64,000 nucleotides of DNA from Ulva prolifera (Eukaryota > Chlorophyta > Ulvophyceae > Ulvales > Ulvaceae): assembly GCA_023078555.1 (NCBI GenBank), contig CM041204.1:1836485-1900484 (forward strand), written 5' to 3'. Shown here one piece after another: positions 1 through 64,000 of the stretch; position 1 is the stretch's first letter, and the number at the start of each line of letters is the position of its first letter. The notes under the pieces are model-generated. The model was not told the DNA's origin and ran no database searches. It was given only the letters and a program-made list of their open reading frames with translations. The position numbers and the translations under genes are program-made.

Positions 1-1887
1 TGCCCGGAATGGGTGCCTCTGCAGGCGACGGCGACGTGGCGCAGGGCGGGAGAGCCCGCTACGACTGTCGAGATGGCGCTGTGCAGGTAGCTGGTGTCGC
101 TCCCGGTGACAGCGAAGTCCTGCAGCTTGGGGAGCTCCGCGAGAGCAGAGATCTTCTGTAGAAGTATAGGTGTAGGTGTGTCCTGTTGCCTCGGAGGCGC
201 TTCGGAGGTGCTAGAGCTAGCGCTGCACTGCCACAGCGGGAGGTGAAGGTGGAGCTGCTGGAGGTGCGGGAACGTCAGAGTCGGATGGCTTCAAGAAGGA
301 CCACGGCGCCCGAGGCGCCGCATGCGTCATCGATGGATGCTGGTGAGTCGATGACGCTGGTGAACGGGAGGAGCACGTCCCCGAGAGTGAGTGCGGTGAG
401 GGGGCGGTAAGCAACGCAAGCAGCGGCGCCGCGGAGGAGTGGGAGGCGCCGGTGAGGTCGAGGTGGCTGAGGTGCGGCAGGTGTAGAGGCGCTGTGGCAG
501 TGACGGCAGATTCGGGCCTAATGAAGTCTTGCCCGTGGGACGGCCACGTGAGGGGGTGGTTTTGGGCGTGGAGGGTGGTGCAGGTGGACAGAATGAGGCG
601 AGGCAGATCTGGGCGGGCGCCTGGGGAGCGGACTGCGAGCGATGTAGGAAAACCCGTGAAGTTTGCCTCTCGAAAGGATCCGGTGGTGCAGGGGTCGATT
701 CAATGGATTCCAGCAGCCACAGGTGTGGAGACGGTGTGAGGAACAGCTTGAAGTGCCGGAGGTGGGGCAGGGCATTGAGTGTGGTGGGCATGAGAGGGAG
801 GTCGTCGCGTGTGAAGCAGTCCGAGATGGACCCGAGGGAAAGAGTCTGCAGTGATGTCGGGCTGGCGATGGCTGGCGCCAGCAGAGCAGCTGAGAGACTA
901 GCAGCTTTCCTGAAAGATGGGCAGTAGTCTATGATCTCAGCATCCCTGCTGCGATATGGCTGCTGCGACAAGGATCCCTCTAGCTGAATGCTGCCTAGTC
1001 GGAGCGAAAGTTAAGATCCTTGAGCCTTGCCGGCTTCAGTAATGAGTGCGACTGCTGCTTCAGACAGGGCCGTTGATGCAGCGGCAGGTGCTGGCATTGG
1101 CAAGCACTGCAAGTCGAGGTGAAGAATTGGTCGCGATGAAGCTGGCGCCATCGCAAGAGCCTTGAGGAAGTACATTGACTCGCCAAGAAGTCGGGCCGCG
1201 AGCGTTTGCGCAGGTGAGACGGACGCGAGGAGGATGGCTGTGTGCTGGTGGTACGGCATGAGCTCCAGCAGCTGGTGCAGGTGGAACGGCTCTTGCCCAA
1301 CCCGTGCGACGACATGATCCCATACATGAGGAGGAACGACAGAAATCGCAGCGGCTGCCTGTTCGCGGAGAGTCTGCGGGAATGGGCGTGGCACCTTGAC
1401 GATTGTGCTCATCAAGTACCCAACAACGAGCTGCTCCCACGAGTTTGCAAGTTGGTCGCCAAGAACGTCGGCAGCCTGCAATTGCATTCATGTGAGATCC
1501 CTCTTCGATAACTAAGCCAGCTTCAAGATACATGTCCATTCCCAAAACAGCACCACGCCCGGAAGACCCGCTTCGAATTCAGCTGCAGCGATACAGTCCT
1601 GACAAGGCCGGGGAGCAGCACACCGTCAAGATGCTGCATAAATGTATGAATTGTGTTGATGCGGCACTCGCAGTCGCCGGGGCATCCCTCCAAACGATGA
1701 ACTGCTGCATTGCAATTGTCACCTCATGATCTTTTGGCAGCACCACTTCTTCGCCTGTCCCTAACAAGCCTGCCAGAAGGGTCGATCTAGCTGCTACGTC
1801 ATGCTCAATACATTCATAAGTCTCCGAAACACGGTCGTACAATTTCGAAGGCACCGGCCGCGCGGAGTACGCTTCGGCTTGCCTCAT
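1..1887 (-). pseudogene. SKP1-like/LRR family copy A, decayed, runs off the left edge
   Basis: Exon 1 is 1887-1624 and encodes the SKP1/POZ-like start, including EEVVLP, which aligns with VVLPDAIRLPEF of the intact copies. The intron is 1623-1476 (donor ACG|gtgtgc, acceptor ttgcag|GCT), at exactly the codon where the other copies are split. Exon 2 opens with AADVLGDQL, matching VADALDDAGL elsewhere, and leads into LRR-like sequence such as ASPTSLQTLSLGS and LPHLSHLDLTGAS. A TAA at 1013-1011 interrupts the frame in the middle of the family alignment, and the LRR part below about 430 continues only by changing frame more than once, for example LTFPHLQQLHLHLPLW in another frame. I therefore call it a pseudogene; sequencing errors could mimic some breaks. 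The C-terminal end lies outside the window. The right end at 1887 is an in-frame ATG placed by alignment with the paralogs. Confidence 0.7.
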
Positions 1888-4550
1888 GATCGATCAGTGT
1901 CAGCCGCGGACTCGCTGCAGGTGCCGCAGGCGAGAACCTCATCGACTTGCGTCAGTCTCTCCACCTGCTGGAGTCCCGGCAAGCGGAGGATTATCAATTC
2001 CGCATGGAGCAATGCTCGGTCGCCTGCTCGATTCCATCTCGAACCAGAGCACGCGACTTTGCTTCACACCAGCAGCTGATGACGTGTTGCGATATTCTTG
2101 CATGGGGCCCATGGGGGTATCTCCCGAGATACTCCAGTGGGGTTGCGTGGCTGAGGTGCCTGTGGGTTGCTCTGCGGTGGTTTGATGCCCCGCCCCCCCC
2201 CCCCCCCCCCCCCCCCCCCCCCAGCGACTGGTGCGACCTGCCCTCGGCGTTCAATTCGGGCCATCGTGTGGCAGAGCAAATGCTCAAATCAGCCAACACA
2301 GTGCGGCCTGCCCCCCCGGAGGCGCCTGCAGGGCTCCCGATCACGTACAGCACCGCCGCCGTGTGAGCACGCAGGGGTGGCGCCTGCAGGTGCACATACC
2401 TCAACACCACTGGCCACTGTGCACGCACGCTGCCACGGGCAAGCAATTGCGAACCAAAGTGCACGCCCCCGAAGGGAGGGGGGGGGGGGGTGGGGGGTGC
2501 ACATGATCGTGTGGTATACATGAGGCCACCTACACCTGCACTTGTGTGAGTATGGATCGGTCAAGGTATGGGAGTGTGTTGATGCGCCAGCAAAATCTGA
2601 GTGGTGCTGTATGCGGAGGCACAGTGGCGTGCGTGGGTGGTGTTCCCGCTCGCGTCACGCGTGCGGTTGCCGCGGTGCTGCCTGCCTCTCTGATCATGAT
2701 CGCACTAGTCAAGTTTGCCCTTGCAACAGACAGCATGCACATCCAGCAGCGTTGCTCCGCGGCGTCCGGGCACCTTGCAAGGCCCCGCGACACGGCGGCT
2801 GCGCCAGTTGAGACCGAACTAGGCTGATAGTGGCTTGGGCCGACTCAGCAGCTGCACCAATTGCATGTTCGTGCCGATCGGAAGACACTCCGCCGTTGAC
2901 TTGCACCTGCAATGGGGACATGCCCGGGCCCGTGTGTTATAAAAACAAAGCCGGAGTGGACGGTAGCACCGCCAGGGCAACGAGGAAGCACACCGCCAGG
3001 GCAATGAGGCAGCATACATACACCAACGGCCCGAAACACACGTCAGGAGAGTGTGACCGACGCTGAACAGGACCTCTGCATGGGCTGGTGGTGCACTCGC
3101 ACGGACTCACTGCCGGCACAGCCTTCGTCATCGCGGCCTCTGCTTCGCACAATCGCACATGCAATTCTGCTTTACTCGTTTTCATTTACGTGACCCTGCA
3201 CAACCTGGTTCTGCTCATGCATGCTGCAGAGCACGCCCGCCCGGTCAGGTACCACACTCGGCTACTCGAGCAGCACGACACATCAATTTCGCAAGCATGA
3301 CTCTCAAACATGGTAGATGACTTCCACATGTGCTATGTGATTACAGCCAGAGCAGCCCTGCTGCAGCGTCAGCATCCCACGGTTAACGACCCGAAAGGGA
3401 ACAACTGCAATTCAAGCTAATGCATGGTATTCGACTACGTATGTGCGTACCAAGCCCTGATTCCCCACACCGGTGGAGCTGTGTTCCACCTTCGGAACTT
3501 GCACAACTTCAACAAGTTGCTCTGAACCCGGCCTGCTCTGAGTAGCAGGTTCCTAGGCAACGCTTGAGCCCGTGCGAAAGCTCCATGCCTTGCACCACTC
3601 CCATGTCGCGACGCAACAAGACCAAGAAACACTCATACACAAATGCGCCCACGTACCGCTGGCGCTCCACGCCAGCAGCTACGTTCGCCTCCACCCAATA
3701 AACTCTTGCAACGCCAACCCCCGTTTTCTGAATCGTGAGACCAGTTCTATGCAAATCACAAGCAGCCATCAGCTTGCGTGGGGCCATTCCCACGGGTAAG
3801 CAAGCGCTGCAGCGACGGCTGAGCGGGACGTCGCCTTGGCAAACCACACGATCAAGCACCTTCTACATCAACCAAAGCTGTGGGAGTCTGTGACAGATTC
3901 TCTGACCCCACTCAACGAGCGTTCTCAATGACGAAACTGCAACCGATCCCAACACACACCATGACACACTTCTGGCATTTTTTGGCCGGCCACCTGATTC
4001 AGCTTGAGAAACGAGAGCACGGCCTGTTGCAAATGCAATGCCACGGACGCCGTCATTGCTACCTGCGCCCCTTCAGATTCGTCCCCGTCACAGATCATGC
4101 ATGTGCACAGCCAACGTGGCTACTGCCTGTGACAAGCCGGCCGAGGGGGAGCCTTCTTGCATACAACTCTCGCCCAGCATCTCATGCTGAGATGCCAATC
4201 GTTGCAGCTCCTTCCGTGCGCATCAACAAGTGCAACACTTCCTGCTGGGTAGTACAACTCAGGATCCGGAACTCCGACTCAGGTTCCGGAACTTCATGGA
4301 GATCAGCGAGATCTCCTCCCTCGAGGAGGCACGCTGCAGCTGCTGCTGCGGTCGGAGCTACGCTCACAGGTGACGCATGCATGCACACGCGGAGTTGAAC
4401 ATGCTCGCATCTCCCACGCACCCACGGCAGAGCCCGGCATGGCTTGGAGGAGTCACGCCGCTACGCTGCGCAAATTATTTTTCATCTGGACCGTTCCTGG
4501 CACGCACACTGTGTTCCACACACAGTAGCAGCGCCAGTGCATCGTTCGGG
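1888..4550. other. Intergenic stretch, no convincing gene
   Basis: This lies between two same-strand members of the SKP1-like/LRR family. It holds a 30-bp C run at 2193-2222, a G-rich tract near 2476-2498, and one inverted copy of the dispersed motif GTGCTACC...TTTGT...AACAC around 2937-2990. Two minus-strand stretches have protein-like composition: about 3859-3650, ending at a GTACGT donor-like site, and about 4365-4182. I could not link them into a gene model or recognise a family. Confidence 0.5.
2193..2222. repeat. Poly(dC) tract, 30 nt
   Basis: An uninterrupted run of C on the plus strand in intergenic DNA. Similar runs lie at 13061-13087 (27 C), 23134-23158 (25 C) and, as G, at 43165-43195. 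Confidence 0.95.
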
Positions 4551-7500
4551 TCACGGGCACAGGCTGTCGAGATCGGGGCTCGCGTCGAAGACTAGCCGAA
4601 CACCGAGAGACGCTGCAAGGGCTGGCACGCCGGCCCAAGCATCTGGCGGCGGCCCCGCGCCCCCGTCTGCCATTGGCAGGTATCCCGCACCTCCTTCCCC
4701 ATCACGCTCCGCTGCATCCTCCCCACACAGCGTGAGCTCACATGCATGAGCGGCATTCATGCGCGCCAAAGCGCGAACGAGCGTCTCTGCGGCGATCCGG
4801 CTCGGGTCCGCGTCCGCACTCACCAGAAGCGCCAGCCTGACCCGCCGCAGCTCCGGCCACGGCTCGGCCGCCGCCGCGACGGCGTCGGCAAACTCGCCGC
4901 CAAGGCCCCCGTTGGTCAGGAACAGCCCCGTCAGCGCGCGCAGCGCGCACAGCGCGCGCCCGAGATCTGCGTGCAGCTTCCTCGGCACCGTGAACTCATG
5001 CAGTGCGAGGTGCTGCAGCCGCGTCAGCGTCGCGAGGCCGGCAATGTCCGGGGCGGCGGGAAGGCAGCTGTCGTACCCGGTGAGGCGGAGGCATGTGAGG
5101 GCCGACAGGCTGCTTAGCAGGCTGCCGGTGCCAGGGACGTGATCACAAGGCAGGCCTACCATCCAGAGCCGCAGCTCGCGCAGCCCCGGCACCCGGAGGT
5201 GGGTGAGCAGCGTGCTCCACTCAGCGTGCGACGGGACGCAGCCGTGCGGTGCGCAGCGGAAGCTGACGCGCAGCCGGTGGAGAGACGCCGCGGCGGAGAA
5301 GGCCGCCGGGAGGAGGCGGAAGAGCGCCCGCGCCCCGGCGGTGATGTGCAGGTCGCGAAGCTGAGTCAGCGGCGCGAGGCCGCGTTCCGCATGTGCGACC
5401 AGCCACTCCCACCACTCTGCTGTTGCCGGCACTCGGACGCACATCGGGACGTCAAAGTGTAGCTGCTGTAGGAGTGTGAACTTTGGGAGGCTGAGGAAGA
5501 GGTGGCAGGGGTCCGGGTCTGAGGTGCGGGACGTCAGGTACTCGGGGCGGAGGTGGGAGAGGACGAGCGTGGTGAGAGGGGCGGAGAGGTGGTGGAGGAG
5601 GGGGCCCGCGAGCGGCAGCCACGCGCCGGTCAGGGTGAGGACGCAGAGGTGCGGCAAAGGTAGGGGCGCGGTGACGGTGAGGACAGCGGTGCTGGGGCGG
5701 GCGGCAGGTGCGCCGCCGCCGCTCATGGACACCTCGCGCGACCCCTCAAGCTCCGCATGCATGTGCGCATGCATGTGGATTTCGAGGGCGGTGAGGCTGC
5801 CTGCGGCCGCGAGTGTGGCCGAGAGGCAAGTCACAGCGTGCTGCGGGCTGGGTTGCGGTGGCGCTGTGTGGGGGTGAGGCAGGGTGGGGCCTGGAGTCGA
5901 AGTCACAGGGGTGATGCCCTGGGTGGCTGCGGCGGCGCTGGCAGCGGCGAGGTTCAGGGTCAGGCTCCGGAGCTGGGGCGTGTATGCACTGCTGAGGGCA
6001 GTCCGCCAGAAGGGCAGAGTTGGCGCGGGCCAGGGGTGGTCACAGGAGCCGAGGGTGAGGCTGCGGAGGAGCGGCAGGGTGGCCACGGCCGCAGGGAGGA
6101 GGTGTGATTGCATGGACGGCGCATGCCAGGCGCCGCCTCGGTTTTGGTGCTGCTCATGTTCAGCCGAGGTGAGGGCATCAGAGGTGACAGCCAGCGACAG
6201 CTGCTCAAGGCCCGTGTGGTGGCGCAGGGCAGCGCTCAGAAGTACCTCCACGTCCGCACCTTCATGATCAGCCTCACCTGCAGCGCTTGGCGGCTGCGCT
6301 TGCAGGGAGCTAGCGAACGGGGCGCTGGACGCTTCTACATAATGCCGTCCGCGTTCATATGCATGCGTCGCCGCGGCTTGGCGTGCTGGAACTCGCGATG
6401 ACGTCATGGTGACTCGCAGCGAGAGCAGCGAGGGTGGAGTCGCCGGCAGCGATATGAGCGCTCGAAGGTACGGTTTGGCGGCGGGGCACAGGCTTGCTGC
6501 GAGCGATTTGTCCGCCGACACGGTCGTCGCAACGACAGCCGTGTGCATATCCGATGGGACGAGGTTCAGCAGGAGATGCACGCCACATTCGAGGCTCGCA
6601 GCGGCGGAGAACGTGTGAGAACGCAGGCGTGGCGGCAGCTTGTACAGCCCTTCGGCAACAGCAGAGGCGAGATCACTGGAGACGGGACTGCGAGACGCGC
6701 CCAGGTGGACCAGGTGGTGCGACAACAGCGTCAGCCACGAGGAAGCTTGCATGTCGTCCAACGCGTCTGCGACCTGCAGACATCACAGGCCTTTCATGAA
6801 AAGCGATGCAACGGCTCTTGCAACGGCTTTTGCAAGTGTTGTCAACTTTTCGAACAAGTTTTTAAGACGCGGCTGCATTGCCAAAGTCATGGTACATCTG
6901 GCCTGCAGGCCGGTGGCTGCTGTGCTCCACTCTCAAAGCTGCATGACAAAAACCCTGTCTGCCAGTGGCTGGAGAGGCTGGAGAGGGTCGCCCATTCCCA
7001 TTCTCTGTGGCGCAGACAAACCTGGGACACATCATTCATTATGATAGCGCAGCTGGGCCTAGGCCATTGTCAAAGACAACGGCAGCTAGCACAACCAGCA
7101 AGCAGTGCAAGAGCTCACAACCTCCAACCCTGCCTGTTGATCGATGCCCACGGATCTAAAACATAATCTTTTGACGTCGTGTACTGTATCTGTACTTCTG
7201 TGAAGCATGCTTCTATGCTGTGATATCTCGACGAGATCCGTGATGCTAGTACTGTGTATGTTTGTTTGTTTGCTTCTTTACGATCAATCGGTCACCCTAC
7301 TGTCTCCGCACCGAAGGGTGATCGTCAGTGGTGCCAGATCTGGCACCACTGACAAAGTACATGTCTGTAGTAACAAAGGCTCACTCGTTGGTTTTTGAAC
7401 CGGCAGAGATGATTTTGCTGTGTTTGTCAATTACAGCTCACTCTTCATCAAACCACACGTGTCTGCAGTACCAAAGTCGTGTTGCTGGTTGTGTGGGTGA

Positions 7501-8531
7501 TTGGACAGCCTGATTGTGGCCTGCGGTGCTACCTGCCTCCCTGGCTGTATCCTTATAACACATGTCATGCGCGGCCGTGTGATTGTGTGTATGTTGCTGT
7601 TGTTTGGGATGATCATCATGAGATTCTTGTATGGTATTTGCCTTCTCCCGTTCACTCCTTCACACTCTTTTGTAGTGATGTCTGCACCAGCAGTAACAAC
7701 GTCTCACTTGTTTCGGATAAGATTCGGTTTCTGTGTTTGTTTTCTCCCGGTCACTCTTCTGTAAAACAATGTCTCACTCATGGTGAGGGTGCACGTGCGC
7801 ACACATCTGCCCACACTCGCGCAATCTTTACTACGCCAACACTCGCCCCTTCCTCAGCCCTTCTGTGGTGCACGGCTGTGGCGTGGAAAACACGAAACGC
7901 TCGCGAAACGCATGTGCACAATTGTGTTGCAGCCGTGGCCTCGTGCAGTCGTGTTCACCGAAACTTGGCCTGTTCCATTCTATGTGTCGAGCCGTGGGTT
8001 GAGCGTGGTCTGGATCATGTTCAATGCAACGATTTATCTGTCCGAAGTACTCCTTCCAACGCTTTCGTGCACGCGTGCGTCGTCGCGTTTCTCGTTGTAC
8101 ATGTGCAAGATTGTGCGCAAGAGCTCGCTCGAGCCTTGCGATCCGGGCAGCAAGCTGCAATATGAGAGAGGCACCTTGACAACTTCACAGATCGTGCGTA
8201 TGTCCATTGCTTGCACCTTGGCTCCATACGCAGCCACACTCACGTCTCCAGCACGTCTCCAGTTGTTGAACTCAGCCAGGGAGACGCTACCCGGCAGCTG
8301 TGTGTCACCGCCAGACTCCATAATGCATTGCAGCACACTTGAACGGGCTATGATGGATCTATCGACTTTATCGTAGAGCATCAGCTGGCCGGAGTACTCC
8401 GTGGCAGGTGCGCTGCGGGTGAGGCACACGGGGCCATCTACGTCTGCATCTGCTGCAGCCGCAGATCCAGAGCCCTGCTGGAAGCTAGCATAATCTGGAG
8501 TGGCTGGTGCAGCGCTTCCGAAATCAGACAT
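4551..8531 (-). CDS. SKP1-like/LRR protein, copy B (two exons, 859 aa)
   Basis: Exon 1 is 8531-8175 (119 codons; ATG at 8531) and exon 2 is 6773-4551 (740 aa plus stop); the junction is phase 0 (GTCAAG|gtgcct ... tctgcag|GTCGCAGAC). The protein starts with about 33 low-complexity residues, then a SKP1/POZ-like domain (PVCLTRSAP, about residues 34-150) and helices beginning VADALDDMQASSW, which correspond to the SKP1 segment around LAANYLDIKGLLD. From about residue 270 to the end it is LRR-like, with strands such as LPLLRSLTLGSC, LTCLRLTGYDS and LTRLQHLALHEF. It lacks the EEFPF tail of the right-hand copies and ends ASPDLDSLCP. No stop or frameshift is seen. Expected role, by inference: a cytosolic or nuclear ligase adaptor or sensor that binds targets through the LRRs. 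Its intron is about ten times longer than in the paralogs and contains dispersed repeats. Antisense open frames across exon 2 are GC-driven shadows. Confidence 0.8.
7324..7353. repeat. Perfect 30-bp palindrome in the intron of copy B
   Basis: GTCAGTGGTGCCAGA is followed directly by its exact reverse complement. It lies within the 6774-8174 intron. Confidence 0.9.
7641..7766 (-). repeat. Two copies of the CTCCCG-TTCACTC-TTTTGT dispersed repeat
   Basis: Positions 7641-7673 and 7709-7766 match, in inverse orientation, the repeat that clusters at 10989-13900. The second copy includes the whole run from the GGATAAGATTCGGTTT segment to TCACTCTTCTGTAA. Both lie in the intron of copy B and partly account for its size. 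Confidence 0.8.
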
Positions 8532-9268
8532 GCTAGCTAGTCCTCCACGCTGGGATTGGTGCAGTCGGCAGGACGCCTACACTCGCGCGAGTTTGCTCCC
8601 TGCATGCTCAGCTATGGCACACAAGCGCTTTTTCAGGAGAGGGCAAAGTGCTTGAGGACAAGTCGGCGAGTTGGGCGAGGCGTGCAGCCTTACGAGGGTC
8701 GCAAGGCCGTGCAGATGCATCGCGGTGTGACGCAGGGGAATGAAACCGGTGACTGGCGTGGCCTGCAGGGCCTGATCAGCAGTGGCCACGAGTGGATTTC
8801 AGGCGTCAAGATTTCGGCGCGCTGCCGTCCCCTGTGCATGTGGCGGGTCGATGCCGTCGATCATGCATGTGGAAGAGCTGTCGACATTCCGGCATTTGAA
8901 TGCTTCTCTGTCGACGAACGCGTTCGTTGTTCAGCCAGCGTTGGCCGAGAACGTACTGAGGCATAGTCCTCAGTAGATGAGGCACAAAAGTTCCTCAGGT
9001 AGTGAATTTTTCAAACGATGAGCTCACCGTAGTGAAGCTTCGGAGGACGTTCCGGGTGGTCCTTCACAGCTGACTAACTTGCCGAGGCGCTATCATATGA
9101 TATGTCATGGCAAACTTGTCGACAGCATGCAAGCTTTCGGGTGCATCATCTTGCAAGCGTTGCAGCGCAGCGTCGCAGCATGATGTGTTGCCGAAGCGGG
9201 AGAAAAGAAGGGAGCTCATGATGGGTACAGTCAACGATATCAGAGAGTCAGCGCTGCGGCATACTGCG
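8532..9268. other. Upstream region of copy B with a possible coding remnant
   Basis: 8532-9063 holds no gene that I can support and should contain the copy B promoter. A minus-strand open frame that ends at 9064 (VSQL-stop) has protein-like composition (for example FSRFGNTSCCDAALQRLQDD). Its upstream side is cut by the transposon that begins at 9269. I do not recognise it. Confidence 0.4.
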
Positions 9269-10408
9269 TAGGGCTGTAAATTTAACTTTACCCCCATTTT
9301 AACGTACTTTAAAATGCTATTTTACTTTACAATTTTAACGTTAAAACGATTTCGAGGCTTTAAAGGGGTCATTTTACTTTTATTTTACTTTCACGCATTT
9401 TAACTTTAAGGGTGCTTTAAAACCAAAGTTGAAGCCAAAAAGGGCTGTATTCTGATGGCTTTGACCGACCTCATAGGACAAGACATCACTAACAAAGCAC
9501 GGTGGTCATGATATAAGTCGCAGCACACCTGTTGCTGGCTCCTAGTACTTAAATCTGTGTCGCTATGCGCTTGCTCATGCTGTGGGGTCAGTTTCCGTAG
9601 CCCGTGTGCACCTGTCATTGATTTGGCAGTGAGCAAATTCCACACATGGCACAAGACAGACGTCCTGCTGAACCTCTGCAAGAGACTGACAGTTCCGATC
9701 AGGCAAACCTGGCTGATTCGGCAGATGTAGGTGGCTCCAATCTGCGCAGAAAGCCAGCTGCGACTGATGTTGTGTCTCGTGGTGTTGCTGAAAAGTTTGC
9801 CGAGCTCGAGAGAGGCTGCCATTGAAATGATGTCTGCGAAGCGCTGCTGTGCAACTGTGGAGAGGCTGTGGAATATATTTCTAGACAACTCGACCTCCAG
9901 GAGAAGGTCAATGAAAAACAGTACGCTGGCAACGACATAGTGCACCAAAATCAACCTCCATCACCTAGGCGATAATGATGCAGCTGTGGACGAAATTCGA
10001 TGTTTTGAACATCTGCTTGGTTGTGTTGATGAAGTGTATGAGGAAGACTCTTCTGGATCTGGTGTGCCAGAACGAGGGTGCAGTAGCATGTGGCCTGCAG
10101 TCTGACAGCCTAGGAGCATCTCCATCGTCGTCAAGTTGCTCAGGAGACGCAGATAAGTGATAGGCGGTGCAATAGGTGTATCTAGGTGGCTGTGGACGTG
10201 TTTGTGCCGTGTTTGTGCCGTGTTTGTGCCGTGCCATTGGCCGAAACTGCCTCCTCCACATGTTTAACAGTTTTACAGGTAAAGCAGGAAAACACTAGTT
10301 TAAAACACGTTTAAAGTAAAGATTTTTTAGCCTATTTTACTTTTATTTTACTTTAGCTTTGTTAATTAACGTTAAATCGTGCCCCCAGATGTTAAATTTA
10401 CAGCCCTA
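9269..10408. mobile_element. hAT-type DNA transposon, non-autonomous (1140 bp)
   Basis: The ends are inverted copies of TAGGGCTGTAAATTTAAC, at 9269-9286 and, reversed, 10391-10408. The flanks are an exact 8-bp duplication ATACTGCG at 9261-9268 and 10409-10416. An 8-bp target duplication plus termini beginning T/C-AGGG is the signature of the hAT superfamily (established knowledge). Each end is followed by AT-rich DNA full of TTTTACTTT and TTTAACG motifs, much lower in GC than the surroundings. The interior holds only short open frames, the longest about 180 codons on the minus strand, and none shows the hAT dimerisation motif or catalytic blocks, so I call it non-autonomous. The intact inverted ends and duplication suggest a fairly recent insertion. 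Confidence 0.85.
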
Positions 10409-10416
10409 ATACTGCG

Positions 10417-10988
10417 GCGTCATGCGGCGGCTTCATGCATTGGGCCCCGGGCGGCACGAGCTGCACTTCGGATCTGGATAAGCTCTGTGACGCATGACTG
10501 GAGCACCTAAAGCATGCATGACAAAGTTTGCACCATCACGCTGTGTCATCTTCCAGGCGTTCAAGGACGTGCGACGTGCTGAGGTGAGGTGACGTCTACA
10601 TGTAGCTACAGTTGCTTTGTCCTGGCGGGGCATCCGTCGGCTTCACGTGGCGTGCTCACTGCGCTCGCCGTTGGGGCTCAATTTTGACGACAAATATTAC
10701 AAAGGAAGTGAAAGGCTTCGTCGTAAAAGTTCCCGCAACCTGGCGAGAATTCTCGACAAGAGTTTAAATTGAGGTTAACCGATATCCTACGTTTAACCTA
10801 GTGCGGGTTGAACGCGTGAACTCGAATATGCACCGCGGGAGTAGGCAAACAAATCAAAAGGATCAAAAGGTCTCGAGTAACCGGTCCTCATGAGTCCTCA
10901 TATCAGGATCAGAAGGATCTCTTCGGTCAACCGGTCGGTCCCCTGGCATCGGCGGGAGTATTGCCTGCTTTCCCCCCAAAACGTGACA
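10417..10988. other. Unassigned DNA right of the hAT element
   Basis: On the minus strand the stretch from about 10560 to 10417 can be read as protein (QSLSRSEVQLVPPG and following). If the transposon and one target copy are ignored, the same frame runs into the reading frame that ends at 9064. This hints at a host exon split by the insertion, but no family is recognised. 10640-10988 shows nothing. Confidence 0.3.
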
Positions 10989-11399
10989 AAAGAGTGACCT
11001 GGAGAAGACAAACACCACACTTGTTTAAAAGATGCTCATCCGAATCAACAGCAACACTGACACGATCACACTAAAACCCCGCCCACACCTCAGTCCGGCA
11101 AGATCGCTTCCTCCAGGCCCGTATCATACCGCAACCCTCGCTCACGCGAGATGACAAGCCCCGACTTCCGGACCCCCCGAAAATGTCGGGTTGTAGGACC
11201 CTGACCTGGATCATGTCCCAAGTTCATAGCCGATGACGTCGCGACGCAGTGGAGATGTATGACGGGACAGGATACATGTAGTACAATCAGCGGGCACAAG
11301 CATTGTTTACAAAAGAGAGAACGGGAGAAAACAAACACTGAAACCGAATCTCATCCGAATCAACATCAACATACACTCACACACACACACGTTCTTTCC

Positions 11400-11828
11400 G
11401 GGCTCGCCGGTGATCGGCGACGTGTGTGTCACTCACCCGCTTGCAGGTTCCAACGTTCGCGCGGCTGCGCTGCGCGACGGCGCCTCGGCGGACGCCGCCG
11501 ACCGGCGGAACGCGACAAGTACGGCCGCTCGGGAGTCGGAGGGCTCAGCTTGGTCCCGCTGTCGCATGAAACATACGGGCGCGTGGGCCCGGCGGCGTTC
11601 GCATTCCTGAACAGGCTCGCCGATGTGGCTGCAGGGGCAGGCGCGGTCTCTCGGCGGCGCTTCCTGGAGAATGCGATGCGCGACATCTCCACGACGCTCT
11701 GCCGCGCCGTTGCACGCCAGGTTCACGCCGCTGCCCCGCTGATGGCGCGTCACGCGGGCAAGGCGGTACTGACGGGACTTTCGGTCCCATGCGATGATCT
11801 CTCGCCGCACACTGGCCATCCGGCCTGA
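11400..11828 (+). mobile_element. LINE-like retroelement C-terminal coding fragment
   Basis: One frame reads DVCVTHPLAGSNVRAAAL and the next reads LSLVPLSHETYGRVGPAAF, then FLNRLADVAAGAGAV and RFLENAMRDISTTLCRAV. The order VTHPL...A-rich...PLSxETYGRxGPAAFxFLNxLA followed by ALRxLSxxLC is, from memory, typical of the region downstream of the reverse transcriptase in algal and oomycete non-LTR retroelements. The coding sense changes frame part-way, and no reverse transcriptase core is present, so this is a degraded fragment. It lies within a pair of inverted dispersed repeats. Confidence 0.5.
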
Positions 11829-12526
11829 GCGGCGAGCCGCCCGCGGCGTCCTCGCCGCTCTCTCGCGGGCCGGGCGCCGTTCGGGGCTCGGATGCGCTGG
11901 TGGGCGGCGTGTGCTACCTCGGCCGCGTGCCCCGCACGCGGCGCGCCTCGGGCGTGCTCCGTTCCGGGTGGGTCCGCGGATGGTGGCGCCCCCTTGTGTG
12001 TTCTTCCGGCGCGTGGGGCGCCCCCATCCAGCGCTGGCTTGATCGGGGCATTTGGCGGGGGTCCTGGGGGCCCCCAGCAGCTTCCGTGTGGGGCCGGCGC
12101 CGGCCAGGCCGCTGCATGGGGCTGCTGCTGTCGCGCGGGCGGCGGGGTCGTGTAGCGTGTTGGCGTGTGGGTGTGTGTGTTGGGGGTTGGGTCTGGGCCG
12201 CGTGCGGGTGCGTGGGTGCGTGGGTCGGGTGTCAGTGTGTGGTTCGTGTGGTAGTGTGTGGGCGTGTGGGGGTGTGTGGGTGCTTGTTGTGCCCTGGCGT
12301 TGGCTGTTGCTCTCCTGCTGCGTGCGCATTGCGTTTCTTGTGCTCTCCCTTTTTGTCCTGGCGGTGCTACCGGCCCCTCCGGCTTTTTCCTTTGTAAGTT
12401 ACAAATTGTAACACACACGCGTGTGCACACGAACACTCGCACTCACAATCAGCGGCCACAAGCGCTCGTGCTAGCGATCCCAACACAAGGTCTAAAGTCT
12501 ATCATGCGTGTGTGTTGCAGCTGATT

Positions 12527-12668
12527 CGGATGAGATTCGGTTTCAGTGTTTGTTTTCTCCCGTTCACTCTTTTGTGAACAATCATGCGTGTTTTCTCCCG
12601 TTCACTCTTTTGTTTTGTTACAAAAGAGTGAACGGGAGAAAACAAACACTGAAACCGAATCTCATCCG
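12527..12668. repeat. Inverted repeat with 49-bp perfect arms
   Basis: The arm 12527-12575 is the exact reverse complement of 12620-12668; the 44-bp loop holds another partial copy at 12591-12613. The arms are the terminal part of the local repeat family (TCTCCCGTTCACTCTTTTGT). It could extrude as a strong hairpin. Confidence 0.9.
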
Positions 12669-12722
12669 CATCAACATCAACCTAAACTCACACACGCACG
12701 AACACAACAACCGCACGCACAG

Positions 12723-12890
12723 CTCAGTCCGGCAGGATCGCGTCCTCCAGGCCCGCACTCTTTTGTAATATGATATCATGCGCGCACATGTGTGTGCACG
12801 AGCGACCTCGCGACGCCTCGCAGCGCATCATCCAAGGTACGGTATTACAAAAGAGTGCGGGCCTGGAGGACGCGATCCTGCCGGACTGAG
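12723..12890. repeat. Inverted repeat with 47-bp perfect arms
   Basis: 12723-12769 is the exact reverse complement of 12844-12890 (CTCAGTCCGGCAGGATCGCG at the outer edge, ACTCTTTTGTAAT at the inner edge). The 74-bp loop is unrelated. The outer sequence also occurs at about 11090-11130. Confidence 0.9.
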
Positions 12891-13060
12891 GTGTGAGTTC
12901 ACGGCACCGTGTCGGCTCTTGCAACGGGTGCCGTCTCCCGTTCACCTCTTTTGTGATACTCTGAGGTAGAAAAGTGCACCGGTTGTTAACAATTGCTGCA
13001 GCTTACCATGGCTACATGACAGTCACGGACAGGTACAACAAGTTTCGGCCCTTTCAAATG

Positions 13061-13087
13061 CCCCCCCCCCCCCCCCCCCCCCCCCCC
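13061..13087. repeat. Poly(dC) tract, 27 nt
   Basis: An uninterrupted C run in non-coding DNA. From here to 13689 I see no gene. Confidence 0.95.
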
Positions 13088-13689
13088 GGCATATTCAGAC
13101 ATGTTTGTGAAGCCAAGCCCGTGGACGCCGGGCCGCGTCGCCGGCCCATGAGCAGTTCCAAATTCCCTGATACTCAGACCTCGAGAGCGAGGCTGACCAT
13201 GTTCGGTAACTACCGGGAGCACAGAAAACCAATATGCGGTAATATGTACGTAACGACAGTGAGAATTGCGTGCAAGAGGCCCAGGCACGCACAACGCACC
13301 GGTGCAGCACCTCCGGAGCCACACCTGGCAGCAGCCGCGCGATCGAAACAAAAAACGTCAGTTGCGATTAAAAAAATGCAGGAGAACAGGAGACTCTAGA
13401 TCTGCGGTCGATGACAGCGGACATGTACACAGCCGGCGAACAGCCAAAGTGGCGAAACCCTGCTGACCAAGTACTGCACTTGCAGTGGGTGTCACACAGC
13501 TGCAGAAAATGACAACACACCACAAAACAGTCACAGCTGCAGGTTAACGTTCCCTGGGAGAACAATTTGCCAGGAAAGCCGCAGTTTGCCAGGGCAGGCC
13601 GAGGCCTACTAGCTAGTAGCTAGGGGAAGTCAAGGCGAGCAACCTCATGATCACCTCATGATAGATCGCCATACGACCATGCAGCATCA

Positions 13690-13750
13690 TGTGTGGTGAA
13701 TTTTGTGGCGCATTTGGATGATCCAAATGCGCCACAAAATTCAGCACACA
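13690..13750. repeat. Near-perfect palindrome, 30-bp arms
   Basis: Arms 13690-13719 and 13721-13750 pair with about one mismatch around a single central base; the inner 22 bp are exact (AATTTTGTGGCGCATTTGG). A diverged version of the 55-bp repeat seen at 38037 and 61576 lies next to it, reversed, at about 13767-13805. Confidence 0.85.
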
Positions 13751-14221
13751 TGTGTTACAGAAGGTGCTATATAGGATACGGCCGGCTCAATAAATTCAAA
13801 TTTACTTTTCTTTACAGAAGAGTGAACGGGCATAGACCAAGACAGCAAAGGAACACCTAAGAGAACATCTTCCGACTCATGATCAACAGCCTGAGTCCGA
13901 AAGAATATTATAGATATGTGATCGGAGTGAACTCACAACACAGCACAGGAAGATCCCTTGAAGCAGTGTTACAGCAGAGCAAACGCATGTGCAGACAAGT
14001 GCTGCAGTGCCGTTTAAACAATTGCCAAACGCAGTCACTGCTGTCACGGTGCTGTGACAGCAACAGAACCTCTCCCGACTCACCGTTCACACACGACTCG
14101 GAATTTAAATGCACAACAAAACAGCCAGCACACACATATGCCCTATATTCCAGCAGGATCAGCCTAGGCCCTCATGCCCCGAACCGTAGCAAAACCCCTG
14201 CTCAGGCGAGGCGATAATCTG

Positions 14222-14275
14222 CGAAAGTCCAGTGGTAGAGTGGTCTTCGGAAGACCACTCTACCACTGGACTTTC
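14222..14275. repeat. Perfect palindrome, 26-bp arms
   Basis: 14222-14247 (GAAAGTCCAGTGGTAGAGTG and on) is the exact reverse complement of 14250-14275, with only two bases between. The sequence does not match the other foldbacks, so it is a separate family. Confidence 0.9.
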
Positions 14276-15149
14276 ACATAATCCCAGACTTCCGATGCAT
14301 CTCAGCATTACCTTTCTGAAACGACACAGACAGCAAGCGCATCACCCACTGCACGAATATTCACATGCCTAGGCCTTTGGGAGTCCGCCCCCCCAGCGGG
14401 GGCCACATAGGCATCCCCCAACAGGCCGACGCATCGTACAGCAGCCCATGCGCCCACACTGCATACATAGTCCATATATTCTACATAGTCGGGCCCCGAT
14501 GTCACGATTCGACAGCAAACAGGACGAACAGGATCCGCTGCATGACTAGGCACGCCCTCCCAAAGCGAGCCCACTTCCTGGTGTCAGCCATGGCCCCACC
14601 CACACACGCCGCAGCGGCCACGCACGAGGCCACTGCGGCGCATGCGTGGTCACGGCGGCCATGGCAGGCGTTTCAACTCGAAGGCCCAGCATGACCATGC
14701 CGTACATATGCATGTCGCCGCGGCGACTATTCTCCACCGCATGCGGTGCGCACCCACACCCCCTGCGAGGGCACATCATGATCAGTGCGACTCCAACGCA
14801 GACCGCGGTCGGGTGTAAGACGCGGACAGGCGCAAGGCACAAGCCAGGTTATCATGGCAAATCTGGACTATCTTTGCAACCTGTTGCACACAATGGCATG
14901 ATCCCGTTCGGCGGAAACACCTGCACTGCTTTTGCAAAGAGGGGCGCCATCACTGGGGACACTGAATGTTAACCGGTACCCCACACCAGCAGTGCCACAC
15001 CACCATGCATATGGTGGGCGTGTTGTCACCCATGGTGAGGTGGCCGCATGGCAGCGCTGAGGTAAAGGCTCCTGCTGGCCCACCAGACGTGCTCCGCATC
15101 CGCGCATCCGCGCGTCGGCGCCGCTTCCTGCCGGCTGCATGGCCGGCGT
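14276..15149. other. No gene seen
   Basis: Open frames occur on both strands but none shows family motifs or a coherent splice structure. Confidence 0.4.
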
Positions 15150-15708
15150 GCTAAGATCGGGGCTCCCAAGCATGAGCTGAACGCGCCGGGCACGACCGCG
15201 CGCCCGCAGGAACGCAAGCCGGGCCTCCCACCGTTTCCCGGCCTCGGCCGCGGCCACCGCCCCGGCCACGGCCGGGCGGATGCAGCCAGCAGCCTCATGG
15301 CCGCTGGCCTCCCACACAACCAACACAGGCATGTGTACACTTACATATGCTTCTGGATGAGCAGCGCCTGTCGATGCTGCAACTGACCTACCAGCAGTAC
15401 CGGGCACCCGGCTAGTTCCATAGAGAGGGAGGAGCGGGCCCGGATTCGGGCGGCTAACAAGGTTGAGCTCGCGTGACGCAGCGGCGGATGGATACATGGA
15501 AGCCGCGTCAACGGTGGCCAGCGACTAGACGCACCTCCATGGAGGCGTCCAGTGTCGGCAGGCCCAGCCCCCCTAAGTCGCCAGGCCTGGCGACCGGGAG
15601 GCATCGATGCCCGCCGTTCGATATCGCGCACTTAGCCAGCGGCAGCGAAGCACCGACCATAGCTGCTACATCTTCCGCAGCTGCAGCCTCCGTGATGTCA
15701 GGCGGCAT
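15150..15708 (-). other. Possible gene or LINE-derived fragment
   Basis: From an ATG at 15708 a clean frame runs 58 codons to a GTGCGT donor at 15535. Its residues RPGDLGGLGLPTLDAS resemble the GGLG(L/I)P block found late in LINE reverse transcriptases. Further down are HRQALLIQKH, ending at a strong GTAAGT donor, and a helical stretch (AGAVAAAEAGKRWEARLAF). Joining the last two would need an intron of only about 41 bp. It is either a degraded LINE C-terminus or a small unknown gene; I favour the former weakly. Confidence 0.3.
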
Positions 15709-17333
15709 AGAGAGAATCGCAGCAGCTCCCCACCAGTGCTAGTAGCCCACCATGGCGTCTGCCTTGCGCATGCAATGCAATCAAAGCATATGGCATGCAC
15801 ACTCAGGCTGCCCGCATCAGGAGCATCATGTGTAACCTCAAGGAGATGCGCAGCAAGAGGAACTGAGCCGGCGCACAAAGAGCGGGAGTCGCACTGGGGG
15901 CTTCAACGAGGCCCTCCACCTTACGATTGTTCTCGCCGGCTCGAGGCCCCTATAGGCCCCTATATAGCTAGTGGTGTGGGCACTCAGCCCTCATGCACGT
16001 TCAGTAGTACTATAGCTAGGAGGGCAGGCATCTCAGAACGCTTTGGAAAGCGCTGGGAAGATCTATAGACTAATTAGGCCGTCCTGGGTGCCACTGTACC
16101 TGTGTTTCATGTCGCTGGGCAAAGTCGCACTTTCCCGCCGAAACCGTGATGCATGGCTGGCCCGGGGCATGAAGACAAGTTTTGCCCAACGCTGCCCAGC
16201 GCTCGCCCATTGGGCTCAGAACATCCGTTACAGATGTAGATGGTTCCTAATGATGTTGTCTTGGTATTTGGTGGTGCTGTGGGCGGTTCAGCAGCGGCTT
16301 TGACATGTATGGCTCGCAGCACACCACTGGCACCGGCAGCCTTCTTCAAGTTGGAACTTACATTGCACGAAACAAGCTGAAGAATTGTGATGTCAAGTCT
16401 TGAGCTCTCCTGCTGACGTTCATGCGTTCATGCTATTCCGCTGCCTTGATGGCTCAGGAATCATTGTGCATTGAGCACCACACTGATCAAAGACTGAGTC
16501 AGCAGTATATATATGACTGGCTGCTCAGATCAGCATCAAAGGCTGGATGGTTTACAAGCTAAATCTTGCTCCAGTTGTGTGACACTGAAAACATCCGGCT
16601 GTGTGACAATTTAACCGCTTTCTGCATGACACAAGATACGTGTCAGTCAATTGGAGACTTGTCAATTCTCACGTCCGGTACCGGAAGAGATTTGGTGTTT
16701 GTCTTCTCCCGTTAACGGAATGCACTCTTTCGTAAACAGTGCCCCCCTCCGCCGCGCTCAGCACCTCGCGATCGGGTACCGGCCCGGTATGAAGAAGTCA
16801 AGGCATGCTGCAGCGCTAGCACCATGATATTGCTGTCTGTGGCGTATGAACACAGTGACCCGTGTATCATTTGCTTGACAGCGTCCCGTCGTAGCTGGAG
16901 CATTGCGGTGAGACCTCACGTCTCGAAGACGTTATCGCACGTAAGATATATGTCGCAGAAACGGAAAACGGCATGCGCGACACTAGACATAATATTTCCA
17001 TGAAGTCCGTCGAACAGTTTGTCGCTGTAGGGCATGCATGTGCACCGGATTATGTACCATGGCCATGCATGGCTTGGACACATGACGCTGAACGCAATTC
17101 TCGCCAGGTGCACCAAGCTGCATGGCATTAGCACTGACAGGGAAAGTATCACATGTATAAACTTGCAAGGGGTGCTGCCTGTGCAAAGTCAGGGCGGGAG
17201 GCTCACAGTGATGGAGGTGGCTTAGCCCACATGACACTTACGTGAAATTGATCAATGTCTGGCACAGAAATTTCTGGTGACACTCACTGAAGGTAGTGGG
17301 AAGGACACAGGCAGCAGCAGCATCTGCTGCTGC

Positions 17334-17366
<33 letters not shown>

Positions 17367-19177
17367 GTTCAGGTTTACGGTTACAGTGCTAGTACAGTAA
17401 GCTGGTCTGGCGAAACACAGCACAAGATGTCTAGAGCTCCGGACTCTCATGAGCACTGCCGATGCAAGCTCCCAGGAAATGCAGAGCTCGGCTAGCTAGG
17501 AGTGCTTCCTCCAGGACAAGCCCAACGCATGCACATCAGGAACCTGGGTGTCTTGGTGTTTGCTTCGTCTGCTTGCTCCTTTCGCGGTGCTGCCCGACTT
17601 GCTGCCTTTGTCCTTGTAACACACAGAAGGGTAGGTTCCTGATGCATTTTTAGGGTAATGTTTGTTCTTCAGAAGTCCGATCAAATAGACTGTGCCATGG
17701 CTACAGGGGGAAATTCGGAGATGGCCCAGCAACACATGTACCTCCGCTCCTCACGAGTCTGATCAAATAGAATTTGCTACATCTATCACGTGCCTGATCG
17801 CAATTTCAGCAGATAAGTTCATTGCGAGAGGCAATAATCCTAGTCATAGCGAGCAGCACAGCTACAATTGTTTGCAAAGCTGCTGCAGGAACGAATTGAT
17901 CTGCAGACACGAACCACATCGAATGCCAAAAGCCGCACGAATGCGAGTTAGTGAAGATGAAGTCGCGGGCGCAGAGTAGCTGCAGTTTTCTGCGCACACA
18001 CACATCGCTCTCGCCACCGTGAACGGACCGCTATTGACATGGACGTGAATCATTGATCACCATTACAGCGACACCACAAGTTATTGTAATGACTTCGTAT
18101 TTCTAAGTTTCTAGCTGGTATGTGACCTGCACGGGAGACTGTACGCCGGGACATCGATGTCAATTCGACACAGCCCTGTCGGGGCAGCACGCTCACGCAC
18201 GCGGTGACACATGTACTCACGCAGCAGCCTGATTAAACACAATTTCAACATAGAGATGTGCTCAGACCTGGTGATTGCTCCATGTGTGCAATTTACGGTG
18301 CGTATGCTACTGCATAGATGCAAGCCAGTGCGGCAACAGGCCACATTCGTTCTCCTCTCTGCTGTGATAATTATAGCAGAAACAGAGATAGAATGTGCTG
18401 TGATTTTTCTTGGAGCTGTGCATCCACTGTACAGCGGTACCTGGTTTGGAGCGACGTTTGAGCCTGCCTTGCACTTGCGCGAACAGCCTGGATTGCTATG
18501 CGAACTACACTCCATGCTGTGAGGCACACTTACATGCGAAATCTTTTCTTACGACGGATGGTTTTCATTGAAGTAGCAGGGTAATAGACAGGTGTCTCAA
18601 GTCCGATCAAATAAAGCGCGTGACGCCTCGTATGCATGCGCTCACCGTCTGCCGTCGCTGTGGCATGCCACGACTGTTGACAATGTAACGATGCATTATC
18701 CATCTTATCGAGCACTTTCGATGTGTCTGCGCATGCCAGACATGCCCACGAATGGTGAGGCATCCACAGGGAGCAAGGCCTCGTGCGGCAGCGCAGGTGA
18801 CCGCAACCGGGGCCACACTACAATCGTTAACTGCATTGTCGACCGAATTTGAAAGCCGGCAGCTCAAACTGCTGTTCGGCATTGCTGCAGTGCGCAGAGT
18901 ACGCAGAGAGATTGCGCTGCAACAGCACTGCTGCACAGCATCCATTCCCTTACCTACTCTACTGGCATGCTACCAGGCAGCGTAATTGTATGCTTTGCAG
19001 GGCGCAGGCTCCAGCTGCAATAGCTGTTGCCTCACGACGTTTGCCTCAGACATTGCTCCTTCCATGCATTTCGCATGCGCGTTGCTGACGCTCCGCGCTG
19101 CTATATGTCCTTATATGCATGCATGCACGATTCTTCGTTGATGGGGGGGAGTTGGGCTGGGGGCAGGGTAATGTGGC
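15709..19177. other. Gene-poor stretch with repeats
   Basis: It contains a copy of the TCTCCCG/ACTCTTT repeat at 16690-16735, a CTG repeat at 17324-17365, a copy of the TTTGTCCTTGTAACACAC motif near 17580-17625, and three occurrences of AGTC(C/T)GATCAAATA near 17673, 17757 and 18600. A minus-strand stretch from about 17022 to 16917 (PYSDKLFDGLHGNIMSS...) has exon-like composition, a tacag acceptor-like start and a GTGAGG donor-like end. A plus-strand stretch at about 18800-18985 (QLKLLFGIAAVRRVRREIAL) is similar. No gene could be assembled. Confidence 0.35.
17324..17365. repeat. CTG/CAG trinucleotide repeat
   Basis: About 14 CTG units with one CCG interruption; just upstream is a short GCAGCAGCAGCA run, so the two can pair as a hairpin. 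Non-coding context. Confidence 0.9.
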
Positions 19178-19395
19178 ATGTATGTATGTATGTAAGTAAT
19201 GTCAACTTTTTTTAATGCTGTCTTTTGTCGATCGATTCGTGTATCATGTTGGTCCATGTCAGCACGGCGCGCATAGAACGTTCTGGAAACCATGTCTGCA
19301 CACAAACTTCATCTTGCACAAAGCCGGACTCGAACCAGCGCCAACTGTAATGCTCACTGAACACTGGACCACTCCGTTGCCATGCTGTGTTGCTA
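19178..19395 (-). mobile_element. tRNA-derived SINE
   Basis: On the minus strand the element starts near 19390 with GGCAACGGAGTGGTCCAGTG, an A-box-like sequence, followed about 40 bp later by GGTTCGAGTCC, a perfect B-box. A tRNA-unrelated body follows, ending in an A-rich run and (CATA)n at about 19213-19178, a typical SINE tail. It is not a working tRNA gene because no acceptor stem closes. It lies just downstream (on the minus strand) of the orphan exon at 19492-19723. Confidence 0.6.
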
Positions 19396-19491
19396 GTAAG
19401 CCTGTGGTGATCCTGTGGTATTTAGTTGTATACAACACACAATTGATGCTGCTTCGCTCTCCATACCTCTCCCCCGACATCCTATTCTCAC

Positions 19492-19723
19492 AGTTGTAAC
19501 CGTCTGCTATGCAAGCTGCTGTCAGCTTATTCATCAGCCCGTTGTAGGCTGCATCACTGCTGAACGCTGATGGATATTCTAGAACGTCCTCAGTGTCAAG
19601 ACCACGAGCTACGACGGCCTCTACGTTGTACATCAACGGTAGAAAATCCCCAGAAAATTTGGCTCTTTGATGCTTCTCGATGATGGCCATGAGCCGCTGG
19701 CCCTGTGGGTCCATCGTCGACAT
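19492..19723 (-). CDS. First exon of an unknown gene (77 codons)
   Basis: The ATG at 19723 opens MSTMDPQGQRLMAIIEKHQR, continuing through LPLMYNVEAVVARGLDTEDV and YNGLMNKLTAACIADGYN to a GTGAGA donor, leaving phase 1. Composition is clearly protein-like and amphipathic-helical, with no low complexity. The remaining exons should lie below 19490, but the SINE and repeats there hide them and I found no matching phase-1 acceptor. The gene may be broken. No family recognised. Confidence 0.45.
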
Positions 19724-20187
19724 GTTTCAGTACAACTTTGCAAGGTTCGTGACAGTCCGGTGACACACTCTAACACAATACACCAAGTTGTGTTTGCTCG
19801 TATGCTTATCTCATTCATTGACCATTCATCGCTTGTTCTGCTCGACGGTCTGAACAACGGGCGACATGCTGGCATGGAGCACGCGCGCGGCTCGAATCGA
19901 TCGCGCGAAATGCGCCACGAAAGTTCGGTTTCGCGGTAATGTGGAGGGGCCGGCATGTGGACAGCACCACATGCACCCGACACCACAAGGGGTCCCTCAA
20001 GGGGTTACCCCTGGGACTGCTGGTCTGCAGGACAAATCCACAGGACAGGTAGCCTGTCACATGGTACAGCACACTGGGATGCACCATGCACAGTACACTG
20101 GCATATGCGCAGACAGATGCATGACATATGCATGTGCATGCGTGGGTATCACAGCACCCCCGTCTTGAGTAGACGGGGGTAGAAGCC

Positions 20188-20234
20188 CCCCAATGCGCTG
20201 CATTGGTTAAGCACCCCAATGCGCTGCATTGGTT
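20188..20234. repeat. Tandem pair of a 21-bp hairpin-forming repeat
   Basis: CCCCAATGCGCTGCATTGGTT occurs at 20188-20208 and again at 20214-20234; each copy contains the self-complementary AATGC-GCT-GCATT. Just upstream, CCCCCGTCT...AGACGGGGG forms a separate stem. Confidence 0.8.
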
Positions 20235-23133
20235 CCCACAAACCATCCTCTAATGAATGTATGCGGCCTCCGGCACTCTTGCCTGGGCCGCAGCCGGTCC
20301 GTGGCCTGAGGGGTTCACGGGCCATTACGCAGGGCCCGAACTGTAGGGCCGCCGTGGCTATCCAGCGGTCGCGCCACGACACCGGCCAGGATCCTCGCAA
20401 GTCGCGATGCGCAAGGTCCCCCCCCATGGTGCAGCGGCGCCGTGCTGCCCCTCCCCCCATGGTACAGAGTGCTGCAATAGCCGTGTATGATCTCTGGGCG
20501 ACGCGTACCGCCGCGGCTGGTGCCGTCCGCCATGCATGCAACGGTGTGATAGGGGATGCACCTGCCCGGGCCCTGCTTTGAGCGTACGGGCGCTCGGTTA
20601 GGAAGTGGGAGCTGTGGGGGGGGGGGTTGATACAAAGGGGGGGCCCTGTTCCGCGGCACGCAAGAGCTCTCAGGTCTCGTACATGTTGTAGTTGGGACCC
20701 CGGAGACCATGGACGTGCATGCCCGGGTTTGCCAGACTCGTGGTGCTGGAACAGGCGGATCGGGGATGGAATGGATGGATACGCCTTGTGGCTGGTGAGT
20801 CATGGGAGGACTCGATGTGGTCCGGCCCGTGACTCGGCATGCATATGGCGGGTACATAGCAGCCCGGCCAGGTGTTGCTCTGTGACGCTGTGCATAATTT
20901 AAGGCTGTCCTGTGCAGACAAATTGTGCAGCCAGCTTTGTCGTTGATGCACATCCAAGACCTGTGCAAACAGTTGTTTGCTTGCCCGCCCTTGTGGCCAC
21001 TGGATGTTGCCTCGAAGTTGCATGACTGTCTCTGGACCTGGACCAAAGCACCATAAACCGGCCCAGGCTGCAAAACGCGTACTGGCTTGGAAGGTTCTGG
21101 GCCCAGCCAATGGTCCAGTGAGAGTAGAGTGGCAATGGCTCTCCCTGGGAATGAGAGGTGTCACATCAGTGAGCGGCTCCACAAACACATGCTGCAAACA
21201 ATCGGACAACGACATCGATCTACTACTATATTATGTTGCTATGCCACACGATGCAGCGGAATCTCACATGTACAGGCATGGCAGTGCCTGTGCAGAGCAA
21301 GCGAACTGAGCAAACCTCCAGGGCAGCTGTGTTCACAGCAGAACCTCAAAGACAGGAGGTCGGCCGGCCACATGAAGTTGTGCATACGCTGCATTTTGTG
21401 AACCATCGCATCACTGGCAGTAGAGGCCACTGCACTGTGAGGGATTGCAGGCCACGGTGCTGATGCACGCGCACCTACGTCCTGGGAGACAATTGCACCA
21501 CTGTCGAAGTCGGCCGTCTAGATCCTGCTACGCTGAGATCTGCAATGCCGCTGACTGGCAGCGAAAATGTCTCCCAGCCAATGCCACACGGCGTTAGCCC
21601 AGAACAGCAGACGAGTCCACGCCCAGGACGTTGTGTCTCGGAACCACCTTGTTCCGTAGACATGGAGCTCGCTCAGATTACGTTGGATGTATGTACTTGA
21701 AGAGGCAGACGCACGCCCCAGATCGTCCATGATCAGCGACTTCGCCAGGCGCACAGATCAACGGTTGCCCAATTGTCTCGCTCTCCGGGCCTACGCCTGA
21801 TCACGACCGCAAATTATAAAACGCAGCCATTCAAGAGGGCAGTTCGTCGACAAGCGCAATGGCCTCTGGATTGAGCGCGGTGTGGGGCCTGGTCTAGCAC
21901 GATCCATTCGATCTGCAGTGTGTCGTCGTGAGAAACGTACATCATCGCCGGAGTCGGGGTAGTGCTGCTTCATACGACCTTCAGTTATTTTTTGGGAACT
22001 CAAGCGCTGTGTCTATACCGGCAGACTGCATGAGAAAGCTGTTTTCGACCTGTGGCTTCAGGCACAGCTTGCCAAGCAGATCTCTCGAGACAAGCGTGGC
22101 GCCTCGTTCGGTTTCCAGACACGACTTGACGTCTGGCAGCCATCATCACTCACGACCTCCTGTATTTCCAGAGGCTCGTTTCACAGGATGTCTCCGCCCC
22201 CGTCGGCCGTGCAGCTGCAACACACAGGTCGCCATGCGCATGGCTCCATGCGCCCAGTATGAACAACGACGCTCAATGCTCCTGAAAAAATTCATAGAAA
22301 CAGCCCAACGCACGCTTTCCTGCAGATTCAGGTGGTCCAGAACTCAGGATGGGCCGCAATTGCATGAAATAGTTCAAGTGTTCTTGTGATGTTTCTCGGG
22401 TTTCTCGTCCAAGCTCAATCCCCGTGCTGACCCCTAACTTCAAACATGTCAAATTGACCTAGTATGTGCAGAGCAAAATCGACTCAAGCAGGCATGTGCA
22501 TGGGCAGGACTCGGGTGGCGCTGCACAAGCATCGCCAGCTGAAGATGCAGCAGCAACGTGTAGCTCGGACAAAGCAGCGACTGCGATGCCGTCGTGTAAA
22601 GGTGCGCTCGGCAAGCCATCTGGCTGCCACACCGCAAAAAATGAATATGTATGGTTGGCCATTGGCCAGTACTAATCAGCTGATGCCAGAATCAAAGTTC
22701 ATCATTCATTTGGAGGCTATAGCTATAGCTAGCTAGCTGCTGCAGCTGGGTGGGTGGATTGAGTGGGAAATCTGGTCAGTGTGGGGCTCTTGGGTTGAAT
22801 TCGCCGGGGCCCATCCACTCTGCTGTTACAACTTGCTGATCCCAACCATGGCGGGCTGTTTGTCGGTTCATGGTCCGCGTGGGCTGGCCTGTGATGCCCA
22901 GATGAATGCTTGCTCTGTCTTCTTTGTATCATGCAACGGGAGCTGAAGCCACGTGTGGGCTGTGCAGAGCTCTCTGTGACGGCCAGCGCCGATGGCCTTG
23001 TGCTGGTGCGCCCTATAGCCAGATATGCATGCTGAAACATGCTATGTCCGCTGCCAGCCGCATGCATATGCGGCAGCGGAGGCAGCCTGCGAAAGTCGAC
23101 TTTGATCAAGAGACACCCGGGGCCTGCCATGAT

Positions 23134-23158
23134 CCCCCCCCCCCCCCCCCCCCCCCCC
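23134..23158. repeat. Poly(dC) tract, 25 nt
   Basis: Uninterrupted C run in non-coding DNA upstream of the MATH gene. Confidence 0.95.
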
Positions 23159-23667
23159 TCCCAGCATTCTCGCCAGCGACGACAGCACACTCAGCCGCCA
23201 CAGCGTTCTGAGCAGGGGTATCACCGCCACTTTCCAACTGCCCCAAGGGCATGCGATAGCAGCACGCTCGGCGCCTGGAAGTAGATCTACTTGTCTGCAT
23301 GAATCTCCGAGCTCTGGGGTAAATATCATATGCAAATAGGCAATTCGTCATGTTGGGTCATCATCGATGCGCAAACATATGTGTGCTCCAGAGGCAGCTC
23401 ACCAGTGTTGGGTCGCTTTGCAGCATTTCTGGGGCTGCCATCCAGAAATTAGACCTGCATATTCGGAATTGTTCTATGCAATCGGGCCCGACGACCCAGC
23501 ACGGCAGGCGCTCTTCGTGACATCAACTGGCAGAGGTTCTGCAGAACAAGCACATGCTCGAGTCAGCTGGACCAGTCAGGTCACATCCACTGAAGGCCGC
23601 ATTGCAATTGCACATCTGCATATGCATGTCGCACCTTACGACCGGTCATGTGCACTGTGACGTGCAG

Positions 23668-25130
23668 TGCAAGTTCCCGGCGTTTGACAAGATGATGCGC
23701 CCCTCGACCTCAGCTGCCTCCAACAGAGACATGCCCAAGGTCAAGTCGCCCGCCTTCCATGTGGGCCCTCTGGCGTGGTACGGTGCCTGCCCACTGGTGG
23801 CACACGAGCCTCCATATATGGATGGGAGTTTGAATCGGTTCAAACTCGAGAAACATCTCCGTGGACTGCAGTCTCACAGTTCCGCGCTCCTTCAAGTCCT
23901 GAAACCTGAAATCAAAATTGCGTGCACTGTGACTTGATACATGTACGAAACATGATGCACACCTTCTGCCTCTTGTTGGGCCTTTCATATGCTTTCAGGC
24001 CTGTGACACTGTAGAATGCAGGCCACGCACTCGGAGCTGCTTTACTTCTGGGTGGAACACGGCACCAAGCCCGGACAACCCATTACAACAGCAGCTCACC
24101 ACATTTGTCCAGGCACGACAGGAATTCGAGATGCGCCCTGATAGTCATAAGCATTGTCCGCCTCTCGGGGTACTGAGGCATGCAGACTGGCGGGTGTGGC
24201 GCGACGATTTGGGTGTTGCCTGCTGGATCTCGCCACGGTGTCTTAGAGACTCCTGAGTTTGATGGGTGCGTGCTAGCAGGGCCTGCACCGAGCAACGCAA
24301 GCTCACCAATCTCAGGACTCTGGTGCAGGAAACTGCTGCTGCTCCCGCGGGGGCCGAAAGCGAAAGTGAGGCCCGAGGGGGGCCGCATGGTGTCCGTGTT
24401 CTTGAAGCTGAAGAACCGCAAGGCGATGGCCGCGGCGGGGCTGGCGCATGTGTGCGCCCGCACTAACTTCACGCTCACCATCATCAACCGCAAGAGGTCA
24501 CTGAAGCACGTGGCGAACCGTACGTTTCCCCCAACCCCCCCATGGGTGTACCGGCACTTACTCATTGGACACGGCTGCATGGAATTCGAAAGTGATCGTA
24601 GACTACCTGCACACTGAGTTGTCGTCATGAGACTGCGTGCCGCCCCCTCCGAGCCGTCCGTCACGGTGCACTACAAGTAGTCAGGTGGTGCTCCTAGAAG
24701 CGGTACCTGCGTCCGACTTCTGCCTGCGATGCAGCGAACACCGCGAAGGTCGGGCTGGCTGGCCGAGGCGAGGTCCGTGTCGGGGCTGGCCATGGCCTGC
24801 GCAACCGCATAGCCCGAGGCCTAGGTGTACTGTCAAATGCTGGCACTGTTTCTGGCATTGATTCCACAGGCCCACCGGGGCTACCAGGCAACAGTTAGGC
24901 GCGACGCCACTCAATGCTGGCCGGCTGCTGTGCAGACTTTGCCGGGCGAGACTTTAGCTGCAGCGAGCCGGAGCAGAAGGCCCATGGCACGCCGTACTTT
25001 GTGCACGCGAAGAGGCTGTCTGAGGCGCGCGAGCAGTTCATGCCGGACGGGGAGCTGCACGTGCAAGTCCGCATGAAGGTGCTGCTCAACACGGACCTGC
25101 TGCAGCTCTACCAGCCGAAAGCGGATCACG
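23668..25130 (+). CDS. MATH (TRAF-C) domain protein, central exons
   Basis: Three exons fit in phase: 23668-23777, 24329-24519 and 24936-25130 (gtgcag|TGCAAG; GCGTG|gtacgg; ggtgcag|GAAACT; GAACC|gtacgt; tgtgcag|ACTTTG; ATCACG|gtactg). The spliced protein reads VKSPAFHVGPLAWKLLLLPR, then GRMVSVFLKLKN, then FTLTIINRKRSLKHVA and HGTPYFVHAKRL. This is the classic MATH order: SPxFxVGxxxWxLxxxPxG, then SVFLxL, then FxLxxxN, then G.P.F. MATH domains bind substrate proteins and commonly sit in BTB-type cullin-3 adaptors or USP7-type deubiquitinases. Start and end exons are not resolved. A possible C-terminal exon at about 25600-25935, ending HASGTG-stop, is rich in Ala, Glu and Gly. Whether a BTB or protease domain is present is unknown. 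Confidence 0.65.
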
Positions 25131-26584
25131 GTACTGCTGTTCTGGATTGTGTCAGCGCAGCTCAAGCGCGGGCGCTTCCGCGCGGGCTGCCGAGGCAGTT
25201 GCAGGTGCGGCACTGCAGAATGTTGCTGAGCGCAGGCCTGCAGGGTGGCCGTGGCGGCAGAGTGCATGTTTGTGCGTTTCGGGCATGAGTGCATGCATGT
25301 GTGACCGAAGCGTGAATGGTGCTGAACAGAGCTCAAGAGTCGGGAGCAAAGCAGCCGCCACAGCAGACACAGCCGCACTCCAGCAGCGTCACACAACCGC
25401 ACCCTTGAGTCCCCTGGCTGCTGCCCGCGGCGCTACCTGCCTTGCTCGCTTTAAAACAAAATTGTCCTTGTAACACACATCCACCCCTGATCATGAGCCT
25501 GGCAACATCGGGCATGCAAGTACGCACAGCTAGCGCAGCACCATGCTCAAACGACATCACCGCCTGGCGGAAAAACAAAAACCCCCTCTGCAGACGCAAG
25601 CAGCCGCAGAAGCCCCCGAGGAGGATGCCGCAGCTGCCGACGTGTCCGCAGGCGGCCCAAATTCGCACAGCGGCGGTACTGGATCGCGCGCAGGCGGCGG
25701 GCCGGAGACGCGCGGAGGGCGCAATGCATGTGCACGCGCGGAAGACGGCCGCGCAGCTGCTGCGTGCTGCGCGGCGGGGGCGGGTGAGGAGGTGGCCAGG
25801 GCAGGGCTGGACCAGGGGCAGCTGCATGTTGCGCTGGCACATATGTCCGATGCCCAGGCGGCCCTCGCGTCGGTCCTGGAGGCTGCGCGGTGCCAGACCG
25901 TCGCGCCACTCGAGCATGCAAGCGGCACTGGCTAGCGCCACCGGTGCCGGAAGTGCGCATGCATGTATGCATCATACATATGGCCACATGTGGTGCTCCC
26001 GGTGGATGTGTCTGCGGCCTTATGCATGGTTCCTGCAGGTTCTGGTACGATGGGTCCCCCGTGCTGCATGCTGCGTGCTGCGTGCTGCAGCGAGTTTCGT
26101 TGCCAGCCGCGCCGTCAGTTGTAATCGCAACCGTGGGTGCACCTCCATGCACGCGCTGGCAGCGCGGATGCAATGGTGAGGCAGATGGCCATGGCCATGT
26201 GTCCCACGAGCATTGATGGCTCATGCATGCCTCAATCCTCACCACGCGTACGGATGCACCGTAGATGAGTCAGGACGGTCGGCCACGCGGTCGTAGCTCC
26301 AAACATGGCGATTCCGTGCCTGCCAAATGGAGGGGGAACCGGGGCCGGCAACACCCTGACGAGACGCACCTGACGCGGCATCGGCATTGATTCCTTGGGC
26401 AGCTGATGCAGTTGGGAACACGCACGCAGCACAGGGACAGGCTGTACGCTAGGTCCCGGGTGTTTGGAACCCTTCAAAGACATTTTGCTTCAGTGGATGC
26501 CGATTCACCTGCGTGAAACGGAATGGGACACGTTGCGCTGACCCATCTAGAAGCTTGGCGCCCGGCAGCGAACTCATGTTCATG
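25131..26584. other. Downstream of the MATH exons; last exon unresolved
   Basis: 25131-25600 looks intronic and holds a TTGTCCTTGTAACACAC repeat copy at about 25430-25480. 25600-25935 is open in two overlapping frames, one ending in a leucine/alanine-rich helix (LHVALAHMSDAQAALASVLE) that may be the MATH protein's C-terminus. 25940-26584 shows nothing. Confidence 0.35.
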
Positions 26585-27062
26585 TCATGTAAAATCAAGG
26601 TCGATGTTGTCACTAGCACTCTTTGGGGATCTCGTTTGCCCAGTAGGAGCAGTATTGTACCTCTAGATCTGGGCAGCATGTGCACACATCTGTGGGTAGG
26701 GCGCTGTCGAGAATGAATGGAGGATTCAAATTCATGGCTCCGTTGCTAATACAGACAGTCAGCCTGCTTACGGCAGGACTGCAAGAATGTATGCTATTGG
26801 CGCTATATCCTTTACAACTGCGGACATCAGGGGCACCATCTCGGGTCTGTCGGACATGTCCACGAGGGTGAAACACCAGGTGGCATGTGGCGTCAGGTCT
26901 GCGTGTGCGGCTTCGGACTGAAAGCAGCGTCCATCGCACCAGGAAAGCTCTAAATGAGGATAACATGCGAAAATCGTGGCACGACGGCGCAAGGGGTAGT
27001 GGCGATTTGGACTGCACCAGTCAGATTCCGCTGATGCCTGCAAGCCCAACCTGTGCTGCCAT
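26585..27062 (-). CDS. Small unknown protein (~102 aa, four exons), divergent from EF-Ts
   Basis: Proposed exons are 27062-27051 (12 nt, MAAQ), 26947-26772, 26745-26661 and 26620-26585, all with GT-AG borders and consistent phase. The protein begins MAAQLSWCDGRC and contains ATWCFTLVDMSDRPEMVPLM, AVVKDIAPIAYILAVLPNG, LNPPFILDSALPTDVCTC and the acidic end SASDNIDLDFT. The three downstream exons look strong because frame and sense are kept across junctions; the 12-nt first exon is the weakest part. The start lies 65 bp from the EF-Ts ATG on the other strand, suggesting a shared promoter. I do not recognise the family; no signal peptide or membrane segment is clear, and several cysteines are present. 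Confidence 0.45.
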
Positions 27063-27127
27063 TCCCGCGCCGTGAAACGCTTGCAACCGTGCAGCTTGTT
27101 AAACTTGTCGACAAAATCGGTGCATCC

Positions 27128-29304
27128 ATGCCTTTGTGCACAAGTCTCATTTCGTCCTGCCTCACCACTGCGTTTTGCCGCAGTGCCGGGGCAGGCCCGC
27201 TGCTGGTCAGACCGTTTGCGTCGCTGAGCAAGTCCGAGATCCTGGGGCTCATCAAAGACCTCCGCTCACAAACTGGAGCGCCTTTGGGAGATGTGCGCTC
27301 TGCGTTGGAGGAGACGGGGTATGACCTCGATGCGGCGTTTGATGCGCTTCGGAAGCGGGGCGCAGCAGCAGCGGCCAAGAAAGCAGACCGTACAGCCAGC
27401 CAGGTACGACGGCCTCAACGGTACAGGCTGGAAGATCTTGTTTTCGTTAATGCATGTTCCCTCGAAAACTTTCTCAATGCAGTAGCCCGGCCGGCTGTGT
27501 ACTGCCACTGCACCAAACGTCCGCCAAGAAGTGCGGGAGCTTTGAGCATGGCCTGCCATAGCCCAATTGGGCTCGTCAGTAAAGGAATATCATGTATCGT
27601 TCCGCAGAGTATGCCATGCCCGAGATGTGCCTGCTTCTGTTTGCGTTTGTCCTCAACACCCCGCGTTCTTCCTGCAGCGATTCCAGAAACCGGTCAAGGC
27701 TGCTACCGATTTTGCCATGTAGTCAGATACATGTGAATATCTAGTCAGAGAATATCTAGTCAGATACATGTGAATATCATATTCATCCATTCTGCAGGGC
27801 CTGGTCACTGTGGTCAGCGATGCATCAAAGGCAGCCCTGGTGGAGATCAACTGTGAGACAGATTTCGTAGCTCGGAACGACAGCTTCCAAGGCCTCCTGC
27901 CCATCGTTGCCAGGGCAGCGTTACAGCAGCCTGCAACGTGTAGCTCAGAGCTGCTCAGCATAGATGCGCTCGGGAGCCACACCATGGACGGCCAAAGTGT
28001 ATGCTTCCGGCCAAACAACCCAATGCATCCTGTCTCAGATGGGACCATCCCGAGACCCACCCGTTATGTCCGCACCTGTATCTACAAGCACAATCAGCGG
28101 ATATCCTTGAAGTGTCGTTGTGCATCGAGCAATTGCAGATGCCATTCTGACCCTGTTTGGTGGACTGCAGGTTGCAGATTCAGTGAAGGAGGTGGCAGGA
28201 ACGGTGAGGGAAAACGTGGTGCTTCGTGCAGCAGCAGCTGTCTCCAGCAGCGGCTACCTGGCCACGTACGTCCACAACGCCCTTGCACCGGGCTGTGGCA
28301 CGATGTGCTCCGCTGTAGCCCTTGAGCACGACACGATCGATTTGTCAAAGGACGTCCCCGAGAAGATCGCTGAGTTCGGGAAGCACTTGAGCATGCAGGT
28401 GCGGTCAGGTCTGAGGCCCTGAAAAACAGCTGCTGTGTTACACGGACACCGATCTTAAAGAGGCAGACAAAGGCAGAGAGGCAGGCAGCTTCGCAGGGGA
28501 CAGACAGGGCCACCACACACGCAAGCGGCAACCGCCGGCATTCAATGGAAAGACCAATACGTACCGCTCACCACATCAACACTGCCCATGCAACGATAGG
28601 ATACAGCTGCTGTGCAAGCCATAAAAGCTACTACATTTGGACCTCTGGCCGCTCAGCTCAGTGCCTGCGACGAGCCACCTCCCGGCACCTCACATTCTGC
28701 CAACTGCAGAGTCTCACATTTTACTACTGTAGTTGTCCCTGATGCTTGTCTTGCGCAGTCACGGCCTGTATCTCCCAAACCCCGACTGCTACACCTATCA
28801 ACAACATTGCCTCGCCACGAGTGCATCTATCCAGCGACTCTCTCGCTTCAGCAGCCATCATCGTAGCAACACTGGCATGTGGTGCATGTGGTCCTATTCA
28901 TTCGGAGTTGCCAATGCCGTATCCAGAATTCAGGTCCGTAAATCTAGATTTAGTTGACTTGAGTGATGGCGCCGGTGGTGATGCAGGTCGTGGCGATGGA
29001 TCCGTTGTGTATTGACCGCTCGGGCATCCCACCGGAGCTGCTTGAGCACGAGAGGGCGCTCCTCACGGACCAGGCCCGCAGCCAAAACCCGAAGAACGAC
29101 GACGTGCTGGCGCGCATGGTCGCCGGCCGCCTCGAGAAGTTCTTCGAGCTGCACTCATTGCTGGACCAGAAGTTCATCCTCGACGACAAGGCCTCGGTGG
29201 CAAAGGTGCTGAAGGGCGTCGAGAAGGATGTGGGTAAGGGGCTGAGGATAGCTGCGTTTGCATGCCTGAAGGTGGGGCAGCCCCCTCGTGTCGCGCAGGG
29301 ATGA
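27128..29304 (+). CDS. EFTS: Elongation factor Ts, organellar (340 aa, four exons)
   Basis: Exons are 27128-27403, 27798-27998, 28171-28398 and 28987-29304, all joined in phase 0. EF-Ts is the guanine-nucleotide exchange factor that recycles EF-Tu in organellar translation. The first ~37 residues (MPLCTSLISSCLTTAFCRSA ... RPFAS) lack acidic residues and look like a mitochondrial (or possibly plastid) presequence. Next is the UBA-like N-terminal domain (LIKDLRSQTGAPLGDVRSAL ... EETGYDLDAA), then the diagnostic core VEINCETDFVARN at the start of exon 2, the second core repeat (VRENVVLRAAAAVSSSGYLA) and the C-terminal module (VAGRLEKFFELHSLLDQKF). Length fits mitochondrial EF-Ts. I chose the ATG at 27128 because it precedes the presequence. 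TGTAA, the green-algal poly(A) signal, occurs at about 29424. Confidence 0.93.
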
Positions 29305-30650
29305 GGGTTTACGGTTCCGTGCTCCTCGGGACCAGGTGCTGCTACAGGGCATATGCAGTAGTGTTGCTTGTGTGCAACAGGAGTGATGCTAGCGATCGGG
29401 ATGTGCACAATCGATCAGTTATTGTAACATGCTGCATTCACATCGTGCCCGCGTGTGTGGTTGTGGCCACAGCAGGTTTGCTCGTATTCATGGAGCACAA
29501 CGGGTGAAAGCAAGGTCGACAAAAGGGGGTAATGGGTTCTCTGAGCTGCTGCATGTGAGCTGAGACAACGGGAGTCAGCACGTGTGTGACCTTGTGTGGA
29601 AGCCAGATCATGTCAGCCGGCTTCTGCACCTCTGACCGAGCCGTACGAACAAGTGTGCAGTGGGACCGTCGGTTGAGCTGGCACCTCGGCTGTCAGACGC
29701 TGAACAATCAGGGCCCCATTGATTTAAGGGCCTCTGTAAGATCATGACAGATGTACAGGTGCTGTCGTCGACTCCAAACTGACACAAAAATACACCTAAA
29801 CCCATCTCACACCCATCAAATCTACGCAAAATCAGCACGCCTGCACTTTCGTGCCCAGACCGCCAGCAACTGCATCATACAGCAACCCCATAGCCCATGC
29901 AGGCCCAGGCTCCCCCCCATGCCCCTCCGACGCGGCCATGCAGCATGCAAGCAGGTAGCTGCGAGCCCATGCCTCTGCGCAAGCAATGCACTCACAACTG
30001 GGTCCTCCACATGCCACAGCTGGGTCATCATGCATATATCACATGCATGCACCACATGCAGCCGCGCTCGGACGTCTCGCAGCTCACTGCAACATGGCTC
30101 ATGCTGTGCTACCAAGAAGCAGTGGCCGGAACGAGCAGTGTCGCACGAGGCCGAGGCTGTGGCAGCGCCGGAAGCGCCTCTACAGCAGCGCGAGTATGCG
30201 GGCTAGCTTCACCCATGGCGGGCGGGCCGACCCCTCAACCTTTGCTCTGCCAAGAGACCCAGTCCCACACCCATACACGAGCGAGACAGGCACAAGCTGT
30301 GCATTGGGAAGCTGCTGGCTGGTACTGCTGACTGAGGTCCAGCCCTGGCCTGCCGCAAGGGCATCTTGCATGGCATCCGCAGTGCACATGTCCCTCTCCT
30401 GTGGGTAGCACGCTGCAGACATCGGGGACCGCGAGGAGCACTGACACCACTGCCAGTGGCCTCAAGCCAGTGTGTCGGGTGCGGCAGAGGCTGCTGAAGC
30501 TGCATGTGCATCAGGTCGTGGTGCTCTTAAGCCACCCAGGCATGTGGTGACAGGTCACCGAGGGAGACATGTCCGCAGACGGTAGAGGCGCGCGCCGCGC
30601 ACGGGGCCCTTCAGCCACGCGAACGAGGTGGCTAGAGGGGTCTTCACCGG
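29305..30650. other. Convergent intergenic region
   Basis: This separates the 3' ends of EF-Ts and the large helical-repeat gene. Apart from the TGTAA after EF-Ts I see no coding signal; open frames are short and overlap on both strands. Confidence 0.5.
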
Positions 30651-33600
30651 CTAGAGGTCGTCGAGGGAGAGGAGGTCGTGGGAGAGGAAGGCGTGGAGCT
30701 GCAGGAAGGGGTTGTCGATGAGGCCGCCGTTGCTGCTGCTCTGCGCCATCGCCATCAGCGACTGCAGCGCGCCGTCAAAGTCGTCCTTGCGGTGCGCGGC
30801 AAGGCGGGCGAGGATGAACTTCGCGACGACGAGCCGTAAGCGCGCGTCGTCGTCTTGCAGCACCTGCAGCCACACACGCAATTCAATTCCGGGTTTCAGA
30901 GTTATCAATGTCCCAATGGATATGGAATTGTAAACAAGCAATACGTACACACAGACACACCCCCGATGAGCCTATAATAGTGCGGCCCACCGACTCTATG
31001 GCGCTACCTGTCTACTCGCCTGGGTCAGTACAAGGTGCACGCCGACGCGTGTGTTTGAGTGGGTGAGTGCATGTGAATGCGCATGCCCACACGCCGAACC
31101 AGCGCCAAACACTCGTGCCGGTGGGGTTGCGTCCGCTATCCATTTGTTATACTTGAAGCAGCAGACGCGACGGCCAGATGGTGGAGCACTGGACTCGGAT
31201 CACACGGTGCTGAAAGAGCAGGGGACCGAGGATGATGGGCACTCACTGATGCCCAGTGGCGTGTGCATGGCTGTGAAGGCTTCTGTGCTGGGTGCAGCAG
31301 CGCTGCAGTTTTTGTGGGGCTCTCCTGGGCCGCATGTGCATGGCACGTGCATCCAGTTGCGTGAGCATCACAGAAAATGTGTACAGTGACATAGCAACAG
31401 CAGAAACAGATCACGTGCCCGCTCTTTCCAACACCCGCATGGCGTGCCGGGACGAGCGTGGCGACAGTGGCACACCTTCTGTAGCTCTCGGCAGCCACCC
31501 GCCTCCTCCAGCGCCGCAGAATCAAGCTGGAATTTCCACAGCAGCAGGATGTACACCGCGACGCGCGCGTCCCGCGCCGACGCATACCCGAAGGCTAGCC
31601 CCTTTGCGGCCTCTGCCTCCCTGTCCTCCCACTCGCGGCCCCCGCCGCGGTCCCGCGCCGAGCCGGCGGCTGCCGCGCCGTCGCTGCCGGAGGCCTGCGC
31701 GGCGGCTGCGGCCGTCGCGCCGGTGCCGGAGACGGTGTGCCAGCCGCGGAAGCCAGGGTCCGCGCGGGCAGAGCCGGCCGGGCTCCGCGTTGCGGGCCGG
31801 CTCGGAGGTGTGAGGCCGTCCCGCAGCGCCAGCAGGAGGTCCACAGGCATCGCCGTCACCGCAAGCGAAGGAACGGACGTGCGCCCTGCACCAGCACAAC
31901 ACACACAATCACGAGCTATTGTGTTGCGTTTCCCCTGCACAAATAGCAAACCGGCGCCGCTGCTTCCTGGCTCCCAGATCTCGCACACGCGATACATGCA
32001 TGGAGTCCATGCATATAGATCCACATGGTACTTTCGCACATGACACACCTTTGAGGAACAGTGATATTGAAGATAGCAAGCTGGTGTCCCGGGGTGCGTC
32101 CCGCCTCGGCGTCGTTGCGGCAACGGGGTTCCCCCGGCCCAGTGTCACAGACACCCCCCGCACCGGCAGCAGCCCATCGACCACCTCCTCCGCCACCGGC
32201 ACCGCAAACAGATCCAGCAGCATCTGGACGACCCCGATCATTGCGGGGAGCATGGCGGCCGGGTCCGGCACGCGCTTCAGCCACGTGACGGCCGACGTGA
32301 CGGTCGCGGCCGCGACAAACACGTGTGACGCCGTCGTCGGCGCCGTGTCAGGGTTTCCCGGGTGCAGGTCAGCCTTGCGGCAGAGCAGCGTCGTCATGAG
32401 GACGCGGAGCGTGTGCATGAGGAGCCGCACGCCGCGGCGCGCGGAGGCCGGGGTGTGGAGCTGTGCGGCGAGGGTGTCCAGGAGGGGCGCAAGAGGGGAC
32501 AGCGCGACCTGCGGCGCGGCCCCTGGCATCGGCGGAGGGGGCGACAGGAGGGAGATGGTGTAGATGTCGGCCGGCCGGCGGGAGGCGAAGGCCGGGAGGT
32601 ATGACACAACGGAGCCTGCGACGAAGGCGGAGCGCCCGCGCCAGAACAGGGACGCCAGTGTCCGTGCGCAACAACGCTGCGTCGCCGCGTCAGATGCGCT
32701 GGCTATGTTGCCCAGCGTTTCTGCGGCCTCGGATCGGGAGAACTGCAGGCATGTGTGGGTGTGAGTTTGGGAACACGGCGCCACAGTCCATGCAGCCGGT
32801 CTGGAGGGCAGACTCGGGGCGACCGGGTCTGCATAGCTGACAATGCTGAGGCCGGGGCGGTTCGGGTCGGGATGGTTCACAGCCATGATCGTGCAGGACC
32901 TGACTGCATTCATTGCAGAATCGTGATGACCTGGTAGAATGCGCGTTTCATGGAACGGCAAGGAATCTGAGGTACTCTGCTCAGCGTTGCCAACTTTGCA
33001 CCTTGTGCTCAGAACAACGCGCAGATGTATTGTGAGAGGGCGTGTGGCAGGTTGCCTGAGATTTGACCTCACCTCGTCGGTCCCGAGGCAGGTGTCGACC
33101 ATGTGGGCGGCAGACGCCGCAGACGCCACGCCGCCGTCCGCGTCCGCGGCGGCCGGGGCGAGCGCGGACAGCACGCTGCGCAGCGACGCGGCGGCCGCGA
33201 CGGACGGCGCGTGACCCCCCCGGCCCGCCTCCATGAAATGCTGCTCAACTGCCGTCGCCACGGCGGCCGGCGCGGCTGTGGCTGAGGTGATGCTGTCGGT
33301 GCTCGTCGCCGCCAACGCCACGGCCTCGATCGCTGCGGTGCTTGAAAGCAGCGCCCGGAGCCTGCACCGCCGGCTGCATTGAGAAACAAAATGCTCCGGG
33401 CATGAACAAGCTGTGTGCATGACCTCAGGCCTTGGCAACACAGAACACTCAAGCCCTTGCACAGTGCATCTCCGCCCGGCGCTATGAAGTGTGCATAAGC
33501 ATGCCCCCTACTTTCTCTCGCTGTCAATGGTGTTGTCGACCTAAACATACCTCTGCATACAGAAATGGTGGCAGGAATGCCTGTCAGAGGTACACACACG

Positions 33601-36600
33601 TGCCACCTATACGATGATGAAATAGTGTGAGGCATGCTGATATGTTGTGGAAGTGCACTGATACGACCGTGATACCACCTGACGTGTCCACAGGGGGATG
33701 CACAGGTCACATACCTGGGCGCCTCGCTCCCACTCAAGTATTGGTCCAGCGATGCGTCCAGGCGACACGCACGCACGCATGCCACCTCCAGCAGCACCGA
33801 CAGCGCCGCGTTCTGCGCGCTCACCGTCGGCCGCACATGCATGCAGTGCAGCAGCTGGGGCACCCCGCCAAAGCCGGCGAGCTGCGCGTGGTTGAGCTGC
33901 TGCGGCCGCTGCGGTGGCACCGCTGCCGAGTCCCCGTCGGCCGCCGGGTCCGGGTCATTCCCGGTGTGCATGTAGCAGAGCTGGCACGCCATGCATGTGA
34001 GCACGCCCTGGAGCTCGAGAGACCTGCGCACGGCGCTCGGTGTTGGTATGGTACGGGCCTTGTGGCGCTGTGCCATGGCTACAGGGGCGACACGCGATTG
34101 CAGCGACTGCACGCAGCACTGACCCGGCTGCCACACACAGTTTCTCGTGCCTGCGCAGCCCCCCGCCAGACCAGGGCGCGCTGCTCAGCGCGACCCCCAT
34201 CACATTGCACGGCCATTTCACATCCGCATGCCCTGAGTGTCTGGGGGATCCATCGTGCATGCATGTGTGCACACGTGCGCACGCACCATGCGTTGTCCTC
34301 CGCAATGCTCAGGAGGACCGCGAGGGGCTCCGTGGAGAGGCCGGCCATGCGTGTGAGGTCCGGGGTGCCCCCTGCAGCCACGAGGTGGAGGAGGCAGCCG
34401 AGGGCGGCCTGCCAGAGCTCCTCGCTGCGGTCTCCGCTACGCACCGCCTCCAGCAGCTGCTCAAACAGTAGACACCTCAGCCACTGCAGGAAAACCGCGA
34501 CGCGCGTCGCTGGTGCGCCCTGCATGCATGGGGTCCTCGTCAATCCGCACGCCATCGGCAACCTTGCTGGCGCGCAACGCACCGTGTGCTGAGGGTGGAT
34601 GGAGGGTGCGTATGGGAGTGGGGGTGTACGACGGTGCTGGAGGGTGAGGCACCTCTGGCCACACCCCGCCTAAACGGCCGCCGCGGAGTTCGCTGTTGCT
34701 GCCCTTGCGGCTGGCGACACCGCTCATGTGTCCCCAGGGGTAGACAGCGTTGATGCTATGGTGTGCAACTGTGCGGTCTGGGACTGACCTCTGGAAGGCA
34801 TGCACGAGACAGGCGGCTACGGCCCACGCGGGGGTGGGGTGAATGCATGCTCATGCATGGGACAATGGCACAACCCAGGGGACGAATGACAAACCAACCA
34901 CAAACCGCCCACACAAACACTGCGCTCGACAAGCTCAGCGCTGGTCTGTGCGCAGATGGAGCTGGCGTCACACGCATTGCCGTGATATGGGTTGAACACA
35001 TGCACATGCATGGGTCAATGGCACAATACAGGCGGCGAATGATCAGCCTGTGCTCGTCAAGCTCGGCCTTGAGCTGTGCCAAGATGGAGCTGGCTTCACA
35101 TGCATTGCCCTGATGTGGGTTGAACACAGTGCGCATGCATGGGTCAATGGCACAATACAGGCGGCGAATGATCAGCCTGTGCTCGTCAAGCTCGGCCTTG
35201 AGCTGTGCTAAGATGGAGCTGGCTCAACATGCATTGCCCTGATGTGGGTTGAACACAGTGCGCATGTAGAAAGGCTAGCAGTGATTGGGGATCAGCTTCT
35301 GGATTCGGACGTCACGCAGCGCAGATACGAGCCCAGCCATCAAGAGCCCGGGCGCGCATGACATGCATGACCTGCATGCATGTCATGCATGTGTGGAATC
35401 GATCTATGAGATGCTGCGTTGCTCGAGCATGCCTCCCTCGGCCCCGCCACAGCCCACCTCCCCGGCCCGTCGCACATGTTCATGCATGTGGTGCAGGCGG
35501 CACCCCGAGGAGCGCCGCCACAGCCACTGCGCTGCCTGTGCCGGCATGCACCCCGCATACACGAGACGCGCACGGCAGCAGGGGACGCTGCATGCAGGCA
35601 GGCCCAGCCGGGGCAACAGGCACATTCTGTCTGCTAGATCCCACCGCACGCCAGCACAGCACACAGCACGTGCAGCACGGGTGGCGGTGACGCCGCCTGG
35701 CGTAGCAATTTTGTCCGGGCTCTGGAGGTCAGGCTGGACCGCACTGTCAGACCTTTTACTTTCACCATCACATCCCCAATCAGGCACTGCTCGTCATGTT
35801 GACAGACGACCGAATCCACGGTAATCAAGTGGTTGATGCATGCAAGACCGGGCAGGCTCGCAGAATGCTCCACAACACCGGCCATGCCCAGAGGTATACA
35901 GCAGCTTGCACACCAGGCTGCAGCGCCTTCAAACCCGACACTCATGCACACAATCAGCCATGGCAGCGCCAGGAGAACTCAGACACAGACACACAATGCA
36001 TACTGCAACCCGCACTGCCACAGTAGAAGGCCCTCCGCACCTCTGGCCCGCCGTGCTCGCCAGCGCTGTCCCGCATGATCTCCGGCTGCAGCCGGGGCAA
36101 CCGCGCCGGCGCGAGCACCGCTGCGGCAACCCCGCCGCTGTCGCCGCCGCCGCCACTGTCGCCGCCAGCGCCCCCCTGGTCACTCACATCCACCGGCTCG
36201 ATCATCTGCGCGTGGAGGGAGAGCGTGTAGAGGAGGTCAAACACGCGGACGCGGTACGTGCGCTCTGTCTGCCGCATCGCGGCCGTGAGCATTGGGCGCG
36301 TGAGCTCGAGCGTCTCGCTGGGGTCCCCTTGTAGCCACATGTCCATGATCACCTTGACCAGGATGCTCGCCATCTTCCCCACCTGCACCGGACGCACGTG
36401 CGTGCTGAGCTGTACAGATGTACGTCTGTGTGCTTCGACTGCACAGACAACAGATTCGAATGTGTGAATTGAGCCACAACGAATCGGATCGTATTCTTGG
36501 GATCGCTCAACAAGGCACACTGCCTCTGACTGACATGATGCCAGTATGCCCAGGTTGTACACATTGGCCATGCGGTGCCAGGTTCGGGAACACGAGCAGA

Positions 36601-39332
36601 GGAGCCAAGGCAAGTCAAGTGGCGGACGATGAAGCAACATGGCACAGCCGGGCGTAGCAAGGAGAAGATCAGGCCGGAGCGCACATGCACGGCCTGCGCG
36701 CCGGGGACGAGGCCGGCACTGAGGGCTGCCGGGTCCGCGTCAAGGAGCGTGGCGAACTCCCGGCCAAGCAGCCCGGCGGCGGCGTCGCGGCCGAGCACGA
36801 CCGCCACGACCGCCGCTGTCTCGGCGACCGACACCGCGAGCGGCTGCTGCTCGGCGTAGCGCTTGTAAGCGAACAGCGGCCGCAGGCTCTGCGGGAAGGG
36901 GCTGCCGGTCCCCCCGCCGGCCGATGCGGCCGCCGCGGCGCCACGCTGCCTCGGCCCGGCCTGCCGCGCCTACACAACCAGGGCTGTCCAGGGGAACTAC
37001 TGCTACTGCATCACAAGACGAGCTGGACGATCATCACCCACTTGAGCAGACACGCTGATGTGTGCACTGCACATGCATGTGGTGCATGCATACTTGCGGT
37101 CATCCATGGGAGGCCCTTCCATGGCCGCCAGCGATACATTGAAGAACTGTATGCAACGCGGCGGGTGCAGCAGAGGATTCGTGGCGCACCTGGATCTGCT
37201 GGATGTGCGCGACGCTGCGCAGCTGCGCCGGGCCCTCCGCATCCACCCGCACGCACACCTGGCTGTCGTCCGTGCAGTGGAAGTCCCCGCGCACCTGCAG
37301 CCGCGGCGCCGTCTGGTACGCCGCCGCGGCGTCCGCGGCCGTGCGGAACAGCGCGCGCCCGGAGGCCGGCAGCCGCGCCGGCCACGCCGCAAACGCATGC
37401 ATGCGCACCGCGTCGTCCGAGCCCGCGGGAGGAGCGGGGGTGATCTGCCAGCACTGCCGCAGCAGGCTGCCGAGGGCCGAGGCTGCGCCGGCGGAGCCGG
37501 CTCGAGCCTGCAACAGCAACCACTGTGCAGCCTGCCGATGTGGACGTGGCCGGCAATGCGGTGTATCAGGGCCGCTTGTGCAAGGGACTGAGGGGGTTCC
37601 AGAACTTGCGGCTCGATGCAGATCATTGGACCTTGTCGTGTATAGAGTCAACTTGTATCTGATGCCCTCATCGGAATGGCATGGTCTAAGACTAGAAAGA
37701 AGACATCTGCTCAGGGGTCGCCTCTCGGAAGCAATCGGCACTTTGAACCACAGAGACTCTTTGTACGTCTATGCCCACGCAGCCACTTCATCGTCCACAC
37801 AGCGGCTGTTGAATCAACAGACAGCATTTGGATCACACCATTTCACCTTGCAGGCTGAACTCTGGCACCGAGGCGAGGGCGCTGATGCGTGTGCTGAGCC
37901 GGCCATACGCTGCCTCAGCCTCCTCCTCCGGCGCAGTGCCGATGCGGTCCGGCAGCGGGACGTACGGCACACCATGGCGGCTGCTGCTGGAACGTGCACT
38001 CTGTGTCTCTGGGCCTGTAGGCACTGGTAAAGTGAAGTAAAGTAAATCTGAATTTACTGAGCCGTATCCTATTGGACATTGACAACTCCGAGGTGCCAGT
38101 AGATGGCTACAGCTGGCGGCGGGGCAGTGGCGCCATGCGTGAGGCGGCGTTGAGAACGATCCTGCTCTTTTAATGGCTGTGAGCTTGTTGATTTTGGGCA
38201 CAGGACAGCGATATGTTGCGCTGATCAGTGCAAGAGTAACAGGGAGCAGCCGGTTTGTTGAACGGCCAAATGGGGTCAGGATGCTGATGGAGCATCATGT
38301 GGCCCTGCCACTGTCGCTTGTCTGAAAGATGTGTGGAAGCATCAGCGTACCACTGGTTGTTCTGCTCAGGAATGGAGAGTCCTCGATGTTTGACAAGCCA
38401 ATTGGAGGTACGATTTTGGTGGGGATGCCATCTGATGCAGCCCGTCGCTTTCTGCCCTTTTCCGCCTTTCTACTATCGCCTTCGGAGCCGTGTTTACTAC
38501 TCTTGGCGCCCATTCCTTCATCGAGGGAATCAATGAAAGACTCAAGTAGTTGCTTGATGAAGAAAACGAGGCTTAGCAGCTCTGCATTCGTGTCCAAGAC
38601 CGTCTGAAGGGAGCGTAAACATCAGTCCATGTTAACTTGAAGCAATGTTTGCCGGCGCCTCTGGGCAGTGGGCACAGACGGGCAGGTGCAGTGTCTGTTC
38701 CATCCACGTTGTTACAGCGCAGACCCGCGCATGAAGCAGAGGGCGGGTGCGCTGACCAGCCAGATCACCACAGGAAGCGATATTTCACTGGGAGCGTACC
38801 CTTGCTGGCGCCACTTAGAGCGTCGTATATTGTTTCTGCTCCGTCGAGGAGTTGCTCGCACACGTCTACGCTTGGCGGACACCTGCATTTAACAAATCGA
38901 GCATAAGTAAACACGTTTACATTTTTGCCACAGCAACCTGATGAATTGATGATCATACGCACGGATCACACCTCAAAAGGTTTTTCCGTATGAACACGAA
39001 GCACTTGGTGACGACCGGATGCCTGCATAGAAGCGCGTGACTTGAAAACTAAACAGGAAAAATCATTTACGTGGCTTGGAAGAGCTCTAGCCAAATTGTC
39101 CAGGATGAAGGTGCACACTGGTCCAAACTCGATCTTGCCCGTTGTAACACCGCCAGATAAACGTTGTCTCTTTGACTTCGATCACGTAGATACGCCTGCA
39201 CCATGCAGTAGAAAATGGCCAACAATTCTATGATGCCATTGCTCGCAGTCGCAGCCTGCTGCGCACCTGTAAAAGCCCGGATTCGTGCTTCCGTCCCGGT
39301 GGATGGAAGGGCTGCGTCACTTCCGCGATGGC
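30651..39332 (-). CDS. Large helical-repeat protein like uncharacterised plant At3g12590-type proteins
   Basis: Eleven exons chain without a break: 38603-38312, 38014-37839, 37507-37190, 36969-36685, 36382-36041, 34483-34287, 34023-33715, 33373-33073, 32742-32049, 31885-31476 and 30863-30651. They encode 1,178 aa. Probable further 5' exons lie at about 38882-38800, 39169-39071 (TGKIEFGPVCTFILDNLARA) and 39332-39267, but their phases are unresolved and the start codon is unknown. Three blocks recall a conserved, uncharacterised plant protein of about 1,150 aa: RTYRVRVFDLLYTLSLHAQ, ELWQAALGCLLHLVAAGG, and the C-terminus DDDARLRLVVAKFILARLAA ... NPFLQLHAFL. The rest is Ala/Leu-rich helices, compatible with an ARM/HEAT-type solenoid. 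No membrane segment or catalytic motif is seen. Introns are GT-AG; the largest (36040-34484) carries a 129-bp tandem repeat. The plant comparison is from memory. Confidence 0.75.
34858..35268. repeat. Three-copy tandem repeat, ~129-bp period, in an intron
   Basis: GGGTCAATGGCACAATACAG starts units at 35012 and 35141; the two are nearly identical over 129 bp and end CCCTGATGTGGGTTGAACAC. A more diverged first copy starts near 34858 and is about 24 bp longer. It lies inside the 36040-34484 intron. Confidence 0.85.
38037..38091 (+). repeat. 55-bp repeat, copy 1
   Basis: Identical to 61576-61630. It contains the palindromic core TAAATCTGAATTTA followed by CTGAGCCGTATCCTATTGG. A diverged inverted copy is at about 13767-13805. 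Here it lies in an intron of the large helical-repeat gene. Confidence 0.85.
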
Positions 39333-39533
39333 CTGAATCAGCAGTATATTCGACCCCATAGAACGCCAAGGAGAAGCAGCATTTCGTCGTGAGGCACTTG
39401 CATGCACAAGCAGCGACTTGAATACTCCAGTTGCGCAAGATTTAGCTCCAGGGCAGCCAGGTGCAGCACATACAGTGCACCCTTTGCTATCGGTGCACAC
39501 ACACTTGAAGGGCCTCGGAATCTGGTCTTTGAT

Positions 39534-40078
39534 GTCGCTGCCTCGGCTGAGCTCGATACAGTAACTCCTGACACGTTTGACTGTGGTGGGTGTCTACAGG
39601 AACACAGCTCAGGTGCACAAGCTCGCAATTCAACCCACATTCGGTGGTACGTCGGCACACATACAAGAATTCCAGACAAAGACATAGTTGGGCAATTCAT
39701 TCGCATTTACGTGTGATCGAGTGCAACTGCGCATTCTCGGCTGCGTTTCTCAGCAGGACCTGTCCCAAGGCTTACCTGTAGACCGCTATGTATACTACTG
39801 CTGCTCTGGCATGGTAGTCATGTTGTTATCTTGCAAAATCCTTGCACGGGTAGCCGCTGCAGTGATACCGGCGTTTACCCACTGCGAGCACTGATATGCG
39901 TAGGACACAAATGCCGGCCCGGCTGCCTTCATCATCAACTCAAATCCATGTACTTACGTTGTTACGATGGATCTTTGGCCGACTCAAGCTCGTGAATTTA
40001 TCGGACAGCGTTCGAAGCGGCAAAATGTGGCCTCGCCAGGCATCTTCGCCCAGACCAGCCTAGTCGCGGAAAGGATGC
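39534..40078. repeat. ~545-bp duplicated block, copy 1
   Basis: Starts TCGCTGCCTCGGCTGAGCTC and ends GTCGCGGAAAGGATG; it matches 55660-56198 over its whole length with a few per cent differences and small indels. Copy 1 lies at the 5' side of the large helical-repeat gene and may include its promoter or first exons. No inverted ends or target duplication were found. Confidence 0.8.
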
Positions 40079-42154
40079 GACCGGGGCACCGCCACGACAT
40101 CCTCCTGAACCCGCGGATGACCGGATCCACACCGATTTGACATTGCTTGCCATGATCCTGCATATATTGACACTGTGTGCACCCACTTGGAAGAAGCGAG
40201 ATCACTTGCCCTCGTTGCCACAGATGACGACACACCTGCCTAAGCAGCCTCGAACACTGCGCGAGAGAGCCGCCCTGCCGTGACGAGCAGGTCCAAGGGC
40301 TCATAGCTTGCTTGTCGATATCACAGGCTCTGTTTTTTTATACAGTGTTATTGTGGTCATATCACAGGCTTCACCATCGGACACGACAGCGCCGTGACCA
40401 GGAAGCAGTGCACCTGATCGCTTGGGCATGTGTTGCAGCATGCTGTTGTGAACGCCGATGTCCACACTCCTTTCTACATCAAATATGGCGAGACAGATCT
40501 CGATTAGCACTTGCTGTGCTCATCGGCATGTACATGCAGAATACCAGAGAAAAAGTGCTACATGCCATCCATGCCATCCTCTAAACGACAAGCCCCCAAA
40601 CCCTTCACCCAGGATTGATTTGTCAGGCAGGTTCCAGCTTAGGTGGACCATGATGAACAATGACACACAAGGCTATGTGCCACTTTAAGTGCTGAGCATC
40701 ACGCTGGATGTGATGTTACCATTCAGCTATCACGCTACGAAGACTGCAACACATTGTAGGAGTGCGCTGTTGGCTGCCAACTGTGAATGCATACTGGCAA
40801 TAGTCGAGTGTACTGATAAGGCAGCAGTCCCACGCATATAGTCTGGTAAAGCATTTGCATTCGTCATGCACAGATTGCATGACGTCTTGACATTACGATG
40901 GCCTCTAAAGTCGCCATGCTTCCTCATGTGACCGTCAATTGCAAAAATGAGGCGTACCGTATGCAAAATATGCTGCAATGTTGGATGCTGTGCAAAGTAC
41001 GTTGTGAGCCAGATATCATCGAGTATTAAGGACTAAGGAAAACAGCCAGGGCGGACACCTGACCAGGCCCATTCAGGAACACACGATGACTCTTGGATCT
41101 CTAAAAGCTACAGTGAGCACTTATTCCAATGCAACGGGTGAATGAAGAACAAAGAGTGTTGGTCCAGCACCCTCAGTCTGCGAGAGGTATACTGGCCTCC
41201 GCGACAGCCGGTTGCATGTTGCGCCGCAGTTGTGTTGGGGTCGTATGCCGCGAGATCTTTCGCGCACACTCCCCCACTGCCTGCTGTGGCCGATACCTGG
41301 GCAAACATGTTCTGTCTTTCTCATCTGGGTTTCTCTCCCGGAGAGCCCGCCCCCATCCCCCCCCTTCCGCAAAACTGGCGTCTGTCAAAATCACCCACGG
41401 TTGCAGTGTGGGGCATGCACTGCGCAGGCGTCTCCGGTGTTGCCTGAATTCTCAGCACCCACAGCCCCGCCAGCGTCCACTCCATGGACATCACGTTGCT
41501 CGCAAACCCTGCATTCATGCAAGGTCACACACGATACTCACTGTTTGGCACCTTTTTCCGGCGCATCGGCCAGCTACGTGCATCACAGGCACGGCACAGC
41601 CTCTCTTGACAACACGCAGGAGGTGGCAGCCCGATCACCAAATGCACAAGGGGCCGGCGCCGCCGCCGCAGACACGCTGTGCATGCCCCGCCGTGCCCTC
41701 TCTTGCGCCTGCACCCTGCCAGCCACCGGTGTGCACCGCCGACGGCCGCAGCTGGCAACACTGTCGCCGTGCCCTCTACCCGCCGCCACCATCAAGCGCC
41801 GCCGACGGCTTGAGCTGGAAGCAACAGTGCCGAAGCGAACCAAGCCCAGCACTGCAATGCTGAACCATGCCCTGCTAGGCTCGGACCCCGACATCCCGCA
41901 GCCTCATCCCCCTCCCCCACTCCCTCCCCATCTCCACCCCCCGTCACACTCACCGCACTGGAGCCTTGTAGTAGCCCCAGCGCCTCTGGGCCTGGTGCCC
42001 GGCAGCCTGTCTACCTGACCAGTGACTCCACGCACGATCCCGAACTCATATGTAACAGTGTCCTTCACTCCGCCGGCGCCTCCCCGGCCCCGGCAAACGG
42101 CGCCGATGGCCGCAGCTGCAACCTCCCGATCCGTGCTGAAGTCCATCGGGCCCC
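40079..42154. other. Intergenic, no gene supported
   Basis: 40079-41100 shows nothing. 41129-42018 has overlapping plus-strand open frames rich in proline and histidine, with no recognisable domain. 42065-42154 repeats, in degenerate form, the last codons of the ABC gene (GCCGATGGCCGCAGCTGCAA versus GCCGACGGCCGCAGCTGCCA), with weaker echoes near 41745 and 41800. Confidence 0.4.
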
Positions 42155-43162
42155 CTATTCCGCCGCCGCGTCCCCGGCCCCGACGAACGTCGCCGACGGC
42201 CGCAGCTGCCACCGCCCGGGCTCCACCCACGTGAGCACGTGCGAGTGGTACTGCTCGAGCTGCGGCCGGTGGCCGACGCTGACGAAGCTCGCGCAGCGGC
42301 CGCGCAGCAGGCTGTAGACCGCGTGCTCCGTCTCCACGTCCATCGCGCTCGAGGCCTCGTCGAGGAAGGCGAGCGCCGGCGCGGCGCGCAGCAGGCGCAG
42401 GAAGGCGACGCGCTGCTGCTCCCCGACCGACAGCACCTCGCCCCAGCTCTCGACCGCGCTGAGGTTTGTTGCTGCGTCAGCGACGCCTGCACATACGCCC
42501 CGCGCCGCTCAGCGCTGTGGGTGGCCGTTGATGCGCGCGGGTGAGGGCGGAGTGATCGTGAGGGGGGGGCGGGAGCTGTGCCGTGCCTCCCGTCTCATTC
42601 AGGAAACCATTCTGACACGTGTGTGTCTGCCATGCATGGTCGCGTGCATGCACGCGGCAGTGCGACGGATTTTTGCCATTGTGACACGTGTGTGTCTACC
42701 ATGCATGGTCACAGTGGCGTATGCATGCACACGGTGGTATAGTATAACGGAGCTGTACCGGTGCGTCCGTTGTCCAGGGGTGAGGTGGCGTATGCATGCA
42801 GGCAGTAGCACACTGGAAGGCCCCTGGTGGTGACACGGCGAAGAAGCCATCCCAAGACGGGGTATAAACAAACCAGAGAATTCAGGAAATTGACTCGGAA
42901 GCGAGGTGTAGGGCGCACGTGGGAGACGGACTTGCGCGGCGAGCTTGCGGAGGGCGGCGTCAGAGGCGGCGGTGAGGTCGGCGGAGGTCTCAGGGTTCGG
43001 GAAGATGAGCTGCTGCCGCAGGCTGCCGATCGGCATGTAGGGCTTCTGCGGCAGGAAAAAGGCATCCTGTACGGCAGCACCGGCGCGTCACCATTGGCGC
43101 AAGGCAGGGAGATGGGTGGTGCTGCTCGCAGGGACGACAGATACACCTGTTGACCATGCAGC

Positions 43163-43196
<34 letters not shown>

Positions 43197-46100
43197 GGGG
43201 GAGCCAATTCGCTGCCGCAGGCTGTGTGCTACCCACGGGTGGGGGTTTGATATGATTAATTTCAGCGGTGTGCGCAGCTGCAGGCTCGTGTTGTAGCTGC
43301 TGGACGCTGTGATCCGCCGTGGGCATCACAGAATCATCATCAGAGGCGGTCGCAGCAGCAGCAGCAGCAGGCACTCCAGGCATCAGCCTCAGCAACTCGT
43401 TCAGGAGTGTAAGCGGCTACGGACACAGCAGCAGCATCGCCCACAGCAGCGGGACACAGCAGCAGCAGCGCCCGCACCTTGCCGGACACGCACTCGATCT
43501 CCCCCCGCCCGTGCGTCCACAGCCCCGCGATCACGCGCAGCAGGCTCGACTTCCCGCACCCTGACGGCCCCATCAGCAGGACCGTCATGCCCCGCGTCAC
43601 CGTCAGCGCCAGCTCGTCCGCCACCAGGTACCCCTGCTCCCAGGCCCCCCCCGCCACCCCTGGCACCCCCAGCTCCGCCAGCCCCCGCCGCACCATGCTC
43701 GGCGCGCGCACGTGCAGCCGCGAGATCCGCAGCAGCACCCCCTCTGCCCCGCCCGCGTCCAGCCCGCGCCGCATCACCTCCCCGGGTCCGCGCCGCGTGC
43801 CGGCACCACCGCCGCCGACGACGCTCCACCCCGGAACATCCTCCGGCGCCGACTCAGAGAGCAGCGGCTTCGCGTCGGCCGCCTCGGTAGCATCGCGCCG
43901 CCGCGGCGTGTCCTCGGTCTTGTCCTTGACGGCTGCCCCGGTGGAGGAGGGGGGCGGCATGAGGAGGAGGGTGGAGAGGAGGGAGCGGCTGTGGGCGGGC
44001 GACGGGGGGGCCGCGAGGTCGAGGGCAAGGAAGAGGTCGTAGAGGCGGTCGGTTCCGGTGGCCAGCGCGGAGAAGCTCTCCATGCTCGTGACGACGAACG
44101 AGAGGGCGTTCTCGATGCGCGCAAAGGAATACCCCGCCTGCAGACAGCGCCCGCCGTTCTCTCCCAGCTTGTCGCGATCTCCGCGGCCGGGCTGCAGCTG
44201 CACTGCCAAAGCATGCACGAGCGGGGTGCGCATGCATGGAGCTGTCGGGCTTGCACGGGTGCAGTGGCCTGGGGAATTTGGTTGCAAAAATAGATGACGC
44301 AATTTTAGGATTGCGAATGATCTTCCAACACCGTCCACTACACGTGGCCGTGGAACCGGACACGCATGGCCGCAAACAAGAGGCGGACAGGCTAACGCGC
44401 AGAACTGGTCCCAAAAACCAGATGATATACAAACCCTGGTGTCACCGACGGGCATGGCGGGTGCGGGCGCACCTGCGTGACGACCCCGAACTGCACCAGG
44501 CCCGCAAAGTACTGCGGCGCGGTGATCAGCGACGGCACGAGCAGCGTGGAGTAGGTGTACAGGTTGCGCCAGACGGCGAGCAGCGCGGTCCAGGTGATCG
44601 CGACGCGCCGCGTGCGCACGACGTCCCCGAACGCCGCCCCGGAGTGCGCGGCCTCGGCGGCGTGGCCTCTGAAGAACGCGATCGCCTCGCAGTGCTCGCG
44701 CACGCGCACCAGCGCGAACCGCAGGTCGGCCTCCTGCTGCAGCAGCGTGTACTGCAGGCTCATCAGCCTGCACACCGGCGGCCGCTCGCATGCATGCCGC
44801 TCGATGGTGTTGCACCCGGGGGCCGCCATCAGCGGCCAGAAGGTGGTGAAGGCCGTGGAGGTGTCTGTGACGCGAGCATTGGTAAACACAGCGATCTCGT
44901 ACGGATCGCTTGATGTCATGCATGGCTGTCCGCACACGTGTCAGCAGCTGGCTGCAAGAACTGCATGCGTGTCATGCACACTTGCACAGCCCCCCCCGCC
45001 GATGCGATATCATGACTGCCTGCGTGGGGAGGGGTGTGTTGCACATCGCAGCCGGGCTCAACCGCGCACGGCCACCCCCGGCCACAGTGTCCACCGCTGG
45101 TGGCTCAGAGCAGCTCTGACCCTACTGGAAGGACAGGCGTACACATCCCATCAACGACCACAGAGACCTGCCGCCAGCACAAGGGGTTGGGGGGGGCGCA
45201 CTTGCGGCCAAAGAGGCTGGTGGTGATCCAGGTGCCGAGGCCGGTGTACAGGAGCAGCAGCAGCACGAGCCGCGGGGAGATGCTCCACAGCACGCCTGCG
45301 CACAGCCGCCCCGTCAGCACAAGCGGAGCTGTCAATGTCCACTCGAGCACATGGCCAAGTATACCCAGATACACTATGCTGTAACAAGTGTAAGCCCTGC
45401 CGTGCCTGGTGCCAGCTGTGCTGCATGCCCCTGGCATACAAGGACAAAGCGAGCGAGGCCGGTAGCACCGTGGGCGACGACCAGGGGAACCTCACACATG
45501 TGGCAGTCCGTGTGGCAGCCCGTGTGGCAGTCTACCACTGAACGTGACGTCTCGGCCCCAGCGCGTGCGGCCGGTGCGTTGACACGCTTGGCCCAGAGCA
45601 TGCGCCTAGTTGATGAACACTGCCTGCGCAAAAAGCGCGGCCGATGCTTCTACAATGAAGATACATGATCTTCGATATCAGATGCAGCACCCGGGCGGGC
45701 TGATTGGTTGCAAGCTGCACTAGCGTCACCGGAAGACGGCCCGTCAAAACAGGCAGACGGCCCGAACGCTGTTGCAAGACACTGGGAGCGCAGGACAGCA
45801 CGCAGAACCAGTCCGTGCATGAACGCGCACGCCGCGCCACACCGCCGGCCCCTGGATGGCGGGCGCGAGAGCCAGACAGCGGCACACCGACGAACGCGGC
45901 GCAGTTGGACGCCTTCTGGACGACGCCGAAGCCGAGCATGGTCGAGGTGGCGACGAACGTAGCGACGTCCTGTGAGATGCGCTGGTCGGGGTTGTCGACG
46001 CCGGCGGTGTGCACGACGCGGAAGAAGGCGGGGCCGCGGAAGAAGGCGGCGAGGAGGGCGTCGGTGAGGGCGGCGCGCCACGCGAGCACGAGCCGCGCCT

Positions 46101-47234
46101 CGACAAAGTCCTGCAGCGCGAAGAGGGGCACCGCGGTCGCGATGATGAGCAGGTAGTGCAGCATCGCGGAGTAGAACTCGTCTGCACGCGGCAACTTTTG
46201 GTCTACTTTCCCGATCGCATCCCTAACATGCAGCCAGGCGGCCCAACCCTGGTACAAAGGACAGATGCAGTACAAGCTGTCGCATGTGGCTGTACTGCGG
46301 ATTGACTGGTGACAGAGGAGACGGTGCTCGTATCGATCAGGTCCAAGATACCAGTGCGATGGCGCCATGAAGCCCATGAAGCCCTGTTTTTGGAAGCACG
46401 GTGGATGTGCAGCTGTGTCTATTGCTTGGCAGAGGCGGCCATGGTAAGGTGGGTGTCACGATGAAACAAGCAGTGAAAGCATCAGGATGAGTCAGTGGCA
46501 TGCCTACATTCTTCTCTGACAGAGCCGTGGAGAAGTTCCGTTGAGCGTACGAGATCTGCAGCACTGCGAGCACTGTGATACGGTCAAGCTGTTGGTTTGC
46601 AAAAGGCTGGGTGCGTGTGCGCTGCTGACGAGCACAAATTCTGGTGTAACACTGTCTCGAAGAAGCCGTCAGTCAAATGGAGAATTCCATACGGATTGGT
46701 GCATAATCTGCGACACGAGTTCGGCTGCCAGGGCGAATGCATGTGGGATGCCTGAATGCCGTCAGGAGACACACAGTGGATGCCACGTTGAGGCTTGTCG
46801 CTGGCAAAATTCAAGGGAGGGCCGATGAGATTCCCGCCACTTCAGCAGGGACGTCAATGACAGAACTGATCATGGAGACAGTGCCTCGCTGAGGGATGTA
46901 AGGAGCATCACACCTGAACTAGCAGTGCAGTACTTGCCAAGGACAGCACGAAGTTTGCCAAAAGATACAGACGAGCCCGGACTTTGTCTTCGCCTACAAC
47001 GTTAGCGAAATCAGATCCAATAGTTTTGCGATGATGTTTGTGCTGGAACGGAAGATCTGTGTGCTTGGCTTCACAGCTGTGCTGGATACTCCGGCCATAC
47101 AACCTACCGAATACACGATGCATCCATCAGCCTCGCCGCAGATTTGTACAGAATTCCGTACCTACGTACCAATGCTTCACAACGACCCACCATTTTGGCA
47201 TGGTCTGCCAGAAATCAGCATGCGCTTCGGACAT
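42155..47234 (-). CDS. ABC half-transporter, SbmA/ABCD-like (678 aa, nine exons)
   Basis: Exons are 47234-47162, 46993-46914, 46555-46508, 46194-45888, 45295-45202, 44767-44473, 44137-43478, 43066-42919 and 42486-42155; every junction keeps phase. The acceptor at 46195 is ambiguous by a few codons. The membrane half matches the ABC_membrane_2 family (bacterial SbmA/YddA, plant chloroplast and peroxisome ABCD): FWQTMPKWWVVVKHWYVG, NFSTALSEKN, VDNPDQRISQDV, LFGRKLMSLQYTLLQQEAD and VRVREHCEAIAFFRG. The ATPase half has Walker A GPSGCGKSS, Q-loop FFLPQKPYMPIGSLRQQ, signature LSVGEQQRVAFLRLL, Walker B ALAFLDEASSAMD and H-loop VGHR. It probably works as a homodimer in an organelle or inner membrane; substrate unknown (peptides, acyl-CoAs and cobalamin are precedents). 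An insert of about 70 residues, low complexity, separates the halves. No clear transit peptide. It is divergent from the MATE gene. Confidence 0.88.
43165..43195. repeat. Poly(dG) tract, 31 nt
   Basis: Uninterrupted G on the plus strand inside the 43477-43067 intron of the ABC gene, so the pre-mRNA carries a C run there. Confidence 0.95.
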
Positions 47235-47895
47235 GATTGCGGAGAAATGCACAATCTGAACCACCCTCTATCGAGAAGCCTAGCGAAGACTCAAGATCTC
47301 TGATTGATGATGAAGACTTTCGATTCAGCACTTAGCGGTGTTGTCTCATCTTTGAGTCCCTGCGCTACTGAGAACTCGTGTACACGGGGTCCTGCTGCAT
47401 ACTGCATTACTCACACAGTCCACAGCCGTCGTAACACCTCGACAGAATACAATACGCTGACCATAACCACCCGTTGCACTCCGACTCTTCGACACTTCGA
47501 CGGACGACGCCCGGCACCACTCCGCGGAGCTCCGTAGCATCTTGGCGTGTACGTAGCCAGCCATACCAATTCACAGGGACATGTGCGCATGCATGTTCGA
47601 AGTTCAGGTCCCTTGACGTCACGAAACGACAATTGCAGCCTGGCCGCATCGACGCGCGTGATCACGCCCTTCGCAGTGAACGCCCGCTCATCGACCGGAA
47701 TTGCACGATAGCAACGATGCAGCGCGCCGATCTCCGAACGTGGCTTATCTCAAATACGAGGTCAAGCAACCAGACCAACTTGTAGAGTGTGCGGAAGCTG
47801 TGCTTGTGCCTAGGTGACACAGCGCACACGGTCAGCGCTGACGGTCTGACGGACGCATCCCTTCTATCTGCAGTGAAGCCTACCAGACAATCTCA
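47235..47895. promoter_or_regulatory. Shared upstream region of the divergent ABC and MATE genes
   Basis: 661 bp separate the two start codons on opposite strands. I see no coding signal in it. It must hold both promoters, so coordinated expression of the two transporters is possible (inference from geometry only; no element identified). Confidence 0.5.
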
Positions 47896-50800
47896 ATGAC
47901 ATCTGAGAACGGAGCCGACGCAGATGTAGTTGCACAAGATGTAGACGGTAGCGCAGTCGGTGGCGTAAACACTGATGCCGCTGCTAGTATGGCAGAAGAA
48001 CAAGATGCTGTGTCAGCACCGCTGCTGCAGAACGGGCCTCAGTCCTCACCCGACCCAGGTAATGGACATGATGTAGGGGTAGATGATCAAAAGTTCGTTT
48101 GCGACTGCTCCGTAGATCAGAGCTTGGTCAAAGGATTGCCGCCCATGTCACTGATTCTGCAGGTCCGCTGTTCCCAATGTTTCGCCGCTGCCCCAGCGAA
48201 TGTTGCATTCCCAGACGCATGGTGCCGTATTTGGGCATGGACTGTAGTATTCGCCTTGAAGTGTGACGCCTCCTAAGTTGTGGAGTGGTGCAGGAGCTGA
48301 AGGAACAGTATCGAATGGTCAGCTTCATCAGCTGCAGCTTCAGACCATGGCATGCCCACAACGCCATGCAGCCGCATAACTAGCTCTGGTCAGCACTATC
48401 TTGAATATAAAAGATCAGACTTGCACTGCAGGGCGGACCGCTTTCTCTCAATCTATTCTTCATCTACTCCGTGCAAATCGTCACCATGGCGTTTCTAGGT
48501 GTTCCCCACCCAGCTGACGACTATGCTTGAACCATTCACCAGGAACTTGCATCTGTTGCAATGACTGCACGATCTTCCTCTGCCTCACACATGCCGGATC
48601 CTGACCTTGTGAGCAGACCTACGCTTGCTAGTCCGCTCCGCCCTCGCTGTTCGTCGGTGCACACATGCATGTGTCCCTGTGGGAGCACACGCTCCCACAG
48701 CGACACATGGTCAGCCAGATGTACAATCTGAACTGCCGACCCCTTACACTAGTGTGAGTCCCGCACCAGCAGTGGCTGGAATGGGGTACCATCGGAACGG
48801 ACCGAGGCAGCTGAGGTCTGGCCAGCCTCGATCTCAGAGGACATCCGGTACCCGGTTTATTCGTATTGCCACCGTGACCACAACGTGCCCTCCCAGAGTC
48901 CTGACTGACACCCTGTGACCGCCCAAGGCAGCTGAGAGGGCTGCAGAGCACTAGTGGCCTGCATGCTACGGGCAGCATGTGACCATGCATGCACCTGAGG
49001 CGTGGCCACGCTCCTGCAGGCCACCACGGCGAGACGTCTCTCGCAGCAGCGTCGCTGTCGATGGTGCTCGTCAACACGTGCGGCTCGATGATCATGATGG
49101 GCCTCTGCGGCGCCACGGACACCCTCGGCTCCCAGGTGCGTTGGCCCTTGCTGCATGCGTGTGCGGCAGTGCCGATCAGTCCGGCAGTGCTGATCAACGG
49201 CCTCCGTACACAGCCGGCGATACCACCTGCAGCCACGCGGGGCGCTGCCTTGCACCGCTGATCGTCTGCGGCTTGCGGACGTGTCTGCGCTGCGCGCAGC
49301 AGCTGCAGTGCAGGCTGTCCGACACAGGTCAAAATTTTTAAATTGACGGCAGCTCGGCGGGCAGAGCAGTCCGCACAGGCTGAGCAATGTTTACATGCTG
49401 GGCTAAACAGTCTTCACAGGCCGAGCAGTGTTCAGTGCTGCATGTATGTGTAGCCCTGAATTCATACATTGGTCCACCACATCCTTCCACGAAATCCGGG
49501 TCCTGCTCTGCTCTACCACCACCGCCGTGCCACCCCCCGCTCATCATCCCCCACACCTCCCTCACAACAATGCCAAAGCAGAGTGCACACAGCCGGACCC
49601 ACGGCGCCCGCCACTTGTGTGAGACGCGGTTTGCTTTTCCTGGTGCCGGGGTGGCACGGACGCTCATTCTGTGAGGGCTGCTGCCCGTGGCTTGGGTGTG
49701 CTGGGTTGGGGAATCTGCTCTCAAGCTGCTCGCTGCTCTCGCGGAACTACCTGCGCCGTTGCCCTGGTCCCTGTAAACCATCACCCACCCCGCCAGCTGC
49801 TCGCAGGCGTAAGGAGCGCAGCAGTGTGGACTCGCAACGTGCTACGGAGAAACAACCTCACCTTGCAGGCGTACGGAGCGCAGCAGTACGGCCAGCTGTC
49901 CATCATCTTCCAGCGCACCGTCCTCTTCCTCGCCGCCCACGCCGCCCCCCTCTCCCTCTTCGTCCTTGCCGCGCCCCCCCTCTTCCGCGCCATGGGCCAG
50001 CCCGCCGCGGTCTGCGACCTCATGGCCCCCTACATCGCCGTGACCGTTCCCGGCATCTGGCTCGACGCCGTCGACCGCCCGATGAACCGCATCCTCATCG
50101 CGCAGCAGATCTCGCGGCCGCAGATGTGGATCTCCGGGGTCGTGCTGCTCATGCACGTCGCGACGAACGTCGTGTTTTTCCACGTGCTCGGGCTCGGGTA
50201 CGTGTGGCAGGGGGTCGCGGCGACGCTGTCGCGTGTCTACTACTTCGCGATGCAGGTGCGGCCTCGTGTCTGTATGTCGACCCTCACCCTCGCCCGGCAT
50301 GCGTGTGCCATGTCTACATGCATGTGGTTACTACAGACACCGCACGTGCCAGCCAGCAGTCCCAGCCAGCGGCATGACAACTGCAGCATACCGCACTGAA
50401 TGTAAGGAGCCGTGAATGTCCGTCCCGAGAATTTCCAAGCTATGCGGTAGCTATGCACCGTATGCCACCGGCTGACATCCGCCGCCCGCGGTCATGCATG
50501 TGTGCCCGGTTTGGACACCACACGAGACTGCATGCATGTGACAGCGCACCGGGCTGCATACATTTCACTGCACATGCATGTCACTCATGCATGATGACGC
50601 AAAGCAGCCATGAGCAGCCCAGCGGTGCAGGTGGCGTACATCCACTGGGCGGGGCTGGGCGAGCGGGTGTGGGGGCGGCCGTCAGCCAAGGCGCTGGAGC
50701 GGTGGCCGCGCTTCGCGGCGCTGGCGTACCCCGCGGCGCTGATGCGGTGCATGGAGAGCTTCTGCTACTCCGGCATGACCGTCGTCGCCGGTACGAGCCG

Positions 50801-52198
50801 CCTTGTGGGGAGACCTGGGCGCTCTGGCCCTGGCCAGGCGCCCGGCTGATATTCGTCAGTCAGCTCCCTCGTCACCGCGCCTTGTATGTTATATACTGAA
50901 GTTTTGTGTGCTCATGATTTTAGGGGGCTGTCATCTCGTGGGCACTATGGGCCTGATGCTGGCATAGCTCTGGGTTCACTGATGACTATAATCGCTCGCT
51001 CTATGCCCCACCAGCGGCATGTGGCTACAACGTCATCACACCCAGACTCTCTGCAATTCGGCCAGTGATCTCCGACTGTCTACTGTGACAACGGCTTTCT
51101 AGGTTTTTTTGCCGTACGTCGTTTACACACAACAGCTGTTTACACACGGCATCGGCGTCGTCGTCAAGGGCCGTCCCGCCGCGCGCCCACAACCACCCCC
51201 CCCTGTGTCCGCAGGCCTGCTGCCGAGCGGCGCGACCGCCGTGTCGGCCATCGGCGTCGCCTTCAACCTCTACGGCGTCCTCTTCATGGCCTTCCTCGGC
51301 CAGGCCGTGTCCGTCGGCACGCGCGTCGGCAACGCCCTCGGCGCCGGCCGCCCCGGCTCCGCGCGCCTCTCCTCCCTCTCCGCCGTCGCCGTCACGCCCG
51401 TCGTGTGGGTGCCGATCGCGCTCGTCCTCGCGCTGCCGTTCACGCAGCGGCCGCTCGTCGCGCTGTTCACAAAGCCCGAGGATGTCGAGCTGCGGGAGGT
51501 GCTCGGGCGGCTGCTGTACATCGTGGCCGCGCTGGAGCTGCTGGACGGCATGCAGACGGTGATGTCAGGTGCGCATGCATACATGACACATCGTATGTCA
51601 ACGCGGTCGTGGTGCCGTGTAGATGCTGCGCGTTGCACGGCATGACCCTGCAAGCTGTGCCGTGCCGCCAGTGGCGTGCCATATTGAGAATGTAAACTGA
51701 ATGAAGTCCTAGTCTGAGGTACGAAGGCTGCGGTGACTGCATGCATCTTCTTGGGCCGCAGCTCTGGTGGCGGGTGCTCCTGTTACACACATATGCCAAG
51801 CCCACTTGCTCCGCAATCCGCAAGCATGCGCACGTAGCCACCCTCCCTCGCAGCTGCTACACAAGACTCGTGTAGCGAGGGCGAGAGCGCGCCTGCCCGG
51901 CACACGCCGCAAGTCATGACTGCAACACCACCCACCAGTGGGCCGTGCCGGTGCAGGGGTGGTGACGGGCGCCGGCAAGCAGCTGCGCGGCGCGGCCGTG
52001 AACTTCATCGCGTACTACATCATCGCCGTGCCGGCCGCGACGGCGCTCGCGTTCCTGACGCCCATGTGGGTGTACGGCCTGTACCTCGGCCTCAGCCTCG
52101 GGCCCCTCGTGCAGTCGCTGCTGTACGGCGCCCTCATCCTCACCGTCGACTGGACGAGGGAGGCGCAGCGTGCGTACGCTTCGGCGCGGGCGGAATGA
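47896..52198 (+). CDS. MATE-family efflux transporter (538 aa, eight exons)
   Basis: Exons are 47896-48162, 48294-48317 (24-nt microexon, ELKEQYRM), 48432-48498, 49020-49135, 49869-50255, 50631-50790, 51215-51568 and 51957-52198; all phases agree. After an acidic, probably cytosolic N-terminus of about 80 residues, the protein follows MATE order: QELKEQYRM-GGPLSLNLFF, FLGHHGETSLAAASL, GATDTLGSQAYGAQQYGQL (the TM2 landmark), VPGIWLDAVDRPMNRIL, then in the second half SGATAVSAIGVAFNLYGVLF, QAVSVGTRVGNALGAGRPGS and VVTGAGKQLRGAAVNFIAYY. MATE proteins are antiporters that export organic cations or metabolites using H+ or Na+; twelve membrane segments are expected. TGTAA lies about 75 bp after the stop. 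Relics of the last exon recur at 57.5-58.4 and 62.0 kb. Confidence 0.93.
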
Positions 52199-53329
52199 TT
52201 GCCGCGGTGTCGGACGACGGTGCTTTATTTGTTGTGCACATGTTGGGAGTGGCTCGGAGGGCAGGGGGGGCAAAGTGTAAGTCGCGGGGCCAGTGGAACA
52301 ACAAGCATTGAACTCGCGGCCCTGTGGGGCTGTAGGGGCGGCAGCCTCGCCATCAAGGTGTAGAAACTGTTGTGGTGATATGCATGCGCCTGTGGAGACG
52401 GTCTCCCCAGCTGCTCTGCACAGCCGCTGCAGCCGGGTGCAAGAGATTACATGTGACTGAGGTGATGGGGGTGACCTGGTGATATGTGCCGCTCGCGCTA
52501 TGTCGAGTAAAAGTGGCGTAGGTGATTACAGAGGGGATAGTTGAATTGCGTTACCCTGAGACTAATGTATTTACTATAAGAGGTTTGTGGTATTACACTT
52601 CATCGGGAGTGTATCTGCTGTAATTTGTTCTCAAGATCCTCAGACGTATCACCTGGTGTGGTGAAGCGTGCTGTGGTGTCGAACCTGTGTTGGCTGCCTG
52701 TGGCGCGGACCGTTCTGACTGCGCCAGCATTGTAGCTGCTGGATATAGTATGTCATGGGGTATCACGGCTGTCAGTGCTCTACAGCCCGACGGGGTTCCC
52801 GCTGGAATCGACATGTTCCAAAAATGCGGCCAGAACTTAGAGAAACAAACGGTTTTCGCCGCTGAAAATGAGCTGTGAAAGCCAATATTTTCTAGAGATA
52901 GCGAGCGCATCCCGCTGGCAGCTGTCCCTCAGCGGTGCAGTGCCGCTTGAATTTTGAGTCCGGCGGAAAATCTCTCCGGAACAAAAAGGCCCTGTAGACT
53001 CTTAGAGTGCAGAGCACTGGTCGCAGTGCTGCCAGCTATCAGCTCAGCTGTATACACCGTCTCCGTTAATCCGCACCACGAGGGACGATGTTGTTGGTGG
53101 CTCTCGAATGCTGATTTCTTTCTTCCGTTGTTGATGTTCTGGATTTTCAGATCCTTCTGTGCCGCGAGATATCGCATCAGGTCCATCCAAGCCCACGCAC
53201 ACTGTGGCCAAATACATCGGCCGTAGGGCAGGCGTTGTCTAGCCCGAAACTGCAGAGACAGACTTTTTCAACATTTTGAGAGTCGGCGGCTCTGCTAAAC
53301 AAGGTTCGAGCTCACAACTCGCAAGCAAA
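52199..53329. other. Spacer between MATE and SKP1-LRR copy C
   Basis: No gene. Its right part (about 53000-53160) is clearly similar to about 58790-58950 and more loosely to about 62690-62880, which lie upstream of copies D and E. The leader AACAAGGTTCGAG just before the start codon is shared with copy D. This is the likely promoter region of the family. Confidence 0.55.
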
Positions 53330-55634
53330 ATGGTTATCTTCGACGCTCCAGTGTGCCTGACACGCTCCGCCCCTCTTGACTCTTACTCCGGGCACTTACT
53401 CTTCTACGACGTTATTGAGCCAAGCTCTGTCTCTAGGTCCGGAGTGTTGTCATGCATTGCCGAAGCGGGCGGTGAAGTGGTGCTGCCGGACGCGATCAGG
53501 CTGCCAGAGTTCAGAGCATGGGTGGCTGCGACTAATGCCGACCGAGCAGCGGTTGATGTAATGGCGTTTACGTCAATTTGCACCGTTCTCAAGGTACGGC
53601 ATGCTTCCACATGATGGCTACAAACGCCGATTTAGGCCTTGAATCGTGTTGGGCGGTCTTGGTGGTGCCGTGATGCGAAGCTACAGAGCTGAAACATCAC
53701 CATCTAGTAATGGTAAAACCTGTTCAGGTGGCAGATGCTCTAGATGACGCAGGATTGGACGATTGGATCAACACTGCTGCCGGTCGTCTTACCCAATACG
53801 CACATTGCCACGAGGAGACCGACGACTTGACTCCGCACCAGATCGCTGACAGCTTGACCACACTGTCCAGCTCGCTGCAGATCCGTCTCTTCGTGAGCGT
53901 GACTCGTGATGCACGCAAGCTGCACAGCTTGCTAGACTTCCTGCCCAGCCACATCCACCATGCACTGGTTGCAGCTTCCATCACGCCCGCCAAGGTGCTC
54001 GAGATACCTCTGCACGACAACTCTCTCCCGTTCGTCAAGGCCGTATCCGCAAACTCTCCTCCACCTCCCTCCATTCTGTCCCTGAGCGTTCGCATACCAA
54101 AAGACTCCCCAATGCAAGGCGAGGCCTGGCAGGAAGCAGCAGGCCACCTCTCTCAAGCACTGCAGCACCACTCAGGCATCACCAGCCTCCGCCTCAACGT
54201 GAAGCACATGGATGCTGCTTCAGCACAGCGACTCGCCCCAGCAATATCCACTCTCACGTCCCTGCAGTCCCTCTACCTGCACACAGGCATCAACACTGCC
54301 ACTTCCACCGCCCTGCAGCAGACGCTGCAAGCTCTGCCCCAGCTCGAAGACCTCTCGCTCTCCCTGATTCTTGCCACAGATTCACAGAAGTGCCAGCGTG
54401 ATGTGAGCACTGCCGGCACAGCCCCGTGCTGCCTGGCAGCCCTTCTGTCCCCAGCCACAAAGCTGACCTCCCTTTGGGTGTTCGCACAAGCAGACGGAGG
54501 CAAAGAATGCTACACAGCCACAAACTCCCTAACGTTACCATTTCTGATGCAGCTGAGCTTGAAGTTTGAGCAGCTCAGTATTCCCGATGATTCCCGATGC
54601 ACACATAACTCTCACACAATCGCATCCAGCTGTCTCTTGAGTCACCTGGCCTCACCTCCCTGGACCTTCGTGATGGCTTCAAGTACGCCGCCCTGCGAGC
54701 GGAAGATACTCCACATGCCCAGCGCTTCTTCAGCAGCCTCGCAAACTTCGAGCAACTGCGGCACCTCAGCATCACCGCCCCGCAAGATTACCACATGAGG
54801 TGTGCAGCCATCACGCATGCGGTCACCGCGGCCGCGCCGCCCGTGCTGGCTGCCCTGCCCCACCTCCAGTACCTCAGCTTCAACGCCGAACTCCCATCTG
54901 TGCTCGCAAGCCTGCCGATGCTGGCGGGCGCGACCGGACTGTCCCACCTGCGCCTGAAGTGCCGGCACAGGCACAACCACCCGCAAGCCGCGCTGACAGT
55001 GTCGCCCGATGACTGGGAGGAACTCTTCAGCGGGCTGTCCCGGCTCAGCCTCGCGAGCCTGGAGGTCGACGGGTGTTTCGCCATGCTGCCGGGCATCACC
55101 CGCCTGAGCATGCGAGACCTCGCCCGGCTGTCGGCGCTGCGAGCCACCCACTGGGAGTGCCTCCGCACCCGCGCCGACATCGACGCCCTCTCCAGCATGA
55201 CCCACCTCCGCAAGCTGCACCTGATCGGCAGCGCGGTGCCGGAGGGCATGCATGCGCGGTGCGTGCACGGCGTTGCCGCGCTGTCCGCGCTCACCGATCT
55301 CGCGCTCCAGGTGGTCGACAGCTCAGACACGATCGTTTCCTCGCTCATCAAGTACGCGCCGGCGGGAGCGTGGCCGCAGCTGCGCCAGCTCAGCCTGGAT
55401 GTGTGGCCGCCGAGTGCTGCCCCGGCCGCGGTATTCGGCTTCGCGAGCGGCCTGCCGGCACTGACGCGGCTTGTGCTGGACCTCCCAGACGCCTTGCCCA
55501 CGACCACGAGTGACGCTGATGATGACCCAGACGAGGAGGCCTTGGCGGAGGAGGCGGCCTTCTCCCGAGATGTTGCAGAATTGGCGGCGCAAGCCGACTT
55601 TGCTGTTGAATACCTTGAAGAATTCCCTTTCTGA
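53330..55634 (+). pseudogene. SKP1-like/LRR family copy C, one frameshift
   Basis: Exon 1 is 53330-53593 (88 codons, MVIFDAPVCLTRSAPLD...) and exon 2 starts at 53728; the intron is 134 bp with AAG|gtacgg and gttcag|GTGGCAGAT. The SKP1-like part (VLSCIAEAGGEVVLPDAIRL, VADALDDAGLDDWINTAA, LTPHQIADSL) and first LRRs are intact. Near 54645, where copy D reads LSHLAAPLTSLDL, copy C lacks about 7 bp, so the frame changes and meets a stop at 54798. The following frame continues the family alignment to the EFPF end at 55634 (LARLSALRATHWECL, QADFAVEYLEEFPF). A single break suggests a young pseudogene, a truncated product of about 445 aa, or a sequence error. Confidence 0.8.
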
Positions 55635-55659
55635 TGTGCGGATCCAGCCGTTCGGAGCC

Positions 55660-56198
55660 ATCGCTGCCTCGGCTGAGCTCGATACAGTGACATGTTTGAC
55701 TACGGTGGGTGTCTACAGGAGCGCAGCTCAGCTTCACAAGCTCGCAATTCAACCCACATTCGGTGGTACAGTCGGCACACATACAAGAATTCCAGAGAAA
55801 GACATAGTGGGGCAACACATTAACATTTACGTGTGATCGAGTGCATCTGCGCGTTCTCGGCTGCGTTTCTCAGCAGGACCTGCCCCAGGGCTTACCTGTA
55901 GACCGCCATGTATACTACTGCTGCTCTGGCATAGCAGTCATGTTGCTATCTTGCAAACTCCTTGCACGGGTAGCCGCTGCAGTGATACCGGCGTTTACCA
56001 ACTGCGAGCACTGATATGCGTAGGACACAAATGCCGGCCCGGCTACCTTCATCATCAACTCAAATCCATGTATTTACGTTGTTACGATGGATCTCTAGCC
56101 GAATCAAGCTCGTGAATGTATCGGAAAGCGTTCGAAGCGGCAAAATGTGGCCTCGCCAGGCATCTTCGCCCAGACCAGCCTTGTCGCGGAAAGGATGT
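55660..56198. repeat. ~540-bp duplicated block, copy 2
   Basis: Matches 39534-40078 in the same orientation. It is wedged between the end of copy C and the C-terminal relic at 56254-56424. Confidence 0.8.
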
Positions 56199-56253
56199 GC
56201 AGTGCCCCTCGGTGCGCTCGTGGCGGCCTGCCAGCGCTCACCCAACTGCTGCA

Positions 56254-56424
56254 GTTATCCGCTTCGCGCGCGGCCTGCCAGCGCTCACCCAACTCACGCT
56301 CGAGCTCCCAGACGTTGAGCTTGCTCAAGACACGGACCATGCGTTCGAATCCATCGAAGAGATCGAAGCCTTGGCGGCAGAGGCTGACTTTGCCGTAGTT
56401 TACGCTGAAGAGTTCCCCTTCTGA
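56254..56424 (+). pseudogene. C-terminal relic of a SKP1-like/LRR gene
   Basis: 57 codons open to a TGA: IRFARGLPALTQLTLELPDV ... AEADFAVVYAEEFPF. This equals the last LRR and tail of copies C and D. Upstream sequence is the unrelated duplicated block. A GCGGCCTGCCAGCGCTCACC stretch is repeated just before and within it (about 56223 and 56270), as if a slippage or junction event occurred here. Confidence 0.8.
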
Positions 56425-57477
56425 GGGGCTGTTGTGGGGTGAGCACCGCACCGAGGTGTGCTGCCGCCACGCTCGTTGCCAGACTGCGCACGCACTGCCT
56501 TGCCGAGGCGGGAGCCTCTGTGTCGACAGGCGTGGCATGCGGCCTCAATGCCGCATGCTGCGAGCCTGTGCGTCTCGAGTCGAGACTCTCTACGGTGTGC
56601 AGGGGCCCTCGGTGCGCTCGTGGCGGCAGCCTCCGCGAAATGCATATGGATTTGTGGCGTTCGCGAGGACATGTGGCCAATACATAGACGAGGTGCCACG
56701 GGTGGGCATGCCAGCATCCCGCCGCAACTGGAGTGCTGTGTGCGGTGTCGGGTCGCTCTGCAGCATTGCCAGGTCTGGCACCCAGAAACTAGACCTGAAT
56801 AGTCGGGATTAACTTCAGTTGTGGCATGTGATCGGGCCCGACGACCCAACACTGGCTGTGTGGGTGCATGCCGGGCACTGCCTCTCAAGGCAGCGCGCGG
56901 GTGGTCCCTGCCCCACGGGGCGCATGCGCCCTCGGGCATGGCAGCGGCACCTCGGGCGCCCCTCGCAGCCTCGAGGCTTGGCAGGCGGCCTCTTGTGGCG
57001 CCCCCTAGCTCCGCATGGCAGCTGTGGCCACAGGTAGGCCGCCACGTGTCTGTGGGTGGGTGTAAGGTGGTAGCTGCAGCAGGCAGTCAGTGTGACCCGG
57101 GCCAGGGATGGGAATGGGAGCGGCGCCTGGGGTGCCGTGTAGCAGTGGCTTGGGTGGACGCCACACGGCGGTCGCTGGGCACGTGACTGTCATGTTGCTG
57201 GGCTCCTGGTGCTCATGCTGCTGGGTGCCTGGTGCTCATGCCCATGCATCCCAGTGCTCAGATGGTGTACCCGGTCGCCACTCACAGCCACTGCAGTCGG
57301 TCGCGTGAGCCACCCCGGCCATGCGTGTCATTGTGAGTGTCGATCAGGGTGTCCACCGGGGTGGCAAGCAGCGGTGAAGGCTGTTGCAACCGCTGTGCGT
57401 GGGTGGTGCAGGAGCGTGGACGGGTGTGATGCAAACAGAGACAGCCACCGGGCACAATTGCACGCACAACTTCCTCA
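56425..57477. other. Intergenic with a dispersed repeat
   Basis: 56745-56860 matches 23405-23512 (shared GGGTCGCT(T/C)TGCAGCATT and ATCGGGCCCGACGACCCA). About 57330-57440 resembles about 62505-62620. No coding signal otherwise. Confidence 0.5.
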
Positions 57478-58374
57478 GTGGGGGGAATCTGCGTGGCGCC
57501 GCGGTACCTTTTCAGCGCTTGGAGACGACCGCAACGTGTTGGGGCAGTGATTCGATGCGGTGTGAATCTTATGGTGCTGCCTGCCTCTCAAAACTTCTTT
57601 GTACATGTAACGTGGCACACCCGGGCCCTCTCTTGCCGCTGCCAGGCTCTCTGCTGCAGAGTCGCATTCGTACATTTCGTGACTAAGGGTTTTAAGCAAA
57701 AATGCGCGTATGGTACGTTGGCTCCAATCTTGGGGGGTTGAAAAGTACGCTGTATCTGAAGATTTAGGCTACATCACTGGCTTGGCGCCTGAGGCGCCAA
57801 GCTGGTCATGGCCAGACTTGGTGGTGCCACGATCACTGTAATCTGTGCTTAGGCACACTATTTCAGAGAGCAGTACAATATACTAACAGTGAATTAGATG
57901 ACCAGGTTACACGGGTTCATCATGCAATGCAAGGGATGTTAAAAACCTCCTTTGGCCTTGTGGCTAGAGGTGCACCACAGTGCAGAGGTCTAGGCTCTCT
58001 CAAAACGCGTATGTCCGAAACGTACGCGCGTACTATACGCTGATAAAGTACGTTAGAATAAAATACGCGTATTAAACGTACCGTAATCGAAAGATACGTG
58101 TATTAATGCAACTCTGCTCTGCTGTGAGTGGGGGCCCGCCACATGGGGTACCCTCCCTGAGACATCGGACACGCCACAGAGCTGCGCCATCACCGGGCTG
58201 GCCGCGGCGGCCTTCCCGCCACCCTGTGGGCATATTCATGTGGCCTCTACTAGGTAGTACCTCGGCCTCAGCCTCGGGCCCCTCGTGCAGTCGCTGCTGT
58301 CCGGCGCCCTCATCGCCGCCGTCAACGGCATAGAGGCGCGGGCGCGGGCGTGGGCTGCGGCGCGAGTGGGGTGA
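57478..58374 (+). pseudogene. MATE last-exon relic of tandem unit 2, split by an insertion
   Basis: 57478-57515 resembles the MATE segment GKQLRGAAVNF (NLRGAAVPF here). 58258-58374 matches its end almost exactly at DNA level (TACCTCGGCCTCAGCCTCGG..., protein YLGLSLGPLVQSLLSGALI) and runs to a TGA. Between them lies about 740 bp of unrelated DNA, AT-rich in part. It precedes SKP1-LRR copy D just as the real MATE exon precedes copy C. Confidence 0.6.
57660..58100. other. AT-rich insertion-like segment
   Basis: It differs in composition from its surroundings and is rich in ACGTAC/CGCGTA motifs. GCGTATGGTACGTT near the left side and AAACGTACCGTAATC near the right are roughly inverted, suggesting a MITE-like element; a perfect palindrome CTTGGCGCC-TGA-GGCGCCAAG lies at about 57780-57800. 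No target duplication was found. Confidence 0.35.
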
Positions 58375-59076
58375 CGGCCGGCCATGGGACGGCGGTGCTT
58401 GCAATTGACTTGTTCTGTGGGGAGCGGCTCGCAGGGCCACATGGTAAGGGGAACTAGACACTGGAGTAGAGCAGTGAACCTGTGGCCTTCTGGCGGACCT
58501 TACAATTGGCAGCGTCGCCGTGGAATGTGTTGGTGCGCGCATGCATGCTCAGGTGTACCTAGGCCACAGCCAGCCGCGGTCAGATGCAAGAGCGACCCCG
58601 GCCCATGAGTGTCGCTGCAACTGTTGCTGTGACCACAGGGGTGGAAAGGTGTAGTGGATGGTGCTGTGATGGCGAGCCTGTGCTGGCTTGTGTGTTGGCG
58701 TCTCAGGTCGTGGGATATGTGATGGTGTGATCATGGTCATGACCATGGTCAGCATTGCTGGCATGGTTCGGTACTGTTGTAGCGGTGCTGCCAGCTGTAA
58801 GCTGAGCTGCACAGCCTGCCTCCGTGAGAGCTACACCATGAGAGGGGTCACATATTCGGAAAGACCAGGTTTCGTATCGGTGTCTATCGTTGTTGACGTC
58901 CCGGATTTTCATACCTTCATGTGTCGCGAGATGTCGCTTCCAGCGCGCCTCGGCTAAGTACGCCTGCCACACTTCGGGCGTTGATGGGCCGACGCTGCAG
59001 AGACGGCTGTTGCTAAGTCGTTGTCCCCGCCGGCCGCTCTGCTGAACAAGGTTCGAGTACGTAAATCGAGAGCAGA
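58375..59076. other. Spacer upstream of SKP1-LRR copy D
   Basis: No gene. 58790-58950 corresponds to the spacer in front of copy C. The leader AACAAGGTTCGAG at about 59045 precedes the ATG. Confidence 0.5.
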
Positions 59077-61342
59077 ATGGCAGTCTTCGACGCTCCCGTG
59101 TGCCTCACACGCTCCGCCCCTCTTGACGCTTACTCTGGGCAATTAATCTTCTATGATGTCATTGAGTCAAGTACAATTGCTGCATCCGGCGTTTTGTCAT
59201 GCGTTGCCGAAGCTGGCGGTGCAGTTGTCCTGCCCGACGCGATCAGGCTGCCAGAGTTCCGAACATGGGTGGCTGCCACAAACGCCAACAGAGCAGCAAC
59301 TGATGTGATGTCGTTTACATCGGTCTGTACCGTGCTCAAGGTACGGCATGTGTTCAATGGCTGGCTACACACGTTGACGCGTTGTTCCGGGAGCTTGTTC
59401 GATGGCCTGGCCTTGCAGTAATTGCGGAGTTCTTAGCTTAATTAAACATGTTCAACTTATGCTAAGGGCTGTGCAGGTGGCAGATGCTCTAGATGACGCA
59501 GGCCTGGACCGATGGATCAACATTGCTGCGGATCGCCTGACCCGATGTGTACATTTCGACCAGGAGACTGACTTGACTCCGCGCGAGATCGCAGAAAGCT
59601 TGTGCATGTTGTCGGATTCGCTTCAGAACCGCCTTCTCACGAGTGTGGCTCCCGATGCTCGCAAGATGCACAGCTTGCTTGGCTTCTTGCCGAGCCACAT
59701 GAACGATGCCCTCATTGCAGCCAGCATCACACCCGCCAAGGTGCTAACAGTACCGTTGCACGACAACTCGCTCCCATTTGTTAAGGCCTTGTCGGCCACA
59801 TCTCTTCTGGCTCCTCATATACTGTCACTCAGCTTTCAAAGCCCCAAAGACTCGCCGATGCAAGGCCAGCTCTGGCAAGAAGCAGCAGCAGATCACCTCT
59901 CTCAAGCACTGCAGCACCACTCAGGCATCACAAGCCTCCGCCTAGACACGCAGTACAATGACGCTGCTTCAGCGAGGATGCTCGCCCCAGCGATTGCCAC
60001 GCTCACGTCCCTGCAGACCCTCTACCTGCACGCAGGCATCGATGCTGCCACTTCCTCCACACTGCAGCAGACGCTGAAAGCCCTTCCCCAGCTTGAAGAC
60101 CTCTCCCTGTCCCTCATACTTGCTACGGGGTCGCTGAGGCGGCAGCGTGATGGCAGCATCACTGGCACGGAGCAGTGCTGCCTGGCAGCACTGTTGTCCC
60201 CAGCCACCCAGCTGACGTCCCTTCGGATCTGTGCCCTTGCAGATAGAGGTACCGAGTGCTACACAGCGGCACGACCTCTGGTCTTGCCGAGCCTCAGGCA
60301 TCTGAGCATGACGTTTGAGAAGCCTAAGCTCACTCCACGTTTTACAAACTCCTACACCATCGCAGCCAGCAGCCTCCTCAGTCACCTGGCTGCCCCCCTC
60401 ACCTCCCTGGACCTGCAGCATGGTCTCCATGCATCGTACGCCCCCGCGGAAGCCGAAGACGCGCCGCATGCGCAGCGTCTCATCAGCAGCCTTGCAAAGT
60501 TCCCGCAGCTGCGGCGCCTCAGCGTGACCGCCCCAGACGATGACGAAATCAGATCTGTAGCGGTGATGCATGCGGTCACCGCGGCCGCGCCGCCCGCGCT
60601 CGCCGCCCTGCACCACCTCGAGCACCTCAACCTCACCGCCGACCTCCCCGCCGTCCTCGCGAGCCTGCCGCTGCTGGCGACCAGCCTGTCCCACCTGCGC
60701 CTCACGTGCAGGCCCAGGCACGACTTTTTCGGAGCCATACTGTCTCATGACACCTGGCAGCAACTTCTCACCGCATTGTGCAAGTTCAACCTGGCAAGCC
60801 TCCAGCTTGACGCAGACGGACTTTATAGTGAGCTGCCCGGGCTCGCCCGCCTGCGCGAGCTGACGCGGCTGTCCGCGCTGCGCGTCAGCGGCTGGGAGTG
60901 CCTCAGCTCCGGGGAGGACATCGCCGCCCTCGCCAGCATGACCCACCTCCGCAAGCTCCACCTCATCAGCGCCACGGTGCCAGCGGAGATGCACGAGCGG
61001 AGCGTGCGTGCTGTCGCCGCGCTGTCCGCCCTCACCAACTTTGTCTACCGAGCGGAAGACGGCTCGGACGATTTCCTGAAGGCGCTCATCACCTGTGCGC
61101 CGGCGGGGCTGTGGCCACAGCTGCGGCAGCTCGGCCTGGACCTGTGGCCGCAGAGCACCACACCTCTGGAAGCCTTCCGCTTCGCGCGCGGCCTGCCGGC
61201 GCTGACGCACCTCACGCTGGACGTCCCATTTGACGCAGAAGGGGAAGAGTTCATCATATATGGCACAATCGGTGACGACGTCGAAGCCTTAGCCGCGCAG
61301 GCCGACTTTGCCGTGGCGGCGGTGGAAGAGTTTCCTTTCTGA
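59077..61342 (+). CDS. SKP1-like/LRR protein, copy D (two exons, 709 aa)
   Basis: Exon 1 is 59077-59340 (88 codons) and exon 2 is 59477-61342; the 136-bp intron has CTCAAG|gtacgg and gtgcag|GTGGCAGAT. This is the cleanest full-length member. Residues 1-88 (MAVFDAPVCLTRSAPLDAYS, VLSCVAEAGGAVVLPDAIRL) align with the SKP1 POZ core and its (V/P)xLPNV strand. VADALDDAGLDRWINIAADR and LTPREIAESL align with the SKP1 helices LAANYLDIKGLLD and GKTPEEIR. A linker to about residue 220 follows, then LRRs to about 690 (ITSLRLD, LTSLQTLYLHAG, LRRLSVTAP, LTRLSALRVSGWECL, LRKLHLISA), ending in the acidic tail QADFAVAAVEEFPF. No F-box, transmembrane or NB-ARC motif is seen. A role as a cullin-ligase adaptor with built-in substrate binding is inference. 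The start lies in an AGAGCAGAATGG context shared with copy E. Confidence 0.85.
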
Positions 61343-61575
61343 GGCGGGTGCGGGCCGCCATGCCGAGGTGCGCTGCTGTTGCATCTCGGGCGGGTGCGGG
61401 CGACCGCAGCCCTCGTTGAGGTGAAGGCCCCCGTAGCCACCCCCGCATTTCGAACGCTGTGCGCTGGGACCCCGACTGCGCTGCGCACTATATGCGGTGG
61501 CGGCTGCCTTCAGCGCATGGCGTCGCGGCGATGTCCTGCACCGCCGGGAGATCATGTGAATGCCACAGATGTAAA

Positions 61576-61630
61576 GTAAAGTAAATCTGAATTTACTGAG
61601 CCGTATCCTATTGGACATTGACAACTCCGA
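61576..61630 (+). repeat. 55-bp repeat, copy 2
   Basis: Identical to 38037-38091, in the same orientation, 230 bp after the stop of copy D. A TGTAA lies just before it at about 61570. Confidence 0.85.
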
Positions 61631-61739
61631 ATTAACGGGACCACATATGCCGAAGGGGTAAACCACTTGGAAACCCCCCCCAGACGACCGTTCGCAACTC
61701 ACAGGGCCTCCTCCTGTGCTAAGCGAGGTGGTCACGCAC

Positions 61740-61815
61740 GGCCGTTTCGATTCCCCAAAGCGCACGCAGAATCGAACCCACGACCTCCTGTGTCTGAGTG
61801 CATTGCACTGCAGCT
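61740..61815 (-). mobile_element. tRNA-derived sequence (SINE remnant)
   Basis: On the minus strand, GCAGTGCAATGCACTCAGAC is followed by GGAGGTCGTGGGTTCGATTC, an A-box-like and a B-box sequence spaced as in a tRNA. The stems do not close properly, so it is more likely a tRNA-derived repeat than a gene. It differs from the SINE at 19.2-19.4 kb. Confidence 0.4.
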
Positions 61816-61992
61816 GCCTGATTCCAGCGCTGTGTGAGTGCAGGCCGGCAGAGCCCTCTCGCGGCAGTGGGTGTCCCCCGCCCCACGTGGCGCCTGCCCC
61901 CCGGCAGCGGCACTACGGAACCACCATGGAGCCAGCGACCCGGCCGGCGGCTTCCCACGGCGCACCATGGCCGTCAGCGGGCCGGGGGTGCA

Positions 61993-62249
61993 GGTGTCAT
62001 CACAGGCGCCGGCAAGCAGCTGCGCGGCGCAGCCATCGACTTGAGAGCATGACATACCTACGTAGCTGCTCCGTCGCCGCGCCGGTTGGCCCTCGCGTTC
62101 CAGACGCCCATGTGGGTGCACGGCCTCTACCTCGGCCTCAGCCTCGGGCCCCTCGTGCAGTCGCTGCTGTACGGCGCCCTCATCGTCACCGTCGTCTGGG
62201 CAAGAGAGGCGCAGCGTGCGTATGTACGCTTCGGCGACGGTGGAATGAC
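61993..62249 (+). pseudogene. MATE last-exon relic of tandem unit 3
   Basis: GGTGTCATC...GGCAAGCAGC (protein GVITGAGKQLRGAAID) and, after a short stretch with no match, LALAFQTPMWVHGLYLGLSL ... EAQRAY match MATE exon 8 at 51957-52198. The middle part, equivalent to NFIAYYIIAVPA, is replaced. It precedes copy E with the same spacing logic as units 1 and 2. Confidence 0.75.
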
Positions 62250-62976
62250 GGCCGCGGCGTGGGCTTGGCGGCTGTGCTTGGGCTGTGAGGTGGGAAGTGC
62301 TACGGCAGGTGCATGCGAGCGGTGATTGCGGCGCTATCGGCGGAGCAGAGCATGTGATGCTTTGCATGGGGGGGGGGTGTGGGGATGGAAGCATGGAGGT
62401 GTAGACTGTGTTGTGCTCATGCATGCTCGAGCTGAGCGGGCGTACTAGGCCGCCTCTCACCGCCACTGCGATGGGCTGTGTGAGGCACTTTGCCCCATGA
62501 GCGTTGCTGTGAGTTTCCAGGGTGACGATCGGGGAGACTAGTTGTGGTGAAGGCTGCTGTGGTGGCCTGAGCTTGTGATGGCTGATTGAGTGTGGGCGTG
62601 TCAGATTGATGGACGGGTGCAATGCAGAACAAGAGACTTACTTTGCAGCTGCCTGGCATACCACTGGTTGATAATAAAATGCAATGATGCCTTCAGTACA
62701 GGCCACCATCCGTCTGTCATACACCATGAGCAGCTCCACGGCTCTTGATAGCCAGAACGTCAATCTGTGTCTGTTGATATTGTCGAGTTCCTGATCGTCA
62801 GATCCTGTGTGCCCGCGAGATTTCGCGCCAGGTCCTCCCCAGCCCTGTCGTACGTGGCAATGTGCATTGGCCAGAGTTCAAAAACAGCCAGATCATGTAG
62901 ACGGTGACATTTTCAGAGCATGAGTTCGAGAGGTCGGTCACTTGACGGAGGTTTCAATAATCAACTGGAGAGCAGA
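62250..62976. other. Spacer upstream of SKP1-LRR copy E
   Basis: No gene. 62690-62880 is a diverged relative of the spacers before copies C and D. An in-frame upstream ATG at 62920 would add 19 residues to copy E. Confidence 0.5.
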
Positions 62977-64000
62977 ATGGCAGTCGTCGACGCTCCCGTG
63001 TGCCTCACACGGGCCGCACCTCATGGTGCTTACGCAGGGCAACTTCTATTCTACGATGTGATTGATGAAAGCACTGTGTCTAGGTCCGGTGTGTTGTCAT
63101 GCATCGCCGAAGCGGGCGGTGAAGTCGTGTTGCCCGACGCCATCAGGCTGCCAGAGTTCAGAACATGGGTGGCTGCCACAAACGCCGACAAAGCAGCGCT
63201 TGATTTAATGTCGTTCACATCAATTTGCACCGTTCTCAAGGTATGGCATGCTCCCACGGGGTGGCTAAGCACGCTGACTCGCTGTATCGATATCGCCAGG
63301 GCTGAAAGCTTCAATCCTGCAATTGTGCTGATGCAGAATCACAGATCTGAACAAAACGCTCTCCGGTGATGTTAACCCTTTGCAGGTCGCAGATGCTCTA
63401 GATGACGCAGGCCTGGACGACTGGATCAACATTGCAGCAGATCGCTTGACGAAACGTGCAGATGGCCAAGGGGAGTCCCACTTGACTCCGCGCCAGTCCG
63501 CTGACAGCTTGTTGACGCTGTCAAATTCGCTTCAGCACCGCCTGCTTGCGCATGTGGCTCGCAGTACATGGACGTTGCAGAGATTGCTTAGCTTCCTGCC
63601 AAGCCACATCCACCATGCACTCGTTGCAGCCACCATCACTGCCGCAAAGGAGCTCAATGTACCTCTGCACCAACATGCAGTCCGGATCATCAAGGCCCTT
63701 CCAGGCATTCCTCCCCACCCTCCTTCCGTCCTGTCCCTCCGCGTGCACATCCCTGAACACGATGGACCACTGCCAGGCCACCTCTGGCAAGCAGCAGCCC
63801 CTCACCTCGCTCAGGCACTGCAGCACCACTCAAGCATCACCAGCCTGCACCTCGACACGGACTACCACGATGCTGCTTCAGCACTGCTGCTCGCCCCAGC
63901 CATCGCTACGCTTACGTCCCTGCAGTCCCTGCACCTCCATTCAGTCATGAACTCTGCCACTTTCACAGCACTGCAGCAGACGCTACAGGCCCTGCCCGCG
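62977..64000 (+). CDS. SKP1-like/LRR protein, copy E (runs off the right edge)
   Basis: Exon 1 is 62977-63240 (MAVVDAPVCLTRAAPHGAYA...) and exon 2 starts at 63386; the 145-bp intron has CTCAAG|gtatgg and tttgcag|GTCGCAGAT. The exon 2 frame stays open to the window edge: VADALDDAGLDDWINIAADR, LTPRQSADSL, FLPSHIHHALVAATITAAK, then the first LRRs (ITSLHLD, LTSLQSLHLHS). I prefer the ATG at 62977 because its context and position match copy D; 62920 is the alternative. Whether the rest is intact cannot be seen. Confidence 0.8.

Follow-up and report, generated by a model that had tools for sequence, protein, structure and literature searches.

Genes and features of the window

The window, namely the whole 64,000-nucleotide stretch of Ulva prolifera DNA analyzed here (contig C9, positions 1836485-1900484, in an assembly of 88.9 Mb and 44 contigs), carries near its right end a two-exon gene on the plus strand, called copy D, which encodes a product of 709 amino acids as judged from the sequence and tblastn (Table 1). 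When this product was used as a tblastn query, five members of one family were located with a best E-value per copy of 2.6e-6 to 0: copies A (1107-1481) and B (4827-8438, a match spanning two exons) toward the left end of the window, both in minus orientation, and copies C (53330-55634), D (59077-61342), and E (62977-63997) on the plus strand at the right end. A sequence-only reading of this DNA had already counted five members, distributed over the two ends of the window, as we find them; the N-terminal stretches quoted there are also present, at 59077-59340 and from 59477, with an intron between them that had gone unmentioned.

Table 1. Positions of the family members and other features (window coordinates unless contig C9 is indicated)
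Feature	Positions	Strand	Remarks
Copy A, exon 1	1624-1887	minus	most diverged member within the window
Copy A, start of exon 2	1100-1475 (tblastn match 1107-1481)	minus	frame open for 158 aa only
Copy B, exon 1	8175-8531	minus	46% identity to copy D where the two match; extended N-terminus
Copy B, exon 2 with LRRs	4551-6773	minus	29% identical to copy D
517-aa frame	31909-33462	minus	no Pfam match at E 0.01
Tandem repeat	34920-35266		129-bp unit, 2.7 copies, 91% matches
ABC half-transporter	43340-46377	minus	matches to ABC_membrane_2 and ABC_tran
Copy C, exon 1	53330-53593	plus	tblastn with the copy D product
Copy C, exon 2	53728-55634	plus	frame change near 54651-54657
Relic of a C-terminal end	56227-56424	plus	54% identity to copy D residues 646-709
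Copy D, exon 1	59077-59340	plus	residues 1-88; bulk of the conserved N-terminal (candidate POZ-like) domain; conserved among 54 aligned copies
Copy D, intron	59341-59476	plus	136 nt, GT-AG, phase 0
Copy D, exon 2 including stop	59477-61342	plus	residues 89-709
Copy D, helical linker	59549-59809	plus	approximately residues 113-199; mostly helix in the predicted model; boundaries approximate
Copy D, leucine-rich repeats	59810-61342	plus	approximately residues 200-709; boundary approximate
Copy E, exon 1	62977-63240	plus	tblastn with the copy D product
Copy E, exon 2	63386-64000	plus	continues past the window end
Gene cluster	C9 2.43-2.60 Mb	minus	23 copies, every one on the minus strand
Gene cluster	C9 2.98-3.11 Mb	plus (18 copies)	19 copies

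The C-terminal part of the chain is an array of leucine-rich repeats (LRRs), as had been proposed. The family consensus exceeded the Pfam cut-offs of LRR_14 (PF23598; 46.4 bits against 40) and R13L1/DRL21 (PF25019; 33.9 against 27), with copy D alone slightly below the cut-off (26 against 27 bits). Pfam found no nucleotide-binding domain in copy D or in the consensus. No F-box model was matched in the Pfam scans of copy D, 16 members, five window frames, and the consensus, in agreement with the earlier impression that no F-box is apparent. Between the N-terminal domain and the repeats, the linker of copy D contains two similar tandem helix motifs, L-P-x-x-L-Q-x-R-V-L and L-P-x-x-L-H-x-A-V; this segment was recognized by no Pfam scan, is fairly confidently helical in the predicted model, and includes a Pro residue (P160) that is invariant in all 54 sequences. 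By a crude hydropathy test, furthermore, a signal-peptide-like start was found in none of 28 full-length products and a marginal hydrophobic 19-mer in only two, both of which favor a soluble recognition protein.

Size of the family, gene models, and selection

A genome search with the first 193 residues of copy D gave 161 matches, and clustering of the 150 that were listed resulted in at least 97 gene places, 87 of them on contig C9; exon 1 was matched by 95 of the 150 rows. The family total is a lower bound, because copy A is absent among the listed matches and was found only when its own sequence was used as the query. Four clusters hold 62 of the 87 places on C9, and two of them, each with its copies predominantly or entirely on one strand, are included in Table 1. 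Within the 23-copy cluster (C9:2427232-2604997), four pairs of near-identical members (L037/L038, L051/L052, L054/L060, and L057/L066) lie about 69-98 kb apart and have dS values of only 0.01-0.05 over residues 1-130, which points to segmental duplication inside this cluster. These results support a large family growing by tandem and segmental duplication, as had been suspected from the window.

Gene models were made for 30 loci from the genome search and for 40 further loci, with a single copy kept where the first 60 residues were identical. In 58 of the 60 spliced models, an intron in phase 0 was found exactly at the expected point; three further exon-1 matches could not be spliced and stand outside the 60 models. 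Among the 37 copies modeled from the 40 further loci, 27 reached at least 690 residues and 10 stopped before that length. An N-terminal match was present within 4.5 kb upstream of 82 of 86 LRR matches, and the N-terminal and LRR parts therefore travel together; the four others were checked by eye against all 150 listed rows. These four, at C9:2562021, 3046985, 2993395, and 2999702, have no detectable N-terminal match upstream and are truncated or diverged members. The pentamer TGTAA, which we take to be the green-algal polyadenylation signal, was found within 500 nt of the stop codon in nine of 27 copies as against none of 27 in the coding background, a weak signal.

Median dN/dS values were 0.29 for residues 1-130 (57 pairs), 0.47 for residues 131-200 (55 pairs), and 0.50 from residue 201 on (58 pairs); they come from those of the 60 closest pairs (out of 213) that passed a dS filter and are descriptive, as the pairs share sequences. 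Single pairs went as high as 1.15 for the linker; for the LRR part the maximum was 0.95, in a pair of which one copy is out of frame there. The family is hence under purifying selection throughout, and the selection is stronger in the N-terminus than in the LRRs. Together with the common phase-0 intron, median dN/dS below 1 indicates that these are true genes and not chance frames. The stronger constraint on the N-terminus matches what would be expected if it met one common partner while the repeats recognized many targets. We also looked for a hypervariable surface on the LRR strands, but the mean entropy at the strand x positions was 2.33 bits compared with 2.24 bits elsewhere in the LRR part (28 proteins); the strand-surface positions thus vary barely more than the others, and a hypervariable face of the immune type is not clearly indicated.

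Comparison of the N-terminal domain with POZ, BTB, and SKP1

In the alignment of 54 family sequences, L40, L52, P53, F61, W64, C84, and D95 are invariant among the positions printed. When 16 members, 13 cores, and the consensus were searched with Pfam, no match to BTB (PF00651), Skp1 (PF01466), Skp1_POZ (PF03931), or BACK was obtained, and searches of the PDB by sequence and by profile gave no POZ, SKP1, or F-box match to the N-terminus. With members or profiles as queries, Pfam, NCBIfam, PHROGs, and the PDB returned scattered matches only, either to single members or below threshold. No relatives were found in collections of viral contigs, genome contigs, phages, and plasmids, which says little because few eukaryotes are included there and most of the scans detect close relatives only. 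A Chou-Fasman prediction averaged over the alignment was uninformative.

The one positive indication came from profile comparison. By hhalign, the 112-residue core (54 sequences) aligned with a mixed POZ profile of 13 sequences at a score of 18.97 over 58 columns and a probability of 3%; this score was reached by none of 240 column shuffles, the best of which gave 17.62. With a BTB-only profile the score was 17.57, and six of 240 shuffles were at or above it. In earlier runs with 150 residues, the corresponding counts were 1/60 (small profile) and 0/80 for mixed POZ profiles and 6/60 (small profile) and 2/100 for BTB, and a separate run with smaller POZ profiles gave a score of 14.8 and a probability of 0.8%. 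Since the probabilities were 2-3% or less, compared with 59% (score 31.5) for SKP1 against BTB as a positive control of the same method, we regard the POZ match as a hint only. The shuffle counts, furthermore, flatter this match, because more than one profile was tested and shuffling of columns also destroys the local helix periodicity; several of the profile sequences were entered by hand. In the printed alignments, the family stretch S-R-S-x-V-L...L-P-D coincides with the BTB segment that begins in helix A2 and ends in strand B3, and the aligned region covers helix A2, strand B3, and the approach to helix A3, namely in the POZ order. Also, W64 and C84, between the third helix and the next, are some 20 residues apart, a BTB-like spacing that lacks the longer insertion seen for SKP1 in one of these alignments. 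These comparisons weakly support a general relationship to POZ/BTB.

Structure prediction was performed by AlphaFold with alignments made only of rows derived from the window (9 and 5 rows). In model 1 (copy D with the intron read through, 250 residues), the blocks of exon 1 had pLDDT 27-46 and those of the exon 2 part, which is almost all helix, 65-87 apart from the last block at 44; model 2, made for copy C exon 1, had a mean pLDDT of 38. In exon 1 of both models, pLDDT was below 50 for all but one residue each and no strand was predicted, with low-confidence helices at residues 31-36, 38-45, and 58-70 (model 1) or 31-35, 38-45, and 58-73 (model 2). The order of these helices would be that of A1, A2, and A3 of POZ, at low confidence and with the strands absent. 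When model 1 was searched against the PDB by Foldseek with E-values allowed up to 10, none of the 209 matches was at or below 0.001; among the best 50 of the 209, the top rows were mostly helical repeats, bundles, and designed proteins, and no POZ protein was included by title and length.

In the sequence-only reading, the N-terminus had been taken for a SKP1-like domain fused to LRRs, which would dock on CUL1 and bypass the F-box. By eye, the order of an LP strand, a helix, and an A-D-A-L-D-D helix does resemble SKP1, L52 and P53 are among the invariant residues, and the genome has one SKP1 gene and a cullin set. A six-frame search with Pfam models, the counts of which are lower bounds, gave at least three cullin places, at least one SKP1, at least four BTB places, and at least 11 F-box stretches; with the Skp1 and Skp1_POZ models, a single ordinary SKP1 place was found, with LAANYLNIKSLLD and TPQQI. 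In model 1, the N-terminal core is followed by helices, which might or might not correspond to the two F-box-binding C-terminal helices of SKP1. The hallmarks of SKP1 are nonetheless not conserved in the family. The resemblance to the TPEEI helix holds for copy D, but T is found in 10 and P in 20 of the 54 sequences; that to the LPNV-like strand again holds for copy D, but PxPN, a motif of SKP1 strand B3 involved in the interaction with CUL1 (PMC1257465), reads x-L-P-D/E in the family with N in only one of 54 sequences. Opposite AANYLD of SKP1, the family mostly has V-A-D-A-L/V-D. When the profile comparison that had been suggested for this domain was made, the SKP1-only profile, a thin one of five sequences, scored 12.5 in hhalign, which is at the level of shuffles (77/240; 19/60 in the earlier 150-residue run). 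With no SKP1 match in Pfam or the PDB and with the SKP1 insertion lacking between W64 and C84, a SKP1-type adaptor docking on CUL1 appears very unlikely. The conserved N-terminal domain and the large, expanding LRR family with no detected F-box are supported, and the SKP1-like nature of the N-terminus is not.

Possible functions and relation to known systems

Starting from the observed gene structure, family size, selection, repeats, and lack of an F-box match, we tentatively prefer, at a little less than an even chance, a lineage-specific family that expands in tandem and encodes soluble LRR proteins for recognition inside the cell, with a highly diverged N-terminus of the POZ/BTB type, possibly linked to a cullin. 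The LRR part (about 500 residues) would bind partners that differ between members, and the constrained N-terminus would meet one common partner. The N-terminal domain, of about 112 residues and laid across the conserved phase-0 intron, would most likely be an interaction domain of the POZ/BTB type that has diverged strongly and whose spacing is nearer to BTB than to SKP1; the helical linker behind it would take the place of the BACK-like helices of BTB proteins. Such a domain could mediate pairing among the proteins themselves or binding to a cullin, CUL3 in the first place, self-pairing and CUL3 binding being the established routes of POZ domains according to PMC1257465 and PMC8125325; the bound partners might thereby be ubiquitinated.

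An equally probable rival, likewise at a little less than an even chance, is that the N-terminus represents a new non-POZ domain private to this lineage and that the proteins act as LRR-type sensors or scaffolds unconnected with ubiquitin. The lack of any meaningful match in Pfam, NCBIfam, PHROGs, and the PDB, the lack of relatives in the viral, genome-contig, phage, and plasmid collections (poor in eukaryotes), the AlphaFold models with no confident fold, and the Foldseek result with no POZ match among the best 50 of 209 are all consistent with a private domain, whereas the mixed POZ profile, which aligned in the expected register and outscored all 240 shuffles, argues against it. The linker could instead conceal an F-box in either of its two helix motifs, in which case the family would consist of F-box/LRR proteins of the usual kind, binding the single SKP1. 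In favor of this, hhalign of a five-sequence F-box profile aligned residues 131-143 of copy D at a score of 13.8, and the repeats of copy B matched the LRR model of F-box proteins PF24758 below the cut-off (18.3 bits against 27); however, that score was reached by three of 80 shuffles and covers 13 of about 45 columns, the Pfam F-box scans described above were negative, and the best 50 of 209 Foldseek rows contain no recognizable F-box chain, two of these rows being from SCF-containing entries via chains of 379 and 848 residues. A concealed F-box is accordingly very unlikely. Copies C and A, furthermore, look broken, and these together with the 10 short models would fit a decaying, repeat-driven expansion with little function; the full length of the other 27 modeled copies and median dN/dS well below 1 in all three regions, the single-pair values given above notwithstanding, make this highly improbable.

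A stronger form of the preferred POZ/BTB-type reading can also be considered, in which the N-terminus is a POZ domain beyond profile detection and about 100 single-chain POZ-LRR receptors feed a cullin directly, as a ubiquitin-based recognition repertoire that replaces large F-box/LRR or NB-LRR families; we think this rather unlikely. As part of it, and with the same reserve, the family might be a eukaryotic counterpart of the BTB-LRR arsenal of Protochlamydia. The PEX1 family there is described as 73 proteins with an N-terminal BTB domain in all but three and C-terminal LRRs (PMC4209131), and 43 BTB-LRR proteins are given for UWE25 (PMC1257465). PEX1 resembles the present family in combining an N-terminal interaction domain and C-terminal LRRs in one chain and in a single lineage-specific expansion to tens of genes, and also in birth-and-death evolution, but PEX1 is bacterial with a recognized BTB, whereas the family here is eukaryotic and intron-bearing and its N-terminus was recognized as BTB by no tool used. 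BTB-LRR proteins in one chain, and their expansion to large numbers, are hence already on record from bacteria; provided that the POZ assignment is right, the novelty here would lie in a version that is eukaryotic, carries an intron, and has gone unrecognized.

A single chain serving as adaptor and receptor is also already known as the way in which BTB-CUL3 ligases work (PMC8125325). Like the receptors of those ligases (KLHL/BBK and MATH-BTB), the present proteins would have a would-be adaptor and a substrate receptor in one chain with a helical segment between them, but the receptor module is kelch or MATH there and LRR here, and the POZ fold is only putative here. F-box/LRR proteins (FBXL and the TIR1/COI1 type) share an LRR receptor behind a short N-terminal part that binds an adaptor, a putative role in the present family, and differ in their F-box, which was undetected here; SKP1 is alike in the order of motifs by eye and differs in its hallmarks. 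The NB-LRR genes described from chlorophytes (PMC7145615) are likewise algal LRR genes with a proposed role in recognition, but differ in the nucleotide-binding domain, which was not found in copy D or the consensus. Among the matches listed in the open-access literature, no paper dealt with this family by its title or the start of its abstract.

If the N-terminus docks on a cullin, single-chain LRR ubiquitin receptors, with about 97 places, would far outnumber the F-box stretches (11) and the BTB places (4), all of these being lower bounds, and annotation by family models would miss such receptors as such. Even with no link to ubiquitin, an LRR family of about 100 copies with a constrained N-terminus, faster-changing repeats, and clustering on one contig would be a good system for the study of recognition repertoires in phototrophs.

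As for other features, a search for rbcL across the assembly gave no match despite 38 stretches of chlorophyll a/b-binding protein, one of which was compared with the PDB and matched chlorophyll a/b-binding proteins; the plastid genome is thus probably outside the assembly. The middle of the window holds the 517-aa frame, the tandem repeat, and the ABC half-transporter of Table 1, the last of which is presumably of the peroxisomal type.
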